DNA of 64,000 nt, taken from contig CAFBRK010000313.1 of NCBI GenBank assembly GCA_903231505.1, positions 1-64,000 on the forward strand, written 5' to 3'. This stretch comes from Olavius algarvensis associated proteobacterium Delta 3 (GTDB taxonomy: Bacteria; Desulfobacterota; Desulfobacteria; Desulfobacterales; CAFBRK01). Position numbers and translations under genes: made by a program. Under the pieces are notes generated by a model, which was not told the DNA's origin, searched no databases, and saw only the letters and a list, made by a program, of their open reading frames with translations. Numbering within the stretch: the stretch's first letter is position 1; each line of letters begins with the position of its first letter. Shown piece by piece: positions 1-64,000 of the stretch.

Positions 1-199
1 AATCATGCTCCCATGTTGGTTGAAAGAGCATGCGTCATGGAGCTAAAGACGGCTCGATAAAACCGGTTCGGGCAACAGCCCGGCAAGACCTGACCCCAAA
101 TCTATACAGAAGCAGGAAAATGGGTTGGATATCTGAAATTTCCCAAAAACGCGTATGCAGATGAGCTCAAACGTTGGGTATAATACCAAGTAGGGAAAA
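1..199. other. Intergenic/left edge with RAYT-type REP motif
   Basis: No confident gene. Bases 85-101 (AAGACCTGACCCCAAAT) match the kind of motif often found in REP hairpins next to REP-associated tyrosine transposase genes; no such gene is visible here. A short plus-frame tail ending VGYLKFPKNAYADELKRWV and a stop lies at about 122-182, but it has no start and could be chance or the end of a decayed gene. Confidence 0.3.
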
Positions 200-454
200 T
201 CAGTAGTGGTATCGAAGCTGGGCGATATTTATCGAATCATCAGAAACTTTATAAACGAAACGATGCTCGTCATTGATCCGACGAGACCAGCAGCCCGACA
301 GCGCATGTTTGAGGGGCTCTGGTTTCCCGAGCCCCTCAAACGGGTTGCGTTTGGTTTCCTTTATTAACGTGTTGATCCGACGGAGAATTTTCTTGTCCGT
401 TTTTTGCCAGAAGAGGTAATCGTCCCAGGCATGATCGGAGAAAATGAGCTTCAC
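200..454 (-). CDS. yoeB: YoeB-type mRNA interferase toxin
   Basis: An 84-residue RelE/YoeB-fold toxin that, in characterised homologues, enters the ribosomal A site and cleaves mRNA. The sequence matches E. coli YoeB almost end to end, including the catalytic set E46, R65, H83 and the terminal Y84 (ends RYHY) and the PFEG.GKPEPLKH segment. Its ATG overlaps the stop of the upstream antitoxin by 4 bases (ATGA), the usual translational coupling of this operon. Length is exactly that of the family, so it looks intact and probably active. Confidence 0.96.
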   Translation of the reverse strand: MKLIFSDHAWDDYLFWQKTDKKILRRINTLIKETKRNPFEGLGKPEPLKHALSGCWSRRINDEHRFVYKVSDDSINIAQLRYHY

Positions 455-702
455 TCGACCAGATCCCTTTCAGTGCCTTCCTCATTTTCGAGCTGGGATA
501 TGGATTCTATGAGGCGTCTCATATTTTTCGGAGAACGCAAAAGATACGCGGTTTCTTCGAGGGCCTTATAGTCCTCAAGCGACATCATGACCACAGAGTC
601 GTTTTGTTTACGGGTTATAATAACGGGTGAATGATCCTGGCAGACCTTTTCCATCGTTTTCGCAAGGTTCTGCCGTGCTTTGGTATAGCTGATGGCTTCC
701 AT
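451..702 (-). CDS. yefM: YefM antitoxin
   Basis: An 83-residue Phd/YefM antitoxin that should bind and neutralise YoeB and autorepress the operon. The N-terminus MEAISYTKARQNLAKTMEKV is the typical DNA-binding/dimerisation part, and the acidic C-terminus (NEEGTERDLVE) fits toxin binding. An upstream in-frame ATG exists at 762, but the start at 702 is preferred because AGGAGGTG sits just before it and the operator palindrome lies immediately upstream. It overlaps yoeB by 4 bases. Confidence 0.94.
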   Translation of the reverse strand: MEAISYTKARQNLAKTMEKVCQDHSPVIITRKQNDSVVMMSLEDYKALEETAYLLRSPKNMRRLIESISQLENEEGTERDLVE

Positions 703-713
703 GGCACACCTCC

Positions 714-738
714 TGTACATGTACAATAAAACGTACAT
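714..738 (-). promoter_or_regulatory. YefM-YoeB operator
   Basis: TGTACATGTACA (714-725) is a perfect 12-bp palindrome, followed at 733-738 by a second GTACAT element. Known yefM-yoeB operators are a long and a short palindrome with a TGTACA core just upstream of yefM, the same arrangement as here. The palindrome overlaps the region just before the ribosome-binding site. Binding is inferred. Confidence 0.8.
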
Positions 739-762
739 GCACAAATTTGAGATGTCAAGCAA

Positions 763-1368
763 ATTTTGTTACCCAACATATCGCTGGTGCGGACGTCTGA
801 CGCCGCCGTACAGTTCAGGCGTTAGTACCAACTGTGTCTACCAATGGTGTCAAACAGCGATTGAAGCAGAAAATTGCTTCTCAGTGTGGCGTTGGAAACC
901 AAAATGATGGTGCGGGTGGTGTTTCTCGAAATCTTGACATCACTGCTTCTGAGGATGTGTCGTAATCGGAATATTTGAGCCTGTTGTTTGTTCTGTCATT
1001 GCTGAAAAGATTTCACCCTTGGGGTTTGGGGCTTCCGTCTTCGCCAAGGCTACGCCGGACAGGTCGATCTTCAAGGTTACGACCCCACGGGTCGACCCCA
1101 CAAGCCGCGCCAAAGGTCGACGACGGGTTCGAGATTCGCGGTAGGTCTGTTACAGCTTCGCCTCGCAGTAAGCAACGCATCGCAAAGCGAGGCGTCTTGG
1201 CATTATTAAGAGGCCAACGGGCACGTCAGTGCCTGTGCAACCCCGTCAGGAACTGCCTCCCGATGAGCGGGATCACACATCTGATTGGATGAATTAAGGT
1301 GTGCGCTTGTTGAGTGAAGCGAAATCCCGCCAACGGGGCCCATGAACGTCTCCGTTTAGTGCAACGGG
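763..1368. other. Gene-free stretch between two TA operons
   Basis: No supported coding gene; open frames here are short and compositionally unconvincing. It contains the 15-mer CTGAAAAGATTTCAC at 1002-1016, which recurs around the peptide array near 27.0-27.1 kb, and an attC-like hairpin at about 771-827 that I do not accept as an integron site. The remainder (1017-1340) looks like degraded repeat-type DNA. Confidence 0.5.
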
Positions 1369-1803
1369 CTATAGATCCTCGACCAGGACGACACCAATCG
1401 CTTCACAGCGCCGCCAAGACTTGTCATTGGTGATGATGCAATCTGCGCCGCAGGAGATGGCCGTGCCGATCTGAATGGCATCCGGAGTTTTGAAATGATA
1501 CTTCGCCCGGATATCGACGACGTAGTCTGCGATGTCCATGTTGAGAGGAAAAAGACTGATGTTCTCAGAGTGTGAAAGATAGTCTCTGTATTTGCGTACG
1601 AGTTGGTGTTTTCCACTCCGGGCGGGATGGGTGGTCAATTCGATATAGGTAATGATTGACGTGATGGCCTGGGCCCCGGTTTCGTAAAGGTTATTAAAAA
1701 AAAGTTCCAGCGCCGGAAAATATTCCGGATGCTTCTTGAAGAAATAGATAAACGGCGCTGTATCCAGGAAAATGATATCTCCGGGCTTAAGATCTAAGCC
1801 CAT
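1369..1803 (-). CDS. PIN-domain toxin (VapC-like)
   Basis: A 144-residue PIN-domain protein, expected to be a Mg-dependent RNase toxin. The acidic catalytic set is visible: D14 in IIFLDTAPF, E55 in TYIEL, D108 in KTPDAIQ and D127 in TNDKSW. It follows a Phd/YefM-type antitoxin with a 10-base overlap, so the two are one toxin-antitoxin operon. Full length and intact active site suggest function. The RNA target cannot be predicted. Confidence 0.9.
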   Translation of the reverse strand: MGLDLKPGDIIFLDTAPFIYFFKKHPEYFPALELFFNNLYETGAQAITSIITYIELTTHPARSGKHQLVRKYRDYLSHSENISLFPLNMDIADYVVDIRAKYHFKTPDAIQIGTAISCGADCIITNDKSWRRCEAIGVVLVEDL

Positions 1804-2048
1804 TCGTCGCGTTCCTGTTTGATGTAGGCGTCAACGTCGATAGCTCCCCAGATTTCCTTTCCAAGGCCCGCAGACTTTCGAAAATCCAGCCGGCCTTTGG
1901 AGCGGTCAGGGGGATCCTCGATGGGAGACAATCGGGCAATTTTTTTACCGGCGCGCTCGATGATGATTTCCTTCCGCAAAAGGGCCACCCGGTTTAAAAG
2001 CTCGCCCAATTTTTGCCGGGCTTCAACAGCCGATATGGACTCACTCAT
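1794..2048 (-). CDS. Phd/YefM-family antitoxin
   Basis: An 84-residue antitoxin partner of the downstream PIN toxin. MSESISAVEARQKLGELLNR is the Phd/YefM N-terminal fold, followed by RAGKKIARLSP, typical of these proteins; the C-terminus (AYIKQERDEWA) would bind the toxin. A longer frame begins at 2093, but the ATG at 2048 has GGAGG seven bases upstream. An inverted repeat at 2123-2154 is the likely autoregulatory site. Confidence 0.88.
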   Translation of the reverse strand: MSESISAVEARQKLGELLNRVALLRKEIIIERAGKKIARLSPIEDPPDRSKGRLDFRKSAGLGKEIWGAIDVDAYIKQERDEWA

Positions 2049-2122
2049 GAATCCGCCTCCTCGATTTTGAATATCGTCACATCTTTTTGGCAATCTAAGA
2101 ATTTATGATTGCCGTATTGACC

Positions 2123-2154
2123 ATAATGGTCATATCGATCAATATAACCATTAT
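2123..2154 (-). promoter_or_regulatory. Inverted repeat, probable antitoxin operator
   Basis: ATAATGGT (2123-2130) and ACCATTAT (2147-2154) form an exact 8-bp inverted repeat with a 16-base AT-rich spacer, about 75 bases upstream of the antitoxin start. Position and symmetry fit autorepression by the Phd-like protein. Inference only. Confidence 0.55.
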
Positions 2155-2227
2155 GTATCAGGTTTGCAATCTATATCAGACAGGTATCACCAGAAATGAG
2201 TATCTGCCTTATTAACGTCTATAGCTG

Positions 2228-2332
2228 TTGCCAGAAATATGTTCCGTTTAAGTGAAGCGTGTCTCTGTCAACACACCATCGTGTCGAGAGAATGCGCACC
2301 CGCAGACGCTCGGGGTCGGGATCGCTATCGGT
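2228..2332 (+). repeat. Dispersed repeat, copy 1 (IVP-gene 5' flank)
   Basis: This 105-bp block aligns without gaps to 8851-8955, with about 12 differences by hand alignment. The first 20 bases (GTTGCCAGAAATATGTTCCG from 2227) recur at 42095 with one change, and a 15-base core recurs at 30567. It precedes a decayed four-helix-bundle protein gene here and a shorter relic at the second copy, so it is probably the conserved 5' flank of a once-mobile or duplicated unit. Confidence 0.75.
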
Positions 2333-2369
2333 ATCGGAATCGGAGTCGGAATCGAAAGGACAGAGGGCG

Positions 2370-2535
2370 ATGGCTTTCGGACATGAAAAACTGGATGTTT
2401 ATCGATTTTCCCCCAAATATGCTGACGAAGCTTGGACAGCGCGGACACGCGGTTCGTGAGGATTTATTAGATTACAGTACAAATAATTTCGATACCGATA
2501 CCGATTCCGACCCCGATGGCCCGTCTAAATTCTGA
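2370..2535 (+). pseudogene. Remnant of four-helix-bundle (23S-IVP/S23) protein gene
   Basis: The first frame gives MAFGHEKLDVYRFSP, the usual N-terminus of four-helix-bundle proteins related to 23S rRNA intervening-sequence proteins. A second frame from 2419 gives MLTKLGQRGHAVRED and then FDTDTDSDPD before a stop at 2535, the usual C-terminus of the same family. The middle (most of a roughly 120-residue protein) is missing and the pieces are in different frames, so this is an internally deleted relic. Function is lost. Confidence 0.7.
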
Positions 2536-2723
2536 ACGTCCATACGCACTACGGCTATTTTTCCTCACTTGCTGTTCGAATCAATTCGGTGCGAATAGCA
2601 TCCCCTTATGTGCACTTTGGGGTATGATTAGCACACCACAATATATGGGGTAAGAAGAGTGGGAACCGTTTTGGATTTCGGATTTATCCGGACGCTTTTT
2701 TGCGTGGCAGTCGACTATAGATT

Positions 2724-2951
2724 CCAGGTTTCAGATTTCGGGTTTCAGGGAGAATTGAGGTTTCAGGTTTCAGGTGTCGGGTGTCAGGTGTCAGGTGTCA
2801 GGTAAAATGACCTCGCATATTATAAGATTGGGTACAATCATTTTTTATTTTGTTCGACTATTCACAATTACTTTTTATGCGCGGCTGATCCGTTTCACCT
2901 CGGCACTACCGCCACAAGGATGCTGAAACCTGAAACCCGACACCTGAAACC
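2724..2951. repeat. caggttt/caggtgt repeats with inverted partner
   Basis: Bases 2724-2803 are built of 7-mer-like units (CAGGTTT, CAGGTGT, CGGGTGT). Bases 2923-2951 (TGAAACCTGAAACCCGACACC) are their inverted counterpart, so the segment could fold into a long imperfect hairpin around about 120 AT-rich bases. No coding gene lies between 2536 and 2964. Confidence 0.6.
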
Positions 2952-2964
2952 ATTGCTATGTTGT

Positions 2965-3906
2965 CTAACCCCGTGTTTCCGTGCGCAGGAATTCACCCAC
3001 CAGCGTATCCCATCCGATCGCCGGAAAGCTGCCGTAAATATCGCTGATCGGCTCGCCACCGGTGGCGGCCAGCCGTTCGTACTCCGGCCCCATGAGACCC
3101 AACAGGCGCTGGCTTTCCGCGTCCATCCAGTGGATGCTCTCTTTCCCGAAATAGAGCTGCTTCATGTTCCGTTTCGGGAAGTCCGGCTCAACGATAAAGA
3201 GCCAGCCCTCCTGATAAGGATCTTCGTGGGCGATCTCCGGGTGTTCCCGGGCGCCGGTATTGACCGCCAGAACCTGGCCGGATACCGGTGCCAGGACCGC
3301 AGCGCTCTGGTCCCCACGGCTGAAGGTCCAGCTGACCGCATTCTGTTTCACCCGTTCACCGAGCGGCGGCAATGCCAGGGATTGGATCGGTCCGAAAAGC
3401 TTCCCGAAAAAATCGTCCATCCCGACCCGAACCCGGCCGCCGTGTTCGAACCGGGCCCAGCTGTGGCCCATGTGGTAATAATACCCGTCGGCCATTCGAT
3501 ACCCGGAGGCCACGAGGATTTCCGGCGCGGTTGGCGTCTGTTCGAAATCGACGTCATCGAGCATCTGATCGAATGCGCAATGGTAGCATTCATAGTTCTG
3601 GGTACAGATCTTCGGGGCATCGATTCTTCCGGTCAGCGCATGACGGCACGGCCGATTGGCGCCGTCATACTTTTCCTTCAGGTACGACACCCATTTCGGT
3701 GCTTCCTCCCCGCTGTCCACGTGCGGGGCCATTCCCATGGCTTTTCGCATGCCTTTGTCAAAGGGACAGTGGTAACAGTCGTACGCGTTGTCGCAGAGAC
3801 GAAAATTGACGACGCCGGCCTTCATCCAGATGCATTTGTCTTCCACCACCTGAAATCCGATAACGGTCCGGCGGGCCTTTCTCTCTTTTGATGCCGCTTT
3901 CTTCAT
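2965..3906 (-). CDS. GcvH-like protein with Cys-rich N-terminus, lipoyl lysine absent
   Basis: A 313-residue cytoplasmic protein. The N-terminal part carries two Cys motifs, CDNAYDCYHCPFDKGM and CTQNYECYHCAFDQML. The C-terminal half resembles glycine-cleavage H protein (VRVGMDDFFGKLFGPIQSLALP, then LAPVSGQVLAVN). Where H proteins have the lipoylated lysine (ESVKAASDIYAPVSG) this one reads SRGDQSAAVLAPVSG, so it cannot be lipoylated there. The start at 3906 has AAAGGAGGTG upstream. The small gene just upstream repeats the Cys motif. Role unknown; possibly a Cys/metal-binding scaffold. Confidence 0.8.
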   Translation of the reverse strand: MKKAASKERKARRTVIGFQVVEDKCIWMKAGVVNFRLCDNAYDCYHCPFDKGMRKAMGMAPHVDSGEEAPKWVSYLKEKYDGANRPCRHALTGRIDAPKICTQNYECYHCAFDQMLDDVDFEQTPTAPEILVASGYRMADGYYYHMGHSWARFEHGGRVRVGMDDFFGKLFGPIQSLALPPLGERVKQNAVSWTFSRGDQSAAVLAPVSGQVLAVNTGAREHPEIAHEDPYQEGWLFIVEPDFPKRNMKQLYFGKESIHWMDAESQRLLGLMGPEYERLAATGGEPISDIYGSFPAIGWDTLVGEFLRTETRG

Positions 3907-3929
3907 GTGGTTCACCTCCTTTAATTTCA

Positions 3930-4115
3930 CTAGGCCGCATCCGGTTGAACGTCGGCCATGGCGCCTTCAATGGCATCCAGCCACTGATCGAATCCGCAGT
4001 GGTAGCATTCATAGTTTCGGGTGCAGCGTTTCGGCGCGTCTATCCGCCCCTCCAGGATATGGGTGCAGAGGCGGGACGACACCATCCGATCACCTTCTCT
4101 GGTAGTTGTTTTCAT
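3930..4115 (-). CDS. Small Cys-rich protein
   Basis: A 61-residue protein whose centre, GRIDAPKRCTRNYECYHCGF, is nearly the same as a segment in the downstream GcvH-like protein (GRIDAPKICTQNYECYHCAF). It is probably a free-standing copy of that Cys module. AGGAGGG precedes its ATG. It lies 23 bases upstream of the GcvH-like gene on the same strand, so the two are likely cotranscribed. The Cys pattern could bind a metal; no catalytic motif is seen. Confidence 0.75.
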   Translation of the reverse strand: MKTTTREGDRMVSSRLCTHILEGRIDAPKRCTRNYECYHCGFDQWLDAIEGAMADVQPDAA

Positions 4116-4712
4116 ACCCGATCCCTCCTGTTCCTTGTGTGACGCCCGGATTACCGGGGATCCGTCTGTTCTCCGTCAACCTGTCTTTCTCCTTTGCAAC
4201 CCGGATGCCAGTGCCCAAAGCCTAAAGTAACCACCTTTAATTATTATAAATATTGGATTATTGCATTTGTTTCGGGCAGGACGGTGGAGAGACACAGTGA
4301 TGCGATTGGCTACAGTTCGATTCCGAAAAAACGGGTAAAAAGTAATTAAACCATATTATTTCAATAGGATATATCCCTGTAGCCGGTTGCATCAGCGGGT
4401 GTAGCCGGCAGATACACGGTCCGGTTGCCGGAGCTGATTCCGGATTGCCATGACACCCTCGACCACCGAACCCGTTCTGCTCTCGGAACAACGGTTGGGT
4501 ATGGTAAATACCCCCTCTCGTACGGTTACCCAACCTCCTCCACTCACTGCATAAGACACGATTTATTAGAATCGATTCAGGGACTGACAGGCATTCATCT
4601 TTCCGCTTGACTTACGCTGTCAGTTATTTTTAATATCCGGTTTTGCATCATATCATCCGCACATCATTACCTGTTCATATAAACCATAACGTTAGTAAGG
4701 AGGATCAGAAAC
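4116..4712. other. Divergent intergenic region
   Basis: About 600 bases between the Cys-rich operon (minus) and prpE (plus). AT-rich stretches near 4230-4260 and 4340-4370 may hold promoters for either side, but I see no clear sigma-70 or sigma-54 match and no convincing gene. Confidence 0.4.
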
Positions 4713-6617
4713 ATGGCCAATCCGTATGAAGTTGCATTTGAGCAATCGATGAATGATCCGGACGGTTTCTGGGGAAAAGCTGCCGAGGACGTCGCCTGGA
4801 CCAAAAAGTGGGACAAGGTTCTCGACGATTCCAACAAACCGTTTTACCGCTGGTTTGTGGGCGGTGAACTCAACACCTGCTACAGCGCCCTTGACCTGCA
4901 TGTGGAAGAAGGCCGCGGCGACCAGCCGGCTCTGATTTACGACAGCCCCGTAACCGATACGATTAAATCCTACACTTACAAAGAACTGACCGACGAAGTG
5001 GCAAAGTTTGCCGGTGTCCTGGCCGCCCAGGGAGTCACCAAGGGGGACCGGGTCCTCATCTACATGCCGATGATCGCCGAAGCGGCCATCGCCATGCTGG
5101 CCACGGTCCGCATCGGCGCCGTTCATTCCGTGGTTTTCGGTGGATTTGCCGCGGCCGAGCTGGCCACCCGGATCAACGATGCGAAACCCAAGGTGATCGT
5201 GTCCGCCTCCTGCGGCATAGAGGTCACGAAGGTAATCAAGTACAAACCGCTCCTGGACGAGGCCATCGAGATCGCCGAGTCCAAGCCCGAGAAATGCGTC
5301 ATCATCCAGCGCCCCATGGAAACCGCGTCCATGATCGAGGGAAGGGATGTGGATTGGGTGGAGGCGATGGGAACCGCCCAGCCGGCCGATTGTGTACCGG
5401 TGGCGGCTACCGATCCGTGCTACATTCTCTATACCTCCGGAACCACCGGCCAGCCCAAGGGCGTTGTCCGAGACACCGGGGGCCATGTGGTCGCCCTCAA
5501 GTGGACCATGAAAAACATCTACAACGTGGATGCCGGGGACACCTACTGGGCCGCCTCCGACGTGGGCTGGGTTGTGGGACACTCCTACATCGTCTACGGC
5601 CCCCTGTTCAAAGGCTGCACCACGATCCTGTTTGAAGGCAAACCGGTGGGCACACCGGATGCCGGCGTGTTCTGGCGGGTCATCTCCCAGCACAAGGTGA
5701 AGAGCATGTTTACCGCACCGACGGCCTTCCGGGCCATCAAGCGGGAAGACCCCCGGGCGGAAATGATGAAAGACTACGATCTGTCCAACTTCAAGTACCT
5801 CTTCCTGGCTGGTGAGCGACTGGACCCGGACACCTTGAAGTGGGCTGAAAACAACCTGGGCATACCGGTCATCGACCACTGGTGGCAGACCGAAACCGGA
5901 TGGGCCATCTGCGCCAACTGCGAGGGCCTCCATCACTTTCCGGTCAAGGAAGGCTCTCCCACAAAACCCGCACCGGGATGGAATCTCCAGGTGGTGGACG
6001 AAAGCAACAACCAGGTCGCCGCCGGCCAAATCGGCGCCCTCGTGGTGAAGCTGCCCCTGCCTCCGGGGACCCTGCCGACCCTGTGGAAAAACGACCCGCG
6101 GTATATCGAGTCCTACCTGGAAGAGTTCCCCGGGTACTACAAGACGGCCGATGCCGGCTTTATCGATGACGAGGGGTATGCATTCGTCATGTCCCGCACC
6201 GACGATATCATCAACGTGGCCGGACACCGCCTCTCCACCGGTGCCATGGAAGAGGTTCTTTCAGATCATCCGGAAGTGGCCGAATGCGCCGTCCTCGGCG
6301 TGGAAGACCAGCTCAAGGGTCAGGTCCCGGTCGGGTTTGTCGTGCTAAATGCCGGCGTGGATCGGAGCCACGACGAAATCATCAGCGAAGTTGTCCAGAT
6401 GGTCCGGGAGCGCATCGGACCGGTGGCCTCCTTTAAAAAAGCCACGGTGGTCAAACGGCTGCCCAAGACCCGTTCGGGCAAGATCCTGAGAGGCACGATC
6501 CAGAAGATCGCCGATAACAAGGACTTCAAAGTTCCGGCAACCATCGACGACCCGACCATCCTGGGCGAAATGGAGGAAGCACTGAACACCATCGGTCTGG
6601 CCAAATCACGGCAGTAA
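4713..6617 (+). CDS. prpE: Propionate-CoA ligase
   Basis: A 634-residue AMP-forming acyl-CoA synthetase that activates propionate (and perhaps acetate). YTSGTTGQPKGVVRDTGGHV is the P-loop as found in PrpE, followed by the PrpE-like WTMKNIYNVDAGDTYWAASD. The adenylation motif is WWQTETGW. The C-terminal domain carries PKTRSGKILRG, where K590 corresponds to the lysine acetylated in PrpE/Acs enzymes. A strong AAGGAGG precedes the ATG. A terminator follows, so it is probably monocistronic. The next gene encodes a CoA transferase with a GNAT domain, a possible functional and regulatory partner. Confidence 0.93.
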   Translation: MANPYEVAFEQSMNDPDGFWGKAAEDVAWTKKWDKVLDDSNKPFYRWFVGGELNTCYSALDLHVEEGRGDQPALIYDSPVTDTIKSYTYKELTDEVAKFAGVLAAQGVTKGDRVLIYMPMIAEAAIAMLATVRIGAVHSVVFGGFAAAELATRINDAKPKVIVSASCGIEVTKVIKYKPLLDEAIEIAESKPEKCVIIQRPMETASMIEGRDVDWVEAMGTAQPADCVPVAATDPCYILYTSGTTGQPKGVVRDTGGHVVALKWTMKNIYNVDAGDTYWAASDVGWVVGHSYIVYGPLFKGCTTILFEGKPVGTPDAGVFWRVISQHKVKSMFTAPTAFRAIKREDPRAEMMKDYDLSNFKYLFLAGERLDPDTLKWAENNLGIPVIDHWWQTETGWAICANCEGLHHFPVKEGSPTKPAPGWNLQVVDESNNQVAAGQIGALVVKLPLPPGTLPTLWKNDPRYIESYLEEFPGYYKTADAGFIDDEGYAFVMSRTDDIINVAGHRLSTGAMEEVLSDHPEVAECAVLGVEDQLKGQVPVGFVVLNAGVDRSHDEIISEVVQMVRERIGPVASFKKATVVKRLPKTRSGKILRGTIQKIADNKDFKVPATIDDPTILGEMEEALNTIGLAKSRQ

Positions 6618-6637
6618 CTCAGCATTTGCAGAACATG

Positions 6638-6673
6638 AAGCCGGCACGGAGAGATCACCGTGCCGGCTTTTTT
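6638..6673 (+). terminator. Rho-independent terminator after prpE
   Basis: AGCCGGCACGG (6639-6649) pairs with CCGTGCCGGCT (6658-6668) across an 8-base loop and is followed by six T residues. It lies about 20 bases after the prpE stop. Confidence 0.93.
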
Positions 6674-6980
6674 CGTTTAAGAGCTATGAGCCCGGTTATC
6701 GGTTGACATCGGCCCTGGCAAGGCTAATTTTTAGTATAATGTGTAGCAACCGTCCGACCGGACAGTACAGCGCCTGAAAACGAAACTGTCTCTTCTGATG
6801 GCTACCGTCTTCTCGGGTTGACCCGTCACCGATGCGCTGATGTATTCGCAATCTCATTTCCCACCGCCGCCAGATCTAATGTCCGTTTGCAAATCTCATA
6901 TGACTCCGGGTCGGCACACCGCACAGATCCCGAGCCTCCTGATCATCGGGGTCGACCGGTAGAGACGCGGGCATGAAACC
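6674..6980. other. Intergenic between prpE and CoA-transferase gene
   Basis: About 300 bases, no gene seen. It should contain the promoter of the downstream gene; TAATTTTTAGTATAAT at 6725-6740 is AT-rich enough for a -10 region, but this is a weak call. Confidence 0.3.
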
Positions 6981-8825
6981 ATGGAATCGCCCTGGAAATC
7001 ACTGACGGTGCCCCTTGACCGGGTGTTGGAGAAAATCCGGCCCGGTATGAGCATTTTCCTCGGTTCCGGGGCGGCAGAGCTGCGCACGGCCATCCGGTAT
7101 CTGCTCACCCACGGCAAAGGACGTCTCGAGGACCTTGAACTGATCCAGCTCATGAGCTTCGGTGAAGCCATCTCCGATGAGGCCCGCAACGCCGGGCATG
7201 TCCGGCTGAAGACCTTTTTCTCCGGCTGGCATGCCGAATCTGCCATATCCGACGGCCGGGTGGATTTTATCCCCTGCCGCTTCGTCCACATTCCCAGACT
7301 CATCAGCTCCGGATTGATCCACATCGATGCGGCCATCGTTCAGATTACACCGCCCAACGAGGCGGGATATTGTAGCCTCGGGGTCGCCGTCGATGCGGCA
7401 CGGGAGGCGATGGAACAGGCCTCTTTGAACATCGGAGAAATCAACCCGTGTGTGCCGTTCACTTTAGGCGATACCGTCGTCCCCATGTCGGAATTCGATT
7501 TGCTGACGATATCGGAAGAACCGCCATTGTACTTCCAGCGCCCGGAGACCGATGCCCTGATGGATCGCATCGCATTCAATGCCGCCACTCTCGTTGAGGA
7601 CGAAAGCTGTGTCGCCTTTTCCACCGGCCCGTTATTTCGATCCTTTGCCCGGCAACTCGAAAACAAGCGGCACCTGGGCGTTCACTCGCCGTTTTTCACC
7701 GATGCCTTGATGGATCTGGTAAACAGCGGTGTCGTGACGAACCGGCGTAAAGAGACCCATCGCGGCAAGTCCCTGACGTCATACGCCGTCGGCAGCAAAT
7801 CCCTCCTGAACTGGCTGGACCACAACCCGCTGGTGGAGTTTCAGTCTGTCGACAAGGTTTACAGTTCCTCGTTTATCGGGCGCAATCCAAAATTTGTGGC
7901 CCTCATCCCGGTCCGAAAGGTCGATCTTTACGGGCGGATTTACCTCCAGAGCGGTGAAAGCGGGCTTTCCATCGGATCCGCAGAGATCATGGATCTCTTC
8001 AACGGCACCGAGCTGTCCGACGGCGGTCATGCGATTTTTGCGCTGCCCAGCCGGTATCGTGACGGCCATTCCAACATTCTACTTTCCATCGCAGATCATC
8101 CCAACCAATTCAGCCTGTTCGAATCGGTCCGGACCGTCGTCACCGAGTACGGGATTGCCCACCTGGAAGGCTGCACGGTTCGGGAACGGGCCCAGGCGCT
8201 CATCGACATTGCCCATCCGGACGATCGAGAGCGGCTCGTGAACCAGGCCAAGGCGGCCCACATCCTGTACGCCGATCAGATCTTTCTGGCCGAAAGCGGA
8301 AAGCTGTATCCATCGGAAATCGCGGCGGAGCAGGCCACCCGCAAAGGCCTGACGGTGCGCTACCGGGCCATCAAACCGTCGGACGAAGAAGGCATGCGTC
8401 GTCTCTTTTACCGGTTCTCCGATGACTCCGTCTACTCCCGGTACTTTCACTCGGTGCGTGTCATGCCCCATTCGAAAATCCAGGAATACGTCAACGTGGA
8501 CTGGCATCAGGTGATGTCAATTATCGGGATGGTCCGTGAGGAGGGAGAAGAACGTATCATCGCCGAGGGCCGATATATCCGGATCCCCGGTACGGAAAAC
8601 GCGGAAGTGGTGTTTGTGGTGGATGAAGACTACCAGAACCAAGGCATTGCCACCTCCATCTACCGGATGCTCGTTCAACTTGCCAGGGAGCGCGGCATCA
8701 AAACCTTTCTGGCCGATGTACTGTTTTCCAACGCCCCCATGATGAAGGTCTTTCACAAGGGGAACCTGCCGGTGCGCGCCTACCTGGAGGCCGGTACCTA
8801 CCACCTCAGTATCGATCTGAAATAA
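6981..8825 (+). CDS. CoA-transferase/acetyl-CoA hydrolase-GNAT fusion
   Basis: A 614-residue two-domain protein. Residues 1 to about 440 match the acetyl-CoA hydrolase / 4-hydroxybutyrate CoA-transferase family: IFLGSGAAELRT at the start, ITPPNEAGYCSLGVAVDA, HNPLVEFQSVD, and TEYGIAHLEGCTVRERAQAL. From about 450 a GNAT acetyltransferase domain begins (VRYRAIKPSDEEGMRRLFYR) with the acetyl-CoA loop DEDYQNQGIATSIYRML. Fusions of this kind have been described elsewhere. Placed after prpE, the CoA-transferase part may handle propionyl/acetyl-CoA, and the GNAT part may acetylate a protein lysine. The ribosome-binding site is weak. Confidence 0.85.
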   Translation: MESPWKSLTVPLDRVLEKIRPGMSIFLGSGAAELRTAIRYLLTHGKGRLEDLELIQLMSFGEAISDEARNAGHVRLKTFFSGWHAESAISDGRVDFIPCRFVHIPRLISSGLIHIDAAIVQITPPNEAGYCSLGVAVDAAREAMEQASLNIGEINPCVPFTLGDTVVPMSEFDLLTISEEPPLYFQRPETDALMDRIAFNAATLVEDESCVAFSTGPLFRSFARQLENKRHLGVHSPFFTDALMDLVNSGVVTNRRKETHRGKSLTSYAVGSKSLLNWLDHNPLVEFQSVDKVYSSSFIGRNPKFVALIPVRKVDLYGRIYLQSGESGLSIGSAEIMDLFNGTELSDGGHAIFALPSRYRDGHSNILLSIADHPNQFSLFESVRTVVTEYGIAHLEGCTVRERAQALIDIAHPDDRERLVNQAKAAHILYADQIFLAESGKLYPSEIAAEQATRKGLTVRYRAIKPSDEEGMRRLFYRFSDDSVYSRYFHSVRVMPHSKIQEYVNVDWHQVMSIIGMVREEGEERIIAEGRYIRIPGTENAEVVFVVDEDYQNQGIATSIYRMLVQLARERGIKTFLADVLFSNAPMMKVFHKGNLPVRAYLEAGTYHLSIDLK

Positions 8826-8850
8826 CAGGCGTATAATAGTTCTGTAGCGA

Positions 8851-8955
8851 TTGCCAAAAATATGTTTCCTTTAAGTTAAACGTGTTTCTGTCAACACACC
8901 TCCGTGTCGAGAGAATGCTCACCCGTAGATGCTCGAGGTCGGGATCGCTATCGGT
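8851..8955 (+). repeat. Dispersed repeat, copy 2
   Basis: Second 105-bp copy of the block at 2228-2332, colinear without gaps and differing at about 12 positions. It begins 26 bases after the CoA-transferase gene. Confidence 0.75.
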
Positions 8956-8967
8956 TCTAGACAGGAC

Positions 8968-9070
8968 GGCTATCTTTGAAGTCGATACCGATTCCGAACC
9001 CGATACCGATCCCGACGACTCCGGTATGTTGGCATTCGTATACCATCTCTCAATCGGAACGGAATTCTGA
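8968..9070 (+). pseudogene. Short relic of IVP-type gene C-terminus
   Basis: The frame reads IFEVDTDSEPDTDPDDSG and ends at 9070. Acidic D-T-D-S-D-P repeats like this form the tail of four-helix-bundle IVP proteins, and the relic directly follows copy 2 of the flanking repeat, as at 2370-2535. Here almost the whole gene has been lost. Confidence 0.4.
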
Positions 9071-9437
9071 CATCTGCTATAGAAGGGAATAAGGCCGGTA
9101 CGGTGACCGGCCCTGCGTTACGGCTGATGATTCCGTTCCGATTCGTTTCGGGATAACGATTTACCGCGGAGCCGCAGAGGACGTAGAGATGAGGATAGTT
9201 TTGATTTTCGCTGACCCTTGGGCTTCGCTCAGGACAGGGAGGACGAAAAGCAAAAAGGCACTCGTCAGAAAATAGAAATCGTTGCAGCATTTGTGAGGCA
9301 GCTCTTTTCCAGAATCCCCCTCTCAGGGATTCTGAAAAAATTAAAACCTTCTCTGCGCACCCTGCGTCTCTGCGTTAAGAATGTATTTGGTAATCCGGTT
9401 TCAACACACGTCAAACGCAGCATATTTCTGGCAACTG
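9071..9437. other. Repeat-rich intergenic
   Basis: No gene. It contains CCGCGGAGCCGCAGAGG near 9164 and CTGCGTCTCTGCGTTAA near 9363, fragments of the 'ctctgcgtctctgcggt' type scattered in many Desulfobacterota genomes, and a GGCTTCGCTCAGGACAGGG unit near 9222. Confidence 0.45.
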
Positions 9438-11234
9438 TTAGAGTAGGTCGTGAAACCGGCGGGATAAACTCTCGACTCTCCCTTGGGCACCGCACTCTTT
9501 GAACACGTCGATGGCTTTGCCGAGATGGTCTTTGGCCACCTGACGGTCTCCTTTCCGGATCTGCAGCTCGGCATACAGCGCATAGTGCTTCCCCAGATGG
9601 AGAGTCAGGCCGTTTTGTCGATCGGTATCGATCGCCTTTTGAATCCAGCCTTCCGCTTCATCCAGATGCTGGTCATCGATGTCCATCAGGATGTCGCCGA
9701 TGTACATCGGCATTAATCCGGCATTGAAGAGGACCTGGTTGTCTTCGTAATATCGATATAGCGATTCCAGGTCCACGGCCCGCTTGTCATCCTCCCGGGT
9801 CAGGGCATGTCGAAACACGTAGGTCGACTGAGGATAGACCCCCCGCTCGATGAGAAGCTCTGAATGTTTAAGCACCCCCAGGGTCGCCTGCAAATCCTCT
9901 TCCGGAAAGCCGGCAACCCGTTCAATCAGACGATGGCTGAACTCTCTTTCAATAATCGACCCGATCTGCAGCAGTTCCTTTGCGGGTTCTTTCAGGGTAT
10001 CGACACGGGCCATGATGACATCGCTGATGGTGGACGGGATGGACAATTCTGCCAGATTTTTGGCCAGCCGATAGGTGTCCTCTGTTTTCGTTATGATGTT
10101 CAGATCCAGAAGGGATGTCACAAACTCCTCGACGAAAAAGGGAACCCCTTCGGTTTTTTCCAGGATCAGGGTTTCCACTTTGCGATCCAACGTTCTCGTG
10201 TTTAACAGGTGGACCACCATGGACAGGCTCTCACGCCTCAGCAAACGATTTAGACTGATCTGGCAATGATAGGATTTGAAACTCCAGGCCGGCACAAACT
10301 GGGGGCGATAGGTAAAGATCAATAATATCCGGGCGCCCGGCACGTAGCTGAGAAGATCATGGAGCAAATCGATGGAGCTGGTATCGGCCCAATGCAGATC
10401 TTCGATCGCAACGATCAAGGGGCGGATCTCCGAACCTTTGATCAATATCTGGAGGACCGCCTCATTAAGGCGTTCTTTCAGTGATTGCAAACTGATCGTG
10501 AACCGGTCCAGCCCGGAGTCTTTTACGGATAGAAGCTCCAGCAGATAGGGCATTATGCCAGACTCTTCGATTTCCAGGAATTCCAGCCCTTCCACGATCC
10601 GCTGCCGAACGGCACTGTCCTCGTCGCCCTCCTGGATCCGAAAGGCGGATTTCAGGATATCGATGACCGGATGATAGGCGACACCCTTGCTGTAGGAAAG
10701 GCACTTTCCTTCCAGAAAAAGCACATCCTCATGGGTCACCGACTTTCTGAACTCGTACAGGAGGCGGGACTTTCCCATTCCCGCCTCGCTGACGATGGAA
10801 ACGGCCTGGCCGTTGCCGGCCTTGGCGCGTTCAAAGCTGTCCGCCAGCAGTTCCAGCTCCCGCTCTCGTCCCACAAGAGGGGTCAGGCCCCGCTCGGCAC
10901 TGACATCGAACCGGGTGCGGCGTCCACTGGGAGCAATCACCCGGAAAACCTTGATGGGTTTTTCCGTTTCGATGAGTATCTCTTCGGCGACAGCCTCAAA
11001 ACGGAAAAACCCCTCGGTGAGCTTGAAAGTCTCTTCGGTAACGTAGGTGGTGCCGGGGGCTGCCAGGGTTTCCATCCTGGAGGCCAGATTGATGGTGTCC
11101 CCCATGGCAGTAAACTTGACACGCAAATCGTTGCCGATGGCGCCCACCACCACCGGTCCCGCATTGATGCCGATGCGAAGCAGAATCGGCGGAAGCTCCA
11201 GCTCCGCTCCAACCTTCTGACTGAGTTTGATCAT
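9438..11234 (-). CDS. Truncated adenylate-cyclase-like/AAA ATPase protein
   Basis: A 598-residue protein of the class III cyclase plus large ATPase type. It starts inside the cyclase domain (RIGINAGPVVVGAIGNDLRV, then FTAMGDTINLASRME), so the first half with the metal-binding Asp motif is absent. Next come an ATPase with Walker A SEAGMGKSR and Walker B LIVAIEDLHWAD, and only a short TPR-like C-terminus; the segment after YVFRHALTRE appears to jump over several repeats. Family members are usually over 1000 residues. Its ATG overlaps the stop of the upstream response regulator by 4 bases. Probably a decayed gene or a signalling ATPase without cyclase activity. Confidence 0.7.
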   Translation of the reverse strand: MIKLSQKVGAELELPPILLRIGINAGPVVVGAIGNDLRVKFTAMGDTINLASRMETLAAPGTTYVTEETFKLTEGFFRFEAVAEEILIETEKPIKVFRVIAPSGRRTRFDVSAERGLTPLVGRERELELLADSFERAKAGNGQAVSIVSEAGMGKSRLLYEFRKSVTHEDVLFLEGKCLSYSKGVAYHPVIDILKSAFRIQEGDEDSAVRQRIVEGLEFLEIEESGIMPYLLELLSVKDSGLDRFTISLQSLKERLNEAVLQILIKGSEIRPLIVAIEDLHWADTSSIDLLHDLLSYVPGARILLIFTYRPQFVPAWSFKSYHCQISLNRLLRRESLSMVVHLLNTRTLDRKVETLILEKTEGVPFFVEEFVTSLLDLNIITKTEDTYRLAKNLAELSIPSTISDVIMARVDTLKEPAKELLQIGSIIEREFSHRLIERVAGFPEEDLQATLGVLKHSELLIERGVYPQSTYVFRHALTREDDKRAVDLESLYRYYEDNQVLFNAGLMPMYIGDILMDIDDQHLDEAEGWIQKAIDTDRQNGLTLHLGKHYALYAELQIRKGDRQVAKDHLGKAIDVFKECGAQGRVESLSRRFHDLL

Positions 11235-11713
11235 TTCCCGGCGGAACTGATACGCAAGCCCAGGGATGAGAGCCGGTCTTGAAGAGCGGACTTTTCGCGC
11301 ACCAGGGTCTCCAGGCTTTCGGTGTATTCGCGAAGCTTTTCCCGGATCAGGCGCCGCTCGCGCGCCTTGTGGACCGCAATTTTAAGGATATCGTCGTTGA
11401 TCGGCTTGGTGATGAAATCGGTGGCGTCGTGCTTGAGACTCCGAATGGCCAGATCCATGTCCCCGTGTCCGGTGATCATGATGACTTCCGCCTCCGGGTT
11501 TTCGTGCTTGATCCGCCGAAGCAGATCCACACCGTCGATACCGGGCATTTTGATGTCGGTCAGCACGATGGGCGGGTTTTCCCTCTTGAATATCTCCAAA
11601 GCCTCGGAGCCATCTGCCGCCTCGAATACGCGATATCCGGCATCCGCAAGGGAGATATGAAGAACCTTCCGGATCCCTTCTTCATCGTCGACAAGAAGGA
11701 TTTTGTCTTCCAT
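11231..11713 (-). CDS. Response regulator with C-terminal coiled coil
   Basis: A 160-residue protein. Residues 1 to about 120 are a receiver domain with the acidic pocket (LLVDDEEG), the phosphoacceptor Asp in VLTDIKMPG, TGHGDMD and the Lys in FITKPI. The rest (REKLREYTESLETLVREKSA) is a helical segment of the kind that links receivers to output domains. It is close in sequence to the receiver at 17928-18560. The start at 11713 has AGGATGGG upstream. It is translationally coupled to the truncated cyclase/ATPase; the output domain may have been lost in the same rearrangement. Confidence 0.8.
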   Translation of the reverse strand: MEDKILLVDDEEGIRKVLHISLADAGYRVFEAADGSEALEIFKRENPPIVLTDIKMPGIDGVDLLRRIKHENPEAEVIMITGHGDMDLAIRSLKHDATDFITKPINDDILKIAVHKARERRLIREKLREYTESLETLVREKSALQDRLSSLGLRISSAGK

Positions 11714-11784
11714 GGGCACCCATCCTGGAAGCGGTAAGTGGTGTGAGAAGACGCAGCTGTATGCCGTATACCAGGCGTTGAAAT

Positions 11785-11880
11785 GCAAATGCCTAAAGTG
11801 CCTAAAGTGCCTTAAATGATTAAGAAACCTTCCTAATTAAAGTTTAGGCATTTTAGGCACTTTAGGCATTTCAGGCATTC
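11785..11880. repeat. cctaaag inverted repeat cluster
   Basis: GCCTAAAGTGCCTAAAGTGCC (from 11791) is mirrored by TTTAGGCATTTTAGGCACTTTAGGCATTT (11843-11871). The two arms can fold into a long imperfect hairpin around an AT-rich centre. It may act as a terminator for the regulator at 11946-12296, or be a REP-like repeat; similar cctaaag fragments occur near 4217 and 26097. Confidence 0.65.
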
Positions 11881-11945
11881 TAACTCACAATTCCCTGGTG
11901 TCTCGTGCATACACGCTGACGAACAAAACACGGATGGTGTTGATC

Positions 11946-12296
11946 CTACCCGATCGTATTCTTGACAATGCCGATGAGTTTCTCCGGGTCGAAGGGTTTG
12001 GGGATATACGCCAGTGCCTTGGGAATAGCGTGATCCCCGTCGATGCCGCTGATCACGATGACGGGGGTGTTTTTAAGATTCTTGTCTTTCTGGAGTTGGC
12101 GATAAAATCGTGGGCCCCATTCATCCGGCATCTGAAGATCGAGGGTGATCAGATCCGGTTTTTCCCTCTTGACGACCTCCAGCCCTTCGGTGGTGCTGTT
12201 GGCCGTGCAGGTTTCATAACCGTTGTCGCTGAACACCGCCTGAAGATATTTGACGACGATCGGATCGTCGTCGATGATTAAAATTTTCTTTGGCAT
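11946..12296 (-). CDS. Single-domain response regulator
   Basis: A 116-residue stand-alone receiver: LIIDDDP acidic pocket, LITLDLQMPDEWG with the phosphoacceptor Asp, VISGID and AYIPKPFDPEKL with the conserved Lys. It has no output domain. GGGGAGAG precedes the ATG at 12296; the longer frame to 12473 runs into tmcA and is rejected. It is 38 bases downstream of tmcA, so probably the last gene of the tmc transcript. A receiver next to tmc also occurs in Desulfovibrio vulgaris, from memory of that genome. Confidence 0.86.
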   Translation of the reverse strand: MPKKILIIDDDPIVVKYLQAVFSDNGYETCTANSTTEGLEVVKREKPDLITLDLQMPDEWGPRFYRQLQKDKNLKNTPVIVISGIDGDHAIPKALAYIPKPFDPEKLIGIVKNTIG

Positions 12297-12334
12297 AATC
12301 TCTCCCCTGTTGGCCTGACGGTTCAGATGATCGA

Positions 12335-12721
12335 TCAACCTCTCTGGTGGCACTCGCCACACATGATCGGTCCTTTTTTTTGTTCCAGGTGGCAGCCCTT
12401 GCAATTGACGTGAAATGCCTTCATCAAACCGGGTTGACGGCCTTCGGCGTCCAGCCCGTGACAATCCGAGCAAAGCTGATCCTCGGAGGATTCATCTTCA
12501 ACCAGCTTCCCCTCGTCATCATAGACATGATGACACGCATTGCAGTCTTCGATCTCGGCTTTCTCGTTGTGCTCCTCATGAACAAACACGGAGGGCGGTC
12601 GCTGGGAATTTTCAAATGCACTGGCGTCCAATACGACGATGTCTTCCTGGGACCAGGCGGTGACCCAGAGCAAGGTCGAAACAGTCAAAACGAGCGATAC
12701 GAGGATTGCAGCCTTTTTCAT
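12335..12721 (-). CDS. tmcA: Tetraheme cytochrome c3 (TmcA)
   Basis: A 128-residue periplasmic cytochrome with an N-terminal signal peptide (MKKAAILVSLVLTVSTLLWV...AWS). Four CXXCH heme motifs are visible: CNACH, CSDCH, CKGCH and CGECH, the set expected for tetraheme type II cytochrome c3. In the Tmc complex TmcA receives electrons from hydrogenase or formate dehydrogenase through type I cytochrome c3 and passes them to the membrane. It lies 18 bases after tmcB, confirming its identity. Confidence 0.93.
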   Translation of the reverse strand: MKKAAILVSLVLTVSTLLWVTAWSQEDIVVLDASAFENSQRPPSVFVHEEHNEKAEIEDCNACHHVYDDEGKLVEDESSEDQLCSDCHGLDAEGRQPGLMKAFHVNCKGCHLEQKKGPIMCGECHQRG

Positions 12722-12739
12722 GGGGCGGTCTCCTTATGG

Positions 12740-14074
12740 TTACTCGGGCTTTTCCATGACGTCATAGAGAATGTCGCCGAAAAACTTGATATCGAGTCCA
12801 ACGCCGTAATGATGCACAATATCGTGCAATCCACTGTGGCAGTTGTGACAGGGGGTGATCAGGGTTCTGGCCCCCCGGGTTTTTGCGGCAAACAGTTGTT
12901 CGGCTTTGATCCGATTCCCCTGGATGCGGGTCATCTTGTAGGGTGGTCCGCAATTGATCACCCCGCCCCCGGCGCAGCAGCAGTAATTGTGTTCCCTGTT
13001 GGGTGTCATTTCGACAACTTCCTCGCACAGCTGCTGTGCCACGTACCTCGCTTTTTCCTCGAGACCGGCACCGCGCACCACGTTGCACGGATCGTGCAGG
13101 GTGACCGGGGAGTCGAATTTTTTGGCGATCTTTATTTTTCCTTCTTTCAGAAGCTCATAAAAAAAGTCGATGGCATGGACGATGGGGATTGGCGGCATCT
13201 GCCAGCCCAGCCAGCGGTTGCCCATGTCGTACACCGATCGGAAGGCATGGCCGCATTCGCCCATAACGACGCGTTTGACCCTGAGGCGGGCGGCGGTCTC
13301 GAAATGGGACCGCTTCAGCCTGCCCATCAGTTCGTAATCGCCTGTGAACATGGCCATGTCGCTGTTGTCCCATCCGGTGGTCGCCGGCATGGTCCAGTCC
13401 ACACCGGCCACATCCATGATCACGGCCGCCTGGTAGATCAGCTGGGCCTGAAATTTGGGTTCCGGGGCGATGACGCTGTACATGATGTCAGCGCCCTCCT
13501 TCTCCAGGGGAATCCGAAGGGTGGGGATTTCCGCCTGGGCCTCCTCCTCCTGCCACTGGAGCGTGTCGGGCCATTCGTCGCCCTTTACCCACATCTGGTT
13601 GAGCATCACCGAGTGGCTGTGGGCCGTGTCCTGGATGTATTGCGGGGTGCATCCCAGTTTATGAATGACGCGCCGGACAACCGTCATCAGATAGGCGATG
13701 TCGATGCCGAAGGGGCAGTATTGGGCGCATCGCTTGCAAAGATTGCATTGGGTGTGGGCGACCAGTGCCGCCTGCTGCATGAATTCGGGAGAGACCTTTC
13801 CCTTTTTTCGCAGCATCTCCCAGATGGTCTGCTTCACCTTTCCCACCGGCGCAAAGTGCGGATCGTTGTCGTGGGAGAGATAATAGTGGCAGGCCTCGCT
13901 GCACAGGCCGCAATGAATGCATGTTTCCACATAGGTGTGCAGCCGTGCTCCGGTCTCCCCCTTTATCACGTCATTGATGACCTTTTCGATTTTCTCCGGA
14001 GTCAGGCGGGCGATGCCGCTCGAAAGACCGATATCGGGAGCCTGGGGGCTGTCCGTCTTTGCAGGTTCTGACAT
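12740..14074 (-). CDS. tmcB: Tmc complex HdrD-like iron-sulfur subunit (TmcB)
   Basis: A 444-residue cytoplasmic subunit related to HdrD. Two ferredoxin-type motifs lie in the N-terminal third, CIHCGLCSEACHY and CNLCKRCAQYCPFG. The C-terminal part holds CCG-type Cys clusters: LHDPCNVVRG, YCCCAGGGVINCG and TPCHNCHSG. These ligands carry [4Fe-4S] clusters, including an unusual heterodisulfide-reductase-type site. It passes electrons between TmcC and an unknown cytoplasmic acceptor. The start at 14074 (MSEPAKTDSP) is preferred over 14272, which would overlap tmcC, and it has AGAGGAGA upstream. Confidence 0.92.
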   Translation of the reverse strand: MSEPAKTDSPQAPDIGLSSGIARLTPEKIEKVINDVIKGETGARLHTYVETCIHCGLCSEACHYYLSHDNDPHFAPVGKVKQTIWEMLRKKGKVSPEFMQQAALVAHTQCNLCKRCAQYCPFGIDIAYLMTVVRRVIHKLGCTPQYIQDTAHSHSVMLNQMWVKGDEWPDTLQWQEEEAQAEIPTLRIPLEKEGADIMYSVIAPEPKFQAQLIYQAAVIMDVAGVDWTMPATTGWDNSDMAMFTGDYELMGRLKRSHFETAARLRVKRVVMGECGHAFRSVYDMGNRWLGWQMPPIPIVHAIDFFYELLKEGKIKIAKKFDSPVTLHDPCNVVRGAGLEEKARYVAQQLCEEVVEMTPNREHNYCCCAGGGVINCGPPYKMTRIQGNRIKAEQLFAAKTRGARTLITPCHNCHSGLHDIVHHYGVGLDIKFFGDILYDVMEKPE

Positions 14075-14109
14075 GATTCGATGTCTCCTCTGATTCGAGT
14101 AATCTCGGG

Positions 14110-14769
14110 TTACCAGTCTCGGGTGTGCCGCACCCCGCCGAACTCGGACCCCATGTAGGCCCGCGTAAACGGTGAAAAGATCATGTGGCTGAGCCGGGTA
14201 AAGGGTATCGCCATCAGCATGATCTCGCCGGCAAGAATGTGCAGAATCAGCATGAGCTGATAATTGATCCACTGGTGATACGCCAGAAAGCCCGTAATAA
14301 ATGGGGCGGCCACAATGGCCAGGATGATGTAGTCCGATGGGTAGGTCACGAACTGGACTTCAGGGGATTTCAGCCGTCGAACCAGAAAATAGATACAACA
14401 GCCGATGACAATCAGCGTCATGACATCCGCCCATCCTTCCGGAAGGGACCACCAGCTGATATTCCATGCCTCGTCAAACAAGATGATGTGGGCCAGAAGG
14501 AAGATCGGTGTGATGATCAGACAGATGTGAAACGCGAACGTGACGATGGTCAGAACCGGCTTGCGGCGCCAGTTGGTGGTCGCAAAGGGGATCATCCAGC
14601 GGAAAATGGACCGGAAACTGTACTTCCAGCTCATGTAAGTGTAAATAAAGGGTTCTTTCTTATTGATCAAAGAAAACATACGGATCAACCGAAAGAGCCA
14701 CCCGCCGAAAAACACGATAAATGCCACCCACACCAGCGGACCCGCGACAAAGTTATACACGTCGTGCAT
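14110..14769 (-). CDS. tmcC: Tmc complex membrane cytochrome b subunit (TmcC)
   Basis: A 219-residue integral membrane protein with about five or six hydrophobic helices (e.g. FVAGPLVWVAFIVFFGGWLF, TIVTFAFHICLIITPIFLLA, YIILAIVAAPFITGFLA, LMLILHILAGEIMLMAI). Histidines within helices (FAFHI, LLAHI, LILHI) could ligate b hemes, as in NarI/DsrM-type subunits. It anchors TmcA outside and TmcB inside and moves electrons across the membrane to menaquinone or TmcB. It lies 9 bases after tmcD and 35 before tmcB. Confidence 0.92.
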   Translation of the reverse strand: MHDVYNFVAGPLVWVAFIVFFGGWLFRLIRMFSLINKKEPFIYTYMSWKYSFRSIFRWMIPFATTNWRRKPVLTIVTFAFHICLIITPIFLLAHIILFDEAWNISWWSLPEGWADVMTLIVIGCCIYFLVRRLKSPEVQFVTYPSDYIILAIVAAPFITGFLAYHQWINYQLMLILHILAGEIMLMAIPFTRLSHMIFSPFTRAYMGSEFGGVRHTRDW

Positions 14770-14778
14770 GTTTTCCCC

Positions 14779-16044
14779 CTATCCGGTGATTTCGGTTACC
14801 GGTATGACATATCGGTTGTATTGGCCGTCCTCCACTGCCCGGATCATCAGCTTGTCGCCGGCCGGGCTGAACACCGGATCCCAGACAGCCTCACATTCCC
14901 TGGCCCAGATCTTGCCGTCGACGCAAATCGTGTATTTTCTGTTTCGCTCGACTTTGGCCGCCAGATGGGTGCTGTCCGGACTGAACACCGGCTTCCAGAC
15001 CATGTCGAATGTATCAGGCCACACGGACCCGTCAACGCTGACTTTCCATGCCGGCCCGTTTTTACCAAGGGCTGCGAGCCGCTTGCTGTCCGGGCTGAAC
15101 TGCAGGTCCGTGACCATATCCTGGAATGTCATCGACCAGGGCTGATCGTCCACGGCGGCCGTCCAGCGGCCATATTTCGGAGCGACCACCGCAGCCAGCC
15201 GCTGGCCGTCGGGGCTGTAGCTCTGCTGCCAGAGCTGGACATAGCGGCCCCTCCAGATCAACTGCCCGTCTTCGGCCAGTGTCCATTTGCCCTGGACCCG
15301 GACCGGGGCCACGGCGCCTCCGCTGGCGGGATTGAAAATCGGCTCCCACACGCAGGGAAAGGTCTGGTTCCACGGTTTTCCATTGACGGAAATGGTATAG
15401 TCGTACAGACTCACCCGGACCTCGGCGGCGACTTTGTCCCCTTCCGGATTGAAGGCCATGTTCCAGACATTGACAAACGTCTGGTCCCAGGGCTTTCCGT
15501 CGACGGCCACCGAAAAGCAGCCTTCCTGGAACTTTTGGATCTCCGCCTCCCCGAACTTCTTTGTCTGCACAACGGCAGCGGTGTGGGTGCCGTCGGGGCT
15601 TATGGCAGTGTTGGTCATGTTCACAAAGGTCTGCTCCCAGAGCTGCCCGTTGAGCGCCATGCAGTAGGCCATGTCCTGCTGAACCGATATGGCGATGTTT
15701 TTGCCGTCGGCGCTGAAGAGCGGCTCCCACAGGTATCCGAATCTTCCTTCCCAGGGGTCGCCGTCGATAGCCATGGTCCACTCACCCATTTCGGAAACCA
15801 GAGCGGTCAGGCGGCCATCCGGGCTGAATCGGAGATGCCAGATTTTTTCGAAAACCGTTTCCCACGGCTCGCCATTGACACAGACCTGAAATTCCCCCTC
15901 GTCCAGATTGACAATAGCGGCAATCTTTTCACCGTCCGGACCGGCAGATGGCTCTTCTACCCAGCGAAATTTTCCTTTCCAGTCGTTCAGGTTGGCAATC
16001 GGTTTGGTGCCGACCTCCCAGTCCCAACTGCTCCGATCCTCCAT
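14779..16044 (-). CDS. tmcD: Tmc complex Trp-rich WD40-like subunit (TmcD)
   Basis: A 421-residue Trp-rich protein made of about eight repeats of about 45-50 residues, each roughly [VI]DGxPWxxxFxxVWxxxFSPDGxxLAAxV, a beta-propeller-like pattern. No signal peptide or membrane segment is seen. TmcD proteins are part of the Tmc complex but have no known catalytic role. AAAGGAG precedes the ATG. It is the first gene of the operon here, giving the order tmcD-C-B-A, the reverse of the A-B-C-D order I recall for Desulfovibrio vulgaris. Confidence 0.88.
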   Translation of the reverse strand: MEDRSSWDWEVGTKPIANLNDWKGKFRWVEEPSAGPDGEKIAAIVNLDEGEFQVCVNGEPWETVFEKIWHLRFSPDGRLTALVSEMGEWTMAIDGDPWEGRFGYLWEPLFSADGKNIAISVQQDMAYCMALNGQLWEQTFVNMTNTAISPDGTHTAAVVQTKKFGEAEIQKFQEGCFSVAVDGKPWDQTFVNVWNMAFNPEGDKVAAEVRVSLYDYTISVNGKPWNQTFPCVWEPIFNPASGGAVAPVRVQGKWTLAEDGQLIWRGRYVQLWQQSYSPDGQRLAAVVAPKYGRWTAAVDDQPWSMTFQDMVTDLQFSPDSKRLAALGKNGPAWKVSVDGSVWPDTFDMVWKPVFSPDSTHLAAKVERNRKYTICVDGKIWARECEAVWDPVFSPAGDKLMIRAVEDGQYNRYVIPVTEITG

Positions 16045-16186
16045 GGGCGATTCTCCTTTCAGAGCGTGGTTTGCCGCTTTCGGTCAAAATGCGAATATTT
16101 ATAATAGTCATAACGGGTTATCATAGCTCCTAATGAAAATCAAGAAAGGCTGTTATGCAGCAAATACTCATAATCCCGACAATTTC

Positions 16187-17944
16187 TCAGCCGGTGATTG
16201 CGTACTTTTTCATTTTCCGCCAGAGCGTCGTCCGATTCATGCCGAGACTCGCGGCCGTTTTCCCGCGGTTCCACCCGCAGCGATTCAATTCCGTCCGGAT
16301 CCTTTCCTTTTCATCGGCGTCGCCATCGACACGATAGGGCCTCGCCGCGTCGGTCACCGCTTCGTCGCCGCCCGCATAATAGGTCCGGTTGTTGAGCAGC
16401 GACACCGGAAGGTGTTTCCGATCGATGGTCTCCCCCTGACATATGATCAGTGCGTGTTCGAGGATATTTTCCAGTTCCCGGACATTGCCGGGGTATTCAT
16501 AGTTGAGCAGAACTCCCATGGCCTCTTCGGAAATATTCCGGACCCGGGTCTCCCGGGTGTTGCACAGCTTTTTGAGGATGTAAGAAATCAGAAGGGGGAT
16601 GTCCCCCCGCCGTTCTTTTAGCGCCGGCAGTTCCAGCTGCATGACGTTGAGCCGGAAAAACAGATCTTCCCTGAACCGCTTTTCGGAAACGAGCCGCTTA
16701 AGTCCCTGGTTTGACGCCGAAATGATGCGCACATCGACCCGGGTCGTTTTCCGGCTGCCCAGCGGATAGAATTCTCTGTCTTCCAGCACCCGCAGCAGTT
16801 TTCCCTGGAGCGAGAGCGGCAGATCACCGATCTCGTCCAGGAATATGGTCCCGTGGTTTGCCAGTTCGAAACGCCCCGGTTTGTCCCGCTCGGCACCGGT
16901 AAACGCCCCCTTAGCGTAACCGAACATTTCGGATTCGAGGAGGTTGTCCGGCATGGCGGCGCAGTTGACTTTCACCAGGGGTTTGTCGGCCCGCCCGCTG
17001 GCATTGTGTATGATTTTGGCCACCAGGTCTTTCCCGGTTCCGGTCGGGCCTTCGATGAGGATGGTGGCCTCGCTGGCCGCAATAACCGGGACGATGTCAA
17101 AAAGGTTTTGCATGGCCGGGTCCCGGCCGACCATGTCGTAAAAGGTATAGCGTTCACGGGTGACCTGATGGAGCTGGTGCTTGAGGGAAAGGTCCGAAAT
17201 TGTCGTCAGGCCACCGACGACCCGTCCCTCCTCGTTCCGCAGGCCCATGCATGTAGCCTCGATGGGAATCCGGCGGCCGTCCCGCGTGACGACGTCGGTC
17301 GTGAGGCGCTTCGGTGCGTATACATCCTCTACGGATTGTTTCAGCTCAAAGACATCTTTACAGAAATTGATGGGAAAAATAGTGGTGCACGGTTTACCGA
17401 GAACCTCCGCCCGGGGATATGCCGTTATTGCCTCCGCCATGGTATTAAAAAAGGTCACGTGTCCCGCGCGGTCGACCGTGAGCACGCCGATGTCGAGGTT
17501 GTTAAGAATCATTTTCAGGCGCCGGTCGTCGAACTTGACCCGCTGAAGCAGCTTTTCAAAGGCGGTGTGATCCTGAAACACCTCGATGCAACCGACGAAC
17601 TCGTTGCCGGCGTCGAAAATCGGAGATTCGATCTTGGTGATGCTCCGGGGGCCGACGGTGTGATCGCTGATATCGATCTCCGAGCAGACCGTCTCCTCAC
17701 CCATCTCGCCGACTTCCAGGAATTTACATTTTCCCCCGCAGAGGTAGTTCAGAAATTCGTTATAGCAGTATTTCCCGACAACGGCGGATGCTTCCCGTCC
17801 GGTCAGCATTTCGGCGGCCCGGTTGATCGACAGGATCTTACGGTCCTTCGACAGGATCACCACGCCCAGTGCCAGGTGGTCGAATATGGTCCCCAGCTGA
17901 TTGTATCGGATCAGGGTATCGTGCATGTCATCCTTTTTTGGCAA
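16187..17944 (-). CDS. PAS-PAS sigma-54 enhancer-binding activator
   Basis: A 585-residue transcription activator. Two PAS domains occupy about residues 10-260; the first contains the Cys-rich [10 protein letters not shown], which might bind a metal or cluster. The AAA+ domain follows, with Walker A GPTGTGKD, the sigma-54-contacting GAFTGA loop, Walker [11 protein letters not shown] and the arginine-finger region [10 protein letters not shown]. The C-terminal Fis-type helix-turn-helix reads [20 protein letters not shown]. It lies directly upstream of tmcD and downstream of a response regulator and sensor kinase, so it probably regulates tmc. I could not find a convincing -24/-12 site before tmcD. 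Confidence 0.92.
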
Positions 17945-18560
17945 GGACGTTCATCCGTTCGAAAATCTCTTGGAGTGCCGTGTAAATCACCGGCATGTTC
18001 CGGATATTTCCCTCGGCAATGGCCTGATCCATAGCCAGGAGGGATATCTTCAGCCGCAGGGCCAGCCGTCCAACTTCCCGGACGATACGGGAGGCGGCGG
18101 ATGGCGGCGGCGATTCCGGTTCGACCCCGTTCATCGCCTCTGCCAGCATATGTTCGAGCTGCGCAATACGCGTCTCCCGCTTCCGGCGCGAATCGATCTG
18201 CTTTTCCGCACGTTCCAGGGCGGCTTCCATAATAACGTTGTCCACCGGCTTGGTAATAAAGTAGGTGGCCTCATATTTGAGACTCTTGACCACCAGATCC
18301 ATGTCCCCGTGGCCGGTGAGCATGATCACCTCGGTATCCGGCCGTTCCCGTTTGACCCGGCGCAGCAGTTCGACCCCGTCCATGCCCGGCATCTTGATGT
18401 CCGTCAGGACAATGGCCGGCTCCTCCTTCCGAAACAGCTCGAGGGCTTCGCTCCCGTCTTTTGCCAGAAACACCCGGTAGCCGATGTCCTGAAGCGAGAT
18501 GTTGAGGACTTTTCGGATGCCCTCTTCGTCGTCAACCAGCAGCAGTTTGGTCTGAGTCAT
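17928..18560 (-). CDS. Response regulator
   Basis: A 210-residue protein with an N-terminal receiver (LLVDDEEG, phosphoacceptor Asp in VLTDIKMPG, TGHGDMD, FITKPV) and a helical C-terminal region with no DNA-binding motif. It overlaps the upstream kinase fragment by 29 bases and the downstream sigma-54 activator by 17, so kinase, regulator and activator form one operon. It presumably takes phosphate from the kinase and acts by protein contact. The receiver is nearly the same as that at 11231-11713, suggesting duplication. Confidence 0.88.
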   Translation of the reverse strand: MTQTKLLLVDDEEGIRKVLNISLQDIGYRVFLAKDGSEALELFRKEEPAIVLTDIKMPGMDGVELLRRVKRERPDTEVIMLTGHGDMDLVVKSLKYEATYFITKPVDNVIMEAALERAEKQIDSRRKRETRIAQLEHMLAEAMNGVEPESPPPSAASRIVREVGRLALRLKISLLAMDQAIAEGNIRNMPVIYTALQEIFERMNVLAKKG

Positions 18561-19338
18561 TCGCCTGGGGTATCGGAAACGACAGAATAAAGCGGGCGCC
18601 CTGTGTCGGCCCCGGAACCACTTGAATGTCGCCGCCGATCTCTTTTAGAATTCCGTAACTGATCGAGAGACCGAGACCGGTACCTTTGCCCACGTCCTTG
18701 GTCGTGAAAAATGGCTCGAAAATCTTGTCTGTTATTTTTTTCGGGATACCGGCGCCCGTGTCGCTGACCTCCACGAGGACCTGATGGTTTTCGGCATAGC
18801 TTTTAATAGAAATCACCTTATCGTCGGGTCGGTACTCCATCCCCGTGTATTTCTCCTCGATGGCATCCCGGGCGTTGATCAGCAAGTTGATGAACACCTG
18901 TTCCAGCCTGTCCGGATTTCCTATGATCTCAGGTAGATGCTCCTGGATATGCCAACCCACAGTGATCCCACGGACCTTGAGTTGCTGACTGAAAAACTGA
19001 TACGCGCTTTTCAGGATGTCATTGATTTGGACCTTTTCGAGTTTCATGTCAGACATGCGCCCGAACTGCCGCATGTGGGTGATGATCTTGGTGGCCCGAT
19101 CCACATGGCTGTCGATCTCTTCGCACAACGTAAAGAGAATGTTATCCTGGACCTGCTCCTTCCTGTCGATCTTCTTGATTAAAAAGGTGCTGGCGGTTTT
19201 GATGACGGACAGGGGCTGATTCAGTTCGTGGGCCACGCCGGTGGCCATCTCGCCGAGGGTCGCCATTTTGCTGGCTTGGATGAGCTGCTGCTCCGTTTCC
19301 AGCCGATGCGTAATGTCGCTGGTGGTCACCAGGAACAC
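18532..19338 (-). CDS. Sensor histidine kinase, catalytic half (frameshifted from upstream)
   Basis: C-terminal half of a membrane sensor kinase. HisKA has the phosphoacceptor His in [12 protein letters not shown], followed by the ATPase domain with N box [13 protein letters not shown]1 DTGAGIP and G2 [11 protein letters not shown]. The frame opens upstream of the GTG at 19338 and reads [18 protein letters not shown], which continues the PAS-linker of the adjacent upstream frame. So this is the same gene split by a frameshift near 19355-19370, either a real mutation or a sequence error. The kinase core itself is complete. Confidence 0.85.
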
Positions 19339-19351
19339 TTTTTGATCCAGG

Positions 19352-20656
19352 TTATTCGGAAGGTGAAATACGGATATTCACGAAAATTTGGCGGCCCGCT
19401 TTGCTGATATGGGTCACCTGATCCAGTACATGAGCCCCGCTGAGTTTGGGGCGATACACATCGCGCTCGTCATCCCGAAAAAAATCCAGAAAGGATCGCC
19501 GGATCACTTCTTCTTTGGTGTACCCGTAAACGACCGTCACACTTTCATTGCAGTCCAGGATTTGAAGAGACTCCATATCGAGAACAAATACCGGATTCGG
19601 AATGTTGCTGAAAAACGCATAATATTTCTGCTCGGATTTCTTGAGCTCTTCTTCGAGCCGCTTGCGGGGGGTAATATCGAGGCTCACTTCCATCGCCGCC
19701 ACCACCTCGCCATCGTCGTTTCGCAGGGGGGATGACCTGACGATCCAGTGGGTAGTGGAACCGTCTTTGTTGATCCCGGACTCCTCGCTGTAGTGGGATG
19801 CCCCGTCCAGAAACGTCTTTTCCACCGGGCAGACGTCGCATTTGTTCTCCCGCCCCTTGTACGCGTGGTAGCAATAGTCGTTCGGCTTGGGATCAAAGGT
19901 ATCCTGGAATTCCTTGTTATACTGGAGAAGCCGGTATTCCTTATCCTGCACCGTAATCAGGCAAGGCACCACCTCGAACAGGTGTTGATATTCATCCCGC
20001 TGACGGTTCAGTTCGGCCTGTTTTTTTCCGATTTCATGGCCCATCATGTTCATGGTCTCGGCCAATTCACCGATTTCATCAGCATGGCGTACATCCACTT
20101 TCGTCCCATAGGCCCCTTCGGCGATACGCCGCGTGCCCTCAATCAACTTTTGAATCGGCTGATGCACAAAATGGAACACGTAGGTAAAAATGATCGTGGA
20201 GGTAATGATAAACAGAAAGACGCCAAAGATGATCATCCACTTTTCGAACAGGATGATTTTCTGTTCGGTATCCACCAGCGACACCACCACGTCGAGGGCC
20301 CCCAGGATGATTTTATCCTCTGGATGGATATGACAATCGGCGGCGCAACCGGGCTCGTTGACGATCGGGCTGATAATACCCAAAAGCGGATAACCTTCGG
20401 GGGATGTATAAATCCGCGTTCGCTCGGCCAGACTGAGCTGTGCAATGGGAGGTTCTGTTCGGTGGCAGATGTAGCAGGCCTCATCCTTGATGTTTGTGGT
20501 GCGGTCCACGTCGTCGGCGTGGTTTGAAAACTTGATCTGCCCTTCCTTGTTATAGATCCGGATAGATTGGATATCTTTCTGCCGGCCGATATTCTGGATG
20601 ATCTGGGTAATATCGTCCCTTGAGTTGAGCATCATCGCGTAATTGGTGCCCAGCAT
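19352..20656 (-). CDS. Sensor histidine kinase, sensory half with c-type heme motifs
   Basis: Sensory half of the split kinase. Its periplasmic region has CYICH (CXXCH, 20462-20476) and CAADCH (CXXXCH, 20330-20347), which could bind c-type heme. Next come a membrane helix (MIIFGVFLFIITSTIIFTYV), a HAMP domain, a PAS domain with CDVCP and a second PAS. The true start is probably ATG at 20829, giving MFTPLKRVRF and a first membrane helix, but one extra base near 20733 breaks that frame. Two frameshifts in one gene suggest a young pseudogene or an error-prone assembly. It may sense periplasmic redox state for the tmc operon. Confidence 0.8.
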   Translation of the reverse strand: MLGTNYAMMLNSRDDITQIIQNIGRQKDIQSIRIYNKEGQIKFSNHADDVDRTTNIKDEACYICHRTEPPIAQLSLAERTRIYTSPEGYPLLGIISPIVNEPGCAADCHIHPEDKIILGALDVVVSLVDTEQKIILFEKWMIIFGVFLFIITSTIIFTYVFHFVHQPIQKLIEGTRRIAEGAYGTKVDVRHADEIGELAETMNMMGHEIGKKQAELNRQRDEYQHLFEVVPCLITVQDKEYRLLQYNKEFQDTFDPKPNDYCYHAYKGRENKCDVCPVEKTFLDGASHYSEESGINKDGSTTHWIVRSSPLRNDDGEVVAAMEVSLDITPRKRLEEELKKSEQKYYAFFSNIPNPVFVLDMESLQILDCNESVTVVYGYTKEEVIRRSFLDFFRDDERDVYRPKLSGAHVLDQVTHISKAGRQIFVNIRISPSE

Positions 20657-21007
20657 AATGGTTTCACTGAGACGATCCGAATCGTTTATGATGCCCTGGG
20701 TCAGTGTATCTCTCTGATATTGAATGTTGAAATGCCCAGGTCGAGATGGAGATCAACAGGGTGGCGCCCACGGTGAGAATCAATTTGGGGCCAAGTTGGA
20801 AGCGGACCCTTTTCAATGGCGTGAACATGGTCCCCTCTTTTTCGCGAAGCCGTGATTTCTATAAGGCAGGAGGTCTTCAACCGTAACTATTATTGTATAA
20901 CGAACAAATAGCGCATATACCCTCATCGGTCAACCGATTAAGCCCTTGTCTTAACGGCGAAACCGTGGTATCGGAGGTCGGGAAAATGAAAAAAGGAGGT
21001 ACCTTGT

Positions 21008-21502
21008 ATGTCGGAAAAATCTGGGAGCACGACGTGGGCGATGGTGTTTGTTATTGCCATGTTTCTTCAAGTGGTATTTGCCTTTGCCGGAAGTGCCGAA
21101 TCACCCACCAAGGCCGCCGTTGAATTTTCAAAAGCCTATTATCGCCTTGATCCGGATATGGCCGATCGAATCTGTGAGGATCTGCTGACCGCAGACGAGG
21201 TCGACGTTGTGGAGCAGTTCATCTATGCCAAAACTGAAGAAGCCCGGGAACTCGGTTTTGATGTTTCGTGGATGAAACAGAAGCTCTATCACATCGAGAC
21301 AGAGACCCTCAGCGTAGACAATACGACGGCAAAAATCCATCTGACCGGAATTGTGCGCAAGGAAATAAATCCGGTCTTTACCTGGGTGGCCAGTATATTC
21401 CGCATTGGGGATACCCACCATGTGGATCATGAAATCGACCTGATAAACGACAACGGTATCTGGAAGGTCTGCGGAACCATAGGAGACCTATCTCGATCCT
21501 GA
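21008..21502 (+). CDS. Small exported protein, NTF2-like
   Basis: A 164-residue protein with a signal peptide or N-terminal anchor (WAMVFVIAMFLQVVFAFAGSA). The mature part (AAVEFSKAYYRLDPDMADRICEDL ... DLINDNGIWKVCG) resembles small NTF2/DUF4878-like exported proteins in pattern, but no function can be assigned. AAGGAGG precedes the ATG. It is divergent from the sensor kinase and may share its promoter region. Confidence 0.75.
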   Translation: MSEKSGSTTWAMVFVIAMFLQVVFAFAGSAESPTKAAVEFSKAYYRLDPDMADRICEDLLTADEVDVVEQFIYAKTEEARELGFDVSWMKQKLYHIETETLSVDNTTAKIHLTGIVRKEINPVFTWVASIFRIGDTHHVDHEIDLINDNGIWKVCGTIGDLSRS

Positions 21503-21606
21503 TTCTTCGTCTACCCTTTGTGCGGTATACACCTTGCCGGCGGTCGGCCACAAGCCGGCCGCCGATTCTTTTTCCGCAACAGAGCCCGCTCTGAGGGGAT
21601 TCCGCC

Positions 21607-22365
21607 ATGGATGACACATATATCCATTTAAGGGCGAAAGCCCGGGAAATCCTCGCTTCCTTGCCGACCCCCGTGTTTTATACGGATCATGCCGAAGCAG
21701 TCGACTTTTCAAAAGCCTTCTTCGATGGCGACCCGGTGGTATCCGAACTTCGGGACATCGTTGCGGGTCGCATCGAAAACGACTTCGGGCATGGGTTGGA
21801 GCATTCGGTTAAAGTGACCCTGGATGCCGGGGCCATCATGCTGCTGGAAGGCAACCGGGCGGATTATCCGGAGGCATATACCTTCAGGCGGGTGCGCCTG
21901 GCCCAGTGTGCCGGTCTCCTCCACGACATTGTGCGGAAACAGGACGACCATGCCATTCGTGGCGCAGAGGTCGCAAAGCAGGTACTGAGTGCATTCAGGT
22001 TGGCCGCCGAAGAGATCGAGGATGTCTGTATGGCCATTCGGAATCATGAGGCATTCAAGGACCCGGTTGAAATTGCAACCCCTGAGGGCAATTTGCTGGC
22101 CGATACCCTGTATGATGCCGATAAGTTTCGATGGGGTCCGGACAACTTTTACCATACAGTCTGGGATATGGTGGACTATCACTGCATCCCGCTGGGTGAT
22201 TTTATAAAGCGATACCCGAGGGGGATCCGTCGGCTGTCTGAAATTCGGGATTCTTTCCACAGTGACACCGGTAAAACCTATGGCCCGGAGTTTATCGATA
22301 TCGGCCTGGCTGTGGGGGACCGTCTCCTGGAGTATATTAAAAGCAAATACACACACCTCTTTTAG
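21607..22365 (+). CDS. HD-domain phosphohydrolase
   Basis: A 252-residue cytoplasmic protein with an HD metal-dependent phosphohydrolase pattern: GHGLEHSVKV gives the first His, AGLLHDIVRKQDDHA the HD pair, and IRNHEAF and LADTLYDADKFRW the later His/Asp ligands. Family members hydrolyse nucleotides or phosphoester substrates; the substrate here is unknown. It is 104 bases after the exported protein and may be cotranscribed with it. Confidence 0.85.
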   Translation: MDDTYIHLRAKAREILASLPTPVFYTDHAEAVDFSKAFFDGDPVVSELRDIVAGRIENDFGHGLEHSVKVTLDAGAIMLLEGNRADYPEAYTFRRVRLAQCAGLLHDIVRKQDDHAIRGAEVAKQVLSAFRLAAEEIEDVCMAIRNHEAFKDPVEIATPEGNLLADTLYDADKFRWGPDNFYHTVWDMVDYHCIPLGDFIKRYPRGIRRLSEIRDSFHSDTGKTYGPEFIDIGLAVGDRLLEYIKSKYTHLF

Positions 22366-22436
22366 AATCGAGTCCCAGAGTTCTTTTTGAGAATTCGACA
22401 GATCCAAAGGACCTCTTGTAGGGGGTACCTTCTAAA

Positions 22437-22567
22437 AATATCGAAGCACGAAATCCGAAATTCGAAACAAGGTAAAAAAAAACAAAGTCCTAAATCTATC
22501 GATATAAGATTTCTGTTCATTCAAATTTATTGGTTTGTTTCGAGATTCGTGCTTTGATATTCGAATT
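22437..22567. repeat. Inverted repeat (cgaagcacgaaatc type)
   Basis: AATATCGAAGCACGAA (from 22437) and TTCGTGCTTTGATATT (22546-22561) are near-perfect inverted copies, and the inner parts TTCGAAACAA / TTGTTTCGAG also pair. The arms, each about 33 bases, flank about 65 AT-rich bases. This looks like an intergenic repeat of a type scattered in related genomes; it may also terminate the upstream gene. Confidence 0.65.
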
Positions 22568-22651
22568 TAAATTACGGAAAGGCCCTCATCGGACAGATTT
22601 GGGTTGGAAATGGTAACTGTTAATTAAGCAATACAGTGAAACTATAAGAAT

Positions 22652-23863
22652 ATGGCTCTGAATCTGGAAGCCGTTGGAAAACCGATCGGACCGCTGACCC
22701 GGGAATACTCGTGGAAAGATACGGTGCTGTATGGCCTGGCTGTGGGCGCCGGGTTTTCAGAGCTGGAGTTTTGCTATGAAGCCCGTTTGAAAGTGCTGCC
22801 CACATTTACCATGGCCGCCATGTTCGATTTTTTCTGGCGCATCGGCACCGAATCCGGGGCCGACCCAAAAGGGGTGCTCCACGGTGAACAGGATCTGACC
22901 TTCCACGGACCCATTCCTTCGAAGGGGGTCTTGACGACCAACGGCGCCGTCACAGGGATCTTTGACAAGGGAAAGAAAAAGGGCGCGGTCATTGTCGCCG
23001 GGAGTGAAACCCGGCATTCCAATGGAAAACGTCTGTGTAACAGCGAATTCACCATATTTGCCCGCCGGGATGGTGGTTTCGGGGGAGCGAACGTATCCGC
23101 CCCGGCCTTTGTATTCCCTGCCGGCGATCCCGACAAGGTTGTGAACGACCGCCCTTTGGAGAATCAGCCGCTGCTCTACCGATTGACCGGGGATCTTTTC
23201 CCTCTTCATGCCGACCCGGAGTTCGCCAAAGCCGCCGGATTTCATCGGCCGATCATGCACGGTATGGGAACGCTCGGATTTGCCTGCCGGGCGCTGATCC
23301 GGGCCTTGACTCCAGGCGCTCCGGAACGGGTTCGCCGGCTGGCTTGCCGATTCTCCCGTCCATTATATCCCGGAGTTTCGATCGCCACCCGGATCTGGAA
23401 AACCGGCACGGAAAAAGCGGTCTGGAAAACCATCAATACGGAATCCGGGGAAACCGTTCTGGACAACGGCCGATTTGAATTTGAACTTCCGATACAACCG
23501 GGGGTATCCGACAGCTCGGGTGACGATCGTGCGGACCTGCAGGAAAAGATTCTGGCAGCGGTGTCTCAATTGGCCCAGCGTGTGGATCTCGGCAGATTCG
23601 CCGGTCGGGGAATGCGCTATCAATTGCGGCTGACGGACATGCCGCATCCGGATTGGCAACTCCGCATCGATGGGAACGGATGCCAGTTTCTGGAAGGTAA
23701 GGAGGATGCACCCGACTGCACCCTGGTGCTTTCAGGGGCTGATTTCAACCGGTTGCTGAACGGGAAATTAAATCCGGTGACGGCCTATACCGAGGGCAGT
23801 GTGCAGATTGAGGGGAACCTGAGCAATGCTGCCCTGCTAATGGAACTGCTGCCCATGAAATAG
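22652..23863 (+). CDS. MaoC/hydratase-2 protein with SCP2 domain
   Basis: A 403-residue fusion. Residues 1-285 form a double hot-dog enoyl-CoA hydratase 2 (MaoC) unit; the catalytic Asp/His pair lies in LTGDLFPLHADPEFAKAAGF followed by HRPIMHGMGTLG. The C-terminal ~110 residues (GMRYQLRLTDMPHPDWQLRI ... TLVLSGADFNRLLNG) form an SCP2 sterol-carrier-like lipid-binding domain. The arrangement recalls part of eukaryotic multifunctional enzyme type 2. With the thiolase that follows, it may belong to acyl-CoA or steroid/fatty-acid degradation. Confidence 0.85.
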   Translation: MALNLEAVGKPIGPLTREYSWKDTVLYGLAVGAGFSELEFCYEARLKVLPTFTMAAMFDFFWRIGTESGADPKGVLHGEQDLTFHGPIPSKGVLTTNGAVTGIFDKGKKKGAVIVAGSETRHSNGKRLCNSEFTIFARRDGGFGGANVSAPAFVFPAGDPDKVVNDRPLENQPLLYRLTGDLFPLHADPEFAKAAGFHRPIMHGMGTLGFACRALIRALTPGAPERVRRLACRFSRPLYPGVSIATRIWKTGTEKAVWKTINTESGETVLDNGRFEFELPIQPGVSDSSGDDRADLQEKILAAVSQLAQRVDLGRFAGRGMRYQLRLTDMPHPDWQLRIDGNGCQFLEGKEDAPDCTLVLSGADFNRLLNGKLNPVTAYTEGSVQIEGNLSNAALLMELLPMK

Positions 23864-23932
23864 TATTGATGCTGGGTTCTGGATGCTTACCGCCCCTTTG
23901 CGGGCTGGATGGTGGGTACAGAATTCAACAGC

Positions 23933-24079
23933 ATGGAGTACTGGAGTGGTGGAGTGATGGATTAACAGGACTAGTTGCAACACTCCAGTACTCCATCACT
24001 CCTGATTTCAAACGGGCTGACGGGCAAACCGGCAAACCGGCAAACCGGCTAAACCGGTAAACTGGCCAACCGGCAAACC
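23933..24079. repeat. Intergenic repeats: ggagtact inverted pair and caaaccgg array
   Basis: At 23933-24003 GGAGTACTGGAGTG is mirrored by CACTCCAGTACTCC, a good hairpin between the MaoC and thiolase genes. At 24021-24079 there are about six imperfect units of CAAACCGG(C). Neither codes for protein. The hairpin could attenuate transcription between the two genes. Confidence 0.65.
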
Positions 24080-24102
24080 TCATTTCAGAGAGGAGTACCG
24101 CC

Positions 24103-25353
24103 ATGAAAGACGTGGTTATCGTTTCAGCATGCCGCACCGCTATCGGGGAATTCGGCATGTCTCTTCGCGACAGCAATGCGTCGGAAATTGCAGCCGTTAC
24201 TATGAGAGAAGCCGTCCGCCGGGCCGGCATTGATCCTGCAATCATTGACGATGTCCGCTATGGAAACTGCGTGGAGCCGGCGGATGCGTTGAACGTCACC
24301 CGGGTCGGGGCCCTGCTTGCCGGAATCCCGGATACGGTACCGGCGGTTACCATCAACCGCGTGTGTATCTCGGGTATGGAAGCCGTTATTTCCGGAATGG
24401 CCATGATACAGGCGGGTATGGCCGACGTGATATTGGCCGGTGGCGTGGAGCATATGTCCGGCATACCCTATACCGTTCCATCGGCACGATGGGGCTGCCG
24501 GCTCCAGGACCAGGTGTTTGTCGATGCCATGATCCATGCACTGTATTGTGGATCACGCATTATCCCGCATCCGGAGGATGGCCCCGTCGATGAGACACAA
24601 CCGCCTCTCAGCCACTACATCGGGAAACCTTACATCATGGGCGACACCGCCGAATTCGTCGCGCAGTATCTGGACATCAGCCGGGAAGAAATGGACGAGG
24701 TCGCCCTGCGCAGTCACAACAACGCTGAACGGGCCACCCGGGACGGTGACTTCCGGGACGAGATCGTCCCCATGGAAATTCCGCGGAAAAAGAAGGCGCC
24801 GCTCGTTTTTAACGCCGATGAACATTTCCGGCCCGGACTGACCCTCGAACAGCTGCAGAAACTTCCCCCGGTCTTTGTGCCGGATATCGGAAAGGTCACG
24901 GCAGGCAATTCCGCCGGAATCAATGACGGCTCTGCGGGTATGATCATCGCCTCTGCCGAAAAAGCCAAAGAGCTCGGCCTGACGCCACTGGCCAGAATCC
25001 GGGCCACGGCCCGGGGGGCATGCCATCCTTCGGTCATGGGGCTTTCGCCTGTTCCGGCTGTGGAGAACCTGCTCCGTAGCAGCGGGCTTTCCATTCCGGA
25101 CTTTGACCTCATTGAAATAAACGAGGCGTTTGCCGCCCAGTACATCGGGTGTGAACGGCAACTCAAACTGAATCGGGACATTACAAATGTCAACGGTTCC
25201 GGCATCGGACTGGGACACCCCGTGGGCGCCACCGGTTGCCGAATTATGGTAACGCTTATATATGCCCTCAGAAAACGGGATGGCACGCTGGGTCTGGCGA
25301 CGCTCTGCGGTGGTGGTGGGGTATCCATGGCGTGCGCACTGGAGTTGGTATGA
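24103..25353 (+). CDS. Acetyl-CoA C-acetyltransferase (thiolase)
   Basis: A 416-residue thiolase II-type enzyme that condenses or cleaves acyl-CoA thioesters. C88 in INRVCISGMEA is the acyl-enzyme Cys; NEAFAAQ, GSGIGLGHPVGATG (catalytic His) and ATLCGGGGVSMA (second Cys) complete the active site. GAGAGGAG precedes the ATG. Length is slightly above the usual 390-400, mainly from an insert near IPHPEDGPVDETQPPL. It follows a MaoC/SCP2 gene and is followed by a universal stress protein. Confidence 0.92.
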   Translation: MKDVVIVSACRTAIGEFGMSLRDSNASEIAAVTMREAVRRAGIDPAIIDDVRYGNCVEPADALNVTRVGALLAGIPDTVPAVTINRVCISGMEAVISGMAMIQAGMADVILAGGVEHMSGIPYTVPSARWGCRLQDQVFVDAMIHALYCGSRIIPHPEDGPVDETQPPLSHYIGKPYIMGDTAEFVAQYLDISREEMDEVALRSHNNAERATRDGDFRDEIVPMEIPRKKKAPLVFNADEHFRPGLTLEQLQKLPPVFVPDIGKVTAGNSAGINDGSAGMIIASAEKAKELGLTPLARIRATARGACHPSVMGLSPVPAVENLLRSSGLSIPDFDLIEINEAFAAQYIGCERQLKLNRDITNVNGSGIGLGHPVGATGCRIMVTLIYALRKRDGTLGLATLCGGGGVSMACALELV

Positions 25354-25421
25354 TCACCGATTTGGTTAAAGGTTGATCTGATATTGCGTGTCACCCGAAT
25401 TTGGCACGAAACGGAGGCAAC

Positions 25422-25847
25422 ATGGTCGATATAAAACGAATACTGGTCCCGGTGGATGGGTCCGATCACTCCATGAATGCTGCGAAATATGCCGTAGAGC
25501 TGGCCCGCATGTCCGGGGCCGAGATCTTTTTAACCCACTGCCACAAGCCGTTTCCGGGGATCCTCGGGGAACCGTATTACCAGAAGGCGGTCAACAGGAT
25601 AATGAAAGACGCCGACCAACTTCTCGACCCCTTTCGGAAACTCTTCGATGAAAAGGGTGTCCCCTATGTTGAGCGCATCATGGAAGGCCCGCCCCGAGAA
25701 GCTGTTCCGAATGTGGCCAGGCACGAAAAGTGCGATCTGATCATCATCGGTTCCCGGGGATTGAGTGACCTGGAGGGGCTTTTTCTGGGAAGTGTCACTC
25801 ACAGGGTGCTCAGAGCCGCTCCGTGTCCGGTCATGGTGATCCGGTAA
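25422..25847 (+). CDS. Universal stress protein
   Basis: A 141-residue UspA-family protein. The N-terminus KRILVPVDGSDHSMNAAKYA and the C-terminal ATP-binding pattern IIIGSRGLSDLEGLFLGSVT followed by CPVMVIR are typical of ATP-binding members. The start at 25422 has GGAGG five bases upstream, better than the in-frame ATG at 25401. The role is a general stress or nucleotide-sensing protein. Confidence 0.92.
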   Translation: MVDIKRILVPVDGSDHSMNAAKYAVELARMSGAEIFLTHCHKPFPGILGEPYYQKAVNRIMKDADQLLDPFRKLFDEKGVPYVERIMEGPPREAVPNVARHEKCDLIIIGSRGLSDLEGLFLGSVTHRVLRAAPCPVMVIR

Positions 25848-26410
25848 TAGAACAATGCCGGTATTGCTTTTATCCTCAAAATCCCATGACTTCCGACCCC
25901 GATGTTGATACACACTTTTATTAGGGTTCAAGGTTTACCTGCCTTTGGCAGCGCCGGAGGCGACCAGGGTTTACCCGCCCGCCTGAGGCGGATAAACCTA
26001 TGGCGGCGCCGAAGGCGACCAGGGATTCAAGGGGTCGAGTGAAATACTAATCGTCGGGTCCAAGGGTTCGAGGATCCAAGGGGTCGGGTGAAATGCCTAA
26101 AGACCCCATTAACCTAATCCCTGCAGTTTTCTGGAGCCAAGCGGAAATTCCAGCCAACAGGATAGTACGGACGGGAATGTTTCCCGCCAAACTGCCGGAG
26201 GACATGCCTTCTGTCCAATAAGCGACATCGTCGCATTGTATTAAATCGTTGTACGATTTTATTTAGAAAACAAACCCTTGAACCCTTGAATCCTTGGACC
26301 CTTTTCTGCAACTAAAGTGGAGAAGAACCAAAAAAATTCATACAAAGATTATATATCAAGCACTTGAAATTTTGGCCCCTGTTATACCCACAAGTGAGGT
26401 GAAGCTATCC
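25848..26410. other. Repeat-rich intergenic
   Basis: No gene seen. Bases 25925-26110 contain GGTTTACC/CCTGCCTTTGGC, GCGCCGGAGGCGACCAGGG (twice, imperfect) and CAAGGGTTCGAGGATCCAAG units. At about 26274-26303 the inverted form AACCCTTGAACCCTTGAATCC appears, so the region could fold on itself. This is a typical repeat graveyard. Confidence 0.5.
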
Positions 26411-26833
26411 ATGGAAGGTGAAAAGAACCGCGAAGAGAATGGTGAAAATCCAAAGGATGACGCACATGACAGCGGGGTATCGGAAGACGCTCCGGATGAG
26501 CCGCCGCTGACTGACGAGGACTGGAAACGCCGGGTTCTGTGCAGCGATGAAAGCTGCATTGGCGTCATCGGCCCGGATGGCCGATGCAAAGAGTGTGGCA
26601 CGCCCTACGAGGGAGAATTGCCGGAAGTAGAGGTGCAAACCCCCGAAACCGAAGATGTGTCCCAATCTGAGCCGGAACCAGAAGACGCCTTGGCCGGAGA
26701 TCCCCAAGAATCAGATGATGACGACGACTGGAGCCGGAGGAAGCTATGCAGTGATGGCAATTGCATCGGGGTCATCGGACCCGATGGCACGTGTAAGGAG
26801 TGTGGGAAGCCCTATACGGATGATTCCACTTAG
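26411..26833 (+). CDS. Acidic protein with duplicated CxxC zinc-ribbon-like module
   Basis: A 140-residue, strongly acidic protein holding two copies of one module: RRVLCSDESCIGVIGPDGRC with KECGTPY, and RRKLCSDGNCIGVIGPDGTC with KECGKPY. Each has four Cys spaced as a zinc knuckle or ribbon. The modules are joined by an acidic, low-complexity linker. The start at 26411 has AGGTGA upstream; the longer frame from 26294 lacks support. Function unknown; such repeats usually mediate binding. It faces the peptide array across a shared terminator. Confidence 0.75.
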   Translation: MEGEKNREENGENPKDDAHDSGVSEDAPDEPPLTDEDWKRRVLCSDESCIGVIGPDGRCKECGTPYEGELPEVEVQTPETEDVSQSEPEPEDALAGDPQESDDDDDWSRRKLCSDGNCIGVIGPDGTCKECGKPYTDDST

Positions 26834-26972
26834 CCCATTTATTGCATGAAATCTTTTCAGAAAGTGGGCGATTTGAAAATAGGTAATAGCTTCTATTCAA
26901 ATATCTTGCTGTCTCTACTTAAATTTTCCCCTCAAACTCAATCTCTGGTCGGACAAGAAGGCTCAATCTAAA

Positions 26973-27010
26973 TAAAAAAGGCAATGCCGGAACAGGCATT
27001 GCCTTTTTTA
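26973..27010. terminator. Bidirectional terminator
   Basis: AAAAAAGGCAATGCC and GGCATTGCCTTTTTT form a perfect stem around a 6-base loop, with A-run and T-run on either side. It can terminate the zinc-ribbon gene from the left and the peptide array from the right. Confidence 0.92.
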
Positions 27011-27016
27011 CTAAAT

Positions 27017-27129
27017 GTGAAATCTTTTCAGAGAAACAGGTTCCGTTGGCAATTCCGCATAGAGTCTGTTCGGTAGAGCTATAGTAGCAGGTAGAGGTCG
27101 AAGTTTCAGCTTACTGAAAAGATTTCACG
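27017..27129. repeat. Exact 15-bp inverted repeat beside peptide array
   Basis: GTGAAATCTTTTCAG (27017-27031) and CTGAAAAGATTTCAC (27115-27129) are exact inverted copies flanking 83 bases. Fourteen bases of the same motif occur again at 26849-26862 and the full 15-mer at 1002-1016. It could be the ends of a small non-autonomous element or a structured RNA region downstream of the peptide genes. Confidence 0.65.
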
Positions 27130-27138
27130 ACCTTTAAT

Positions 27139-27276
27139 TTAGCCTTGAACATCGATGCCAAGGTCACAGCCAAGGGCGGGATCTGGAGTTTCACATTCCT
27201 GATTCTTTTCCCGAGTGTCCACATGCCCCTCTTCTCTTTCCTGGTCGGTCTCGACGTAATCTTGATTATTCGCCAT
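27139..27276 (-). CDS. Tandem 45-residue peptide, copy 3
   Basis: A 45-residue peptide, third member of a tandem family. It begins MANNQDYVETDQEREEGHVD and ends PDPALGCDLGIDVQG. It has two Cys (ECETPDPALGC) like its paralogues and is strongly acidic. AGGTGATATC precedes the ATG, the same ribosome-binding region as copy 2. It is the most diverged copy (TREKNQECET in place of TRSRNFECDN). No signal peptide or hydrophobic stretch is present. Function unknown; see findings. Confidence 0.8.
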   Translation of the reverse strand: MANNQDYVETDQEREEGHVDTREKNQECETPDPALGCDLGIDVQG

Positions 27277-27345
27277 GATATCACCTCATAACTGGTTGAT
27301 CGGAATTAAGTAGTCTGCAATTATATTGGAGATCGGACTCCATCA

Positions 27346-27483
27346 TTAACCCTGTACATCAATTCCCATATTGCAACCCAGGGCGGGGTCCGGATTGTCA
27401 CACTCAAAGTTCCGGCTTCGGGTATCTACGTGTCCTTCGTCTCTTTCCTGGTCGGTCTCAAAGTAATCTTGTGTGTTCGCCAT
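27346..27483 (-). CDS. Tandem 45-residue peptide, copy 2
   Basis: A 45-residue peptide beginning MANTQDYFETDQERDEGHVD and ending DPALGCNMGIDVQG. Compared with copy 1 it changes only about nine positions, most of them near the N-terminus. AGGTGATATC precedes the ATG. It is separated from copy 3 by 69 bases and from copy 1 by 49, so all three are probably on one transcript. Two Cys nine residues apart (ECDNPDPALGC) could form a disulfide, a thioether or a metal site. Confidence 0.82.
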   Translation of the reverse strand: MANTQDYFETDQERDEGHVDTRSRNFECDNPDPALGCNMGIDVQG

Positions 27484-27532
27484 GATATCACCTCATATTT
27501 TTTATAAGTGAGTATAGGTCAGCAAATTTTCA

Positions 27533-27670
27533 CTACCCTTGGACGTCGATTCCCATGTTACAACCTAAGGACGGGTCCGCATTGTCACACTCAAAGTTCC
27601 GGCTGCGAGTGTCCACATGTCCTTCTTCTCTTTCAGCGTCGGTTTCAATGTAATTTTGAATTTCAGCCAT
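27533..27670 (-). CDS. Tandem 45-residue peptide, copy 1
   Basis: First and promoter-proximal copy: MAEIQNYIETDAEREEGHVD at the start, RNFECDNADPSLGCNMGIDVQG region at the end. A longer frame extends to 27727, but GGAGGTG lies just before the ATG at 27670 and the other copies begin at the matching position. All three end in GIDVQG. The near-complete conservation over the whole length, with separate ribosome-binding sites, argues for real translated genes rather than chance frames. No modifying enzyme gene is adjacent. Confidence 0.85.
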   Translation of the reverse strand: MAEIQNYIETDAEREEGHVDTRSRNFECDNADPSLGCNMGIDVQG

Positions 27671-28082
27671 GATGCACCTCCAATATGTTTTCAATTTGTT
27701 GTTTTGTTTTTTGTATGGAAATAACATAGGCGCATCGAATTCAATTTCAATACGAGACAGATAACCGTCTAATGATAGCTAAAAACTGTTATTTTTGCCC
27801 GTATGAATTTTCTCCCCGGATTGGGGGAACGGCGCGTTGACGCACCATCTGCCGGCATCATGATAACCGCATCCTGGCGGCCGGGGTCTCACCGGAAGCG
27901 TTGTACCGCCCATATGGTACGGGGTTTGATATTGTTTTTCCGAACATTATCCGATATATGGCGAAGGTCGACATGTGTCGGGGGAAACCGTTTACAAGTG
28001 GATGCGTTTGGACTCAAATACACGTCCATCGATGCGGCACTGAAGTAACTTTACCCGGCACACCAAGTCCGGACATGTCATC
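27671..28082. other. Intergenic upstream of peptide array and alr
   Basis: The AT-rich part 27671-27790 should hold the promoter of the peptide array. The rest (27800-28080) has the look of decayed coding sequence; one plus frame ends YKWMRLDSNTRPSMRH and a stop near 28043, which could be the tail of a lost gene. No supportable gene. Confidence 0.4.
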
Positions 28083-29225
28083 ATGGAACCTACGATCTGG
28101 GCAGAAATAGACCTCGATGCCATTGCCAGCAACGTTCGGGAACTCCGCCGGATAACCCGTGCCAACGCTCGGATCATGGCGGTGGTCAAGGCCAACGCTT
28201 ACGGGCATGGGTCCGAGGCCGTTGCACGCACGGCACTGGCAAACGGCGCCGATTGTCTCGGGGTCGCCCGCATCGGGGAGGCTCTTGCCCTTCGGGATGC
28301 CGGTTTTGAGGTCCCGATCCTTATATTCGGTCGCACGCCCCCGTCACTGGCCCCTCAGCTCGCAGCCCATGACCTGACTGCCACGCTCTATGACCTGCCC
28401 TCTGCAATGGCATACTCTGAATCGGCCGACTCCAGGGGTGAAACGATCCGCATCCATCTGAAAGTGGATACCGGAATGGGACGCCTGGGCATATTGCCGG
28501 ATTCCCTCCGCCCGAAACATCAGAAGTTACCCGCAGTCCAGGAAGTGCTGGAAATCTCACGGCTGCCGGGGCTGGAAATTGAAGGGATCTACACCCACTT
28601 TGCCACGGCAGACAGTGCGGATAAATCCTATGCCCGGTATCAGCTGGAGGAATTCAGAGCGTTTTTAACGGATCTTCAACAGGCCGGTCTCGAGTTCCCC
28701 GTTTGCCACGCCGCCAACAGCGCGGCCATCATAGAACTGCCGGAAGCGCATTTTGACATGGTGCGCCCCGGCATCTCCCTTTACGGCCTGCCGCCATCTG
28801 CCGATATGGATCTTACCGACCTTCGACTGATACCGGCCATGACCCTCAAAGCAAAAATTGTTCATGTGAAGTCCGTCGATGCCGGTTTCAAGGTCAGCTA
28901 CGGAGCCACCTGGGAAGCACCGGCGCCGACCATCATCGCCACTGTAGCCGTCGGTTATGCCGACGGCTACAGTCGACTGCTGTCCAATCGGGGGAATATG
29001 CTGGTCCGTGGACGCAAAGCACCGATTGCCGGGCGTGTCTGCATGGATCAAACCATGTTGGACGTCGGCCATATTCCGGAAGTTCAGTTGGGGGACGAAG
29101 TCGTCATCATCGGCCGGCAACAAAACGAGGCAATTCTCGCGGATGACATCGCTGCGGAACAGGGCACCATCAATTATGAAGTGGTGTCGTCCATCATGGC
29201 CCGCGTGCCGCGTATCTACAAGTAA
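28083..29225 (+). CDS. alr: Alanine racemase
   Basis: A 380-residue PLP enzyme that interconverts L- and D-alanine for peptidoglycan. K36 in VVKANAYGHG is the PLP lysine; the second catalytic base, the Tyr of VSYGATWEA, is near residue 270; AGRVCMDQTMLDVG is the usual C-terminal signature. Length matches the family. The ribosome-binding site is weak. A short palindrome (AAAATCGCCTTGCGATTTT) directly after the stop may terminate transcription. Confidence 0.94.
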   Translation: MEPTIWAEIDLDAIASNVRELRRITRANARIMAVVKANAYGHGSEAVARTALANGADCLGVARIGEALALRDAGFEVPILIFGRTPPSLAPQLAAHDLTATLYDLPSAMAYSESADSRGETIRIHLKVDTGMGRLGILPDSLRPKHQKLPAVQEVLEISRLPGLEIEGIYTHFATADSADKSYARYQLEEFRAFLTDLQQAGLEFPVCHAANSAAIIELPEAHFDMVRPGISLYGLPPSADMDLTDLRLIPAMTLKAKIVHVKSVDAGFKVSYGATWEAPAPTIIATVAVGYADGYSRLLSNRGNMLVRGRKAPIAGRVCMDQTMLDVGHIPEVQLGDEVVIIGRQQNEAILADDIAAEQGTINYEVVSSIMARVPRIYK

Positions 29226-29522
29226 AATCGCCTTGCGATTTTACGAATATTTTTCTTCATGCTTGTTGTGATCTTCGCTGTGAATCTATTGCGTCCTAGC
29301 TTTGTCCGGTAACACGACTATGCACAAAGGGGCTCTCCGCGGCTACTCTGCCAAATTCCTCTCCCCTGGTGGGAGAGGCAAGGAGAGGGGGCAAGGTTTG
29401 AACTCTTCTTTTTCCCGAAAATTTTGAAAACGTCACGGATTCAGATCAGGGAAACTCCCACAGATTCAATTGAAACAAATTTTCAACCCGAGCGTTAATC
29501 ACTTATAGGGATGGGTGATGCG
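29226..29522. other. Intergenic with repeat hairpin
   Basis: Contains the palindrome at 29223-29242 and, at about 29351-29385, CCTCTCCCCTGGTGGGAGAGG followed by CAAGGAGAGGGGG, a common intergenic hairpin type. No gene. Confidence 0.45.
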
Positions 29523-30545
29523 ATGAAAGACATTTTCATTACGCAGCGTTCCGAAACCCGCATTCGGGATTTTAACGACGGCTTCAACGAAAAAACGGTG
29601 CCCATCGAAGTTCGCACCGACCGGTTCACAGGGCGCGTGTCCCGTATTCTGCCGTTTCGATTAAAGGTCCCCGAGCCTTCCCATCCCCTGGATCTCATCG
29701 CGGAGGCAAAAAAAAGTTGCCCGTTCTGCCCGGAACGCATCGAGACAAGGACCCCGATGTTTCCGGATGAGATCATTGCCGGCGGCCGCCTTCGCCATGG
29801 GAAATCAGTGGTTATCCCGAACGCGTTCCCCTACTGCAGTTTCTGTGGCGTGGCGATTTTCGCCCCGGATCATTACATCCCCATGGACCGGCTCACCACC
29901 GACGTGCTTGCCGATCCCCTGGAAGCCAGCCTGAAATGGTTCGACGCGCTCTACGCCTATGATCCGGCCATCACCGACTACTCGATCAACTGGAATTATA
30001 TGCCGACCGCCGGAGGGAGCCTCTTTCATCCACATTTTCAGGTGGTGGCCTACCCGGAGCCAACGACGTTTCAACAGCATCTCATTTCAGAAAGCGCCGC
30101 CTTTCAGAAGCGGAACCATACCAGCTTCTGGGCCAGCCTGCTCGATTTTGAGAAGAAGGCAAAAGAACGGTACATGTTTTCCGAGGGCAAGGTGGAGTTT
30201 CTGGCAAGCTTCAGCCCGGGAGGCATCTTTGGAGAAGTACTGGTGCTCTTTCGGGAGTTAAAATCTATCGATGACGTCGAAAACAGTGCGTGGGCATCGT
30301 TTCTGAAGGGGCTCGTCCGGACCCTGTCCTGCTTCCATCGCCTGAATCTGGACAATCTGAACATGACCCTCCTTCTCAGCCGAACAGGAGAACCGGGCAT
30401 GTGGGTCCAGGCCCGCATTATGCCACGGGTCATTATACCGCCATGGGGCACCAGCGATGTCAATTATTTTGAAAAAGGACACGACGAAAAAGTGGTCGTC
30501 TTCCCACCCGAGCATCTCGCCATGGAAATCAGGGCAACACGATGA
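29523..30545 (+). CDS. GalT-like nucleotidyltransferase (HIT superfamily)
   Basis: A 340-residue protein resembling galactose-1-phosphate uridylyltransferases. KKSCPFCPERIETRTP is the zinc-binding Cys pair region and GGSLFHPHFQVVAYP holds the HPHxQ active-site motif, in which the first His carries the nucleotidyl intermediate. The C-terminal half diverges from classical GalT, so the sugar substrate is uncertain. An in-frame ATG lies 12 bases upstream (29511); 29523 is preferred for spacing to AGGGATGGG. Confidence 0.75.
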   Translation: MKDIFITQRSETRIRDFNDGFNEKTVPIEVRTDRFTGRVSRILPFRLKVPEPSHPLDLIAEAKKSCPFCPERIETRTPMFPDEIIAGGRLRHGKSVVIPNAFPYCSFCGVAIFAPDHYIPMDRLTTDVLADPLEASLKWFDALYAYDPAITDYSINWNYMPTAGGSLFHPHFQVVAYPEPTTFQQHLISESAAFQKRNHTSFWASLLDFEKKAKERYMFSEGKVEFLASFSPGGIFGEVLVLFRELKSIDDVENSAWASFLKGLVRTLSCFHRLNLDNLNMTLLLSRTGEPGMWVQARIMPRVIIPPWGTSDVNYFEKGHDEKVVVFPPEHLAMEIRATR

Positions 30546-30566
30546 GCCATTATAGTGGTGGTCATA

Positions 30567-30656
30567 AATATGTTCCGTTTGCAGAAATGTTGGTTTAAAA
30601 TTCCGTCCGTCGACTGCACATTTTATTGTGCACTGTGCACAATAAAATGTGCAGTC
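30567..30656. repeat. Dispersed-repeat core plus perfect 45-nt palindrome
   Basis: AAATATGTTCCGTTT (30567-30581) matches the start of the 2228 repeat. Bases 30612-30656 are a perfect palindrome with 22-bp arms and a single central T: GACTGCACATTTTATTGTGCAC is mirrored exactly. Such an extended perfect palindrome is rare in ordinary intergenic DNA. Confidence 0.8.
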
Positions 30657-30824
30657 TGGATGTGTGCATCTATCTATCTATCCGTAATCTAAATGATTTT
30701 AATATGGCCCAAGGTTTGCTTGCTAGAATGTGAAGTGGCGCACCCGTCGAGTCGATGACATACAACGGGAGTGCACGAACCAAATGTTTCTCGCCAAGAC
30801 ACAAAGACGCCAGGGGAGCCCGAA

Positions 30825-31214
30825 TTGCCGGTAAAATACGAATATAACCCGGAATTGCGTATTATTCACACCTGTCCCTATGGCGACCTTTTAATCGACG
30901 ATATCGTCAGCTATTTCAACGAGGTGGCGAAAGATATTGAGATCCATTCGGGGGTAATCGAGGTCGTTCATTTCGATAACGTGGAAAACTACCTTTTTTC
31001 ATCGAACGACGCACTACAAATTCCCGGACAATACGAAGAAATGAAAGTCAAGAAGAACATTAAATGTACGATATTTATCGGCGAAGATGACATCCACTAC
31101 GGAGTTGCCCGCATGTTTCAAAATCTCTTTGGCGTCGATGACAGGCATTATGATATGTTTGTCGTACGAACGGAAGCAGAGGCAACCGACTTGATAAAAA
31201 ATATTAACGGATAA
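30825..31214 (+). CDS. Hypothetical protein, STAS/SpoIIAA-like size
   Basis: About 129 residues: VKYEYNPELRIIHTCPYGDL near the start, then IEVVHFDNVENYLFSS, CTIFIGEDDIHYGVARMFQN and DMFVVRTEAEATDLIKNI. The alternating strand/helix pattern resembles STAS/SpoIIAA-like domains, but there is no diagnostic motif. The TTG at 30825 has AGGGGAG nine bases upstream and is preferred; the ATG at 30771 lies in repeat-like sequence (CGCCAAGACACAAAGACGCCAGG). Confidence 0.6.
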   Translation: MPVKYEYNPELRIIHTCPYGDLLIDDIVSYFNEVAKDIEIHSGVIEVVHFDNVENYLFSSNDALQIPGQYEEMKVKKNIKCTIFIGEDDIHYGVARMFQNLFGVDDRHYDMFVVRTEAEATDLIKNING

Positions 31215-31548
31215 GGAACCGCTCGGTTCAGAACCGAATCCGCATTTAGAATATTCGGCCCGGCCCATTATCAGAAACCTGGGACATCGGTTTTTGATAT
31301 AAGCCGGGCCTTTCTCGTCGTTGATAAGATCATGGACCGCCATCGGTGAAGGACGATTCGAGGTGTTGACACCCTGGCGGGTATGAAGGGAATAATAGCC
31401 CGTAAACCCGCTTCGGATCGCCCTACAAATTCTGTGGAAACTGGGCGGTTTTCCGTAAAATGCGTGCAGATTCGGAATGCATTTGGCACGCGGCTTATTT
31501 GCAGACGTTGGGATGATTGAAAATAATGAGTAGGATTATTTTTTCGTT
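31215..31548. other. Intergenic, no gene seen
   Basis: About 330 bases with no convincing coding frame. GAACCGCTCGGTTC at 31217-31230 is a small hairpin just after the upstream gene and could be a weak terminator without a T-run. Confidence 0.4.
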
Positions 31549-32337
31549 ATGGTAAATAAAACCGCATCAGAAATGAAATTTACCAGGGCTATTGTACGCA
31601 CGCCGTGTCGGAATATGAACAAAGGATTAACATCATCCAATTTGGAAAAACCGGACTACAACAACGCTTTGGAACAACATCATGAATACATCAAGGCCTT
31701 GAAATACTGTGGCCTTGAAGTCACCGTGTTGCCCGCAGATGAACGATATCCCGATTCTGCTTTTGTTGAAGACACCGCTCTCCTGACACCCCATTGTGCT
31801 GTTCTCACAAACCCCGGCGCGGAATCGAGAAAGGGTGAAGTCGCCATTATACGAGATACCATTGCTGATTGTTATAAAAGGGTTGAAACGATCAAACCAC
31901 CGGGTACCGTTGAAGGTGGTGATATCATGATGGTTGGGAATGATTTTTATATCGGCCTGTCGGGCCGCACCAATGAAGCGGGTGCCAATCAGATGCGTAG
32001 AATCCTGCGGCACTATGGAATGAATGGCATCACAATTAATGTAAATGAAGCGCTTCACCTTAAGACCGGGTCGAGCTATATCGAAAATAATTGCTTGTTG
32101 TTAACCAAAGAATTTCGCAAGGAACCAAAATTCCGATTGTTCGAACAATTAGAAGTCAGCAGTGATGAAGCTTACGCGGCCAATTCGGTATGGATAAACG
32201 AAAGAGTGCTGGTACCTCATGGTTTTCCCAAGACAAAGGCCCTGATAGAATCTGCCGGATGGGAGACGGTTGTCATCGATACATCAGAGTTTCGCAACGT
32301 CGATGGTGGACTCAGCTGCTTATCACTGAGATTTTGA
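31549..32337 (+). CDS. Dimethylargininase (DDAH)-like hydrolase
   Basis: A 262-residue amidinotransferase-fold protein that in characterised relatives hydrolyses N-methylated arginine to citrulline and methylamine. Visible signatures are FTRAIVRTPCRNMNKGL, SAFVEDTALL, PPGTVEGGDIM with the catalytic acid, LHLKTGSSYI with the catalytic His, and the nucleophile C257 in GGLSCLSLRF at the C-terminus. The ATG at 31549 has a poor ribosome-binding site; MKFTRAIVR at 31573 is an alternative start. Its lower GC than neighbours hints at separate acquisition. Confidence 0.88.
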   Translation: MVNKTASEMKFTRAIVRTPCRNMNKGLTSSNLEKPDYNNALEQHHEYIKALKYCGLEVTVLPADERYPDSAFVEDTALLTPHCAVLTNPGAESRKGEVAIIRDTIADCYKRVETIKPPGTVEGGDIMMVGNDFYIGLSGRTNEAGANQMRRILRHYGMNGITINVNEALHLKTGSSYIENNCLLLTKEFRKEPKFRLFEQLEVSSDEAYAANSVWINERVLVPHGFPKTKALIESAGWETVVIDTSEFRNVDGGLSCLSLRF

Positions 32338-32481
32338 AAATGATGCGTTTATCATCGCGTATTGCAAATCTCCCCGAACACGGCTAATTCAGCCGACTCC
32401 CAAAACGCCCGGCTGACTTGGGGCATTCGACGGCACCAAACGTGGGATTTCGAATATTCAGGACATTTATAGAGAACTTCA

Positions 32482-33342
32482 ATGACCACGGAACACGACA
32501 GGATTCAAAGTGATTTTTCCTTCAGGATGTTACCTGTGATTGAGAAGCGGGTATTCAGAATGGGTATTGCCGGCAATTATGGGATAGGTTCTTCTGATAT
32601 CGAATGGGCTGCAGAACGGGGTGCCAATTACTGGGTCTGGGGCGCCAGTTTTAAAAAAGTTACCGAAGGCATTAAGGAAGTAATCAGAAAAAACAGAGAG
32701 AAAAATGTAGTGGCGCTACTTGGCTGGGGCTTCTTCGGCCGGCAGGTACGCCGGAGTATTGAAAACGCCCTGCGTAAATTAAATACCGATTATTTGGATA
32801 TATTCATACTCGGGTGGCTTGGACGGACCTCCATTTACAGTCAGGGTGTTGTCGATGCATTGTTGAAACTTAAGCAGGAAGGTAAGATCAAGGCTGTGGG
32901 CACCAGCATTCACGACAGACAACGGGCTGGTCAGCTAGCCCTCGATTCAGAGATCGATCTGCTAATGATCCGCTATAATGCCAAGCACACTGGAGCAGAG
33001 GAGGATATCTTCCCGTATTTAAGAAAACGGAACCCTGCGGTTGTCAGTTATACGGCGTTGGCTTGGCAGCAGTTAATAACCCCCGTGAAAGGGATAGAAA
33101 CGGCTCCATGGCCGGGCAGCAACGAAGAGGCGACGATCCCTCCCCTGACGCCTGAACTCTGCTATAGATTCGTTTTGTCAAATCCTCATATTCACTTGGT
33201 GCTGACCGGACCGAAAAACAGGGAGCAACTGATGATGAATTTTAGAGCGATGCAGCAGGGGATTTTGACGCCGGAAGAATTGAACTGGATTCGACAATAT
33301 GGAAAACGGATCAAATCCAAGAAAAGATTTGATTACATCTGA
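32482..33342 (+). CDS. Aldo/keto reductase-fold protein lacking the catalytic tetrad
   Basis: A 286-residue protein with AKR-family features: IENALRKLNTDYLDIFIL, LLKLKQEGKIKAVGTSIHDR, and TPELCYRFVLSNPHIHLVLTG. The usual catalytic residues are missing. The segment normally reading NFFDTAxxYG is NYWVWGASFKK, the Lys position reads LLGWGFF, and the His position (xLLHxPD) reads FILGWLG. All four of Asp, Tyr, Lys and His therefore seem replaced. It may be a binding protein or use other chemistry. It lies 144 bases downstream of the DDAH gene. Confidence 0.78.
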   Translation: MTTEHDRIQSDFSFRMLPVIEKRVFRMGIAGNYGIGSSDIEWAAERGANYWVWGASFKKVTEGIKEVIRKNREKNVVALLGWGFFGRQVRRSIENALRKLNTDYLDIFILGWLGRTSIYSQGVVDALLKLKQEGKIKAVGTSIHDRQRAGQLALDSEIDLLMIRYNAKHTGAEEDIFPYLRKRNPAVVSYTALAWQQLITPVKGIETAPWPGSNEEATIPPLTPELCYRFVLSNPHIHLVLTGPKNREQLMMNFRAMQQGILTPEELNWIRQYGKRIKSKKRFDYI

Positions 33343-33416
33343 AAAAACCCTGATTTGGATACTTCAAGAGATCTAACCGGCAAAAGAGTCACCGGCCTAC
33401 CGAATGGAGAAAAACG

Positions 33417-33794
33417 ATGAGTGCTCACACACAACCGGAATTCACGGGAGGTAAAAACATCGCGATGAAACTGCCTCCGCACGTGTTTGAACAGACAGTC
33501 GCCTTTTACAGAGACATCCTGAGATTACCCATTGCCGAAAACCATGAAGCCAGTGTCGTCGTCGAGTTTGGGGCCCAGAGCCTCTGGTTGGACCGGGTGG
33601 ATCATCTCAGCCAGGCGGAGATCTGACTGGAGATCGTCGCAGACGATATCGAGGAGGCTGCCGAACACCTGAATAAAAAGGATATCGTTCGTCGGGACGA
33701 AATCGAACCGCTGCCCGAGGGATTCGCGGGATTTTGGATCTGCAACCCTGGGAATGTGATCCACCTGGTTGCCCAAAAATCGGACAGCGGATAA
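33417..33794 (+). pseudogene. Glyoxalase/VOC protein interrupted by in-frame TGA
   Basis: A VOC-fold protein of about 125 residues split by TGA at 33625-33627. Before it: FEQTVAFYRDILRLPIAENH and SLWLDRVDHLSQAEI. After it, in the same frame: LEIVADDIEEAAEHLNKK, FAGFWICNPGNVIHLVAQK, ending at 33794. Related proteins typically have Trp at this spot (AEIWLE), so a TGG-to-TGA change is the simplest reading. Selenocysteine is possible in this phylum but I see no convincing SECIS. Otherwise the frame is intact. Confidence 0.65.
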
Positions 33795-34084
33795 AGCAAA
33801 ATCTCAGGCTTATACGGAACCGACAAGGCAAAGTGAAAACGAAACATCGATAACGCTGTAAATGGAACCTTTCCGGATAACACACAGGCGAACCGCTGAT
33901 CTCTTGACATCTTAGGCCCTCTTTTCCAAAAAATTCGGCAGCCTGGGGAGTTTTTCACCCCAATGCGAGTCATACCGGACAGGATCCCGAAGACAGGCCT
34001 TTGTCAGGTGACACTTCTGGATGCCGGCATGTGCCGGCATAATGGAAAACGCATTCCTTTAGAGAAGAACACGGAGTGATGAGG

Positions 34085-34669
34085 ATGCGAATATTCTGGC
34101 TGTTGATGGTCGCCCTTCCATTAAATGCCCTGGCCGTAGACAACATGATGGTCAATTCGGAGATACCGGAAATCCGCTTTCAAAAACAGCCGACCATCGG
34201 CATGTCATTTAAACCCGGGGGCGAGCCGGGCGTTGTTGTTTCTTTGCCGGAAGGCGGAAACATCATTATTCCTGGCTACAGGGTGCGAGTCAAGGATATG
34301 GCGTTCATCGTGAGTATTGCCTGCGAGGAGAATTTGTCGGACGATTGCAGCGCCTATCCGTACAGTGACGATTATGACGACAGGGCGGTGTTTATCAGGT
34401 ACATTCAGATCTCGGATCGTCGATTCACGACTCCGGAGGGATCCCGTATCGGTGATCGTTGGGACCAGACCGTGCAGAAAGTGGACAAAAACAAGATCCT
34501 ATTGACCGTCAACGACAGTTGCTTGCGTCTGCCGTCCGGATGGCACGCGTGCATTGATTTGATGTCGGTAAACCGCAAGTTCGATGTGGAGAAACGTCGA
34601 CTGTTGCCGAAAAAATCGGCAATAATCGATTTTTTCTATAAAGATAATGACCTTCTAAAAAGAGAATAG
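34085..34669 (+). CDS. Exported hypothetical protein
   Basis: A 194-residue protein with a clear signal peptide (MRIFWLLMVALPLNALA). The mature protein includes GVVVSLPEGGNIIIPGYRVR, an acidic stretch AYPYSDDYDDRAVFIRYIQI, and four Cys (CEENLSDDC, DSC and HAC) that could form disulfides. Start 34085 has GGAG eight bases upstream; GTG 34076 and ATG 34079 are in frame. It is 4 bases before the VanX-like gene, so the two envelope proteins are cotranscribed. Function unknown. Confidence 0.7.
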   Translation: MRIFWLLMVALPLNALAVDNMMVNSEIPEIRFQKQPTIGMSFKPGGEPGVVVSLPEGGNIIIPGYRVRVKDMAFIVSIACEENLSDDCSAYPYSDDYDDRAVFIRYIQISDRRFTTPEGSRIGDRWDQTVQKVDKNKILLTVNDSCLRLPSGWHACIDLMSVNRKFDVEKRRLLPKKSAIIDFFYKDNDLLKRE

Positions 34670-34673
34670 CACT

Positions 34674-35378
34674 GTGCGGAAGGGCTGGTTACGTTTAATG
34701 AAGAACGTTGTTCCTACGTGTCTTATCGTTGTATTCTTATCTATTTCACACGGTGGTGCCATCTCTCCAGCAAATAACGTTGAAAAAAAATTTATCGAGG
34801 CAGGGCTTGTGAATGTCCAGGCCATTGACAGCACGATTCAAGTTGACCTTGTGAACTCCGATCCCAACAAAAACTATTTCCGGGAGGATTTTTACAACGG
34901 ATTGACGAAAGCGTACCTGCAGAAGGCCGTCGCGATCAAGCTTTCACAGGCTCAAAAAATCTTGAATGCGACCCACAAAGGCCATTCCCTGCTCATATTG
35001 GATGCAGCACGGCCACGAAGTGTCTCGAGGTTGATGTATGAGAAAATGAAAGGGACCAAATACGAAAAATTCGTCGCAAATCCCGATAAAGGCTCTATGC
35101 ATAATTATGGGGTGGCCGTGGACATCACCATTGTCGACGATACCGGCAAAGAGCTTGACATGGGGTTCAGTCCGTTCCGCAAAAGCACCCTGGCGTTGTA
35201 TTGGCTGTATGCCAAAAAGCGAGCCGGGGTTAAACTGACGAATCAGCAGAAAAAGAACCGTCAATTGTTGGCAGATACGATGATTAGTGCCGGATTCATA
35301 CCGCTCAGTTTTGAATGGTGGCATTTTAACGGCGTGCCGAAGACTGAAGCACGAAACTGGTATAATATAATCGAATGA
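34674..35378 (+). CDS. VanX-like D-Ala-D-Ala dipeptidase (M15)
   Basis: A 234-residue exported zinc peptidase. An N-terminal signal or anchor (CLIVVFLSISHGG) precedes the M15D domain: SMHNYGVAVDI supplies the zinc His and Asp of SxHxxGxAxD, LDAARPRSVSRLMY is the substrate-binding Arg region, and EWWHFN gives the catalytic Glu and third zinc ligand. It should cleave D-Ala-D-Ala or peptidoglycan dipeptides in the periplasm. Start may be GTG 34674 or ATG 34698. Confidence 0.86.
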   Translation: MRKGWLRLMKNVVPTCLIVVFLSISHGGAISPANNVEKKFIEAGLVNVQAIDSTIQVDLVNSDPNKNYFREDFYNGLTKAYLQKAVAIKLSQAQKILNATHKGHSLLILDAARPRSVSRLMYEKMKGTKYEKFVANPDKGSMHNYGVAVDITIVDDTGKELDMGFSPFRKSTLALYWLYAKKRAGVKLTNQQKKNRQLLADTMISAGFIPLSFEWWHFNGVPKTEARNWYNIIE

Positions 35379-35515
35379 CAAGCCTTGCGTCCCATTCATG
35401 TTCCGATGTTTTAAGCGATAACATGAAACCAAACCTCAGAATATTAAAGGAGGTCTTCAAACACGACCCCGGTGGATATGCCAGGTAAAACAGCTATTGG
35501 ACAGCCTACGGCGTT

Positions 35516-35656
35516 ATGGACTTGATAAATAATTGCGATGCGGAAACCAGGGCCGGGTTCCTTGACCGTGTCGGCCGGATCAAAAGAATATACGCGGAAA
35601 TGTCGGACCGGTATCAGGCCAGCAAGGATAGGGCCAAAAACATTCTACTCAAGTAA
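35516..35656 (+). CDS. Small hypothetical protein
   Basis: A 46-residue frame, MDLINNCDAETRAGFLDRVG at the start and ILLK at the end, predicted helical and basic. It ends 11 bases before the next gene, whose GGAGGAG follows its stop. It could be the surviving C-terminus of a longer protein or a genuine short gene; the ribosome-binding site is poor. Low confidence. Confidence 0.35.
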   Translation: MDLINNCDAETRAGFLDRVGRIKRIYAEMSDRYQASKDRAKNILLK

Positions 35657-35667
35657 TGGAGGAGATT

Positions 35668-36009
35668 ATGGAATTCAGCATCATCCCGGATCAGGATGCG
35701 CTAAGCAAATGTACCTGGTGCCAAAACCACATCAGCGATTATACGGACGCCTTTGGTATCGGCGCAACGCTCAAGCCGAAAATTGATCTGGCCGATTATC
35801 AAGCCCACTGCATCGAAATCAGTCTGGGTCCCGAAGACAAGTCTGTCTGCATGTTAGTCACACCCGAAGGATCGGAGGCAAAAGCTGACGGCCACGATGG
35901 CATGTTTTTGGTCTGCTCTGAGCCATGCGGCAAACGCTTAAAAGCCGCCGTGAAAACAGACATCGCTTCAGGGGAGTTTTTTGACTCGATTCAGGATATC
36001 TTGAGTTAA
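35668..36009 (+). CDS. Cys-containing hypothetical protein
   Basis: A 113-residue protein with an N-terminal CTWCQNHISDY, which looks like half of a zinc-binding site, and later CSEPCGKRLKAAV, a second CxxxC. Four Cys could together hold one metal ion. It has GGAGGAG before its ATG. No recognised family; it may bind nucleic acid or another protein. Composition is similar to its neighbours. Confidence 0.65.
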   Translation: MEFSIIPDQDALSKCTWCQNHISDYTDAFGIGATLKPKIDLADYQAHCIEISLGPEDKSVCMLVTPEGSEAKADGHDGMFLVCSEPCGKRLKAAVKTDIASGEFFDSIQDILS

Positions 36010-36039
36010 GGGTGGATCACTTGGTGCTGATAAACTCTT

Positions 36040-36140
36040 TAGAGAAAGAACCCTTGAAACCTTGACCCGCTTGTCCTGCTTGTCCTGAGCGCAGCCGAAG
36101 GGAGCAAGCGCAGCGCGTCGAAGGATGAATCCTTGACCCC
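36040..36140. repeat. Intergenic repeat (cttgtcctgagcgcag type)
   Basis: GAACCCTTGAAACCTTGACC, CTTGTCCTGCTTGTCCTGAG and GCGCAGCGCGTCGAAGGAT make up a stretch of the sort found as scattered intergenic repeats. The CCCTTGAA units match those near 26274. Confidence 0.55.
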
Positions 36141-36212
36141 TCTGCTCCGGCTTTTTTAGAAAAGACCAATTTATACAACGCTCGCAAGAACGATTCAGAC
36201 GGAGATCCAATC

Positions 36213-36695
36213 ATGCCATCCAAGCTCAAAGAGAGTGCCCATCGCGTGCAGGAATTCCTCCATGCCAGGGGTTTCTCATTTGAGGTGAAGGAACTGTTCA
36301 GTTCAACCCGGACCGCGCAGGAGGCCGCGGATAGCGTCGGGTGTATGGTGGGGCAGATAGCGAAGTCCCTGGTGTTCAAGGAAAAGAAAACGAAACGTCC
36401 GATTCTTGTCATCGCATCCGGCGCCAATCGGGTGAGTTTGGCCAAAATCAAAGCAGCGACAGGCCTGAAACTCGGTCGCGCGGATGGAAATTTTGTGAAA
36501 GAAAACGTCGGATATGCCATTGGCGGCGTACCCCCGGCAGGCCACAACGAGCCCCTGGAAACCATATTGGATCCGGACCTGAAGCAGTATGACGCGATCT
36601 GGGCGGCGGCCGGCACGCCGTTCGCGCTTTTCGAACTGAAGCCGGACGACCTCAAGCCCATGACGAATGGCAAGTGGATTGATCTGGCGGAGTGA
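36213..36695 (+). CDS. YbaK/EbsC-type aminoacyl-tRNA deacylase
   Basis: A 160-residue YbaK/ProX-family protein expected to hydrolyse mischarged tRNA (for example Cys-tRNAPro). Characteristic features are AADSVGCMVGQIAKSLVFK, with the catalytic-site Lys, VIASGANRVSLAKI, and YAIGGVPPAGHNEP, the GGxxPxGH loop. It has no synthetase partner nearby, as is common for free-standing editing proteins. Length fits the family. Confidence 0.9.
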   Translation: MPSKLKESAHRVQEFLHARGFSFEVKELFSSTRTAQEAADSVGCMVGQIAKSLVFKEKKTKRPILVIASGANRVSLAKIKAATGLKLGRADGNFVKENVGYAIGGVPPAGHNEPLETILDPDLKQYDAIWAAAGTPFALFELKPDDLKPMTNGKWIDLAE

Positions 36696-36744
36696 TCCAA
36701 CAATTGCGGCGAATCTAAGAGACCTGGCGGGTAGGAGAAAAACC

Positions 36745-37215
36745 ATGGCATTCAAAGCCCTGCGTATGACGAAAAAGTACGAAATGCACGTACTCGCCTC
36801 GCGGGACCAATTGTTCCCGCTGTTGTGCCCGGCGAGGGAGCCTGAATGGGTGCCAAACTGGTGCTGTCGCCTCGTCTACTCAAAGTCGGGCAGGGCTGAG
36901 GCTGGATGTGTATTTGAAACAGACTTTCCCGACAGGGGACATATGACATGGGTCGTTACGAAGTACGACCCTCCAATAGAAATCCAGTACACCGTGTTTA
37001 AGTCTGAATCTCATGTGTGGAATCTCGAAATATTCCTGAAGCCGACGGATGCGGCGGAAACCCACCTCCTCTGGCGCCACACATTTACGGGCCTCACCCG
37101 GGAGGGAAACCGTTTTCTGGCAGAATACACCGATGAAGAGCATCGTCAACGCCTCAGCTCCCTTGAGAGAGCATTGGTTCACTTTGTGAACACCGGCACC
37201 ATGATCGAGGCATAG
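36745..37215 (+). CDS. SRPBCC-family protein
   Basis: A 156-residue protein with a START/SRPBCC-like pattern: ASRDQLFPLLCPAREPEWVP at the N-terminus, GCVFETDFPDRGHMTWVVTKYDPP in the middle and WNLEIFLKPTDAAETHLLWRHTFTGL, then a final helix. It should form a hydrophobic ligand cavity; the ligand is unknown. The start at 36745 has TAGGAG upstream, whereas the longer frame at 36667 runs into the YbaK gene. Confidence 0.75.
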   Translation: MAFKALRMTKKYEMHVLASRDQLFPLLCPAREPEWVPNWCCRLVYSKSGRAEAGCVFETDFPDRGHMTWVVTKYDPPIEIQYTVFKSESHVWNLEIFLKPTDAAETHLLWRHTFTGLTREGNRFLAEYTDEEHRQRLSSLERALVHFVNTGTMIEA

Positions 37216-37286
37216 CGACCGGTGATCAGCTAGCTGCAACAGGTCGTGCATTCACTTCCGCTTCAAATTGACGCTCAAGGCCGAAC

Positions 37287-37811
37287 ATGATCGAAACTAA
37301 CAATCTACTGATTCGGAAATTCCGTATCGATGATTTGCCTGACATCCACCATTTTCTGAGTGACCCGGCGACCATGGCGTATTCGGGATTTGAGCCCTTC
37401 TCCATCGAGCAGAGCAGCGAATGGCTGCTGAACCATGTGACGACCTACCCGGAAGTTGCGCCGTTGGGCATTTTTGCCGTAGTAGAGGCTCGCGCGAACA
37501 GGGTTATCGGCTACTGTGGTCTGGAGAAACTGCCGCCGGATATAGCGAACGAAATTGAAGTCACAGTGGGTCTGGCCCCCGAATTTTGGGGTAAGGGCTA
37601 CGGTGCCGAATCTGTGTCCAGCCTTCTTGAATATGCGTTTAATAAGTGCCGGCTGGACCGGATCGCCTCCGTTGTCCATGCCGAGAATCAGAGCGCACAA
37701 AATCTTTTCCGCAGTTGCAGGTTTCAGCTGCATCGTGAACTCGCAATTGAGGGTGTGGGACCGCACATTCTGTTCGTGTTGGAGCCTATTGATCAGGAGA
37801 CCGGAAAATGA
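37287..37811 (+). CDS. GNAT acetyltransferase (RimJ/RimL type)
   Basis: A 174-residue N-acetyltransferase. LLIRKFRIDDLPDIHHFLSD begins the RimJ/RimL-like fold, VTVGLAPEFWGKGYGAESVS is the acetyl-CoA-binding A motif, and HAENQSAQNLFRSCRFQLHR is the motif B helix. The acceptor could be a protein N-terminus or a small molecule. Its stop overlaps the next gene's ATG by 4 bases. Confidence 0.9.
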   Translation: MIETNNLLIRKFRIDDLPDIHHFLSDPATMAYSGFEPFSIEQSSEWLLNHVTTYPEVAPLGIFAVVEARANRVIGYCGLEKLPPDIANEIEVTVGLAPEFWGKGYGAESVSSLLEYAFNKCRLDRIASVVHAENQSAQNLFRSCRFQLHRELAIEGVGPHILFVLEPIDQETGK

Positions 37812-38554
37812 ACCAGGTAATCGTCATAACCGGAGCGAGTCGCGGCATCGGGGCCGCCACGGCAAGACTTGCCGCCGCCCGCGGCTACGCCGTCTGTGTG
37901 AACTTTCGGAAAAACCAGACCGCCGCCGATGCCATCGTCGATGACATCCAATCGAAAGGCGGGCAGGCCGTCGCCGTAGCGGCTGATATCTCCCTGGAAG
38001 CCGATGTCGTGAGGTTGTTTAAAACAGTGGATACCCATCTATGGCCTCTTGCTGCACTGGTCAACAATGCGGGAATCCTCAAGACACAAATGCACGTCGA
38101 AAATATGGACGCGGCCCGTATACATCGGATTTTCGCCGTAAATAGCGTTGGTTGTATTTTATGCGCAAGGGAGGCCGTCAAGCGCATGTCGAGCAAAAAA
38201 GGCGGAAACGGTGGGGCCATTGTCAACGTATCGTCTGCGGCATCCCGACTGGGATCGGCCGGTGAGTATGTGGATTACGCGGCCTCCAAAGGAGCCATTG
38301 ATTCTTTTACCATTGGGTTATCGCAGGAAGTTGCTGCCGAAGGCATTCGCGTCAATGCCGTGCGACCGGCGTTTATCTATACCGACATTCATGCCAGTGG
38401 GGGCGAACCCGATCGCGTCGATCGGATAAAAGATGCCATTCCCTTGAAGCGGGGGGGACGCCCGGAGGAAGTCGCCAATGCGATCATGTGGTTGGTGTCG
38501 AATGAGGCGTCCTATGTCACAGGCACATTTATCGACCTGGCAGGAGGGAAGTGA
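37808..38554 (+). CDS. Short-chain dehydrogenase/reductase
   Basis: A 248-residue classical SDR that uses NAD(P). TGASRGIGAATARLAA is the cofactor loop, LVNNAGIL the NNAG motif, NVSSAASRLG holds the catalytic Ser, and YVDYAASKGAIDSF supplies YxxxK. The C-terminal YVTGTFIDLAGGK resembles FabG/glucose-dehydrogenase-like members. Basic residues after the first strand (NFRKNQ) suggest NADP preference. It is translationally coupled to the preceding GNAT gene. Confidence 0.93.
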   Translation: MNQVIVITGASRGIGAATARLAAARGYAVCVNFRKNQTAADAIVDDIQSKGGQAVAVAADISLEADVVRLFKTVDTHLWPLAALVNNAGILKTQMHVENMDAARIHRIFAVNSVGCILCAREAVKRMSSKKGGNGGAIVNVSSAASRLGSAGEYVDYAASKGAIDSFTIGLSQEVAAEGIRVNAVRPAFIYTDIHASGGEPDRVDRIKDAIPLKRGGRPEEVANAIMWLVSNEASYVTGTFIDLAGGK

Positions 38555-38665
38555 AATCAGACATGCATCTATCCTTTAATTGCCCGCCGAACACGTTCAA
38601 ACTTTAATAAGGCGTTCTCAACAAATGACGCCTAAGGTCCGATCTGCCGAAATAAGGGAAGAATC

Positions 38666-40054
38666 ATGGGTAAGAATTTGAGAGCAAAGATGTTTCTGGA
38701 TATGAAACAGAAGGAGCTCTTTAGACAAGTCCAAAGCTATGCGTTCGACTATGCGGATAGGGCATTTGAAAGGAATGTTTTTCCAACCGGTGAGGCAATC
38801 AAAGATTTAGATCAATTCATGGAGGATCTGCCAGCCGGCGAAGGAGATGCGTCAGAAATTTTAGCGAAGCTGCATCAATATGGATCCCCCGCAACCGTTT
38901 CACAAACAGGCGGACGGTATTTTGGATTTGTCACCGGTGGAATTCTTCCAGTATCATTGTCAGCCCGATGGTTGGCCGACGTCTGGGATCAGAATACGGC
39001 ACTTTATGCCATGTCTCCACTGGCGTCAAAGTTGGAGGAGATCACCGAAGGCTGGCTAAGGGATCTGTTTGGTTTTTCGGATGATGTTGTCGCCGGTTTT
39101 GTGAGCGGCTCGTCATCGGCCATCTTCTGCGGATTGGCGGCGGCAAGGTACCGCACGCTCATCAAAAGTGATTGGGACGTGAACAAAAAAGGGGTCCGGG
39201 CCGCCCCAAGGGTGAGGATCGTAACCAGCCGTGAAATTCACAGTGCGGTTCTCAAGGCGATCGCCCTGCTGGGTTTTGGAACCGACAACATCGAATGGGT
39301 GGACACCGATACCCAGGGCAGAATTATGCCATCCCGGATACCCGTGCTCGATGAACGTACCATCCTGATCCTGCAGGCAGGACATGTGGGTACCGGCGCT
39401 TTCGATCCATTTGATGAAGTTTGTGCCCTGGCCAACAGGGCGAATGCATGGGTGCATATAGATGGAGCGTTTGGATTGTGGGTGGCAGGATCGGAACGGC
39501 TGAAGAACCTGACGCAGGGCATCGAAAAAGCCAATTCCTGGTCGGTCGACGGACACAAGACGCTCAATACTCCGTACGACAACGGGATTGTACTCTGCAA
39601 GGACAAGGAAGCCCTGGTCCAGGCACTACAGGCCTCCGGTTCCTATCTTTCATTCAGCGAAGACCGGGATGGCATGCTGTACACGCCGGAGATGTCGAGA
39701 CGCGCCCGGGTCATAGAGCTTTGGGCGGCATTGAAATACCTGGGCAGAAACGGTGTGGACGAGTTGGTATTCGGCCTCCATGAAAGAGCTGTTCAAATAG
39801 CCCGTGAGTTAGAAGCCGAAGGTTTCCGCATTCTTAATGATGTGGTGTTCAATCAGGTCCTGGTCGCCTGTGAATCGGATGAGATCACAAACCGAACATT
39901 AAGCCATATCCAACATTCTGGTGAGTGCTGGCTGGGCGGTGCCACCTGGGGTGACCAATCGGTCATCCGGGTCAGTGTCTGCTCATGGGCGACGACGGCA
40001 GAAGATATCTCACGCTCGGTGCGCGCCTTTGTTACCGCACAAAAACACGCCTAG
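38666..40054 (+). CDS. PLP-dependent group II decarboxylase-like enzyme
   Basis: A 462-residue PLP enzyme of the aromatic-L-amino-acid decarboxylase/glutamate decarboxylase group. GFVSGSSSAIFCGLAAARYR binds the cofactor phosphate, WVHIDGAFGLW holds the PLP-pairing Asp, and SWSVDGHKTLNTPYDNG contains the Schiff-base Lys (HK). The C-terminus (DQSVIRVSVCSWATTAEDI) is typical. The substrate amino acid cannot be read from sequence. AGGGAAG precedes the ATG. A weak gap of about 110 bases separates it from the SDR gene. Confidence 0.9.
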   Translation: MGKNLRAKMFLDMKQKELFRQVQSYAFDYADRAFERNVFPTGEAIKDLDQFMEDLPAGEGDASEILAKLHQYGSPATVSQTGGRYFGFVTGGILPVSLSARWLADVWDQNTALYAMSPLASKLEEITEGWLRDLFGFSDDVVAGFVSGSSSAIFCGLAAARYRTLIKSDWDVNKKGVRAAPRVRIVTSREIHSAVLKAIALLGFGTDNIEWVDTDTQGRIMPSRIPVLDERTILILQAGHVGTGAFDPFDEVCALANRANAWVHIDGAFGLWVAGSERLKNLTQGIEKANSWSVDGHKTLNTPYDNGIVLCKDKEALVQALQASGSYLSFSEDRDGMLYTPEMSRRARVIELWAALKYLGRNGVDELVFGLHERAVQIARELEAEGFRILNDVVFNQVLVACESDEITNRTLSHIQHSGECWLGGATWGDQSVIRVSVCSWATTAEDISRSVRAFVTAQKHA

Positions 40055-40070
40055 CGGGATAGGCTCCACC

Positions 40071-40643
40071 TTATTCCAGTATGCTCTGCAGAGCGGGAAC
40101 AGCCTCTCTCATTACATCCTGTAATGATTCAGTGGCCACATTGCTGTTGAAGCTAAAGGCTGGGGCGGTTCGTTTTGTCATGGCACTGCGGTAGGTTTTT
40201 GTGATCTTTTTGTTGCCCACCGTAATGAAAATCTGCAGGCGCATGTTGACGTTATACTTCGTCCATGAATCCTGTTTGATATAGGCCTGTTCCACGGCGC
40301 CGGTCATGATGACATCGGTACCGAACTCCCCTGCCGTATCGTGGTACTCGACACGGCATCCGACACTTTTAAGTTCATCATACAGGGCACGGGTAATCCA
40401 TTCGCTGACCGGAGGACTGCTCTGAAATTTTTTCCCCTTTCCACTTTCTCCAATCCCAGACTCTGTCCGATTATCTTGGAACGTGATGATCGCAACGCTT
40501 TTAGAGCAGGTTGCCGGTTCGATGCCTGCCGTCCTGTAGGTCAGGTCGATGGTTTCCGAATCGGCATGTCCGACTCCCGCATATGCAAACAAAAAAATAA
40601 TGCCGAACGCTAACCTCAGGCAATTCGCCTTTTTTGATGACAT
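40071..40643 (-). CDS. Exported protein, YajG-like
   Basis: A 190-residue exported protein with a signal peptide (LRLAFGIIFLFAYAGVGHA) and no lipobox Cys. VAIITFQDNRTES followed by SEWITRALYDELKSVGCRVEY and GTDVIMTGAVEQAYI recalls YajG-type periplasmic proteins. Start 40643 is chosen because GCAGGAG precedes it; longer frames to 40724 overlap the neighbouring gene. It lies 52 bases after the membrane protein gene and is likely cotranscribed. Confidence 0.7.
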   Translation of the reverse strand: MSSKKANCLRLAFGIIFLFAYAGVGHADSETIDLTYRTAGIEPATCSKSVAIITFQDNRTESGIGESGKGKKFQSSPPVSEWITRALYDELKSVGCRVEYHDTAGEFGTDVIMTGAVEQAYIKQDSWTKYNVNMRLQIFITVGNKKITKTYRSAMTKRTAPAFSFNSNVATESLQDVMREAVPALQSILE

Positions 40644-40695
40644 TGTTTTCTCCTGCATCATGTAAATTTTGATCCGAAATGGTATTGTTCTTAAC

Positions 40696-41952
40696 TTAAG
40701 CTGACTGCGATGCAACTTTACCACTTATGACGGCTTTGACAAGTGAATACAGGTAGCGGACTTCATCGTCAGGGAGGCCTGCGCCGAAGGTGAAAAACCC
40801 TCTTTCGGATTTCACTATGATCCCTTTGGATTTAGCCATCCTGGCGATCCATTTCAGCCACTTTGAAGAGAACCGGGACCCGCCTGTACCCGGACCGGTG
40901 GCTCCGCCGTACCGCTCATGGCTCTTCGCTTTGGCAGAGGCCAGCGTCGAATCGACAGTTCCGAAATCGAGGCCGAAGATGTCTTCACTGGACATCCGGG
41001 TCTCTTGAGTGCGGAATGCCCCCTGCTCCTGAATAACGATCTCGGCAGAAGAAGCGGTGACCCGGGTCCTGCTTCGGATGGCGTGGATAATGCCTTTCAC
41101 AGCACTGAAAACGGGAAGGACACCAAACAGGAATACGGCAAAGCCGAGAAAAAAGAGTCGGACGTACCTGGGCGTGTCTGTTTCCCTGAAAAATTCACTT
41201 AGATGGGGCACCACCAAGAGCAATATAGCGGCAGGGATAATGATCCCCAACAGGCTTGCCGGCCGGAATCCGGGCCCCGGGATATCTATCTGGACGGAAC
41301 CTTCCCGGTTCTCGATATGGCTTTTCAGCTTCAGGGGTTTGGGGACTCTTTCCAAGGGGTCGTTGGCGGTTTCAAGACGTTCCCGGAAAGTATCGCCGAC
41401 ATCCTCGGTTTGAATCACTGTGTCATGATCTGTGGTTGAATCAACAATGGGAATTCTTAGAAGACGGGCCAGCTGCGCCGCTCCCTGCCGCGATTCACCA
41501 TATGTCAACGGGTTGGTCAGGGGCAGATCGTCGGCACCGTGCTTGCCTCTCAGAAGGACCGGAAAATGGTCCGATGTTTCGGAATCCCCGGCATCAAAGC
41601 GAATGAGCACGGCGTCGTATTCGTGAAGGTAATGGTCCTGATGTTTAAACGGGATCAAAAGCCCCCATCGTTTGGAAATCTTACCGAGGGTTTTGTCGAT
41701 CAAGATCCAGCGCCGCCCAAACACCAGGCCGGCCCCGACACCGGTAAAGACCAGCCCCATCAGAACGATCAGTGGCCAGCCCCATTCCGGAACATCCTGG
41801 GGGTTATCGGCCGGCACGATTCGGCTGCCGACCAGGGCCACGAAAATCCCGGCCGCCAGGAAGGGTAGCCCGAACAGGGATGCACAGCCGCCGCCTTCAC
41901 GAACCTCTATCTGGTCCGGAGCGACCTGCCGAAAAGGTCCTTTTTGTTCCAT
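40696..41952 (-). CDS. Membrane protein of unknown function
   Basis: A 418-residue protein with two pairs of hydrophobic segments: FGLPFLAAGIFVALVGSRIV and WPLIVLMGLVFTGVGAGLVF near the N-terminus, LLGIIIPAAILLLVVP and LFFLGFAVFLFGVLPVFSAV in the middle. The cytoplasmic part ends with FGAGLPDDEVRYLYSLVKAV, as in DUF3592-like envelope proteins. No catalytic motif. It may act with the downstream exported YajG-like protein. Confidence 0.75.
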   Translation of the reverse strand: MEQKGPFRQVAPDQIEVREGGGCASLFGLPFLAAGIFVALVGSRIVPADNPQDVPEWGWPLIVLMGLVFTGVGAGLVFGRRWILIDKTLGKISKRWGLLIPFKHQDHYLHEYDAVLIRFDAGDSETSDHFPVLLRGKHGADDLPLTNPLTYGESRQGAAQLARLLRIPIVDSTTDHDTVIQTEDVGDTFRERLETANDPLERVPKPLKLKSHIENREGSVQIDIPGPGFRPASLLGIIIPAAILLLVVPHLSEFFRETDTPRYVRLFFLGFAVFLFGVLPVFSAVKGIIHAIRSRTRVTASSAEIVIQEQGAFRTQETRMSSEDIFGLDFGTVDSTLASAKAKSHERYGGATGPGTGGSRFSSKWLKWIARMAKSKGIIVKSERGFFTFGAGLPDDEVRYLYSLVKAVISGKVASQSA

Positions 41953-42094
41953 TCTCCGCCACCGCTGAATTGGACGATAAAAGGAAGATAATCGGATCGG
42001 TCCAAGCTGCTGATTCAGGGTTTCAACCTATTTGGCTCATTATACCAGCAAATCTTTACTTTAGAAATCAAAGCACTAAGATCTAGTTATGGCC

Positions 42095-42114
42095 GTTGCC
42101 ATAAATATGTTCCG
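42095..42114 (+). repeat. Dispersed-repeat fragment
   Basis: GTTGCCATAAATATGTTCCG differs by one base from 2227-2246 and is the beginning of the 105-bp repeat found at 2228 and 8851. The rest of the element is absent or unrecognisable. Confidence 0.6.
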
Positions 42115-42322
42115 ATGGAAGGTAGGGTCCGGGGTCTGGATTCGGAATGGAATTCTGGCAACCGCTATCGTGCCATCATTTCAGATAAATAAGGATGTAT
42201 CGAGGTGTTATTTCCGTCATGCCCGCCCGGACCGATATCCGATACGCCTTCGGGACGCGATCCGCACACGGTACTTAACCGGATACAACAGGAAGTGACA
42301 CCAATCGCTTCATGGAGACGTC

Positions 42323-43834
42323 ATGAACAAGCAGGTGACCCAGGACGACATCATCTATTTCATCGTAACGGATCGTTTCTTTGGCAACAACAAACGGACG
42401 CTGGATATATCCGACAGGAGCATCCATGGCGGCACCCTCGACGGGATCATCGAGAAACTCGACTATCTTCTCGAGCTGGGTGTGACAACGATCTGGGTGA
42501 CGCCGGTGTACGAGAACATTGAACGGATAGACACAACAGAGCCCTATCACTATTATTGGCCGCGCACGTTCGATCGGATGGATCGGCGTTTGCTCGATGG
42601 TTCCCAATTGCCCGACGCGACGGATGTGAGCACCTTTGGAAGATTCGTGGACGTTTGCGAAGCCAGAGGCATGAAGGTCGTCCTGGATATGATCGTCAAT
42701 CATGCCGGATACGGGGCGAGGGAGCAGTTTGATCCCACCTGGTTCAACATTGGTGGATCCGGCGACATCGAGGGTGAGCTGGCCGGGCTGCCGGACTTCA
42801 ATCATGATAACCCTGAAGTCATTGATTACTTTATCAACAACATCGAAGAGTGGATCGCCAGGGGAAATGTCACCAACATCCGCATGGATACCGTCAAACA
42901 TGTCGAGCCCAAATTCTGGCACTATTTCAAGTCCCAGATCCGTGGGCAGTACCCGGATGTGAGTCTGATAGGAGAGGTTCTCTTTGAAGGCAAGGAGGAC
43001 ATCGGCAAACTGCTGCAGTACCAGAACTACCACGACTTCGATTCGATTTTCGATTTCCCCCTGTGCACGGCCCTGCGCGAGACGCTCATATTTGATGAGA
43101 GTCTTCGCGATTGGATCGCGCGCCCACGGCTGAACGATAACGAGCCGCCCGGCGTGCTTGACAATGATAACCCGATCAAGGGCGGATACCGCAACGCCAA
43201 CAAACTTGTAACATTGCTCGACAACCACGATCTGGAACGCCGCATCATGAGCCATGCCAGGACAAAACACCCCGGAGAAGGTCTCGGGTTGGAGTGGGCC
43301 GTCAAGGTGACCAAGCTTTGCCTCGGCGCCCTTTTTACCATGCGCGGCGTACCGCAAATTTACTACGGCACCGAAGTCGGACTCGAAGGATGGAAGTCCG
43401 GCGGAGATGACAGCGACCTGCGCAGGGATTTCCCGTGGCACGTGATCGGAAACGACAACCATCCGCTGCCCCAATTCCACAAGGAGCGCGAAATCTTCGA
43501 GTGGACCCGGGATCTGATTCATCTGCGCAAACGCAATGCCGCTCTGAAGTACGGCACGACCATCACGCTCTGGTCGGACGACCTGGTGTATGCCTTCTTG
43601 CGCATCGCCACCGATGACGTCACCCTGGTGATCATCAATAACGGCTATGCCGGCATGCCGCATCCTATCCGACTGAAATTGAATCCGTTGGTCATTCCGC
43701 AACGTGTGATCCACATGATACAAGGAGAGCTGAAGCACTGGAAAACCGGCCAGAATTTGGCCGTGCAGAATGAGAACGTGCTGGTGGCTGTCGATAGCAA
43801 AACAATCGACATCTACTGCCGTCATAGCTCCTGA
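42323..43834 (+). CDS. GH13 alpha-amylase-family enzyme
   Basis: A 503-residue glycoside hydrolase family 13 protein without a signal peptide, so cytoplasmic. The conserved regions are present: VVLDMIVNHAGYG (region I), IRMDTVKHV with nucleophile D189, LIGEVLFEG with acid/base E218, and LLDNHDLERR with D303. A C-terminal beta domain follows. It probably acts on storage glucans or trehalose-like sugars; the exact specificity is unclear. It stands alone, with repeat DNA upstream. Confidence 0.9.
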   Translation: MNKQVTQDDIIYFIVTDRFFGNNKRTLDISDRSIHGGTLDGIIEKLDYLLELGVTTIWVTPVYENIERIDTTEPYHYYWPRTFDRMDRRLLDGSQLPDATDVSTFGRFVDVCEARGMKVVLDMIVNHAGYGAREQFDPTWFNIGGSGDIEGELAGLPDFNHDNPEVIDYFINNIEEWIARGNVTNIRMDTVKHVEPKFWHYFKSQIRGQYPDVSLIGEVLFEGKEDIGKLLQYQNYHDFDSIFDFPLCTALRETLIFDESLRDWIARPRLNDNEPPGVLDNDNPIKGGYRNANKLVTLLDNHDLERRIMSHARTKHPGEGLGLEWAVKVTKLCLGALFTMRGVPQIYYGTEVGLEGWKSGGDDSDLRRDFPWHVIGNDNHPLPQFHKEREIFEWTRDLIHLRKRNAALKYGTTITLWSDDLVYAFLRIATDDVTLVIINNGYAGMPHPIRLKLNPLVIPQRVIHMIQGELKHWKTGQNLAVQNENVLVAVDSKTIDIYCRHSS

Positions 43835-44050
43835 AAAATTTCACCCCCACATTTGCGCCCAAAAAGTAACGGGCATGTCCTGATAATTTCCGGACCTATA
43901 AACAATACTAAGGTTGCGGAAATTGGCCATTCTGTCACCCCCCGTTATTTCCCTCCCCTTTGGGCTCGTGGTGAGCGGAGTCGAACCAGATGGATTCAAA
44001 GGGAGGGGGTATAATGGTCTCATTCCGTTTCGAAATGGGTTGGAAAAGAC

Positions 44051-44091
44051 CAAAGGGGACAGACGTTTTTATTTCGCTACTGTCCCCTTTG
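44051..44091. repeat. aaaggggacag hairpin (RAYT-type REP)
   Basis: CAAAGGGGACAG (44051-44062) and CTGTCCCCTTTG (44080-44091) are exact 12-bp inverted copies around a 17-base loop. This sequence type is associated with REP-associated tyrosine transposases in related genomes. No transposase gene is present in the window. The rest of 43835-44111 holds no gene. Confidence 0.7.
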
Positions 44092-44111
44092 ATAATGGTA
44101 CCTCGTTCAAC

Positions 44112-44213
44112 CTACTTGGATTTCTTGGTCTTCTTCTTGCTTTTGGCCGTTTTTTCTTTTGATTGCTTCTCCCCGATGCAGCCACAACCGCAGTCACCCT
44201 TTTTCTCTGCCAC
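44112..44213 (-). CDS. Small Cys/Lys-rich protein, possible metal-binding
   Basis: A 33-residue peptide with CGCGCIG near the start and a lysine-rich tail (KSKKKTKKSK). The GTG at 44213 has AAAGGGGGTGAT just upstream and is preferred over the longer frame to 44303, which would overlap the ArsR gene. Three closely spaced Cys fit binding of a soft metal ion. Its position after an ArsR regulator supports a metal-stress role, by inference. Confidence 0.6.
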   Translation of the reverse strand: MAEKKGDCGCGCIGEKQSKEKTAKSKKKTKKSK

Positions 44214-44235
44214 GTCGATCACCCCCTTTCTTTTT

Positions 44236-44265
44236 AAGTAGTTATACAATAACTTAAATTGTTGA
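44236..44265 (-). promoter_or_regulatory. Candidate ArsR-type operator upstream of Cys-rich peptide
   Basis: AAGTAGTTATACAATAACTT is an imperfect palindrome; its core CAATAACTTA (44247-44256) is repeated exactly at 44731-44740 upstream of the arsR gene. Two identical 10-mers in front of the two genes of this locus suggest binding of the same regulator. Confidence 0.4.
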
Positions 44266-44299
44266 ATAAAAAATTTTCCCCCCTCACCTTGCGGAGCGA

Positions 44300-44695
44300 T
44301 CATTCCAGCTCTTTCAATCTCTCCTGCACGATGCGGAGTTCATTTCTGAGCTCCTCCTCATACTTCTTCAGGGATTCCAGGTTCGACCTTTCCGGATCAC
44401 ATTCTCCGAACTTCCCCGATTCTTTGCATCCACAAGTACACACCTCGGTTAACAGCTGCCGGCAGTTCCCCATGGCCTCCTCGTCTATGGAATAGGGTAT
44501 CCAGTACCCTTTTCTCTCACTTCTGACCAACCCCGCCTGTTTCAATATCTTGAGGTGCTGTGAGACGGCCGCTGTGGTAATCCCTATGTCTGCCGAAATA
44601 TCCTTGGCTCCCATGGGTCCCCGGGCTTTCAGAAGCTCGATGATTTTGATCCGTGTGTCGACGCTCAAGACTTTGAAGACTTCGGCGGGCTCCAT
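44300..44695 (-). CDS. ArsR-family transcriptional regulator
   Basis: A 131-residue winged-helix repressor. EVFKVLSVDTRIKIIELLKA and ISADIGITTAAVSQHLKILK form the DNA-binding part, followed by the wing VRSERKGYWIPYSI. The C-terminal CRQLLTEVCTCGCKESGKFG has four Cys that could sense metal(loid) or thiol ligands, and the last third is a coiled coil. A direct repeat (CAATAACTTA) lies just upstream at 44731-44740. It overlaps the region of the downstream Cys-rich peptide, its likely target. Confidence 0.9.
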   Translation of the reverse strand: MEPAEVFKVLSVDTRIKIIELLKARGPMGAKDISADIGITTAAVSQHLKILKQAGLVRSERKGYWIPYSIDEEAMGNCRQLLTEVCTCGCKESGKFGECDPERSNLESLKKYEEELRNELRIVQERLKELE

Positions 44696-44711
44696 GTGTT
44701 ATCCGGTAACT

Positions 44712-44746
44712 TTTAAATTAAGTGTTTAAGCAATAACTTATTTATA
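44712..44746 (-). promoter_or_regulatory. Candidate arsR promoter/operator
   Basis: TTTAAATTAAGTGTTTAAGC followed by CAATAACTTATTTATAAT is an AT-rich region with partial dyad symmetry 20-50 bases before the arsR start. It includes the 10-mer shared with 44247-44256. Autoregulation is typical of the family. Confidence 0.4.
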
Positions 44747-44989
44747 ATCGCTAAACAGCACCCTGTCAAGGATTTTCTGAATATCCCCGATCCCGATTTT
44801 ATCGACTGCGGAGAACCCGTCCCGACCGACGGAAAGTCCTCTTCAGATACCTTATGGTATAATATCATTCATATTTCTGGCTTTGATCCCGTTATCGGGA
44901 GTCGTGCATCGGATCTTTGGTCCGATGTTCATTTTAGTGGTGTGAGGGGTCTGAAAACATTTACTTCGAATGCCGCAAAGGAGACGACA
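44747..44989. other. Intergenic before alpha-2-macroglobulin gene
   Basis: Gene-free. AAAGTCCTC...ATACCTTATGGTATAATATC near 44849-44869 contains TATAAT and may be the promoter of the plus-strand envelope cluster. Confidence 0.35.
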
Positions 44990-47900
44990 ATGATTTTCAG
45001 AAAAGGAACGCGCCCGTTCATCGTGATTGTGGTGGTCACTGCACTGTCGGCTATGGCCATTGACGGATGGCACCACCCAGCTCATGCGACACCCGGACCC
45101 GTGATCGCTCATACATCCGGGTTTGTCTCTAAAGCGGTCGATGTTCGGGTCGTCTTCCGTATGGAAGCGGGCGCCGGCACCGCGTTTCCGCGTCGTCTCG
45201 AAAAATCCCCTTTTACATTTACACCAGGCATTGCGGGAGAGGCCGTGTGGGTAAACTCCCGTACCCTCGAGTTCCGGCCGTATCGGGATCTTGTTCCGGG
45301 GAAAACATACGATGCCGTGCTTGACTTAACCGAAGTGATGGAAGTCACCGGGCCGCCGGAGACATTTACCTTCAACTTCAGTGTAATGAAACAGAGCATT
45401 GAGATCGCCATGGATGGGTTGACCGCTAGCGATCCGAAAGACCCGCGCAAGCAGCGTTTCAGTGGAACGCTCGTCACCGCCGACATTGCCGATGCCGATC
45501 GCGTTGAGAAGACCATCAACGTGATGATGGGCGCACGTCCCCTGGGCATCGAATGGCAACACAGCCCGGACCAAAAAACCCATCGCTTTGAAATCGACGG
45601 TCTGATGCGAACCAACCGGGATAGCGCCCTGGTGTTGGCATGGGACGGAAGCCCCATCGGAGCGTTGCAGAAAGGCCGACACAAAGTGATGCTTCGGGCC
45701 GCGGACACCTTCGACGTGCTATTTGCGCGTCCGGTCCAGACGGCGGAAAGCATGATTGAAATCCGGATGACCGATCCACTGGACAGCCGGCAGAATCTGG
45801 TCGGATTGGTTACCGTCGACGGAAAGGACGTCCGAACCGACATTTCCGGCAATCGTCTTTCGGTGTACCTGCCGACATTGCAATGGGGAGACGTCTCCGT
45901 CTCCCTGAGCGGAAATATTCGGAACAGCTCGGGCCGGCGACTCGGTAAGACCAGGACCGTGCAGGTCGCCTTCACCGAAGTCAAGCCCCAGGTGCGGTTT
46001 GCCGGCAAGGCGACCGTTGTACCGACATCCCACGGCCTGACCGTCCCGGTGGAAACGGCAAACCTCAGGCGCCTTACGGTGTCCGCCATCCGAATTCCGA
46101 CGGATAACCTGCCCCAGTTTCTACAGGTCAACAATCTTGATGAAGATAACGAAATCAAACGGGTCGGCCGGACGGTTTGGAAACGGACCATCGACTTGAA
46201 CTGGCAGCCGGAGATGAAAAACCGTTGGGTACGCCACGGACTGGATCTGACCGAATTGGCGGCTCGGTTTCCCGGCGGCATGTTTCGATTGTCTCTTTCC
46301 TTCACCTACCAAGATGTGGATTTCGGGTGTCTCGGTTCCGAGGATCGATCGGCCCTGTTTGCGACCGTTCCGGCGACCGATGAGGGTGCCGAGACTGAGA
46401 CCAGTTACTGGGACAGCTATGCCGAAACAGGCGGCTACGAGAACTGGGAAAACTTTTATCGGAACCGGGAAAACCCCTGCCACCCGGCCTATTACATGTC
46501 TATTGGCGGTCACGATATTATCGCGGCGCGCAATGCAATGATTTCAGATATCGGCCTGCTGGCCAAGCGGGGTGACGGGACGGAAACGTTGGTGGTCGCT
46601 ACCGATATCCGCAACGCCATGCCGTTGGCCGGTGTGGCTGTCGACGTGCTCAACTACCAGCAGGAAATTCTCGCAAGCGGTATCACCGGCGACCGGGGCA
46701 TGGTCGCTCTCAAAGCCGATACGGTGCCGTTTCTGGCCGTTGCCCGGTACGCGGGGCAATGGGGTTTTCTGAAGCTGGACAACGGATCGGCCAATTCCCT
46801 GAGCCACTTCGATGTGGCCGGGGCGGAAGTGAAAAAAGGGCTGAAGGGATTTCTTTACGGCGAACGGGGCGTCTGGCGACCAGGCGATACGCTCCACCTC
46901 ACCTTTATCCTGGATGACGCCGAACAGCACCTACCCGCCAACCACCCGGTGCGCTTTGAATTGCTCAACCCGAAAGGGCAGCTCGTGCGCACGTTGACCC
47001 GGACCACGTCCTTAAACGGGTTTTACGATTTTACCACGGTAACGTCCCAGGATGCCCCGACCGGCAACTGGCTCGGGCGTGTGACAGTGGGCGGGGTCCG
47101 TTTCGAAAAACGGCTGAAGATCGAAACGGTCATCCCCAACCGTCTGAAGATCCGTCTTGACTTCGGCGACGACCCGCCGGTGTTGAGAGACGGTCCGATA
47201 TCGGGGCGGCTTCACTCCCAGTGGCTGCATGGGGCTCCGGCAAACAGTCTCAAAGCAAAGATGGAGTTGGAGCTGCGCACCGGCAGAACCGTTTTTCCAG
47301 CCTATGAGACCTATATCTTCGACGACCCGGTACGCCGATACCGAAAGGAGCGATTTGACGTCTTCGACGGCACCCTTGACGAAAAGGGCGATGCGTCCTT
47401 TTCAACGATGCTCTCCGCGAAAAATGACTCTCCCGGAATGCTCACGGCCGTATTTAATACGCGGGTCTTTGAACCGTCCGGCGCCTTCAGCACGGATATC
47501 TTCAATGTCCCGTTCCATCCCTATTCACGCTATGTCGGAGTGCGTCTGCCCAAGGGCGACGCTGCCCGTGGGATGCTGTTGACGGACACTGATCACACCG
47601 TGCATATCGCGTTGCTCGACAGCACCGGAAAACCCGTTCCTGAAGGGCGTGTGAGGGTCGCTGTGTACAAGCTCAAATGGCGATGGTGGTGGGAAAAGGG
47701 CAAGGAGGATCTGGCCGATTACGTCGGCACCACATCGTTTAAGGCCATCCAACGTGACACTGTCGACATCCGAAACGGATCGGGCGAATGGACGTTCCGC
47801 ATCAACTACCCCCAATGGGGCAGATACCTGGTGCGCGTGTCGGATGAAAAAGGAGATCATGTCACCGGAAAAATCGCTTACGTGGATTGGCCCGGTTGGG

Positions 47901-50545
47901 CGGGGCGCGGCCAGAAGGAAATTCCGGGAGGGGCCACGGTGTTGAGCTTCTCCTCGGATAAAACCGAATACCGGGCGGGCGAAAACATTATGCTGACCAT
48001 TCCTGCGGGCCGAAAAGGACGCGGATTGGTCAGCATCGAAAAAGGCGGACGGGTGCTGCGGACCGACTGGATTGACGGAGGTACCGAGCCCATCCGATTC
48101 GAACTGACGGCCACCGCGGAGATGGCACCCAATGTGTTTGCCCACGTCACCTATCTGCAGCCGCATCTGGAGACTGACAACGATCTGCCCATCCGTATGT
48201 ACGGTGTGATCCCCATCCGCGTCGTGGATCCGGAAACACGGCTTTCTCCTGTGATTCGGACGCCGGAAACGTTCGAACCGGAATCGTCCGCAACGGTTAC
48301 CATCAGTGAAGCGTCCGGCAGACCCATGACCTATACGCTGGCCATCGTGGACGAAGGGTTGCTGGACCTGACCCGCTTTGCGACACCGGATCCCTGGGCT
48401 CAATTTTATCTTCGTGAAGCACTCGGGGTGAAGACATGGGACCTGTTTGACGATGTGGCCGGCGCTTACGGCGGACTTTTGGAGCAGCTGTTGGCTGTGG
48501 GCGGCGGAGACGAAGCCGAACCCGCCGGGGAGAAAAAAGCCAAACGGTTTCCCCCCATGGTGCGTTTTGCCGGGCCGTTTTTCGCAGACGCCGGGACAGA
48601 GCGATCCCATGTCGTCGACATTCCCCAATATGTCGGTTCGGTTCGGGTGATGGTGGTGGCCGCTGCATCCGAACGCGCCTTCGGCTGGGCCGAAAAAGCG
48701 GTCCCGGTGAAAAAGCCGCTAATGGTTCTGGGGACCCTTCCCCGGGTCGTCAGCCCGGAAGAAGAGATCGTCCTTCCGGTGACGGTCTTCGCGCTGGATC
48801 CGAAGATTCGGCAGGCAACCGTGAGTGTCGCCGTGGAAGGATCCCTTTTGCTGTCCGGTGAGGTCTCCCAAGAGGTTTCTTTCCCGGCCGTTGGGGATCA
48901 GATGACCGCCTTTCGGCTGCGTGCCGCACCGCTGCCCGGGCATGCCGTCGTCCGAATCACAGCGGTTTCCGGGTCCGCCCGGGCTGAACATCGCATCGAT
49001 ATCGAAATACGCTCGGTGACCTTTCCGGTCACCACGCTCCTGAAAGGCGAGATCCCTCCGGGCGGCACCTGGCAGCAAGAGGTGGTGCTGCCCGGCATCA
49101 CAGGGACCAACTCCCTGAAGATGGAGGTCTCCAGTCTTCCGACCATGCAGCTTGGGCAGCGGCTGTCTTATCTGATCCGATATCCGCACGGCTGCCTGGA
49201 GCAAACCATATCAGCGGTGTTTCCACAGCTCTATCTCACCCATTTGCTGACCCAGACCCCGCAGCAGCGTGACCGTGTCGCAGAAAACGTCCAGACGGCC
49301 ATCGAAAAGCTCAACCGGTTTCTGTCTTCCGACGGCGGTTTTGTCTACTGGCCTGGCGGGAATCACGCCAACACATGGGCGGATATCTATACCGGCCACT
49401 TTCTGTTTGAAGCCCGAAAGGCCGGCTACCTCGTACCCACATACCTCACCAGCTCCTGGCTCGGATCGAACCGAAGAGCCGCCCGGAGCTGGGTGACGGG
49501 TCCCGAACAATCCATGCTGGAGCAAACCTACCGGCTCTATGTGCTTGCCCTGGCCGGCGCGCCGGAGATGGGGGCCATGAACCGGCTGCGTGAGGACACC
49601 GGGCTTTCTACCGCAGCAAAATGGCGCCTGGCGGCGGCCTATGCCATTGCCGGGCAACCCGAAGCGGCAGACGCGCTGACCGGAGGGCTCACGACCGACG
49701 TGGCTCCATACACCGAATTGTCCGGCACGTTCGGATCGGCCCTTCGCGATCAGGCCATGATCCTGGAAACCCTTTTCTTGATGGATCGGATGGCCGAGGC
49801 CGACGCCCTGGCGCGACAGATCAGAGAAAAACTCGGCAGCCATATCTGGTACGGCACCCAGAGCGTCGCCCAGGCGTTGATCGCCGTGGCCCGTTATGCC
49901 GGTCTGAGCGGTCCGCCGCCGCTGCTGGAGTTTACCTCTACGTGGAACGGCGGCAAAGGAAAACGGGTAAAAGGTCGCCAGGTGGTGATGGAGCAAATCG
50001 TGGATCCGTCACAGCTCGATGCAGGCGGCATCATGGCGATACGCAACCACGGCAGACACACACTGTATGCCCAAATCGTCGCGACCGGGCACCCCGCGCC
50101 GGGTCAGGAGACGGCCGCCCGCGAAGGTCTGGACATGCGGGTGAGGTATGTGGATATCAACGGTGACCGGTTGAACATCCATCGTTTGCCCCAGGGAACC
50201 GATTTGATTGTCGAAGTTGAGATAAAGAACGACGGAAGAACCGGCAATTATCAGAACCTGGCCCTGACCCATCTCTTCCCCGCGGGGTGGGAGATTCGAA
50301 ATAGCCGCCTGACCGCATCCGACAATCCAGACGACCGCACGCAGCCGAATTCTCGCGATATTCGGGATGATCGCATCTATCTGTACTTTGATCTGGCCCA
50401 CGGGGATAAGGTCGTTTTCCGGACACCGGTCAACGCCGGTTATATCGGCAAATATTATCTGCCGGCCATTCTGGTTGAAGCCATGTACGACACCCGCATC
50501 CATGCCCGGACACCGGGCCGATGGATCGAAGTGACTGCGCCGTGA
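44990..50545 (+). CDS. Alpha-2-macroglobulin family protein
   Basis: A 1851-residue exported protein of the bacterial alpha-2-macroglobulin (YfhM/MagD) type, thought to trap foreign proteases in the periplasm. A signal or anchor segment (FIVIVVVTALSAMAI) is at the start; no lipobox is seen. The MG domains are followed by a bait-like region and the thioester motif GCLEQT with C1402, then the alpha-helical thioester domain and receptor-like end. AAAGGAGAC precedes the ATG at 44990; the frame is open to 44942. The next gene is pbpC, the standard partner. Confidence 0.92.
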   Translation: MIFRKGTRPFIVIVVVTALSAMAIDGWHHPAHATPGPVIAHTSGFVSKAVDVRVVFRMEAGAGTAFPRRLEKSPFTFTPGIAGEAVWVNSRTLEFRPYRDLVPGKTYDAVLDLTEVMEVTGPPETFTFNFSVMKQSIEIAMDGLTASDPKDPRKQRFSGTLVTADIADADRVEKTINVMMGARPLGIEWQHSPDQKTHRFEIDGLMRTNRDSALVLAWDGSPIGALQKGRHKVMLRAADTFDVLFARPVQTAESMIEIRMTDPLDSRQNLVGLVTVDGKDVRTDISGNRLSVYLPTLQWGDVSVSLSGNIRNSSGRRLGKTRTVQVAFTEVKPQVRFAGKATVVPTSHGLTVPVETANLRRLTVSAIRIPTDNLPQFLQVNNLDEDNEIKRVGRTVWKRTIDLNWQPEMKNRWVRHGLDLTELAARFPGGMFRLSLSFTYQDVDFGCLGSEDRSALFATVPATDEGAETETSYWDSYAETGGYENWENFYRNRENPCHPAYYMSIGGHDIIAARNAMISDIGLLAKRGDGTETLVVATDIRNAMPLAGVAVDVLNYQQEILASGITGDRGMVALKADTVPFLAVARYAGQWGFLKLDNGSANSLSHFDVAGAEVKKGLKGFLYGERGVWRPGDTLHLTFILDDAEQHLPANHPVRFELLNPKGQLVRTLTRTTSLNGFYDFTTVTSQDAPTGNWLGRVTVGGVRFEKRLKIETVIPNRLKIRLDFGDDPPVLRDGPISGRLHSQWLHGAPANSLKAKMELELRTGRTVFPAYETYIFDDPVRRYRKERFDVFDGTLDEKGDASFSTMLSAKNDSPGMLTAVFNTRVFEPSGAFSTDIFNVPFHPYSRYVGVRLPKGDAARGMLLTDTDHTVHIALLDSTGKPVPEGRVRVAVYKLKWRWWWEKGKEDLADYVGTTSFKAIQRDTVDIRNGSGEWTFRINYPQWGRYLVRVSDEKGDHVTGKIAYVDWPGWAGRGQKEIPGGATVLSFSSDKTEYRAGENIMLTIPAGRKGRGLVSIEKGGRVLRTDWIDGGTEPIRFELTATAEMAPNVFAHVTYLQPHLETDNDLPIRMYGVIPIRVVDPETRLSPVIRTPETFEPESSATVTISEASGRPMTYTLAIVDEGLLDLTRFATPDPWAQFYLREALGVKTWDLFDDVAGAYGGLLEQLLAVGGGDEAEPAGEKKAKRFPPMVRFAGPFFADAGTERSHVVDIPQYVGSVRVMVVAAASERAFGWAEKAVPVKKPLMVLGTLPRVVSPEEEIVLPVTVFALDPKIRQATVSVAVEGSLLLSGEVSQEVSFPAVGDQMTAFRLRAAPLPGHAVVRITAVSGSARAEHRIDIEIRSVTFPVTTLLKGEIPPGGTWQQEVVLPGITGTNSLKMEVSSLPTMQLGQRLSYLIRYPHGCLEQTISAVFPQLYLTHLLTQTPQQRDRVAENVQTAIEKLNRFLSSDGGFVYWPGGNHANTWADIYTGHFLFEARKAGYLVPTYLTSSWLGSNRRAARSWVTGPEQSMLEQTYRLYVLALAGAPEMGAMNRLREDTGLSTAAKWRLAAAYAIAGQPEAADALTGGLTTDVAPYTELSGTFGSALRDQAMILETLFLMDRMAEADALARQIREKLGSHIWYGTQSVAQALIAVARYAGLSGPPPLLEFTSTWNGGKGKRVKGRQVVMEQIVDPSQLDAGGIMAIRNHGRHTLYAQIVATGHPAPGQETAAREGLDMRVRYVDINGDRLNIHRLPQGTDLIVEVEIKNDGRTGNYQNLALTHLFPAGWEIRNSRLTASDNPDDRTQPNSRDIRDDRIYLYFDLAHGDKVVFRTPVNAGYIGKYYLPAILVEAMYDTRIHARTPGRWIEVTAP

Positions 50546-50618
50546 TCACTGGACGCAAAAGATCTCCGGCAGAGTTAAAATCCCGGATGCATTATGACAT
50601 CCGGTCCCGGGAAATCGG

Positions 50619-52604
50619 TTGATGACCGAACCAACTATCATACCACAAGCGCCGGCAAATAAGGCTCGATGTCGCCCGGTTCGGCCGTGTCGCGTCAAAA
50701 TCGGGGCGCTGGCGACTGCGGCTATCCTGCTCTGCGCCGCTATCGCATGGCGGCAGATATCGATACCGGAATTTTCGGATCCATACGCGGCGATGCTTTT
50801 CGACCGAAGCGGAGTGCTCCTCAGCGCCTCGGTCGCCGCCGACGGTCGTTTCGATGCGCTAACCTGCCACCTCGGCAAGGCGGAGCCGCTGCCGCCGGGC
50901 CCTACCCCATTTCCGCGTTTAGCCCCCCACCTGCTGGAATCGCTCCGGACCGGTCAGATATCTCCCGGGAGCAATCCAGAGGCCGAGTCGGAAATGACGT
51001 CGCCGCGCTTCAAGACGACCCTCGACGGTGGGCTTCAGCGGCAGGCCGCTGCCGTCATCAACCGGCATCATCGCATGCTGGCTCAAAACGGCATCCACAA
51101 CATGGCCGCCCTGATTCTTAATTCGCAGACCGGTCAAGTACTGGCGTATGTGGGCAATGTGGCCGACAACGGCGGGACCGCGATGGCCCATGGCAACCAG
51201 GTCGATGTCATTGTGGCACCGCGCAGCACGGGGAGTATTCTCAAGCCGTTTTTATATGCGGCGCTCCTCGATACCGGAGAAATGCTCCCGCGTCAGCTGG
51301 TGGCCGATATCCCGACCCGGATTGCCGGATTTATGCCCCAAAACTACACGCGCACCTATCAGGGTGCGGTGCCGGCCGCCATGGCCCTTTCCCGGTCTTT
51401 GAACGTTCCCGCGGTACGCATGCTGCGACAGTTTGGTGTGGACCGTTTCCAGCGGCAGCTGAACCGATTGGGGATGACAACGCTGAACCGGCCGGCCGGC
51501 GACTATGGCTTGTCGCTGATCCTGGGCGGGGCTGAAGGACGCCTTTGGGACATCACCGGAATGTACGCGGGCCTTGTCCGTATCGCCGGTGATGGCCTTT
51601 TCGGCAGACCCGCGTTTTTCCCGCCCATCGTTCTCGGGACATTGGACGATGGGACAACGGCCCCTGGATCAACGCCCCTGTCGGTTACCGGAAACCGACC
51701 GCCCCTGGAAGCGGCCGCCTGTTGGCTAACTCTTCAGGCCATGATCGCGGTTACCCGACCGGAAGCCGACGGCCAATGGCGCAGTTTTTCCTCTTCCCGA
51801 CCCGTGGCCTGGAAGACGGGCACCAGCTATGGATTCCGGGATGGGTGGGCAGTGGGCGTCACACCGGCGTATGCCGTGGGTGTCTGGGCCGGCAATGCCG
51901 ACGGGGAGGGGCGACCGGGACTTACCGGCCTTACTGCCGCTGCCCCGGTCATGTTCGATCTGTTCGGTCTGGTTTCAGACAGTCCGCGGTGGGTGCGCCC
52001 CGCAGAAATGGTAGAGATCGACGTCTGTGCCAAAAGCGGCCATCGCGCTGGGCCGGCATGCGCCGATCGTCGCAGCGAATGGGTACCTTTGCAAGGGCGA
52101 CGGGCCGCCGCTTGCCCCTACTGCCGCGTAATCACTGTGGACACTGCCCGTCGGTGGCAGGTGCACGCGCGGTGTGAACCCATGTCCAATATCCAACAAA
52201 TCTCACGGTTTTCCCTGCCTCCTGCCATGGCATGGTTCTATCGCCAGGGACGCCCTGACTATAATCCGCCGCCATACCGACCGGACTGCTTTTCCATGAT
52301 GGGAGAACCCGGAGAAGCGCTGATGAGCCTGGTTTCACCGGGGAGCAACGGCATCATCTATATTCCCGTCGAACTTGACAGCCGTCGCGGCCGGGTCGTG
52401 TTCGAAGCGGCGCATCGACACCCGGGGACCACCATATTCTGGCATCTCGACGGGACTTACATGGGTATGACCCGCGATATCCATCACATGTCACTGGCAC
52501 CGTCTCCCGGCGACCATCGGATCACCCTGGTGGACGCCGACGGAGCGTCGATTCAACAGACATTTACCGTTCTCGCGGACCAAAGGGACGAACTTGCCCA
52601 TTAA
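50619..52604 (+). CDS. pbpC: Penicillin-binding protein 1C lacking the transglycosylase domain
   Basis: A 661-residue PbpC-type protein. An N-terminal membrane helix (IGALATAAILLCAAIAW) leads to LFDRSGVLLSASVAADGRFD, which jumps directly to ALTCHLGKAEPLPPGP, normally found after the GT51 domain. So about 170 residues of glycosyltransferase are missing in frame. The transpeptidase is intact: SILK (SxxK), SLN (SxN) and KTG in AWKTGTSYGF, followed by the BiPBP C-terminal domain. It lies 73 bases after the alpha-2-macroglobulin gene, as in other genomes where the two are linked. It may crosslink but not polymerise. Confidence 0.9.
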   Translation: MMTEPTIIPQAPANKARCRPVRPCRVKIGALATAAILLCAAIAWRQISIPEFSDPYAAMLFDRSGVLLSASVAADGRFDALTCHLGKAEPLPPGPTPFPRLAPHLLESLRTGQISPGSNPEAESEMTSPRFKTTLDGGLQRQAAAVINRHHRMLAQNGIHNMAALILNSQTGQVLAYVGNVADNGGTAMAHGNQVDVIVAPRSTGSILKPFLYAALLDTGEMLPRQLVADIPTRIAGFMPQNYTRTYQGAVPAAMALSRSLNVPAVRMLRQFGVDRFQRQLNRLGMTTLNRPAGDYGLSLILGGAEGRLWDITGMYAGLVRIAGDGLFGRPAFFPPIVLGTLDDGTTAPGSTPLSVTGNRPPLEAAACWLTLQAMIAVTRPEADGQWRSFSSSRPVAWKTGTSYGFRDGWAVGVTPAYAVGVWAGNADGEGRPGLTGLTAAAPVMFDLFGLVSDSPRWVRPAEMVEIDVCAKSGHRAGPACADRRSEWVPLQGRRAAACPYCRVITVDTARRWQVHARCEPMSNIQQISRFSLPPAMAWFYRQGRPDYNPPPYRPDCFSMMGEPGEALMSLVSPGSNGIIYIPVELDSRRGRVVFEAAHRHPGTTIFWHLDGTYMGMTRDIHHMSLAPSPGDHRITLVDADGASIQQTFTVLADQRDELAH

Positions 52605-53308
52605 GGGGCGGCCGTGGGCTTCTGCTCCAGCCAGCGGCGGCGAAGAAACGGTACCGGATCATGATAGGTGGCATTCAATTCGGCCTCTGTGGTGCAGGAC
52701 AGGGCATAGGTGCCGAGATAGCGTTCGGGGTGTTCGCTCGTGGGTCGGAGGACCCGCGGCGGGCGCTTTAAAATCTCGAAATGCAAATGGTTAAACTGCC
52801 AGCCGTGCCGGTCCAGTTCCTTCGATGTCATTAGTCGAGCGATGGGAACATCGGGAGAAACCCTATCCCCGACACGGACCCGTATCCCGGCAACATGCTC
52901 GTAAACCGTCCAGAGGGGATCCGACGTCTCATCCTCGTGCAGTATAACAACCTGGGCAAAGGGGCCGTCACGGCGGACACTGACGACCGCACCTGGCGCC
53001 GATGGGAACACGAACCGGGAGGTGCCATCCCATGAATAGATGTCGATGCCGGTGTGAAAATGTGCGGGTATGCCGGGCCGGGCGTTGCGATGGGCACCAA
53101 AATTGCCGATGTCCGTCACCCGGACGCCATCGAAACTCCTGCGGTCGATCGCCGACATCGGCAAAAACCACGGATGTTCATGGGCATGACCATATGCTAT
53201 GAAGAAAAACCAGAATCCGAGAATCAGTGATATGGTTCGAGGAAAGCTATTGAAAATAGTATCCTTCAAAAGTCTGCCACAACTCGTATGTACTAACGAT
53301 TTCATCAT
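52601..53308 (-). CDS. M23-family metallopeptidase
   Basis: A 235-residue exported or membrane-anchored zinc endopeptidase. A hydrophobic segment (ISLILGFWFFFIAYGHAHEH) precedes a M23/LytM domain with HFHTGIDIYSWDG (zinc His and Asp) and HLHFEIL (HxH). It should cut peptidoglycan cross-bridges. Its stop overlaps the pbpC stop from the opposite strand by 4 bases. The start is uncertain; 53410 is also possible but would overlap the divergent methyltransferase gene. Confidence 0.85.
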   Translation of the reverse strand: MMKSLVHTSCGRLLKDTIFNSFPRTISLILGFWFFFIAYGHAHEHPWFLPMSAIDRRSFDGVRVTDIGNFGAHRNARPGIPAHFHTGIDIYSWDGTSRFVFPSAPGAVVSVRRDGPFAQVVILHEDETSDPLWTVYEHVAGIRVRVGDRVSPDVPIARLMTSKELDRHGWQFNHLHFEILKRPPRVLRPTSEHPERYLGTYALSCTTEAELNATYHDPVPFLRRRWLEQKPTAAP

Positions 53309-53371
53309 TAGGTTGGTAAACGCCCGAATTTTTATGTGCTTCACATTATACCATAAACTTATATAGAAAAA

Positions 53372-54055
53372 ATGAGTCTTCGCTGGCGCCAACTGATGAA
53401 GCGGATGCACCCTGAAGGAATACCTTGGCCGGGAAGTGTTCTCTATACCCTACTGAGCAGCACTAAGGTCTTTCTTCGGCACTACGATCTGGTGGCCCGA
53501 GACATCGCCCATTACGGACCGGCAAACCGCATCCTTGACATCGGGACCGGGCCCGGGCACCTTTTAATGGTGATGCGTGAAACACTCCCGGATACGGAAT
53601 TGATCGGGATTGACATTTCTCCAGCCATGGTTGTGCAGGCTCATCGGAAAATCAACACACACACACCGAACGCTCGAATCAAGGTGTTGGCCGCAGCCGC
53701 AAATGCCTTACCGTTTACCGGGGAAACTTTCGATCGCGTTGTCTCCACGGGATCACTCCACCACTGGAAGGATCCCGTTCGAGCGTTGTCCGAGGTGCAT
53801 CGGGTTCTCAAAATGGATGGCTACGCCTTGATGTACGACCTGATCCGGGACATGCCGGAGGCGGTTTGCAAGGAGATCCGCGATCAGTTCGGTGGCCTTC
53901 GCCTTGCCATCTTATGGCTTCATTCGTTCGAAGAACCCTTTCTGAACGCTGAAGAAATGGAGGCATTGGGAGAACAGACGGAATTTTCGGTGGAAGAAAC
54001 GAAATTCACCGGAGCGCTGTGCTGTTTGGTATTGCAAAAATGTGCCCTTCAGTGA
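53372..54055 (+). CDS. SAM-dependent methyltransferase
   Basis: A 227-residue class I methyltransferase. ILDIGTGPGHLLMVM is the SAM-binding motif I, ELIGIDISPAMVVQA motif II, VLAAAANALPFTGETFDRVV and STGSLHHWKDPVRAL are the later motifs as in UbiE/Coq5-like enzymes. The substrate is unknown. It is divergent from the M23 gene with about 60 bases between, suggesting back-to-back promoters. Confidence 0.88.
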   Translation: MSLRWRQLMKRMHPEGIPWPGSVLYTLLSSTKVFLRHYDLVARDIAHYGPANRILDIGTGPGHLLMVMRETLPDTELIGIDISPAMVVQAHRKINTHTPNARIKVLAAAANALPFTGETFDRVVSTGSLHHWKDPVRALSEVHRVLKMDGYALMYDLIRDMPEAVCKEIRDQFGGLRLAILWLHSFEEPFLNAEEMEALGEQTEFSVEETKFTGALCCLVLQKCALQ

Positions 54056-54398
54056 CGATATAAGATACAGTCGCCCAGCGGGGTCGGGCATAGGATGTGT
54101 TTATTTTTCAGTGGCGACAACAAATGTCATGTGGTATCCCCGATATGAGCCGTGAGTTTCACCCATTGCTCAAACGGAGGAACCTCCGTGGGCTAAAACC
54201 ATACATGGGTAACAGATCCGCCACCACCCCAAGAACCAAGCAACCGATGTTAGACTGACTTCGACAACTCCCCGACAATGTTGATTCCGGCATGACGCTG
54301 GATCATGTGAATGCGGATCCCACCATCTATCGTTTGCCTCAGCACAAATTTGAATCTAATCATTCCTGTCCCCTACTTAAAACGGGAGGGTTCTCATA
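54056..54398. other. Intergenic, no gene seen
   Basis: About 340 bases with no convincing frame. Nothing repeat-like or regulatory is obvious, apart from AACGGAGGAACCTCCGTGGG near 54173, a small hairpin. Confidence 0.4.
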
Positions 54399-56447
54399 AT
54401 GAATTCAATACCCATAGTGTGTCCGTATTGCGGGGTTGGTTGCAACCTCGAGCTGTCCCTGGATGAAAACGGCAGGCCGTTTAAAAGCAGAGCCTCGGGG
54501 CGCAATCCTGAACTGAACGGGAAATACCTCTGCGTGAAAGGATTCACTGTCCACGAGCTGGTCAATCATGGGGAGCGTTTGACGCAGCCCTATATCCGCA
54601 AGGTGGACAAACTGGAACTGGTTTCGTGGGAAGACGCCATATCCGCCGCCTCACAGGGATTAAAGAAAGTGATTGCCAAATATGGCCCCGATGCTGTTGG
54701 AATGCTGTGCAGCGGAAAAACGCTCAACGAAGAGACCTACCTGTCACAAAAGTTTCAGCGCGCCGTGATCCGCAGCAACAACGTCGATAACTGCGCACGA
54801 CTCTGCCACGGGCCATCGGAAGCCGCTCTGCGAGCGCAATGCGGGTACGGCGCCGTCAGCACGTTCCTGCAGGATTATGACGCTACGGAGACGGTTTTTG
54901 TTATTGGTGCCCATACGACCTTTACCCATCCCATCATCTGGATGAGCGTGAAAAAGCGTGCCAGAAAGGGGGGGCTGAATTTGATCCTCGCCGATCCCCG
55001 GCAGACGGACCTTGTCAAAAATGCCGCGGTGCATCTAAACGTAAAGCCGGGCATGGACATTTTCTGGATCAACGCCCTGGGAAAAATAATCCTTGAAAAC
55101 GGCTGGCAGGATCAGGATTTTTGCGATAGGCAGACCATCGGTTTCAACGCCTTCTGCAATCGATTGGACAATTTTGATATCGATGCCGCCTGCACCCGTG
55201 CCGGTGTCAACAAGGGTGAGCTGGAAAAAGCTGCCGAACTCATTCATGACAAAAAAACCGTCTTTATCTGGGGCATGGGTCTCACCCAGCATGCCCATGG
55301 CACCGACAATGTCTCAGCACTGGTCAACCTGGCATTGCTAACCGGTAACATCGGCAAACCCGGCTGCGGTTTGTCTCCGCTGAGGGGGCAAAACAACGTT
55401 CAGGGGGCCGGTGACATGGGCGCGTTGCCGAACCTGCTGCCCGGTCACATGCTGGTGGATGACGAAGCCGCCCGCATTCATCTGGGAGCCCTGTGGGATG
55501 CCGAGCTATCCTCTCGCCAGGGGTTGTCTGCGCCGCAGATAATTCATGAAATTGCCTCCGGTAAAATAAAGGCATTGTATGTTATCGGAGAGAATCCTGC
55601 GGTATCCGAACCCCAGTCCAATTTTGTGACCTGGATGCTTCAGAAACTGGATCTGTTGATTGTACAGGAGATTTTTCCCAGCCAGACCACACGATACGCC
55701 CACATTGTGTTGCCGGCGGCGATGGTTGGAGAGAAAGACGGCACGTTCACCAATGCCGCCCGTCGGATACAGTACACCGCCGCCGGCTTGAAGCCTCCCG
55801 GGAAGGCCAAACCGGACTGGCAGATACTTCAAGACATGGCCAATGCCATGGGAGCGGATTGGCAATACGTGTCCACCACAGATATCTGGGAGGAGATTCG
55901 CAAAGCAGCGCCGGTGTTCAGCGGTATCACCCACAAACGACTGATGGAATCTACAGGAATTTTCTGGCCCTGCTACGACCAATCGCATCCGGGGACTCCC
56001 CGTCTCTACGGAGACGGATTCGGTTTCCGGGACCGCCGCGCCCGCTTTCTGCCGGTCGAACTGCCGGAAACCCTCATGGAGCCCACGGAAGATTACCCCT
56101 ATGTCCTGATCACCGGCCGATTGCTGGAGCATTTCAACACGGGGGAGATGTCACGGCGGAGCACCAAGCTCTTGAAACTCAGACCCGCATCCTATCTGGA
56201 TATGAACCCTCGAGACGCCGACAACGCCGGCTTTTCGGAAAATGACACCGTCCGTATGACGAGCCCATACGGAACGGTCCGTTTGCCGCTTAAACTGGAT
56301 GCCAGCCTCCAGCCCGGATATCTTTTTGCGCCGATTCATTTCAGTGAGCCCAACTTCAACTCCCTCATGAGCGCTGTCCCCATCGATCCAAAAGCCAAAA
56401 TGCCGGCGCTAAAGGTGGTTCCGGTAAAGCTTCAACTGGAAAAATGA
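54399..56447 (+). CDS. Formate dehydrogenase-like molybdopterin oxidoreductase, Cys form
   Basis: A 682-residue FdhF/NarB-type catalytic subunit. CPYCGVGC with C45 (Cys8, 11, 15, 45) binds a [4Fe-4S] cluster. The active-site motif NVDNCARLCHGPS has Cys136 where E. coli FdhF has selenocysteine. MPT-binding motifs such as VIGAHTTFTHP, LILADPRQTDLV and SPLRGQNNVQGAGDMG follow, then the C-terminal beta-barrel domain (LITGRLLEHFNTGEMSRRS). There is no signal peptide, so it is cytoplasmic. No electron-transfer or membrane partner is encoded nearby, so its partner is elsewhere. Confidence 0.87.
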   Translation: MNSIPIVCPYCGVGCNLELSLDENGRPFKSRASGRNPELNGKYLCVKGFTVHELVNHGERLTQPYIRKVDKLELVSWEDAISAASQGLKKVIAKYGPDAVGMLCSGKTLNEETYLSQKFQRAVIRSNNVDNCARLCHGPSEAALRAQCGYGAVSTFLQDYDATETVFVIGAHTTFTHPIIWMSVKKRARKGGLNLILADPRQTDLVKNAAVHLNVKPGMDIFWINALGKIILENGWQDQDFCDRQTIGFNAFCNRLDNFDIDAACTRAGVNKGELEKAAELIHDKKTVFIWGMGLTQHAHGTDNVSALVNLALLTGNIGKPGCGLSPLRGQNNVQGAGDMGALPNLLPGHMLVDDEAARIHLGALWDAELSSRQGLSAPQIIHEIASGKIKALYVIGENPAVSEPQSNFVTWMLQKLDLLIVQEIFPSQTTRYAHIVLPAAMVGEKDGTFTNAARRIQYTAAGLKPPGKAKPDWQILQDMANAMGADWQYVSTTDIWEEIRKAAPVFSGITHKRLMESTGIFWPCYDQSHPGTPRLYGDGFGFRDRRARFLPVELPETLMEPTEDYPYVLITGRLLEHFNTGEMSRRSTKLLKLRPASYLDMNPRDADNAGFSENDTVRMTSPYGTVRLPLKLDASLQPGYLFAPIHFSEPNFNSLMSAVPIDPKAKMPALKVVPVKLQLEK

Positions 56448-56582
56448 TGTGCGCGTTATGTTAACGGACACTTATATTTTCATGTTATTTTTAGGGGACG
56501 TTGTTGATTAATACGACTTATAAGAAAACAGCGACCGAACTTAATAAGATGGGTAGGAATGCGTTGAGAAAAGAGAGGCCTG

Positions 56583-57143
56583 TTATGTGATTCTTCCCTT
56601 GGAAGAGCGATGGCGCCACCTGATTAAGACAACGAAACCACTTCCAAGAAGAATGACAGGTGTGGGTAAGGGTACCGCAGCCGGCGTATCCCGTATGAGC
56701 CAGCTGCCGATTGTAGCGGAATCGACATCATCCCCAACGACTCCCTGCACGGCTGAAGCAACGCCGGTTACGGAAAAGCCCCGCAGGATTCTGTCCTGGG
56801 TGCCTGTGGTCGGCAGAAACGGATCCTTCGTCAGGCCATGCACGAATTTGTTTCCGTCGTCCGATTGCGCTATGCCGACCATGTCTATCAGGTCCCCCGC
56901 CCGTTTTCCGCAGATGGCAAGAGCATAATTGAAAAGTCCGGTGGGCAAGCCTGCCGACTCCTGGAGTCTGTCGATATCTGCGACATCGGCATACATGAAC
57001 CTCTCAAACAGGCCTCCAGAGCTTAGCTCTGTCAGCATGTCATTATAAGAAACATCCAGTGAGCGGGTTAAATCCAGCCAGTCCAGGCCTGTCTCCGTGA
57101 GACCTATATCAAGCCATCGAACACCTTTAGGACTCCTGGTTAA
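56583..57143 (-). pseudogene. Truncated VPxPA-CTERM surface protein
   Basis: The frame contains GLDWLDLTRSLDVSYNDMLT, typical of PEP-CTERM proteins, then a variable middle and ends AAVPLPTPVILLGSGFVVLIRWRHR, a VPLPA-type CTERM anchor with transmembrane segment and basic tail. There is no signal peptide: the frame opens after a stop at 57146 and its first ATG is at 57038, inside the domain. So the 5' end has been lost. It would have been sorted by an exosortase/archaeosortase-type system. Confidence 0.6.
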
Positions 57144-57298
57144 TTATTGGGACATAAAGCACATGGCGTCATTTTTTAACATGGAATTCGTCTTGCCGAG
57201 ATCGCCAAGACATCTCAGATCTGTATGCGTCTAAAGTCCTTCTTTGCATCAATTTCAAGCGTTGCGAGAAATGCCCTGTTTGGTTCCACAGACCGTAT

Positions 57299-57697
57299 TT
57301 AATCAAAAGGTTTGTCTCTGACTGCGTCGGCTTCAATCTCCACAAGCCAGTCGGGATCGATAAACCTCGAGACCTCGACCATCGTGCTGGCTGGGCGAAC
57401 ATCTTTAAAAAATTCACCGTGTACCGCCCCGACGGATTCCCAGTCATCGATGTTCGTCAGGAAGGTTCGGGTTCGCACCACATCCGATAAGGAGGCACCG
57501 GCTTCTTCCAGAGCCGTCTGGATAATCTCCAGACATCTTCTGGCTTGGGCCGCCGGGTCGCCCGGCCCCATGGTCTTCCGATCCGAACCGATTGGCGCTG
57601 TCCCCGAGACAGCGATCACGTTGCCGACCCGCACAGCGCGGGAAAAACCAATGGTCGATTCATAGGGGCTTCTGCTGGAAACACGTTTTCTGGTCAT
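57299..57697 (-). CDS. RidA-family deaminase
   Basis: A 132-residue RidA/YjgF/UK114-type protein. SPYESTIGFSRAVRVGNVIAVSGTAPI, the repeated hydrophobic pattern IIQTALEEAGASLSDVVRTR and the RPASTMVEVSRF motif with the conserved Arg are visible. Family members hydrolyse reactive enamine/imine intermediates; a few act on other small molecules. Length fits. Free-standing, with no linked biosynthetic gene. Confidence 0.9.
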   Translation of the reverse strand: MTRKRVSSRSPYESTIGFSRAVRVGNVIAVSGTAPIGSDRKTMGPGDPAAQARRCLEIIQTALEEAGASLSDVVRTRTFLTNIDDWESVGAVHGEFFKDVRPASTMVEVSRFIDPDWLVEIEADAVRDKPFD

Positions 57698-57967
57698 ATC
57701 TTCCTCACTTCACACATGAGTTAGAGATTAATATCTCACCCGCTGGCCCTCAATTTCAGAAAGACCGCAGAAGTCGAAAAACATGGGGGCTCTCACTACC
57801 GATATTTCCTTCAGCAGGTGCGGCTTGTAAATTCAGGTTACATTGTTGACCCATATAACTTTTAGCGGTTGCTGACAAATCCCGGTTACCGACCGGGCCA
57901 ATCGAATCATGAAATTCTTGGGCTATTGACATTTTTACACGAATCGTCAAAGATTTTCAGATAGGAT
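57698..57967. other. Intergenic before cobalamin riboswitch
   Basis: About 270 bases between rida (minus) and the riboswitch (plus). TTGACATTTTTACACGAATC near 57924 contains a TTGACA -35-like box and could start the btu transcript. No gene. Confidence 0.4.
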
Positions 57968-58128
57968 CAGGTTATAGGGAACGCCGTGAAATTCGGCGAC
58001 GGGCCCGCCGCTGTAACCCCGACCGTGTGTGTTGCGCGGACCTTCTTTCAGCCCCGTGAGCCACTGTTATGGAAACCCCCAACGGGAAGGCCGCTGAAAG
58101 GGGCGGGGGAGTCAGAAGACCTGCCTGG
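57968..58128 (+). promoter_or_regulatory. Cobalamin riboswitch 1
   Basis: Hallmarks of the AdoCbl aptamer in order: GGTTATAGGGAA, GTGAAATTC, GACGGGCCCGCCGCTGTAACC, GTGAGCCACTG, and the B12 box GTCAGAAGACCTGCCTG near its 3' end. It is 560 bases upstream of btuF, followed at 58190 by a hairpin that may be its expression platform. It should reduce btuFCD expression when cobalamin is plentiful. Confidence 0.95.
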
Positions 58129-58189
58129 CCCCGGTGTCTTTCCTTCGCGGACAAAGGAAGACGACCGATCCAGAGGATAACAAGGGACG

Positions 58190-58226
58190 TCCCGGATCGT
58201 TGAAATGCGGTCCGGGATTTGTGTTT
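58190..58226 (+). terminator. Riboswitch 1 expression-platform hairpin
   Basis: TCCCGGATC (58190-58198) pairs with GGTCCGGGA (58209-58217), allowing one G-U pair, followed by TTTGTGTTT. This looks like an attenuator terminator controlled by the aptamer just upstream. Confidence 0.65.
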
Positions 58227-58687
58227 AAAGGACATTCTCCGCAGACCAACGCGGACGTTCGCTGACACGAATAGCTATTTGACTGAGCGATACGAGGTGG
58301 CATTCAGCTACGGCGTGACAACCCAGTTTATCCAAGGGGTTCAAGCCGTTCAGGCAACAGTACAAATAACGTTGCGCGGCTATACCGGTTTTTTTTCGCC
58401 AGAGACGTGTGACAACATTTGCTGCATTTGTCTGCCGTTATCGAACGAAGTGGGTGGGCGGGTAACTAGCTCAAGGGGCGGGGTGTTTCTTCCATCGTGA
58501 CGCCAAGGCCGGCATCCATAAGTGTAACCCATTAAAGATGCCTGGATTCCGGATATTACCTGCCTCCGGCAGGCCAGTCCGGAAGGACGAGGTCATCCAC
58601 AGCCCTCTTTCTCCAATTTACGAGGTATGTTTGCAGGCTGGAATCATAATCGTTGGCTCGAAAAACACGGCGGCCGAGTTTAATACA
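58227..58687. other. Gap between riboswitch and btuF
   Basis: About 460 bases, no gene that I can support. One plus frame (58219-58500) has no ribosome-binding site or recognisable sequence. CTCCGGCAGGCCAGTCCGGAAGG near 58564 is a small hairpin. Confidence 0.4.
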
Positions 58688-59578
58688 ATGAAATGGTTCA
58701 TTGCAATATTTCTGATTCTCACTCTTACCGAAGGGGCGGCGGGCGGCACTCGGACTGTTTATGACGAATTGGGGCGCCAGGTCGTCGTTCCGACGGACCC
58801 TCGCCGGGTCGTGGCGCTGGCACCCAGCATTACAGAGATCGTCTTTGCGCTCAAGCAGGAACACCGCCTGGTGGGCGTCACCCGATTCAGTGATTACCCG
58901 CCCGCGGCAAAGCGTCTGCCGACTGTCGGCACCTACATTTATCTTGATCTGGAGAAAATCGTCTCCTTGCGGCCGGATATTTGCATCGCTGTTAAGGACG
59001 GGAATCCGGAAAGCGTTGTCCTGCGACTGGAGGCTCTCGGCATCCCCATATATGCCGTCGATCCGAGGAATATGGATGCCGTGATCGAAACCATCCTCGA
59101 AATCGGAAACCTGCTGCATGAAACGGAACGGGCTGAAAATATCGCAAACAGCCTTCGGCAGCGGATAGACGCCGTAATAGAGCGGGTGTCGAAAATCGAC
59201 CGGCGTCCGAAAGTCTTTTTCCAGATCGGTATTTCCCCCGTGGTTTCGGTCGGCACCGACACATTTATTCACGAACTGATTGACATGGCCGGCGGTGTCA
59301 ACCTGACCGCGGGATCGGTTCCCTACCCCCGCTACAGCCGGGAGCAGGTGCTGGCGATGGCGCCGGAATACATTATGATCACGTCAATGGCCCGGGACGC
59401 TGAATTTGAATCGATCAAGGCCGAGTGGAACCGGTGGCCGGAGATTCCGGCGGTCAAAACCAACCGTATCTTCATCGTGGATTCCGACCTGTTCGATCGG
59501 GCGTCGCCGCGCCTGGTGGATGCCCTGGAGGTCCTGGTTGACATCATCCATCCGCAAACAGGGGAGGAGACGCGGTGA
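58688..59578 (+). CDS. btuF: Periplasmic cobalamin-binding protein
   Basis: A 296-residue class III substrate-binding protein. An N-terminal signal (MKWFIAIFLILTLTEGAAGG) precedes VYDELGRQVVVP, then RVVALAPSITEIVFAL, LRPDICIAVKDGNPES, and ELIDMAGGVNL, all typical of BtuF-like proteins. A long frame from 58538 is open, but ATG 58688 gives a clean signal peptide. It overlaps btuC by 4 bases (GTGA). With two riboswitches nearby, cobalamin is the clear ligand. Confidence 0.9.
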   Translation: MKWFIAIFLILTLTEGAAGGTRTVYDELGRQVVVPTDPRRVVALAPSITEIVFALKQEHRLVGVTRFSDYPPAAKRLPTVGTYIYLDLEKIVSLRPDICIAVKDGNPESVVLRLEALGIPIYAVDPRNMDAVIETILEIGNLLHETERAENIANSLRQRIDAVIERVSKIDRRPKVFFQIGISPVVSVGTDTFIHELIDMAGGVNLTAGSVPYPRYSREQVLAMAPEYIMITSMARDAEFESIKAEWNRWPEIPAVKTNRIFIVDSDLFDRASPRLVDALEVLVDIIHPQTGEETR

Positions 59579-60606
59579 GCAAAATGCGGGCCCACCCCCT
59601 GAAGCGGATCTCCATCACCTCCGGTGTGCTGCTCCTGCTGCTGGCCGGTGCCATCCTCCTGGGAGTTTCTCTTGGGTCCACCGGCTACCGTGTAGACTCC
59701 CTGGTTTCCGCATTGCTGGGCAAGGATACGGCGGATGCGACCATAAAAACGATTATCTGGCAGATTCGCTTCCCCCGGGCGCTTTTGGCCGCACTGGTCG
59801 GTGCGGCCCTGTCCCTCGGGGGTCTTGTGTTCCAGGCGCTTCTCAGAAATCCGCTGGCCGAACCCTACATCCTGGGTGTCTCCGGAGGTTCTGCGGTCGG
59901 CGCCATTATCGGAATCATATTGGGATTTTCCCGGTTTCCGGGGGTGGGTCTGACGGCATTTATCGGCAGTATGGCCACCCTGTTTCTGGTGCTCATGCTG
60001 TCTTCCGGCAGCACCATACTCAAAAAAGACTCCCTCCTGCTGGCCGGCGTCATGGTCAATGCCTTCTGTTCGGCGGTGATCATTTTCCTGCTGTCCCTCG
60101 CCCAACATTCGAAGCTGCACAACATCATCTTCTGGCTCATGGGCGATCTGTCCATGGCCGGCATGGGTCCGGTGGCACGGCTTGCCGCCATGCTCTTTCC
60201 CTGTTTTGTTCTGATCTTCTGGCTTTCTCACAGCATGAATGTTCTTCTCATGGGAAAAGAATCGGCCGTCACCATGGGGGTGAATATCCGCGCCACCATG
60301 CTGACGCTGCTGGTCACGACGTCCTTTATGGTCAGTGCCACGGTGTCTCTCTGCGGGCTGCTGGGTTTTGTCGGTCTCGTCATGCCCCACCTGTTGCGAC
60401 TGACCCTGGGCCCGGACCATCGGGTTCTCGTGCCGGCATGCATTCTGGGTGGGGGTGCATTTATGGTACTGTGTGATGTCCTTGCCCGGGTCTTGCCGAA
60501 ACAGGGGGAAATGCCGGTCGGCGTCATCACCGCCATGCTCGGCGCGCCCCTCTTTATCTACCTGCTAAAACGAAATGGACATCGCTCCCGCTATGAACGC
60601 CGTTGA
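59575..60606 (+). CDS. btuC: Cobalamin ABC transporter permease
   Basis: A 343-residue FecCD/BtuC-family permease with about ten membrane helices. VSLGSTGYRVDSLVSALLG at the start, IRFPRALLAALVGAALSLGG, QALLRNPLAEPYILGVSGGS and CGLLGFVGLVMPHLLR (the cytoplasmic EAA-like loop) are typical. GTG start at 59575 overlaps the btuF stop. It overlaps btuD by 32 bases; the three genes form one operon. Confidence 0.94.
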   Translation: MSKMRAHPLKRISITSGVLLLLLAGAILLGVSLGSTGYRVDSLVSALLGKDTADATIKTIIWQIRFPRALLAALVGAALSLGGLVFQALLRNPLAEPYILGVSGGSAVGAIIGIILGFSRFPGVGLTAFIGSMATLFLVLMLSSGSTILKKDSLLLAGVMVNAFCSAVIIFLLSLAQHSKLHNIIFWLMGDLSMAGMGPVARLAAMLFPCFVLIFWLSHSMNVLLMGKESAVTMGVNIRATMLTLLVTTSFMVSATVSLCGLLGFVGLVMPHLLRLTLGPDHRVLVPACILGGGAFMVLCDVLARVLPKQGEMPVGVITAMLGAPLFIYLLKRNGHRSRYERR

Positions 60607-61381
60607 CATCCATCACCTCGGCTACGCCTACGGCAGTGTTCCGGCGCTGCAGGATCTGTCATTCTCGGTGGCAGAGGGTGAGCTGTTCTGCATCATCGGG
60701 CCGAACGGGTCCGGCAAGACCACCCTGCTGAAGCTGATCGCGGGCATTAAAGCGTCACCGCCCGAGGCGGTGCACATTTTCGGAGAGGCCCATCGGAATT
60801 ACCCCCGGAAGGCCCTGGCGCGAATGGTGGCCATGGTCCCTCAATTGGTTCAGGAGGATTTTCCATTCCGCGTGCTGGAGACGGTGCTGATGGGAAGAAC
60901 GCCCCACATGGGTATTCTGGGGCTGGAACGGGAAATCGACTATGACATCGCCGCCCAGGCCATGGCGTTTACCGGGGTGGCCCATCTGGCAGAAAGGACT
61001 CTGGACCAGCTCAGCGGCGGCGAGCAGCAGCGGGTGTCCATTGCCAGGGCCATCTGTCAGGAACCCCGGGTTATCCTTCTGGACGAGCCGACGGCCGCGC
61101 TGGACCTGGCCCACCAGATCCGCATCATGGACCTGATGGAAAAATTAAAAAGCGAGAAGGCAGTCAGTGTCGTTATGGTATCCCACGACATCAACCTGGC
61201 CGCCATGTACGCGGATCGGGTGCTTCTTTTAAAGGACGGCCGGCGGGTCGGACTCGGCACGCCGGCAGACGTCCTAGGACGTGAACTCCTGGAGAAGACG
61301 TACGGTTGTCGTCTGTTGATCGACAAAAGTCCGGTGGGTAATGTCCCCCGGGTGAACCTCATTCCGGAAAAATTTTCTTGA
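60575..61381 (+). CDS. btuD: Cobalamin ABC transporter ATPase
   Basis: A 268-residue ABC ATPase. Walker A GPNGSGKTT, Q-loop MVPQLVQED, signature LSGGEQQRV, Walker B VILLDEPTAALD and the switch His in VMVSHDINLA are all visible. The starts at 60575 and 60593 both lie within the btuC end; neither has a strong ribosome-binding site, fitting translational coupling. It powers BtuC-driven cobalamin import. Confidence 0.95.
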   Translation: MDIAPAMNAVDIHHLGYAYGSVPALQDLSFSVAEGELFCIIGPNGSGKTTLLKLIAGIKASPPEAVHIFGEAHRNYPRKALARMVAMVPQLVQEDFPFRVLETVLMGRTPHMGILGLEREIDYDIAAQAMAFTGVAHLAERTLDQLSGGEQQRVSIARAICQEPRVILLDEPTAALDLAHQIRIMDLMEKLKSEKAVSVVMVSHDINLAAMYADRVLLLKDGRRVGLGTPADVLGRELLEKTYGCRLLIDKSPVGNVPRVNLIPEKFS

Positions 61382-61422
61382 CGCCGCAACGTTATTTCTC
61401 TACAATGGCCGGAAATAGTGCT

Positions 61423-61597
61423 CAGGTGTTTTACCAAGCTTAATAGGGAACCCTGTGAATTTCAGGGACGGGCCCGCCGCTGTGAATCCCTCCCGTTTGT
61501 ACCAACGGGAAACCCCTTCGGCCGTGTGAGCCACTGTTCCGGCCTAACGGAATGGGAAGGCCGCTGAAGGGGCGGGAAAGTCAGAAGACCTGCCTGG
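61423..61597 (+). promoter_or_regulatory. Cobalamin riboswitch 2
   Basis: Second AdoCbl aptamer: CAGGTGTTTTACCAAGC, TAATAGGGAACCCTGTGAAT, GACGGGCCCGCCGCTGTGAA, GTGAGCCACTG and the B12 box AGTCAGAAGACCTGCCTG. A strong terminator hairpin follows at 61660. It lies between btuD and the DUF4465 gene, so the outer-membrane genes have their own control. Confidence 0.96.
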
Positions 61598-61659
61598 GCA
61601 AAAGGCGCAGACCTTCGCGGATTGGGATGCACCGTGACCCGAGGACAAAAAAGGGCGCT

Positions 61660-61692
61660 CCCCGGATTGAATTTTTCAATCCGGGGTTTTTT
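61660..61692 (+). terminator. Riboswitch 2 terminator
   Basis: CCCCGGATTGA and TCAATCCGGGG form a perfect stem around a short AT-rich loop, followed by six T residues. As the expression platform of riboswitch 2 it would stop transcription before the DUF4465-btuB genes when cobalamin is bound. Confidence 0.92.
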
Positions 61693-61984
61693 GTTTGCAA
61701 GGGCTGCAATTTTCGACACACCGCAGAGGCCGCCTTTTCCAAGGAGCAAGATGCCTGAGGCGAAACCCGCAGGAATGGGAAAGGGATGCGAAAATGTTGC
61801 TGACTGTCGAGGGCATCTACTCAAGCATGGGTGGTGTTCGGCATCATCCTGGCAGCGGCGGCAGAAACGTCCGTTGCCGGCTTCCGCGCCCCTCAGCCGG
61901 ACAGAACGGATCGACCGAGACACATATCGGATGACTTTCTATTCATCCTGATTTTCGGAGTCATTTATTAAAGGAGGAGGATAC
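61693..61984 (+). other. Leader between riboswitch 2 and DUF4465 gene
   Basis: About 290 bases. One frame starting at 61795 reads MLLTVEGIYSSMGGV, perhaps a relic of a lost gene. No supportable gene. AAAGGAGGAGG at 61970 is the ribosome-binding site for the next gene. Confidence 0.4.
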
Positions 61985-62806
61985 ATGAAACGGGTTCTTT
62001 GGATTTCCCTGTTAGCCGCGTTACTGCTCCCGGTCACTGCCGTCACGGCTACGATAGTAGCTTTTGACGATGTCCCCCTGACCGTGCCGCCGGCCGGCAA
62101 TTACACCGGTCCCGGAGGTGGACAGTACTATAACGGATCCGACGGAGCCGGCAGCTTTACCAGCGGCGGTGCTGCTTTTGTCAACAACTACAACACGACC
62201 TTTGGTTCCTGGGACGGCTGGTCCGTATCAAATACCTCCGATACGACAACCGCCGACTTCACCAACCAGTACAGCGCAATCACCGGCGGTGCCAACAGCG
62301 GAAGCCAATATGGTATGTACTATGAACCATTTGTCCTGGCTCCGTCAGTGGATTTCGGCGCACCGGTCACTGTTCAAAGCGCGTCCGTAACGAACGCGAC
62401 ATACCCGTATTTATCGATGCTGAACGGAGATGCATTTGCAAAACAGTTCGGCGGCCCCACCGGGACCGATCCCGACTGGTTCCTGCTGACCATCAGCGGT
62501 ATCGATTCCAGCGGTGGTCTGCTCGGTTCCGTCGATTTTTATCTGGCGGATTACCGATTCGCAGACAACGCGCAAGACTACATCGTCGCCGAATGGACCA
62601 TGGTCGACCTAACGAGCTTGGGTGTGGTTTACGGTCTGCAGTTCGACCTCAGCTCCTCCGATGTCGGGGAGTTCGGAATGAACACGCCCGGCTACGTTGC
62701 CATGGATGATCTCTCCCACAGTTCCGTTCCCGTCCCGGCCGCTGTGTGGCTGCTCGGCTCCGGTGTTGTCGGTCTGGTGTGCGTTCACCGCAGGAGAGGT
62801 AAGTAG
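61985..62806 (+). CDS. DUF4465 protein with VPVPA-CTERM anchor, cobalamin-regulated
   Basis: A 273-residue exported protein. A signal peptide (VLWISLLAALLLPVTAVTA) precedes a DUF4465 domain with the usual WDGWSVSNTSDTTTADFTNQ, YSAITGGANSGSQYGMYY pattern. It ends SVPVPAAVWLLGSGVVGL with a basic tail, a VPxPA-CTERM sorting signal. AAAGGAGGAGG precedes the ATG. It sits behind a cobalamin riboswitch and directly before a BtuB-like receptor. DUF4465 proteins occur next to BtuB in Bacteroidota; so this is probably a surface corrinoid-binding protein. That role is inferred. Confidence 0.82.
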   Translation: MKRVLWISLLAALLLPVTAVTATIVAFDDVPLTVPPAGNYTGPGGGQYYNGSDGAGSFTSGGAAFVNNYNTTFGSWDGWSVSNTSDTTTADFTNQYSAITGGANSGSQYGMYYEPFVLAPSVDFGAPVTVQSASVTNATYPYLSMLNGDAFAKQFGGPTGTDPDWFLLTISGIDSSGGLLGSVDFYLADYRFADNAQDYIVAEWTMVDLTSLGVVYGLQFDLSSSDVGEFGMNTPGYVAMDDLSHSSVPVPAAVWLLGSGVVGLVCVHRRRGK

Positions 62807-62933
62807 GCCCCATCGAACATTTTAGATTGCCGTCAGTCCGATGCTCCTCAAGTCCGACAGGCAGGCTTGAGGATACCTGCTTTATTTGCGTGGTAGTCGC
62901 AAGTATTGAATGTTGGAAAGGTGGTCACGCCGG

Positions 62934-64000
62934 ATGCGACACCGGTCTGATTTCATACAGTTACGAGAAGTCGCGATCATCACCGAGCACTTTTTTCTTA
63001 GCTTGTTGATACCTTGGCTGATGATCTGCTTTTTCTTCAAACCGCACATGGTATTCGCCCAGGATGAACAACCACCCGCCAACACCGAAGCCCGTTTCGA
63101 AATGGAAGAGGTCGTTGTTACGGCCACCGGTTTGGAGGACGAGATCCGCAACATTCCGAAAAACGTTACGGTCATTACCGCCGAAGACATCGAGCAGTCG
63201 TCCAGCAACAACGTGGTGGACCTTCTTTCCCGGGAGGCCAATGTCAACCTCCAAAGCCTCTTCGGCCACGACAGCAGTGCAGCCGTGGATATTCGCGGCC
63301 AGGGCAGCGCCGCAGCCACAAACGTGCTGGTGCTTGTCGACGGGTTCCGGCTTAACCCGCCGGATCTATCCCGGCCTGATTTTTCCGCCGTGCCCCTGGG
63401 ACAGATCGAACGGATCGAAATTATCCGTGGCGCCAACTCAGTGCTCTATGGAAATGGGGCGGTCGGCGGGGTCGTCAATATTATCACCAAGGACGCTCCC
63501 GAACGGACCGCCGGAATTCTGACCGGATCCCATGGAAGTTTTGACACCTATAATGCCAGGGCCTCGGTGGGCGGCAGGACAGAACGTCTGGGCTACACTA
63601 TCAATGGAGGCTACTATGATACCGACGGATACCGTGAAAATGGCTTCTACCGCCGATCGGACGTGAGTGGCCGAGTCGGCTATGACGTGGGTGCGGCCTC
63701 CAGGATATCGCTGACCACCACCTTTACATCGGACGCCCAGGGATTCCCCGGCGGTGTTCCCCTGGAAGCAACAGACAATCGGGATCTCCGCCGCCAGACC
63801 CGAAGTCCCAACGATGAGGGTGAAGGCCAGGACCTGCGACTGCTGGCTTCGGGCCTGAGCGACCTCAATGCGGTAGGCGAACTTACCGTTAATTTGGGAT
63901 ACAGAAACCGGCGCAGTGATTTTATCCTGGGGTTTACGCCACTCAAAACCATCGACGAGCAGCAGAGCCACATTTTCGAAGAAACGGCCAGCTTCGATGT
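62934..64000 (+). CDS. btuB: BtuB-like TonB-dependent receptor (5' part)
   Basis: The first 355 residues of an outer-membrane TonB-dependent receptor that runs off the window. The N-terminal hydrophobic segment (FLSLLIPWLMICFFFK) acts as signal. The TonB box MEEVVVTATG is followed by the plug: NIPKNVTVITAEDIEQSSS, AVDIRGQGSAAATNVLVLVD, QIERIEIIRGANSVLYGNGA and GGVVNIITK, then beta-barrel strands. AAAGGTGG lies ten bases before the ATG at 62934. Its place downstream of riboswitch 2 and the DUF4465 gene supports corrinoid uptake. Confidence 0.88.
   Translation, partial: MRHRSDFIQLREVAIITEHFFLSLLIPWLMICFFFKPHMVFAQDEQPPANTEARFEMEEVVVTATGLEDEIRNIPKNVTVITAEDIEQSSSNNVVDLLSREANVNLQSLFGHDSSAAVDIRGQGSAAATNVLVLVDGFRLNPPDLSRPDFSAVPLGQIERIEIIRGANSVLYGNGAVGGVVNIITKDAPERTAGILTGSHGSFDTYNARASVGGRTERLGYTINGGYYDTDGYRENGFYRRSDVSGRVGYDVGAASRISLTTTFTSDAQGFPGGVPLEATDNRDLRRQTRSPNDEGEGQDLRLLASGLSDLNAVGELTVNLGYRNRRSDFILGFTPLKTIDEQQSHIFEETASFD

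Follow-up and report, generated by a model that had tools for sequence, protein, structure and literature searches.

The locus analyzed here raises the question of what three consecutive genes, each encoding a peptide of exactly 45 residues without a recognized family, do for the bacterium that carries them. They lie in the window, that is, the whole 64,000-nucleotide stretch of DNA analyzed from the Olavius algarvensis associated proteobacterium Delta 3. The first-pass annotation had described tandem, nearly identical, acidic peptides with a ribosome-binding site each and two Cys nine residues apart, and had offered them as precursors of ribosomally made modified peptides (RiPPs), metal-binding peptides, or a new small-protein family. 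The three open reading frames of exactly 45 residues were confirmed and all lie on the minus strand, which had not been given, following one another along transcription as copies C, B, and A (Table 1). The ribosome-binding sites (GAGGTG/GGAGGTG at all three copies), the Cys positions (residues 28 and 37; C-x8-C), and the acidity (predicted pI of 4.05) also agreed with the initial description. The copies are clear paralogues, with 30 of 45 alignment columns invariant, although "nearly identical" was somewhat strong, given identities to copy A of 78% and 69%.

Table 1. Features of the peptide array and its flanks, in window coordinates.
Feature	Position	Strand	Basis
Inverted repeat TAACAG-N7-CTATCA, putative activator site	27773..27791	minus	motif; model match 27745-27793, E 1.6e-8
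Sigma-70-like promoter: -35 TTGAAA (27750-27745), 16-bp spacer, -10 TATGTT (27728-27723)	27723..27750	minus	one loose-consensus match
Ribosome-binding site of copy C, GGAGGTGCATC	27671..27681	minus	
Copy C, first gene, 45 aa, MAEIQNYIETDAEREEGHVDTRSRNFECDNADPSLGCNMGIDVQG	27533..27670	minus	ORF and family match
Ribosome-binding sites of copies B and A, GAGGTGATATC	27494-27484 and 27287-27277	minus	
Copy B, second gene, 45 aa, MANTQDYFETDQERDEGHVDTRSRNFECDNPDPALGCNMGIDVQG	27346..27483	minus	ORF and family match
Copy A, third gene, 45 aa, MANNQDYVETDQEREEGHVDTREKNQECETPDPALGCDLGIDVQG	27139..27276	minus	ORF and family match
Perfect 16-bp hairpin, T-run on either strand (likely terminator)	26973..27010	.	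inverted repeat I2

The three reading frames are not chance frames, since homologues were found in other genomes of the window's order (E down to 2.5e-23), in 71 of the 291 genomes of a class sample (E ≤ 1e-3), and as 101 confirmed stretches across 84,980 species genomes, a scan that demanded LGC[DN][LMP]G[IV]DV and missed divergent members. All 80 listed stretches of these 101 came from records named as Desulfobacterales members or deltaproteobacterial MAGs, and the three matching genomes of a phylum-wide sample of 395 were likewise within the window's order. Pfam and NCBIfam returned no family for the peptide even at an E-value of 10, and a PDB profile search gave chance matches only (E > 0.7). 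A scan of viral contigs yielded no relative, and a phage origin was set aside. The suggestion of a new small-protein family was thus borne out: judged by sequence and by its named matches, this is a previously unnamed, strongly conserved family confined to Desulfobacterales.

Across the final 29 codons, compared in 94 members, the invariant residues were G17, H18, D20, T21, R22, N25, C28, D32, L35, G36, C37, G40, D42, V43, and G45, giving the pattern GH-D-R--N--C----LGC---G-DV-G. Conservation extended unbroken from G17 to G45, and nearly all complete members terminated in GIDVxG or GVDVxG. The proposed comparison of synonymous and nonsynonymous changes gave a ratio far from one (median dN/dS of approximately 0.12 in the 1184 pairs that could be used, many of them with dS close to saturation); at the invariant residues the first and second codon positions were fixed while third positions varied freely. 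As had been claimed for the three copies, these patterns indicate purifying selection on the peptide sequence. Arrays of two or three tandem copies were also present in other genera, and cultured sulfate reducers that carry the family include Desulfospira joergensenii and Desulfosarcina alkanivorans. Separately, apparently decaying family members were observed at five loci (L038, L052, L028, L184, and L053), with the second Cys replaced by Arg (in two copies), the N-terminus lost, or a frameshift.

Gibbs sampling of the regions upstream of first-in-array genes, run with no prior assumption, returned the inverted repeat TGRTAG-N7-CTAYCA approximately 22 bp upstream of a -35 element containing TTG. 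In an alignment of 46 sites, this TTG was conserved and its spacing to the inverted repeat did not change, which backs the sigma-70-like promoter match in the window. The weight matrix, itself built from 46 of the sites, scored 20 bits or more upstream of 66 of the 86 first genes and reached this score for none of the 13 downstream tandem copies and none of the 99 shuffled upstream regions; about a quarter of the first-in-array genes (e.g., that of Desulfoluna) had no site. The site of copy C was the only one in the 64 kb, copies B and A having none. Because the site stands at first genes and was absent from the 13 tandem followers and the 99 shuffles, copies C, B, and A are taken to form a single operon with one promoter, probably ending at the downstream hairpin, which is likely the terminator of both the array and the facing gene.

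The region 26960-27140, which includes this hairpin, had a folding z of -5.4. The 15-bp sequence GTGAAATCTTTTCAG occurs at 26847-26861, 27017-27031, and 27114-27128. Two of the copies, 82 nt apart, form a perfect inverted repeat, and there is a further direct copy; the stretch, with the adjoining hairpin included, folds strongly and may constitute a small mobile or structured element. A nearby ORF (26294-26833, plus strand) encodes an internally duplicated Cys motif, CSDxxCIGVIGPDGxCKECGxPY, and had no meaningful Pfam match.

The remaining genes under the same site were mapped by model search only, with a sequence-only site model (R1) run on whole genomes. At E ≤ 0.02, the number of sites greatly exceeded the chance expectation in 25 of 30 genomes, and the gene families downstream of non-peptide sites recurred across different genera. 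Those identified with Pfam included an MFS_2 transporter, CMAS with DUF1365 (UfaM/UfaO-like), a UfaD-like amine oxidase, DUF2177, Chalcone_3 (chalcone-isomerase-like), an M50 protease with CBS domains, OEP (outer-membrane efflux protein), an ABC ATPase, fasciclin, FtsH, DUF2237, a ThiS/Ub-Mut7C-like protein, and DUF2062. Also found were methyltransferases of one family that is extended at the N-terminus, and several small proteins that could be assigned to no family. In the window's own genome, a cluster of furan fatty-acid type (G000:C216) carried two sites, and a further site was located at G000:C106:94032.

Four kinds of small protein were noted beside the site. A 64-residue family (MxCSLS...FSCH...) followed the site directly in three genomes (L194, L218:1203-1394, and L224), and a single-helix protein of approximately 50 residues (CxVWVQE..SDWxCVDRL) followed it at two loci of one genome (L193 and L196). 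A 111-residue protein (GSRHYxEV...VRIDGRTFVNYAE) adjoined the site in several genomes (L227, L234, L186, L192, and L181), its own-genome copy being situated in the furan fatty-acid cluster; neither it nor the 64-residue family had a Pfam match. In that same cluster (L181, near 10870-11060, G000:C216), an acidic, Cys-containing protein of 59 residues without a family was encoded after a weaker copy of the site.

An earlier clustering of peptide neighbours, with stricter limits and fewer loci, had revealed nothing conserved, whereas the larger set of 96 loci did show conserved genes. Its largest cluster (12 loci, median distance 102 nt) apparently consisted of antisense frames overlapping the peptide genes and was excluded as a gene. 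The recurrent coding genes were the site-bearing set together with photolyase, RudS (DUF523-DUF1722), UfaD-like, SDR, and PNPOx-like genes, of which photolyase, RudS, and SDR adjoined the peptide in several genera; the fatty-acid and protease genes bear the site themselves, and photolyase was counted as a neighbour. MFS_2, fasciclin, and photolyase are members of the RpoE-ChrR regulon of Rhodobacter sphaeroides. In that organism, furan fatty acids are made by UfaM, UfaD, and UfaO, which belong with RSP1087-1091 to the singlet-oxygen-induced RpoE regulon (PMC7380195, PMC3818230). RudS genes, for their part, are often located in light-responsive operons that also contain photolyase and LitR (PMC11417400). 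The furan fatty-acid genes, MFS_2, DUF2177, DUF2237, fasciclin, FtsH, and M50, along with the clustering of the peptide with photolyase and RudS, strongly indicate by analogy a regulon that responds to light/singlet oxygen or oxidative damage. All three components looked for in a photo-oxidative regulon were found (photolyase, furan/cyclopropane fatty-acid genes, and repair proteases), and the gene content resembles that of the photo-oxidative regulons of Rhodobacter and Pseudomonas. Some site-bearing genes had no obvious link to light, including the outer-membrane efflux protein, the ABC transporter, and an amidohydrolase.

The likeness to the R. sphaeroides regulon lies in the UfaD-like amine oxidase, the UfaO (DUF1365), and the UfaM-like CMAS common to both. 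The two differ in control, since a palindromic site, placed ahead of a sigma-70-like promoter, and a PAS-LuxR candidate take the place of an ECF sigma promoter, and in the presence here of new small peptides and of anaerobic sulfate reducers as hosts. Judged against the ECF11 consensus, the ECF sigma-type promoter element (RpoE-ChrR) was absent from these promoters, which had the palindrome and the TTG -35 instead. The light-inducible LitR/CarH operons of Pseudomonas share with this system the RudS and photolyase genes, and a CarH-type protein is encoded in the own genome; however, the operator there differs in sequence and position and is bound by a repressor, whereas an activator is proposed here. 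Literature searches on the light response of sulfate reducers and on small proteins of Desulfobacterales returned nothing relevant.

For the peptides themselves, the most likely biochemical role is that of a Cys/His redox-active or metal-binding stress peptide. This assignment is tentative for each copy, and it fits the invariant His18, Cys28, Cys37, and Asp residues, the cytosolic character, the acidity, and the tandem amplification. An AlphaFold model (mean pLDDT 67, pTM 0.22) supported no fold. About as possible is that the peptides buffer Zn, Fe, or Mn in a general metal or oxidative response that is not specific to light. The invariant His18, Cys28, and Cys37 (with Asp20 and Asp42), the many Asp/Glu residues, and the low pI would suit metal binding. 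Such binding would also be compatible with a light regulon, since the Zn(Cys)2(His)2 site of ChrR reacts rapidly with singlet oxygen (PMC6432622). Against a general metal response, no metal transporter or metal regulator recurred among the neighbours or the site-bearing genes, and two Cys in 45 residues is far below metallothionein content. Metallothioneins and zinc-binding micro-proteins are similarly small, soluble, and Cys/His/Asp-bearing, but the Cys-rich CxC/CxxC clusters of metallothioneins are replaced here by a single C-x8-C pair, and the peptide matched no Pfam, NCBIfam, or PDB family.

The proposal that these are RiPP precursors, with enzymes acting in trans and the conserved C-terminal LGC[DN]xGIDVxG as core, fared worse, and we consider it improbable. 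The peptides do share with such precursors a short length, multiple copies, and a conserved Cys-containing C-terminus, and the own genome encodes a radical-SAM protein next to regulon genes, a similar gene being present in D. widdelii. Yet examination of the neighbours of homologues, as the first-pass annotation had advised, showed no recurrent modification or export gene among approximately 100 members (clustering over 96 loci), extending to the family what had been noticed beside the array; light/oxidative-stress genes and a PAS-LuxR regulator recurred instead. The GHVDTR block precedes the Cys and is conserved as strictly as the C-terminus, so that no division into a leader and a separate core region could be drawn.

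Several observations point strongly to a PAS-LuxR protein (with a GerE HTH) as the candidate activator of the site. Besides ABC transporters, it was the commonest large, clearly coding neighbour of the peptide (10 loci), and in 11 genomes its gene ended 3-98 bp before a site. Regulator and peptide occurred together in 47 genomes vs. approximately 16 expected (p = 8e-22, a genome-level value that ignores shared ancestry) and in 27 shared genera (p = 9e-10, with ancestry handled to genus level only). Of the 25 genomes with a site, 24 had PAS-LuxR, as did one of the five site-free genomes (p = 9e-4, from a table counted by hand), the site-bearing exception being G001, where none was detected; 24 of the 71 peptide genomes had no PAS-LuxR match at E ≤ 1e-60. 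The regulator thus both co-occurs with and adjoins the site, and the own genome encodes one with PAS and GerE domains (G000:C106:101741-102607).

Control of the regulon by a B12-dependent CarH/LitR photoreceptor is an improbable alternative. The own genome does encode a protein with MerR and B12-binding domains (L212), the peptide is carried by 12 of 14 CarH-bearing genomes (p = 1.2e-6), and in genome G003 a CarH homologue is flanked by two promoters that bear the site and adjoins lon-ftsH. However, CarH was missing from 59 of the 71 peptide genomes, by which it was rejected as universal regulator, and the known LitR operators (TGTACA-N12-TGTACA) overlap the promoter and are repressive (PMC9758184), whereas the present site is upstream; CarH/LitR may act in parallel. 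Least probable is that the site is an operator of the LysR-type regulator OxyR and the peptides members of a peroxide regulon. The site does fit ATAGnTnnnAnCTAT, the OxyR half-site consensus ATAG-N7-CTAT (PMC5720770, PMC5002191), at about -67. In the own genome, which is 94% complete, however, no LysR_substrate domain was found at E ≤ 1e-10, and the only LysR-type HTH above threshold is in a frame of 167 residues and not in a full-length regulator, even though the site of the array ranks among the best.

Taken with PAS-LuxR as candidate activator, the array is probably an operon of a small cytosolic Desulfobacterales protein family, under an activator-dependent promoter of a photo-oxidative (light plus O2) stress regulon. 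What the sequence itself shows is the family, its purifying selection, the operator and promoter site, how the operon is laid out, and which other genes bear the site. In the mechanism that we propose, the PAS-LuxR protein would bind at the inverted repeat and activate a single promoter from which the three genes are transcribed, in response to light/singlet oxygen or oxidative damage. Tandem copies would allow the peptide to be made in quantity, and during stress it could quench, buffer metal, or protect a partner protein. A bolder version, which we regard as rather doubtful, is that the tandem Cys/His peptides are the most dedicated output of a PAS-LuxR-driven light/oxygen-damage regulon, as effectors that are consumed by or sense singlet oxygen (e.g., through a zinc-thiolate site), with further unnamed micro-proteins expressed from the same promoter type.

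Sulfate reducers have been studied as dark, anoxic organisms, and the present findings point to a dedicated photo-oxidative stress regulon that extends over many genera of the group and has an operator of its own, a candidate sensor-regulator, and several micro-proteins without a name. A family absent from annotation libraries thereby gains a testable function, and a single operator motif would allow the whole regulon to be mapped. By analogy with the regulons compared above, this suggests that the peptides may help anaerobic sulfate reducers to survive damage by light and oxygen.
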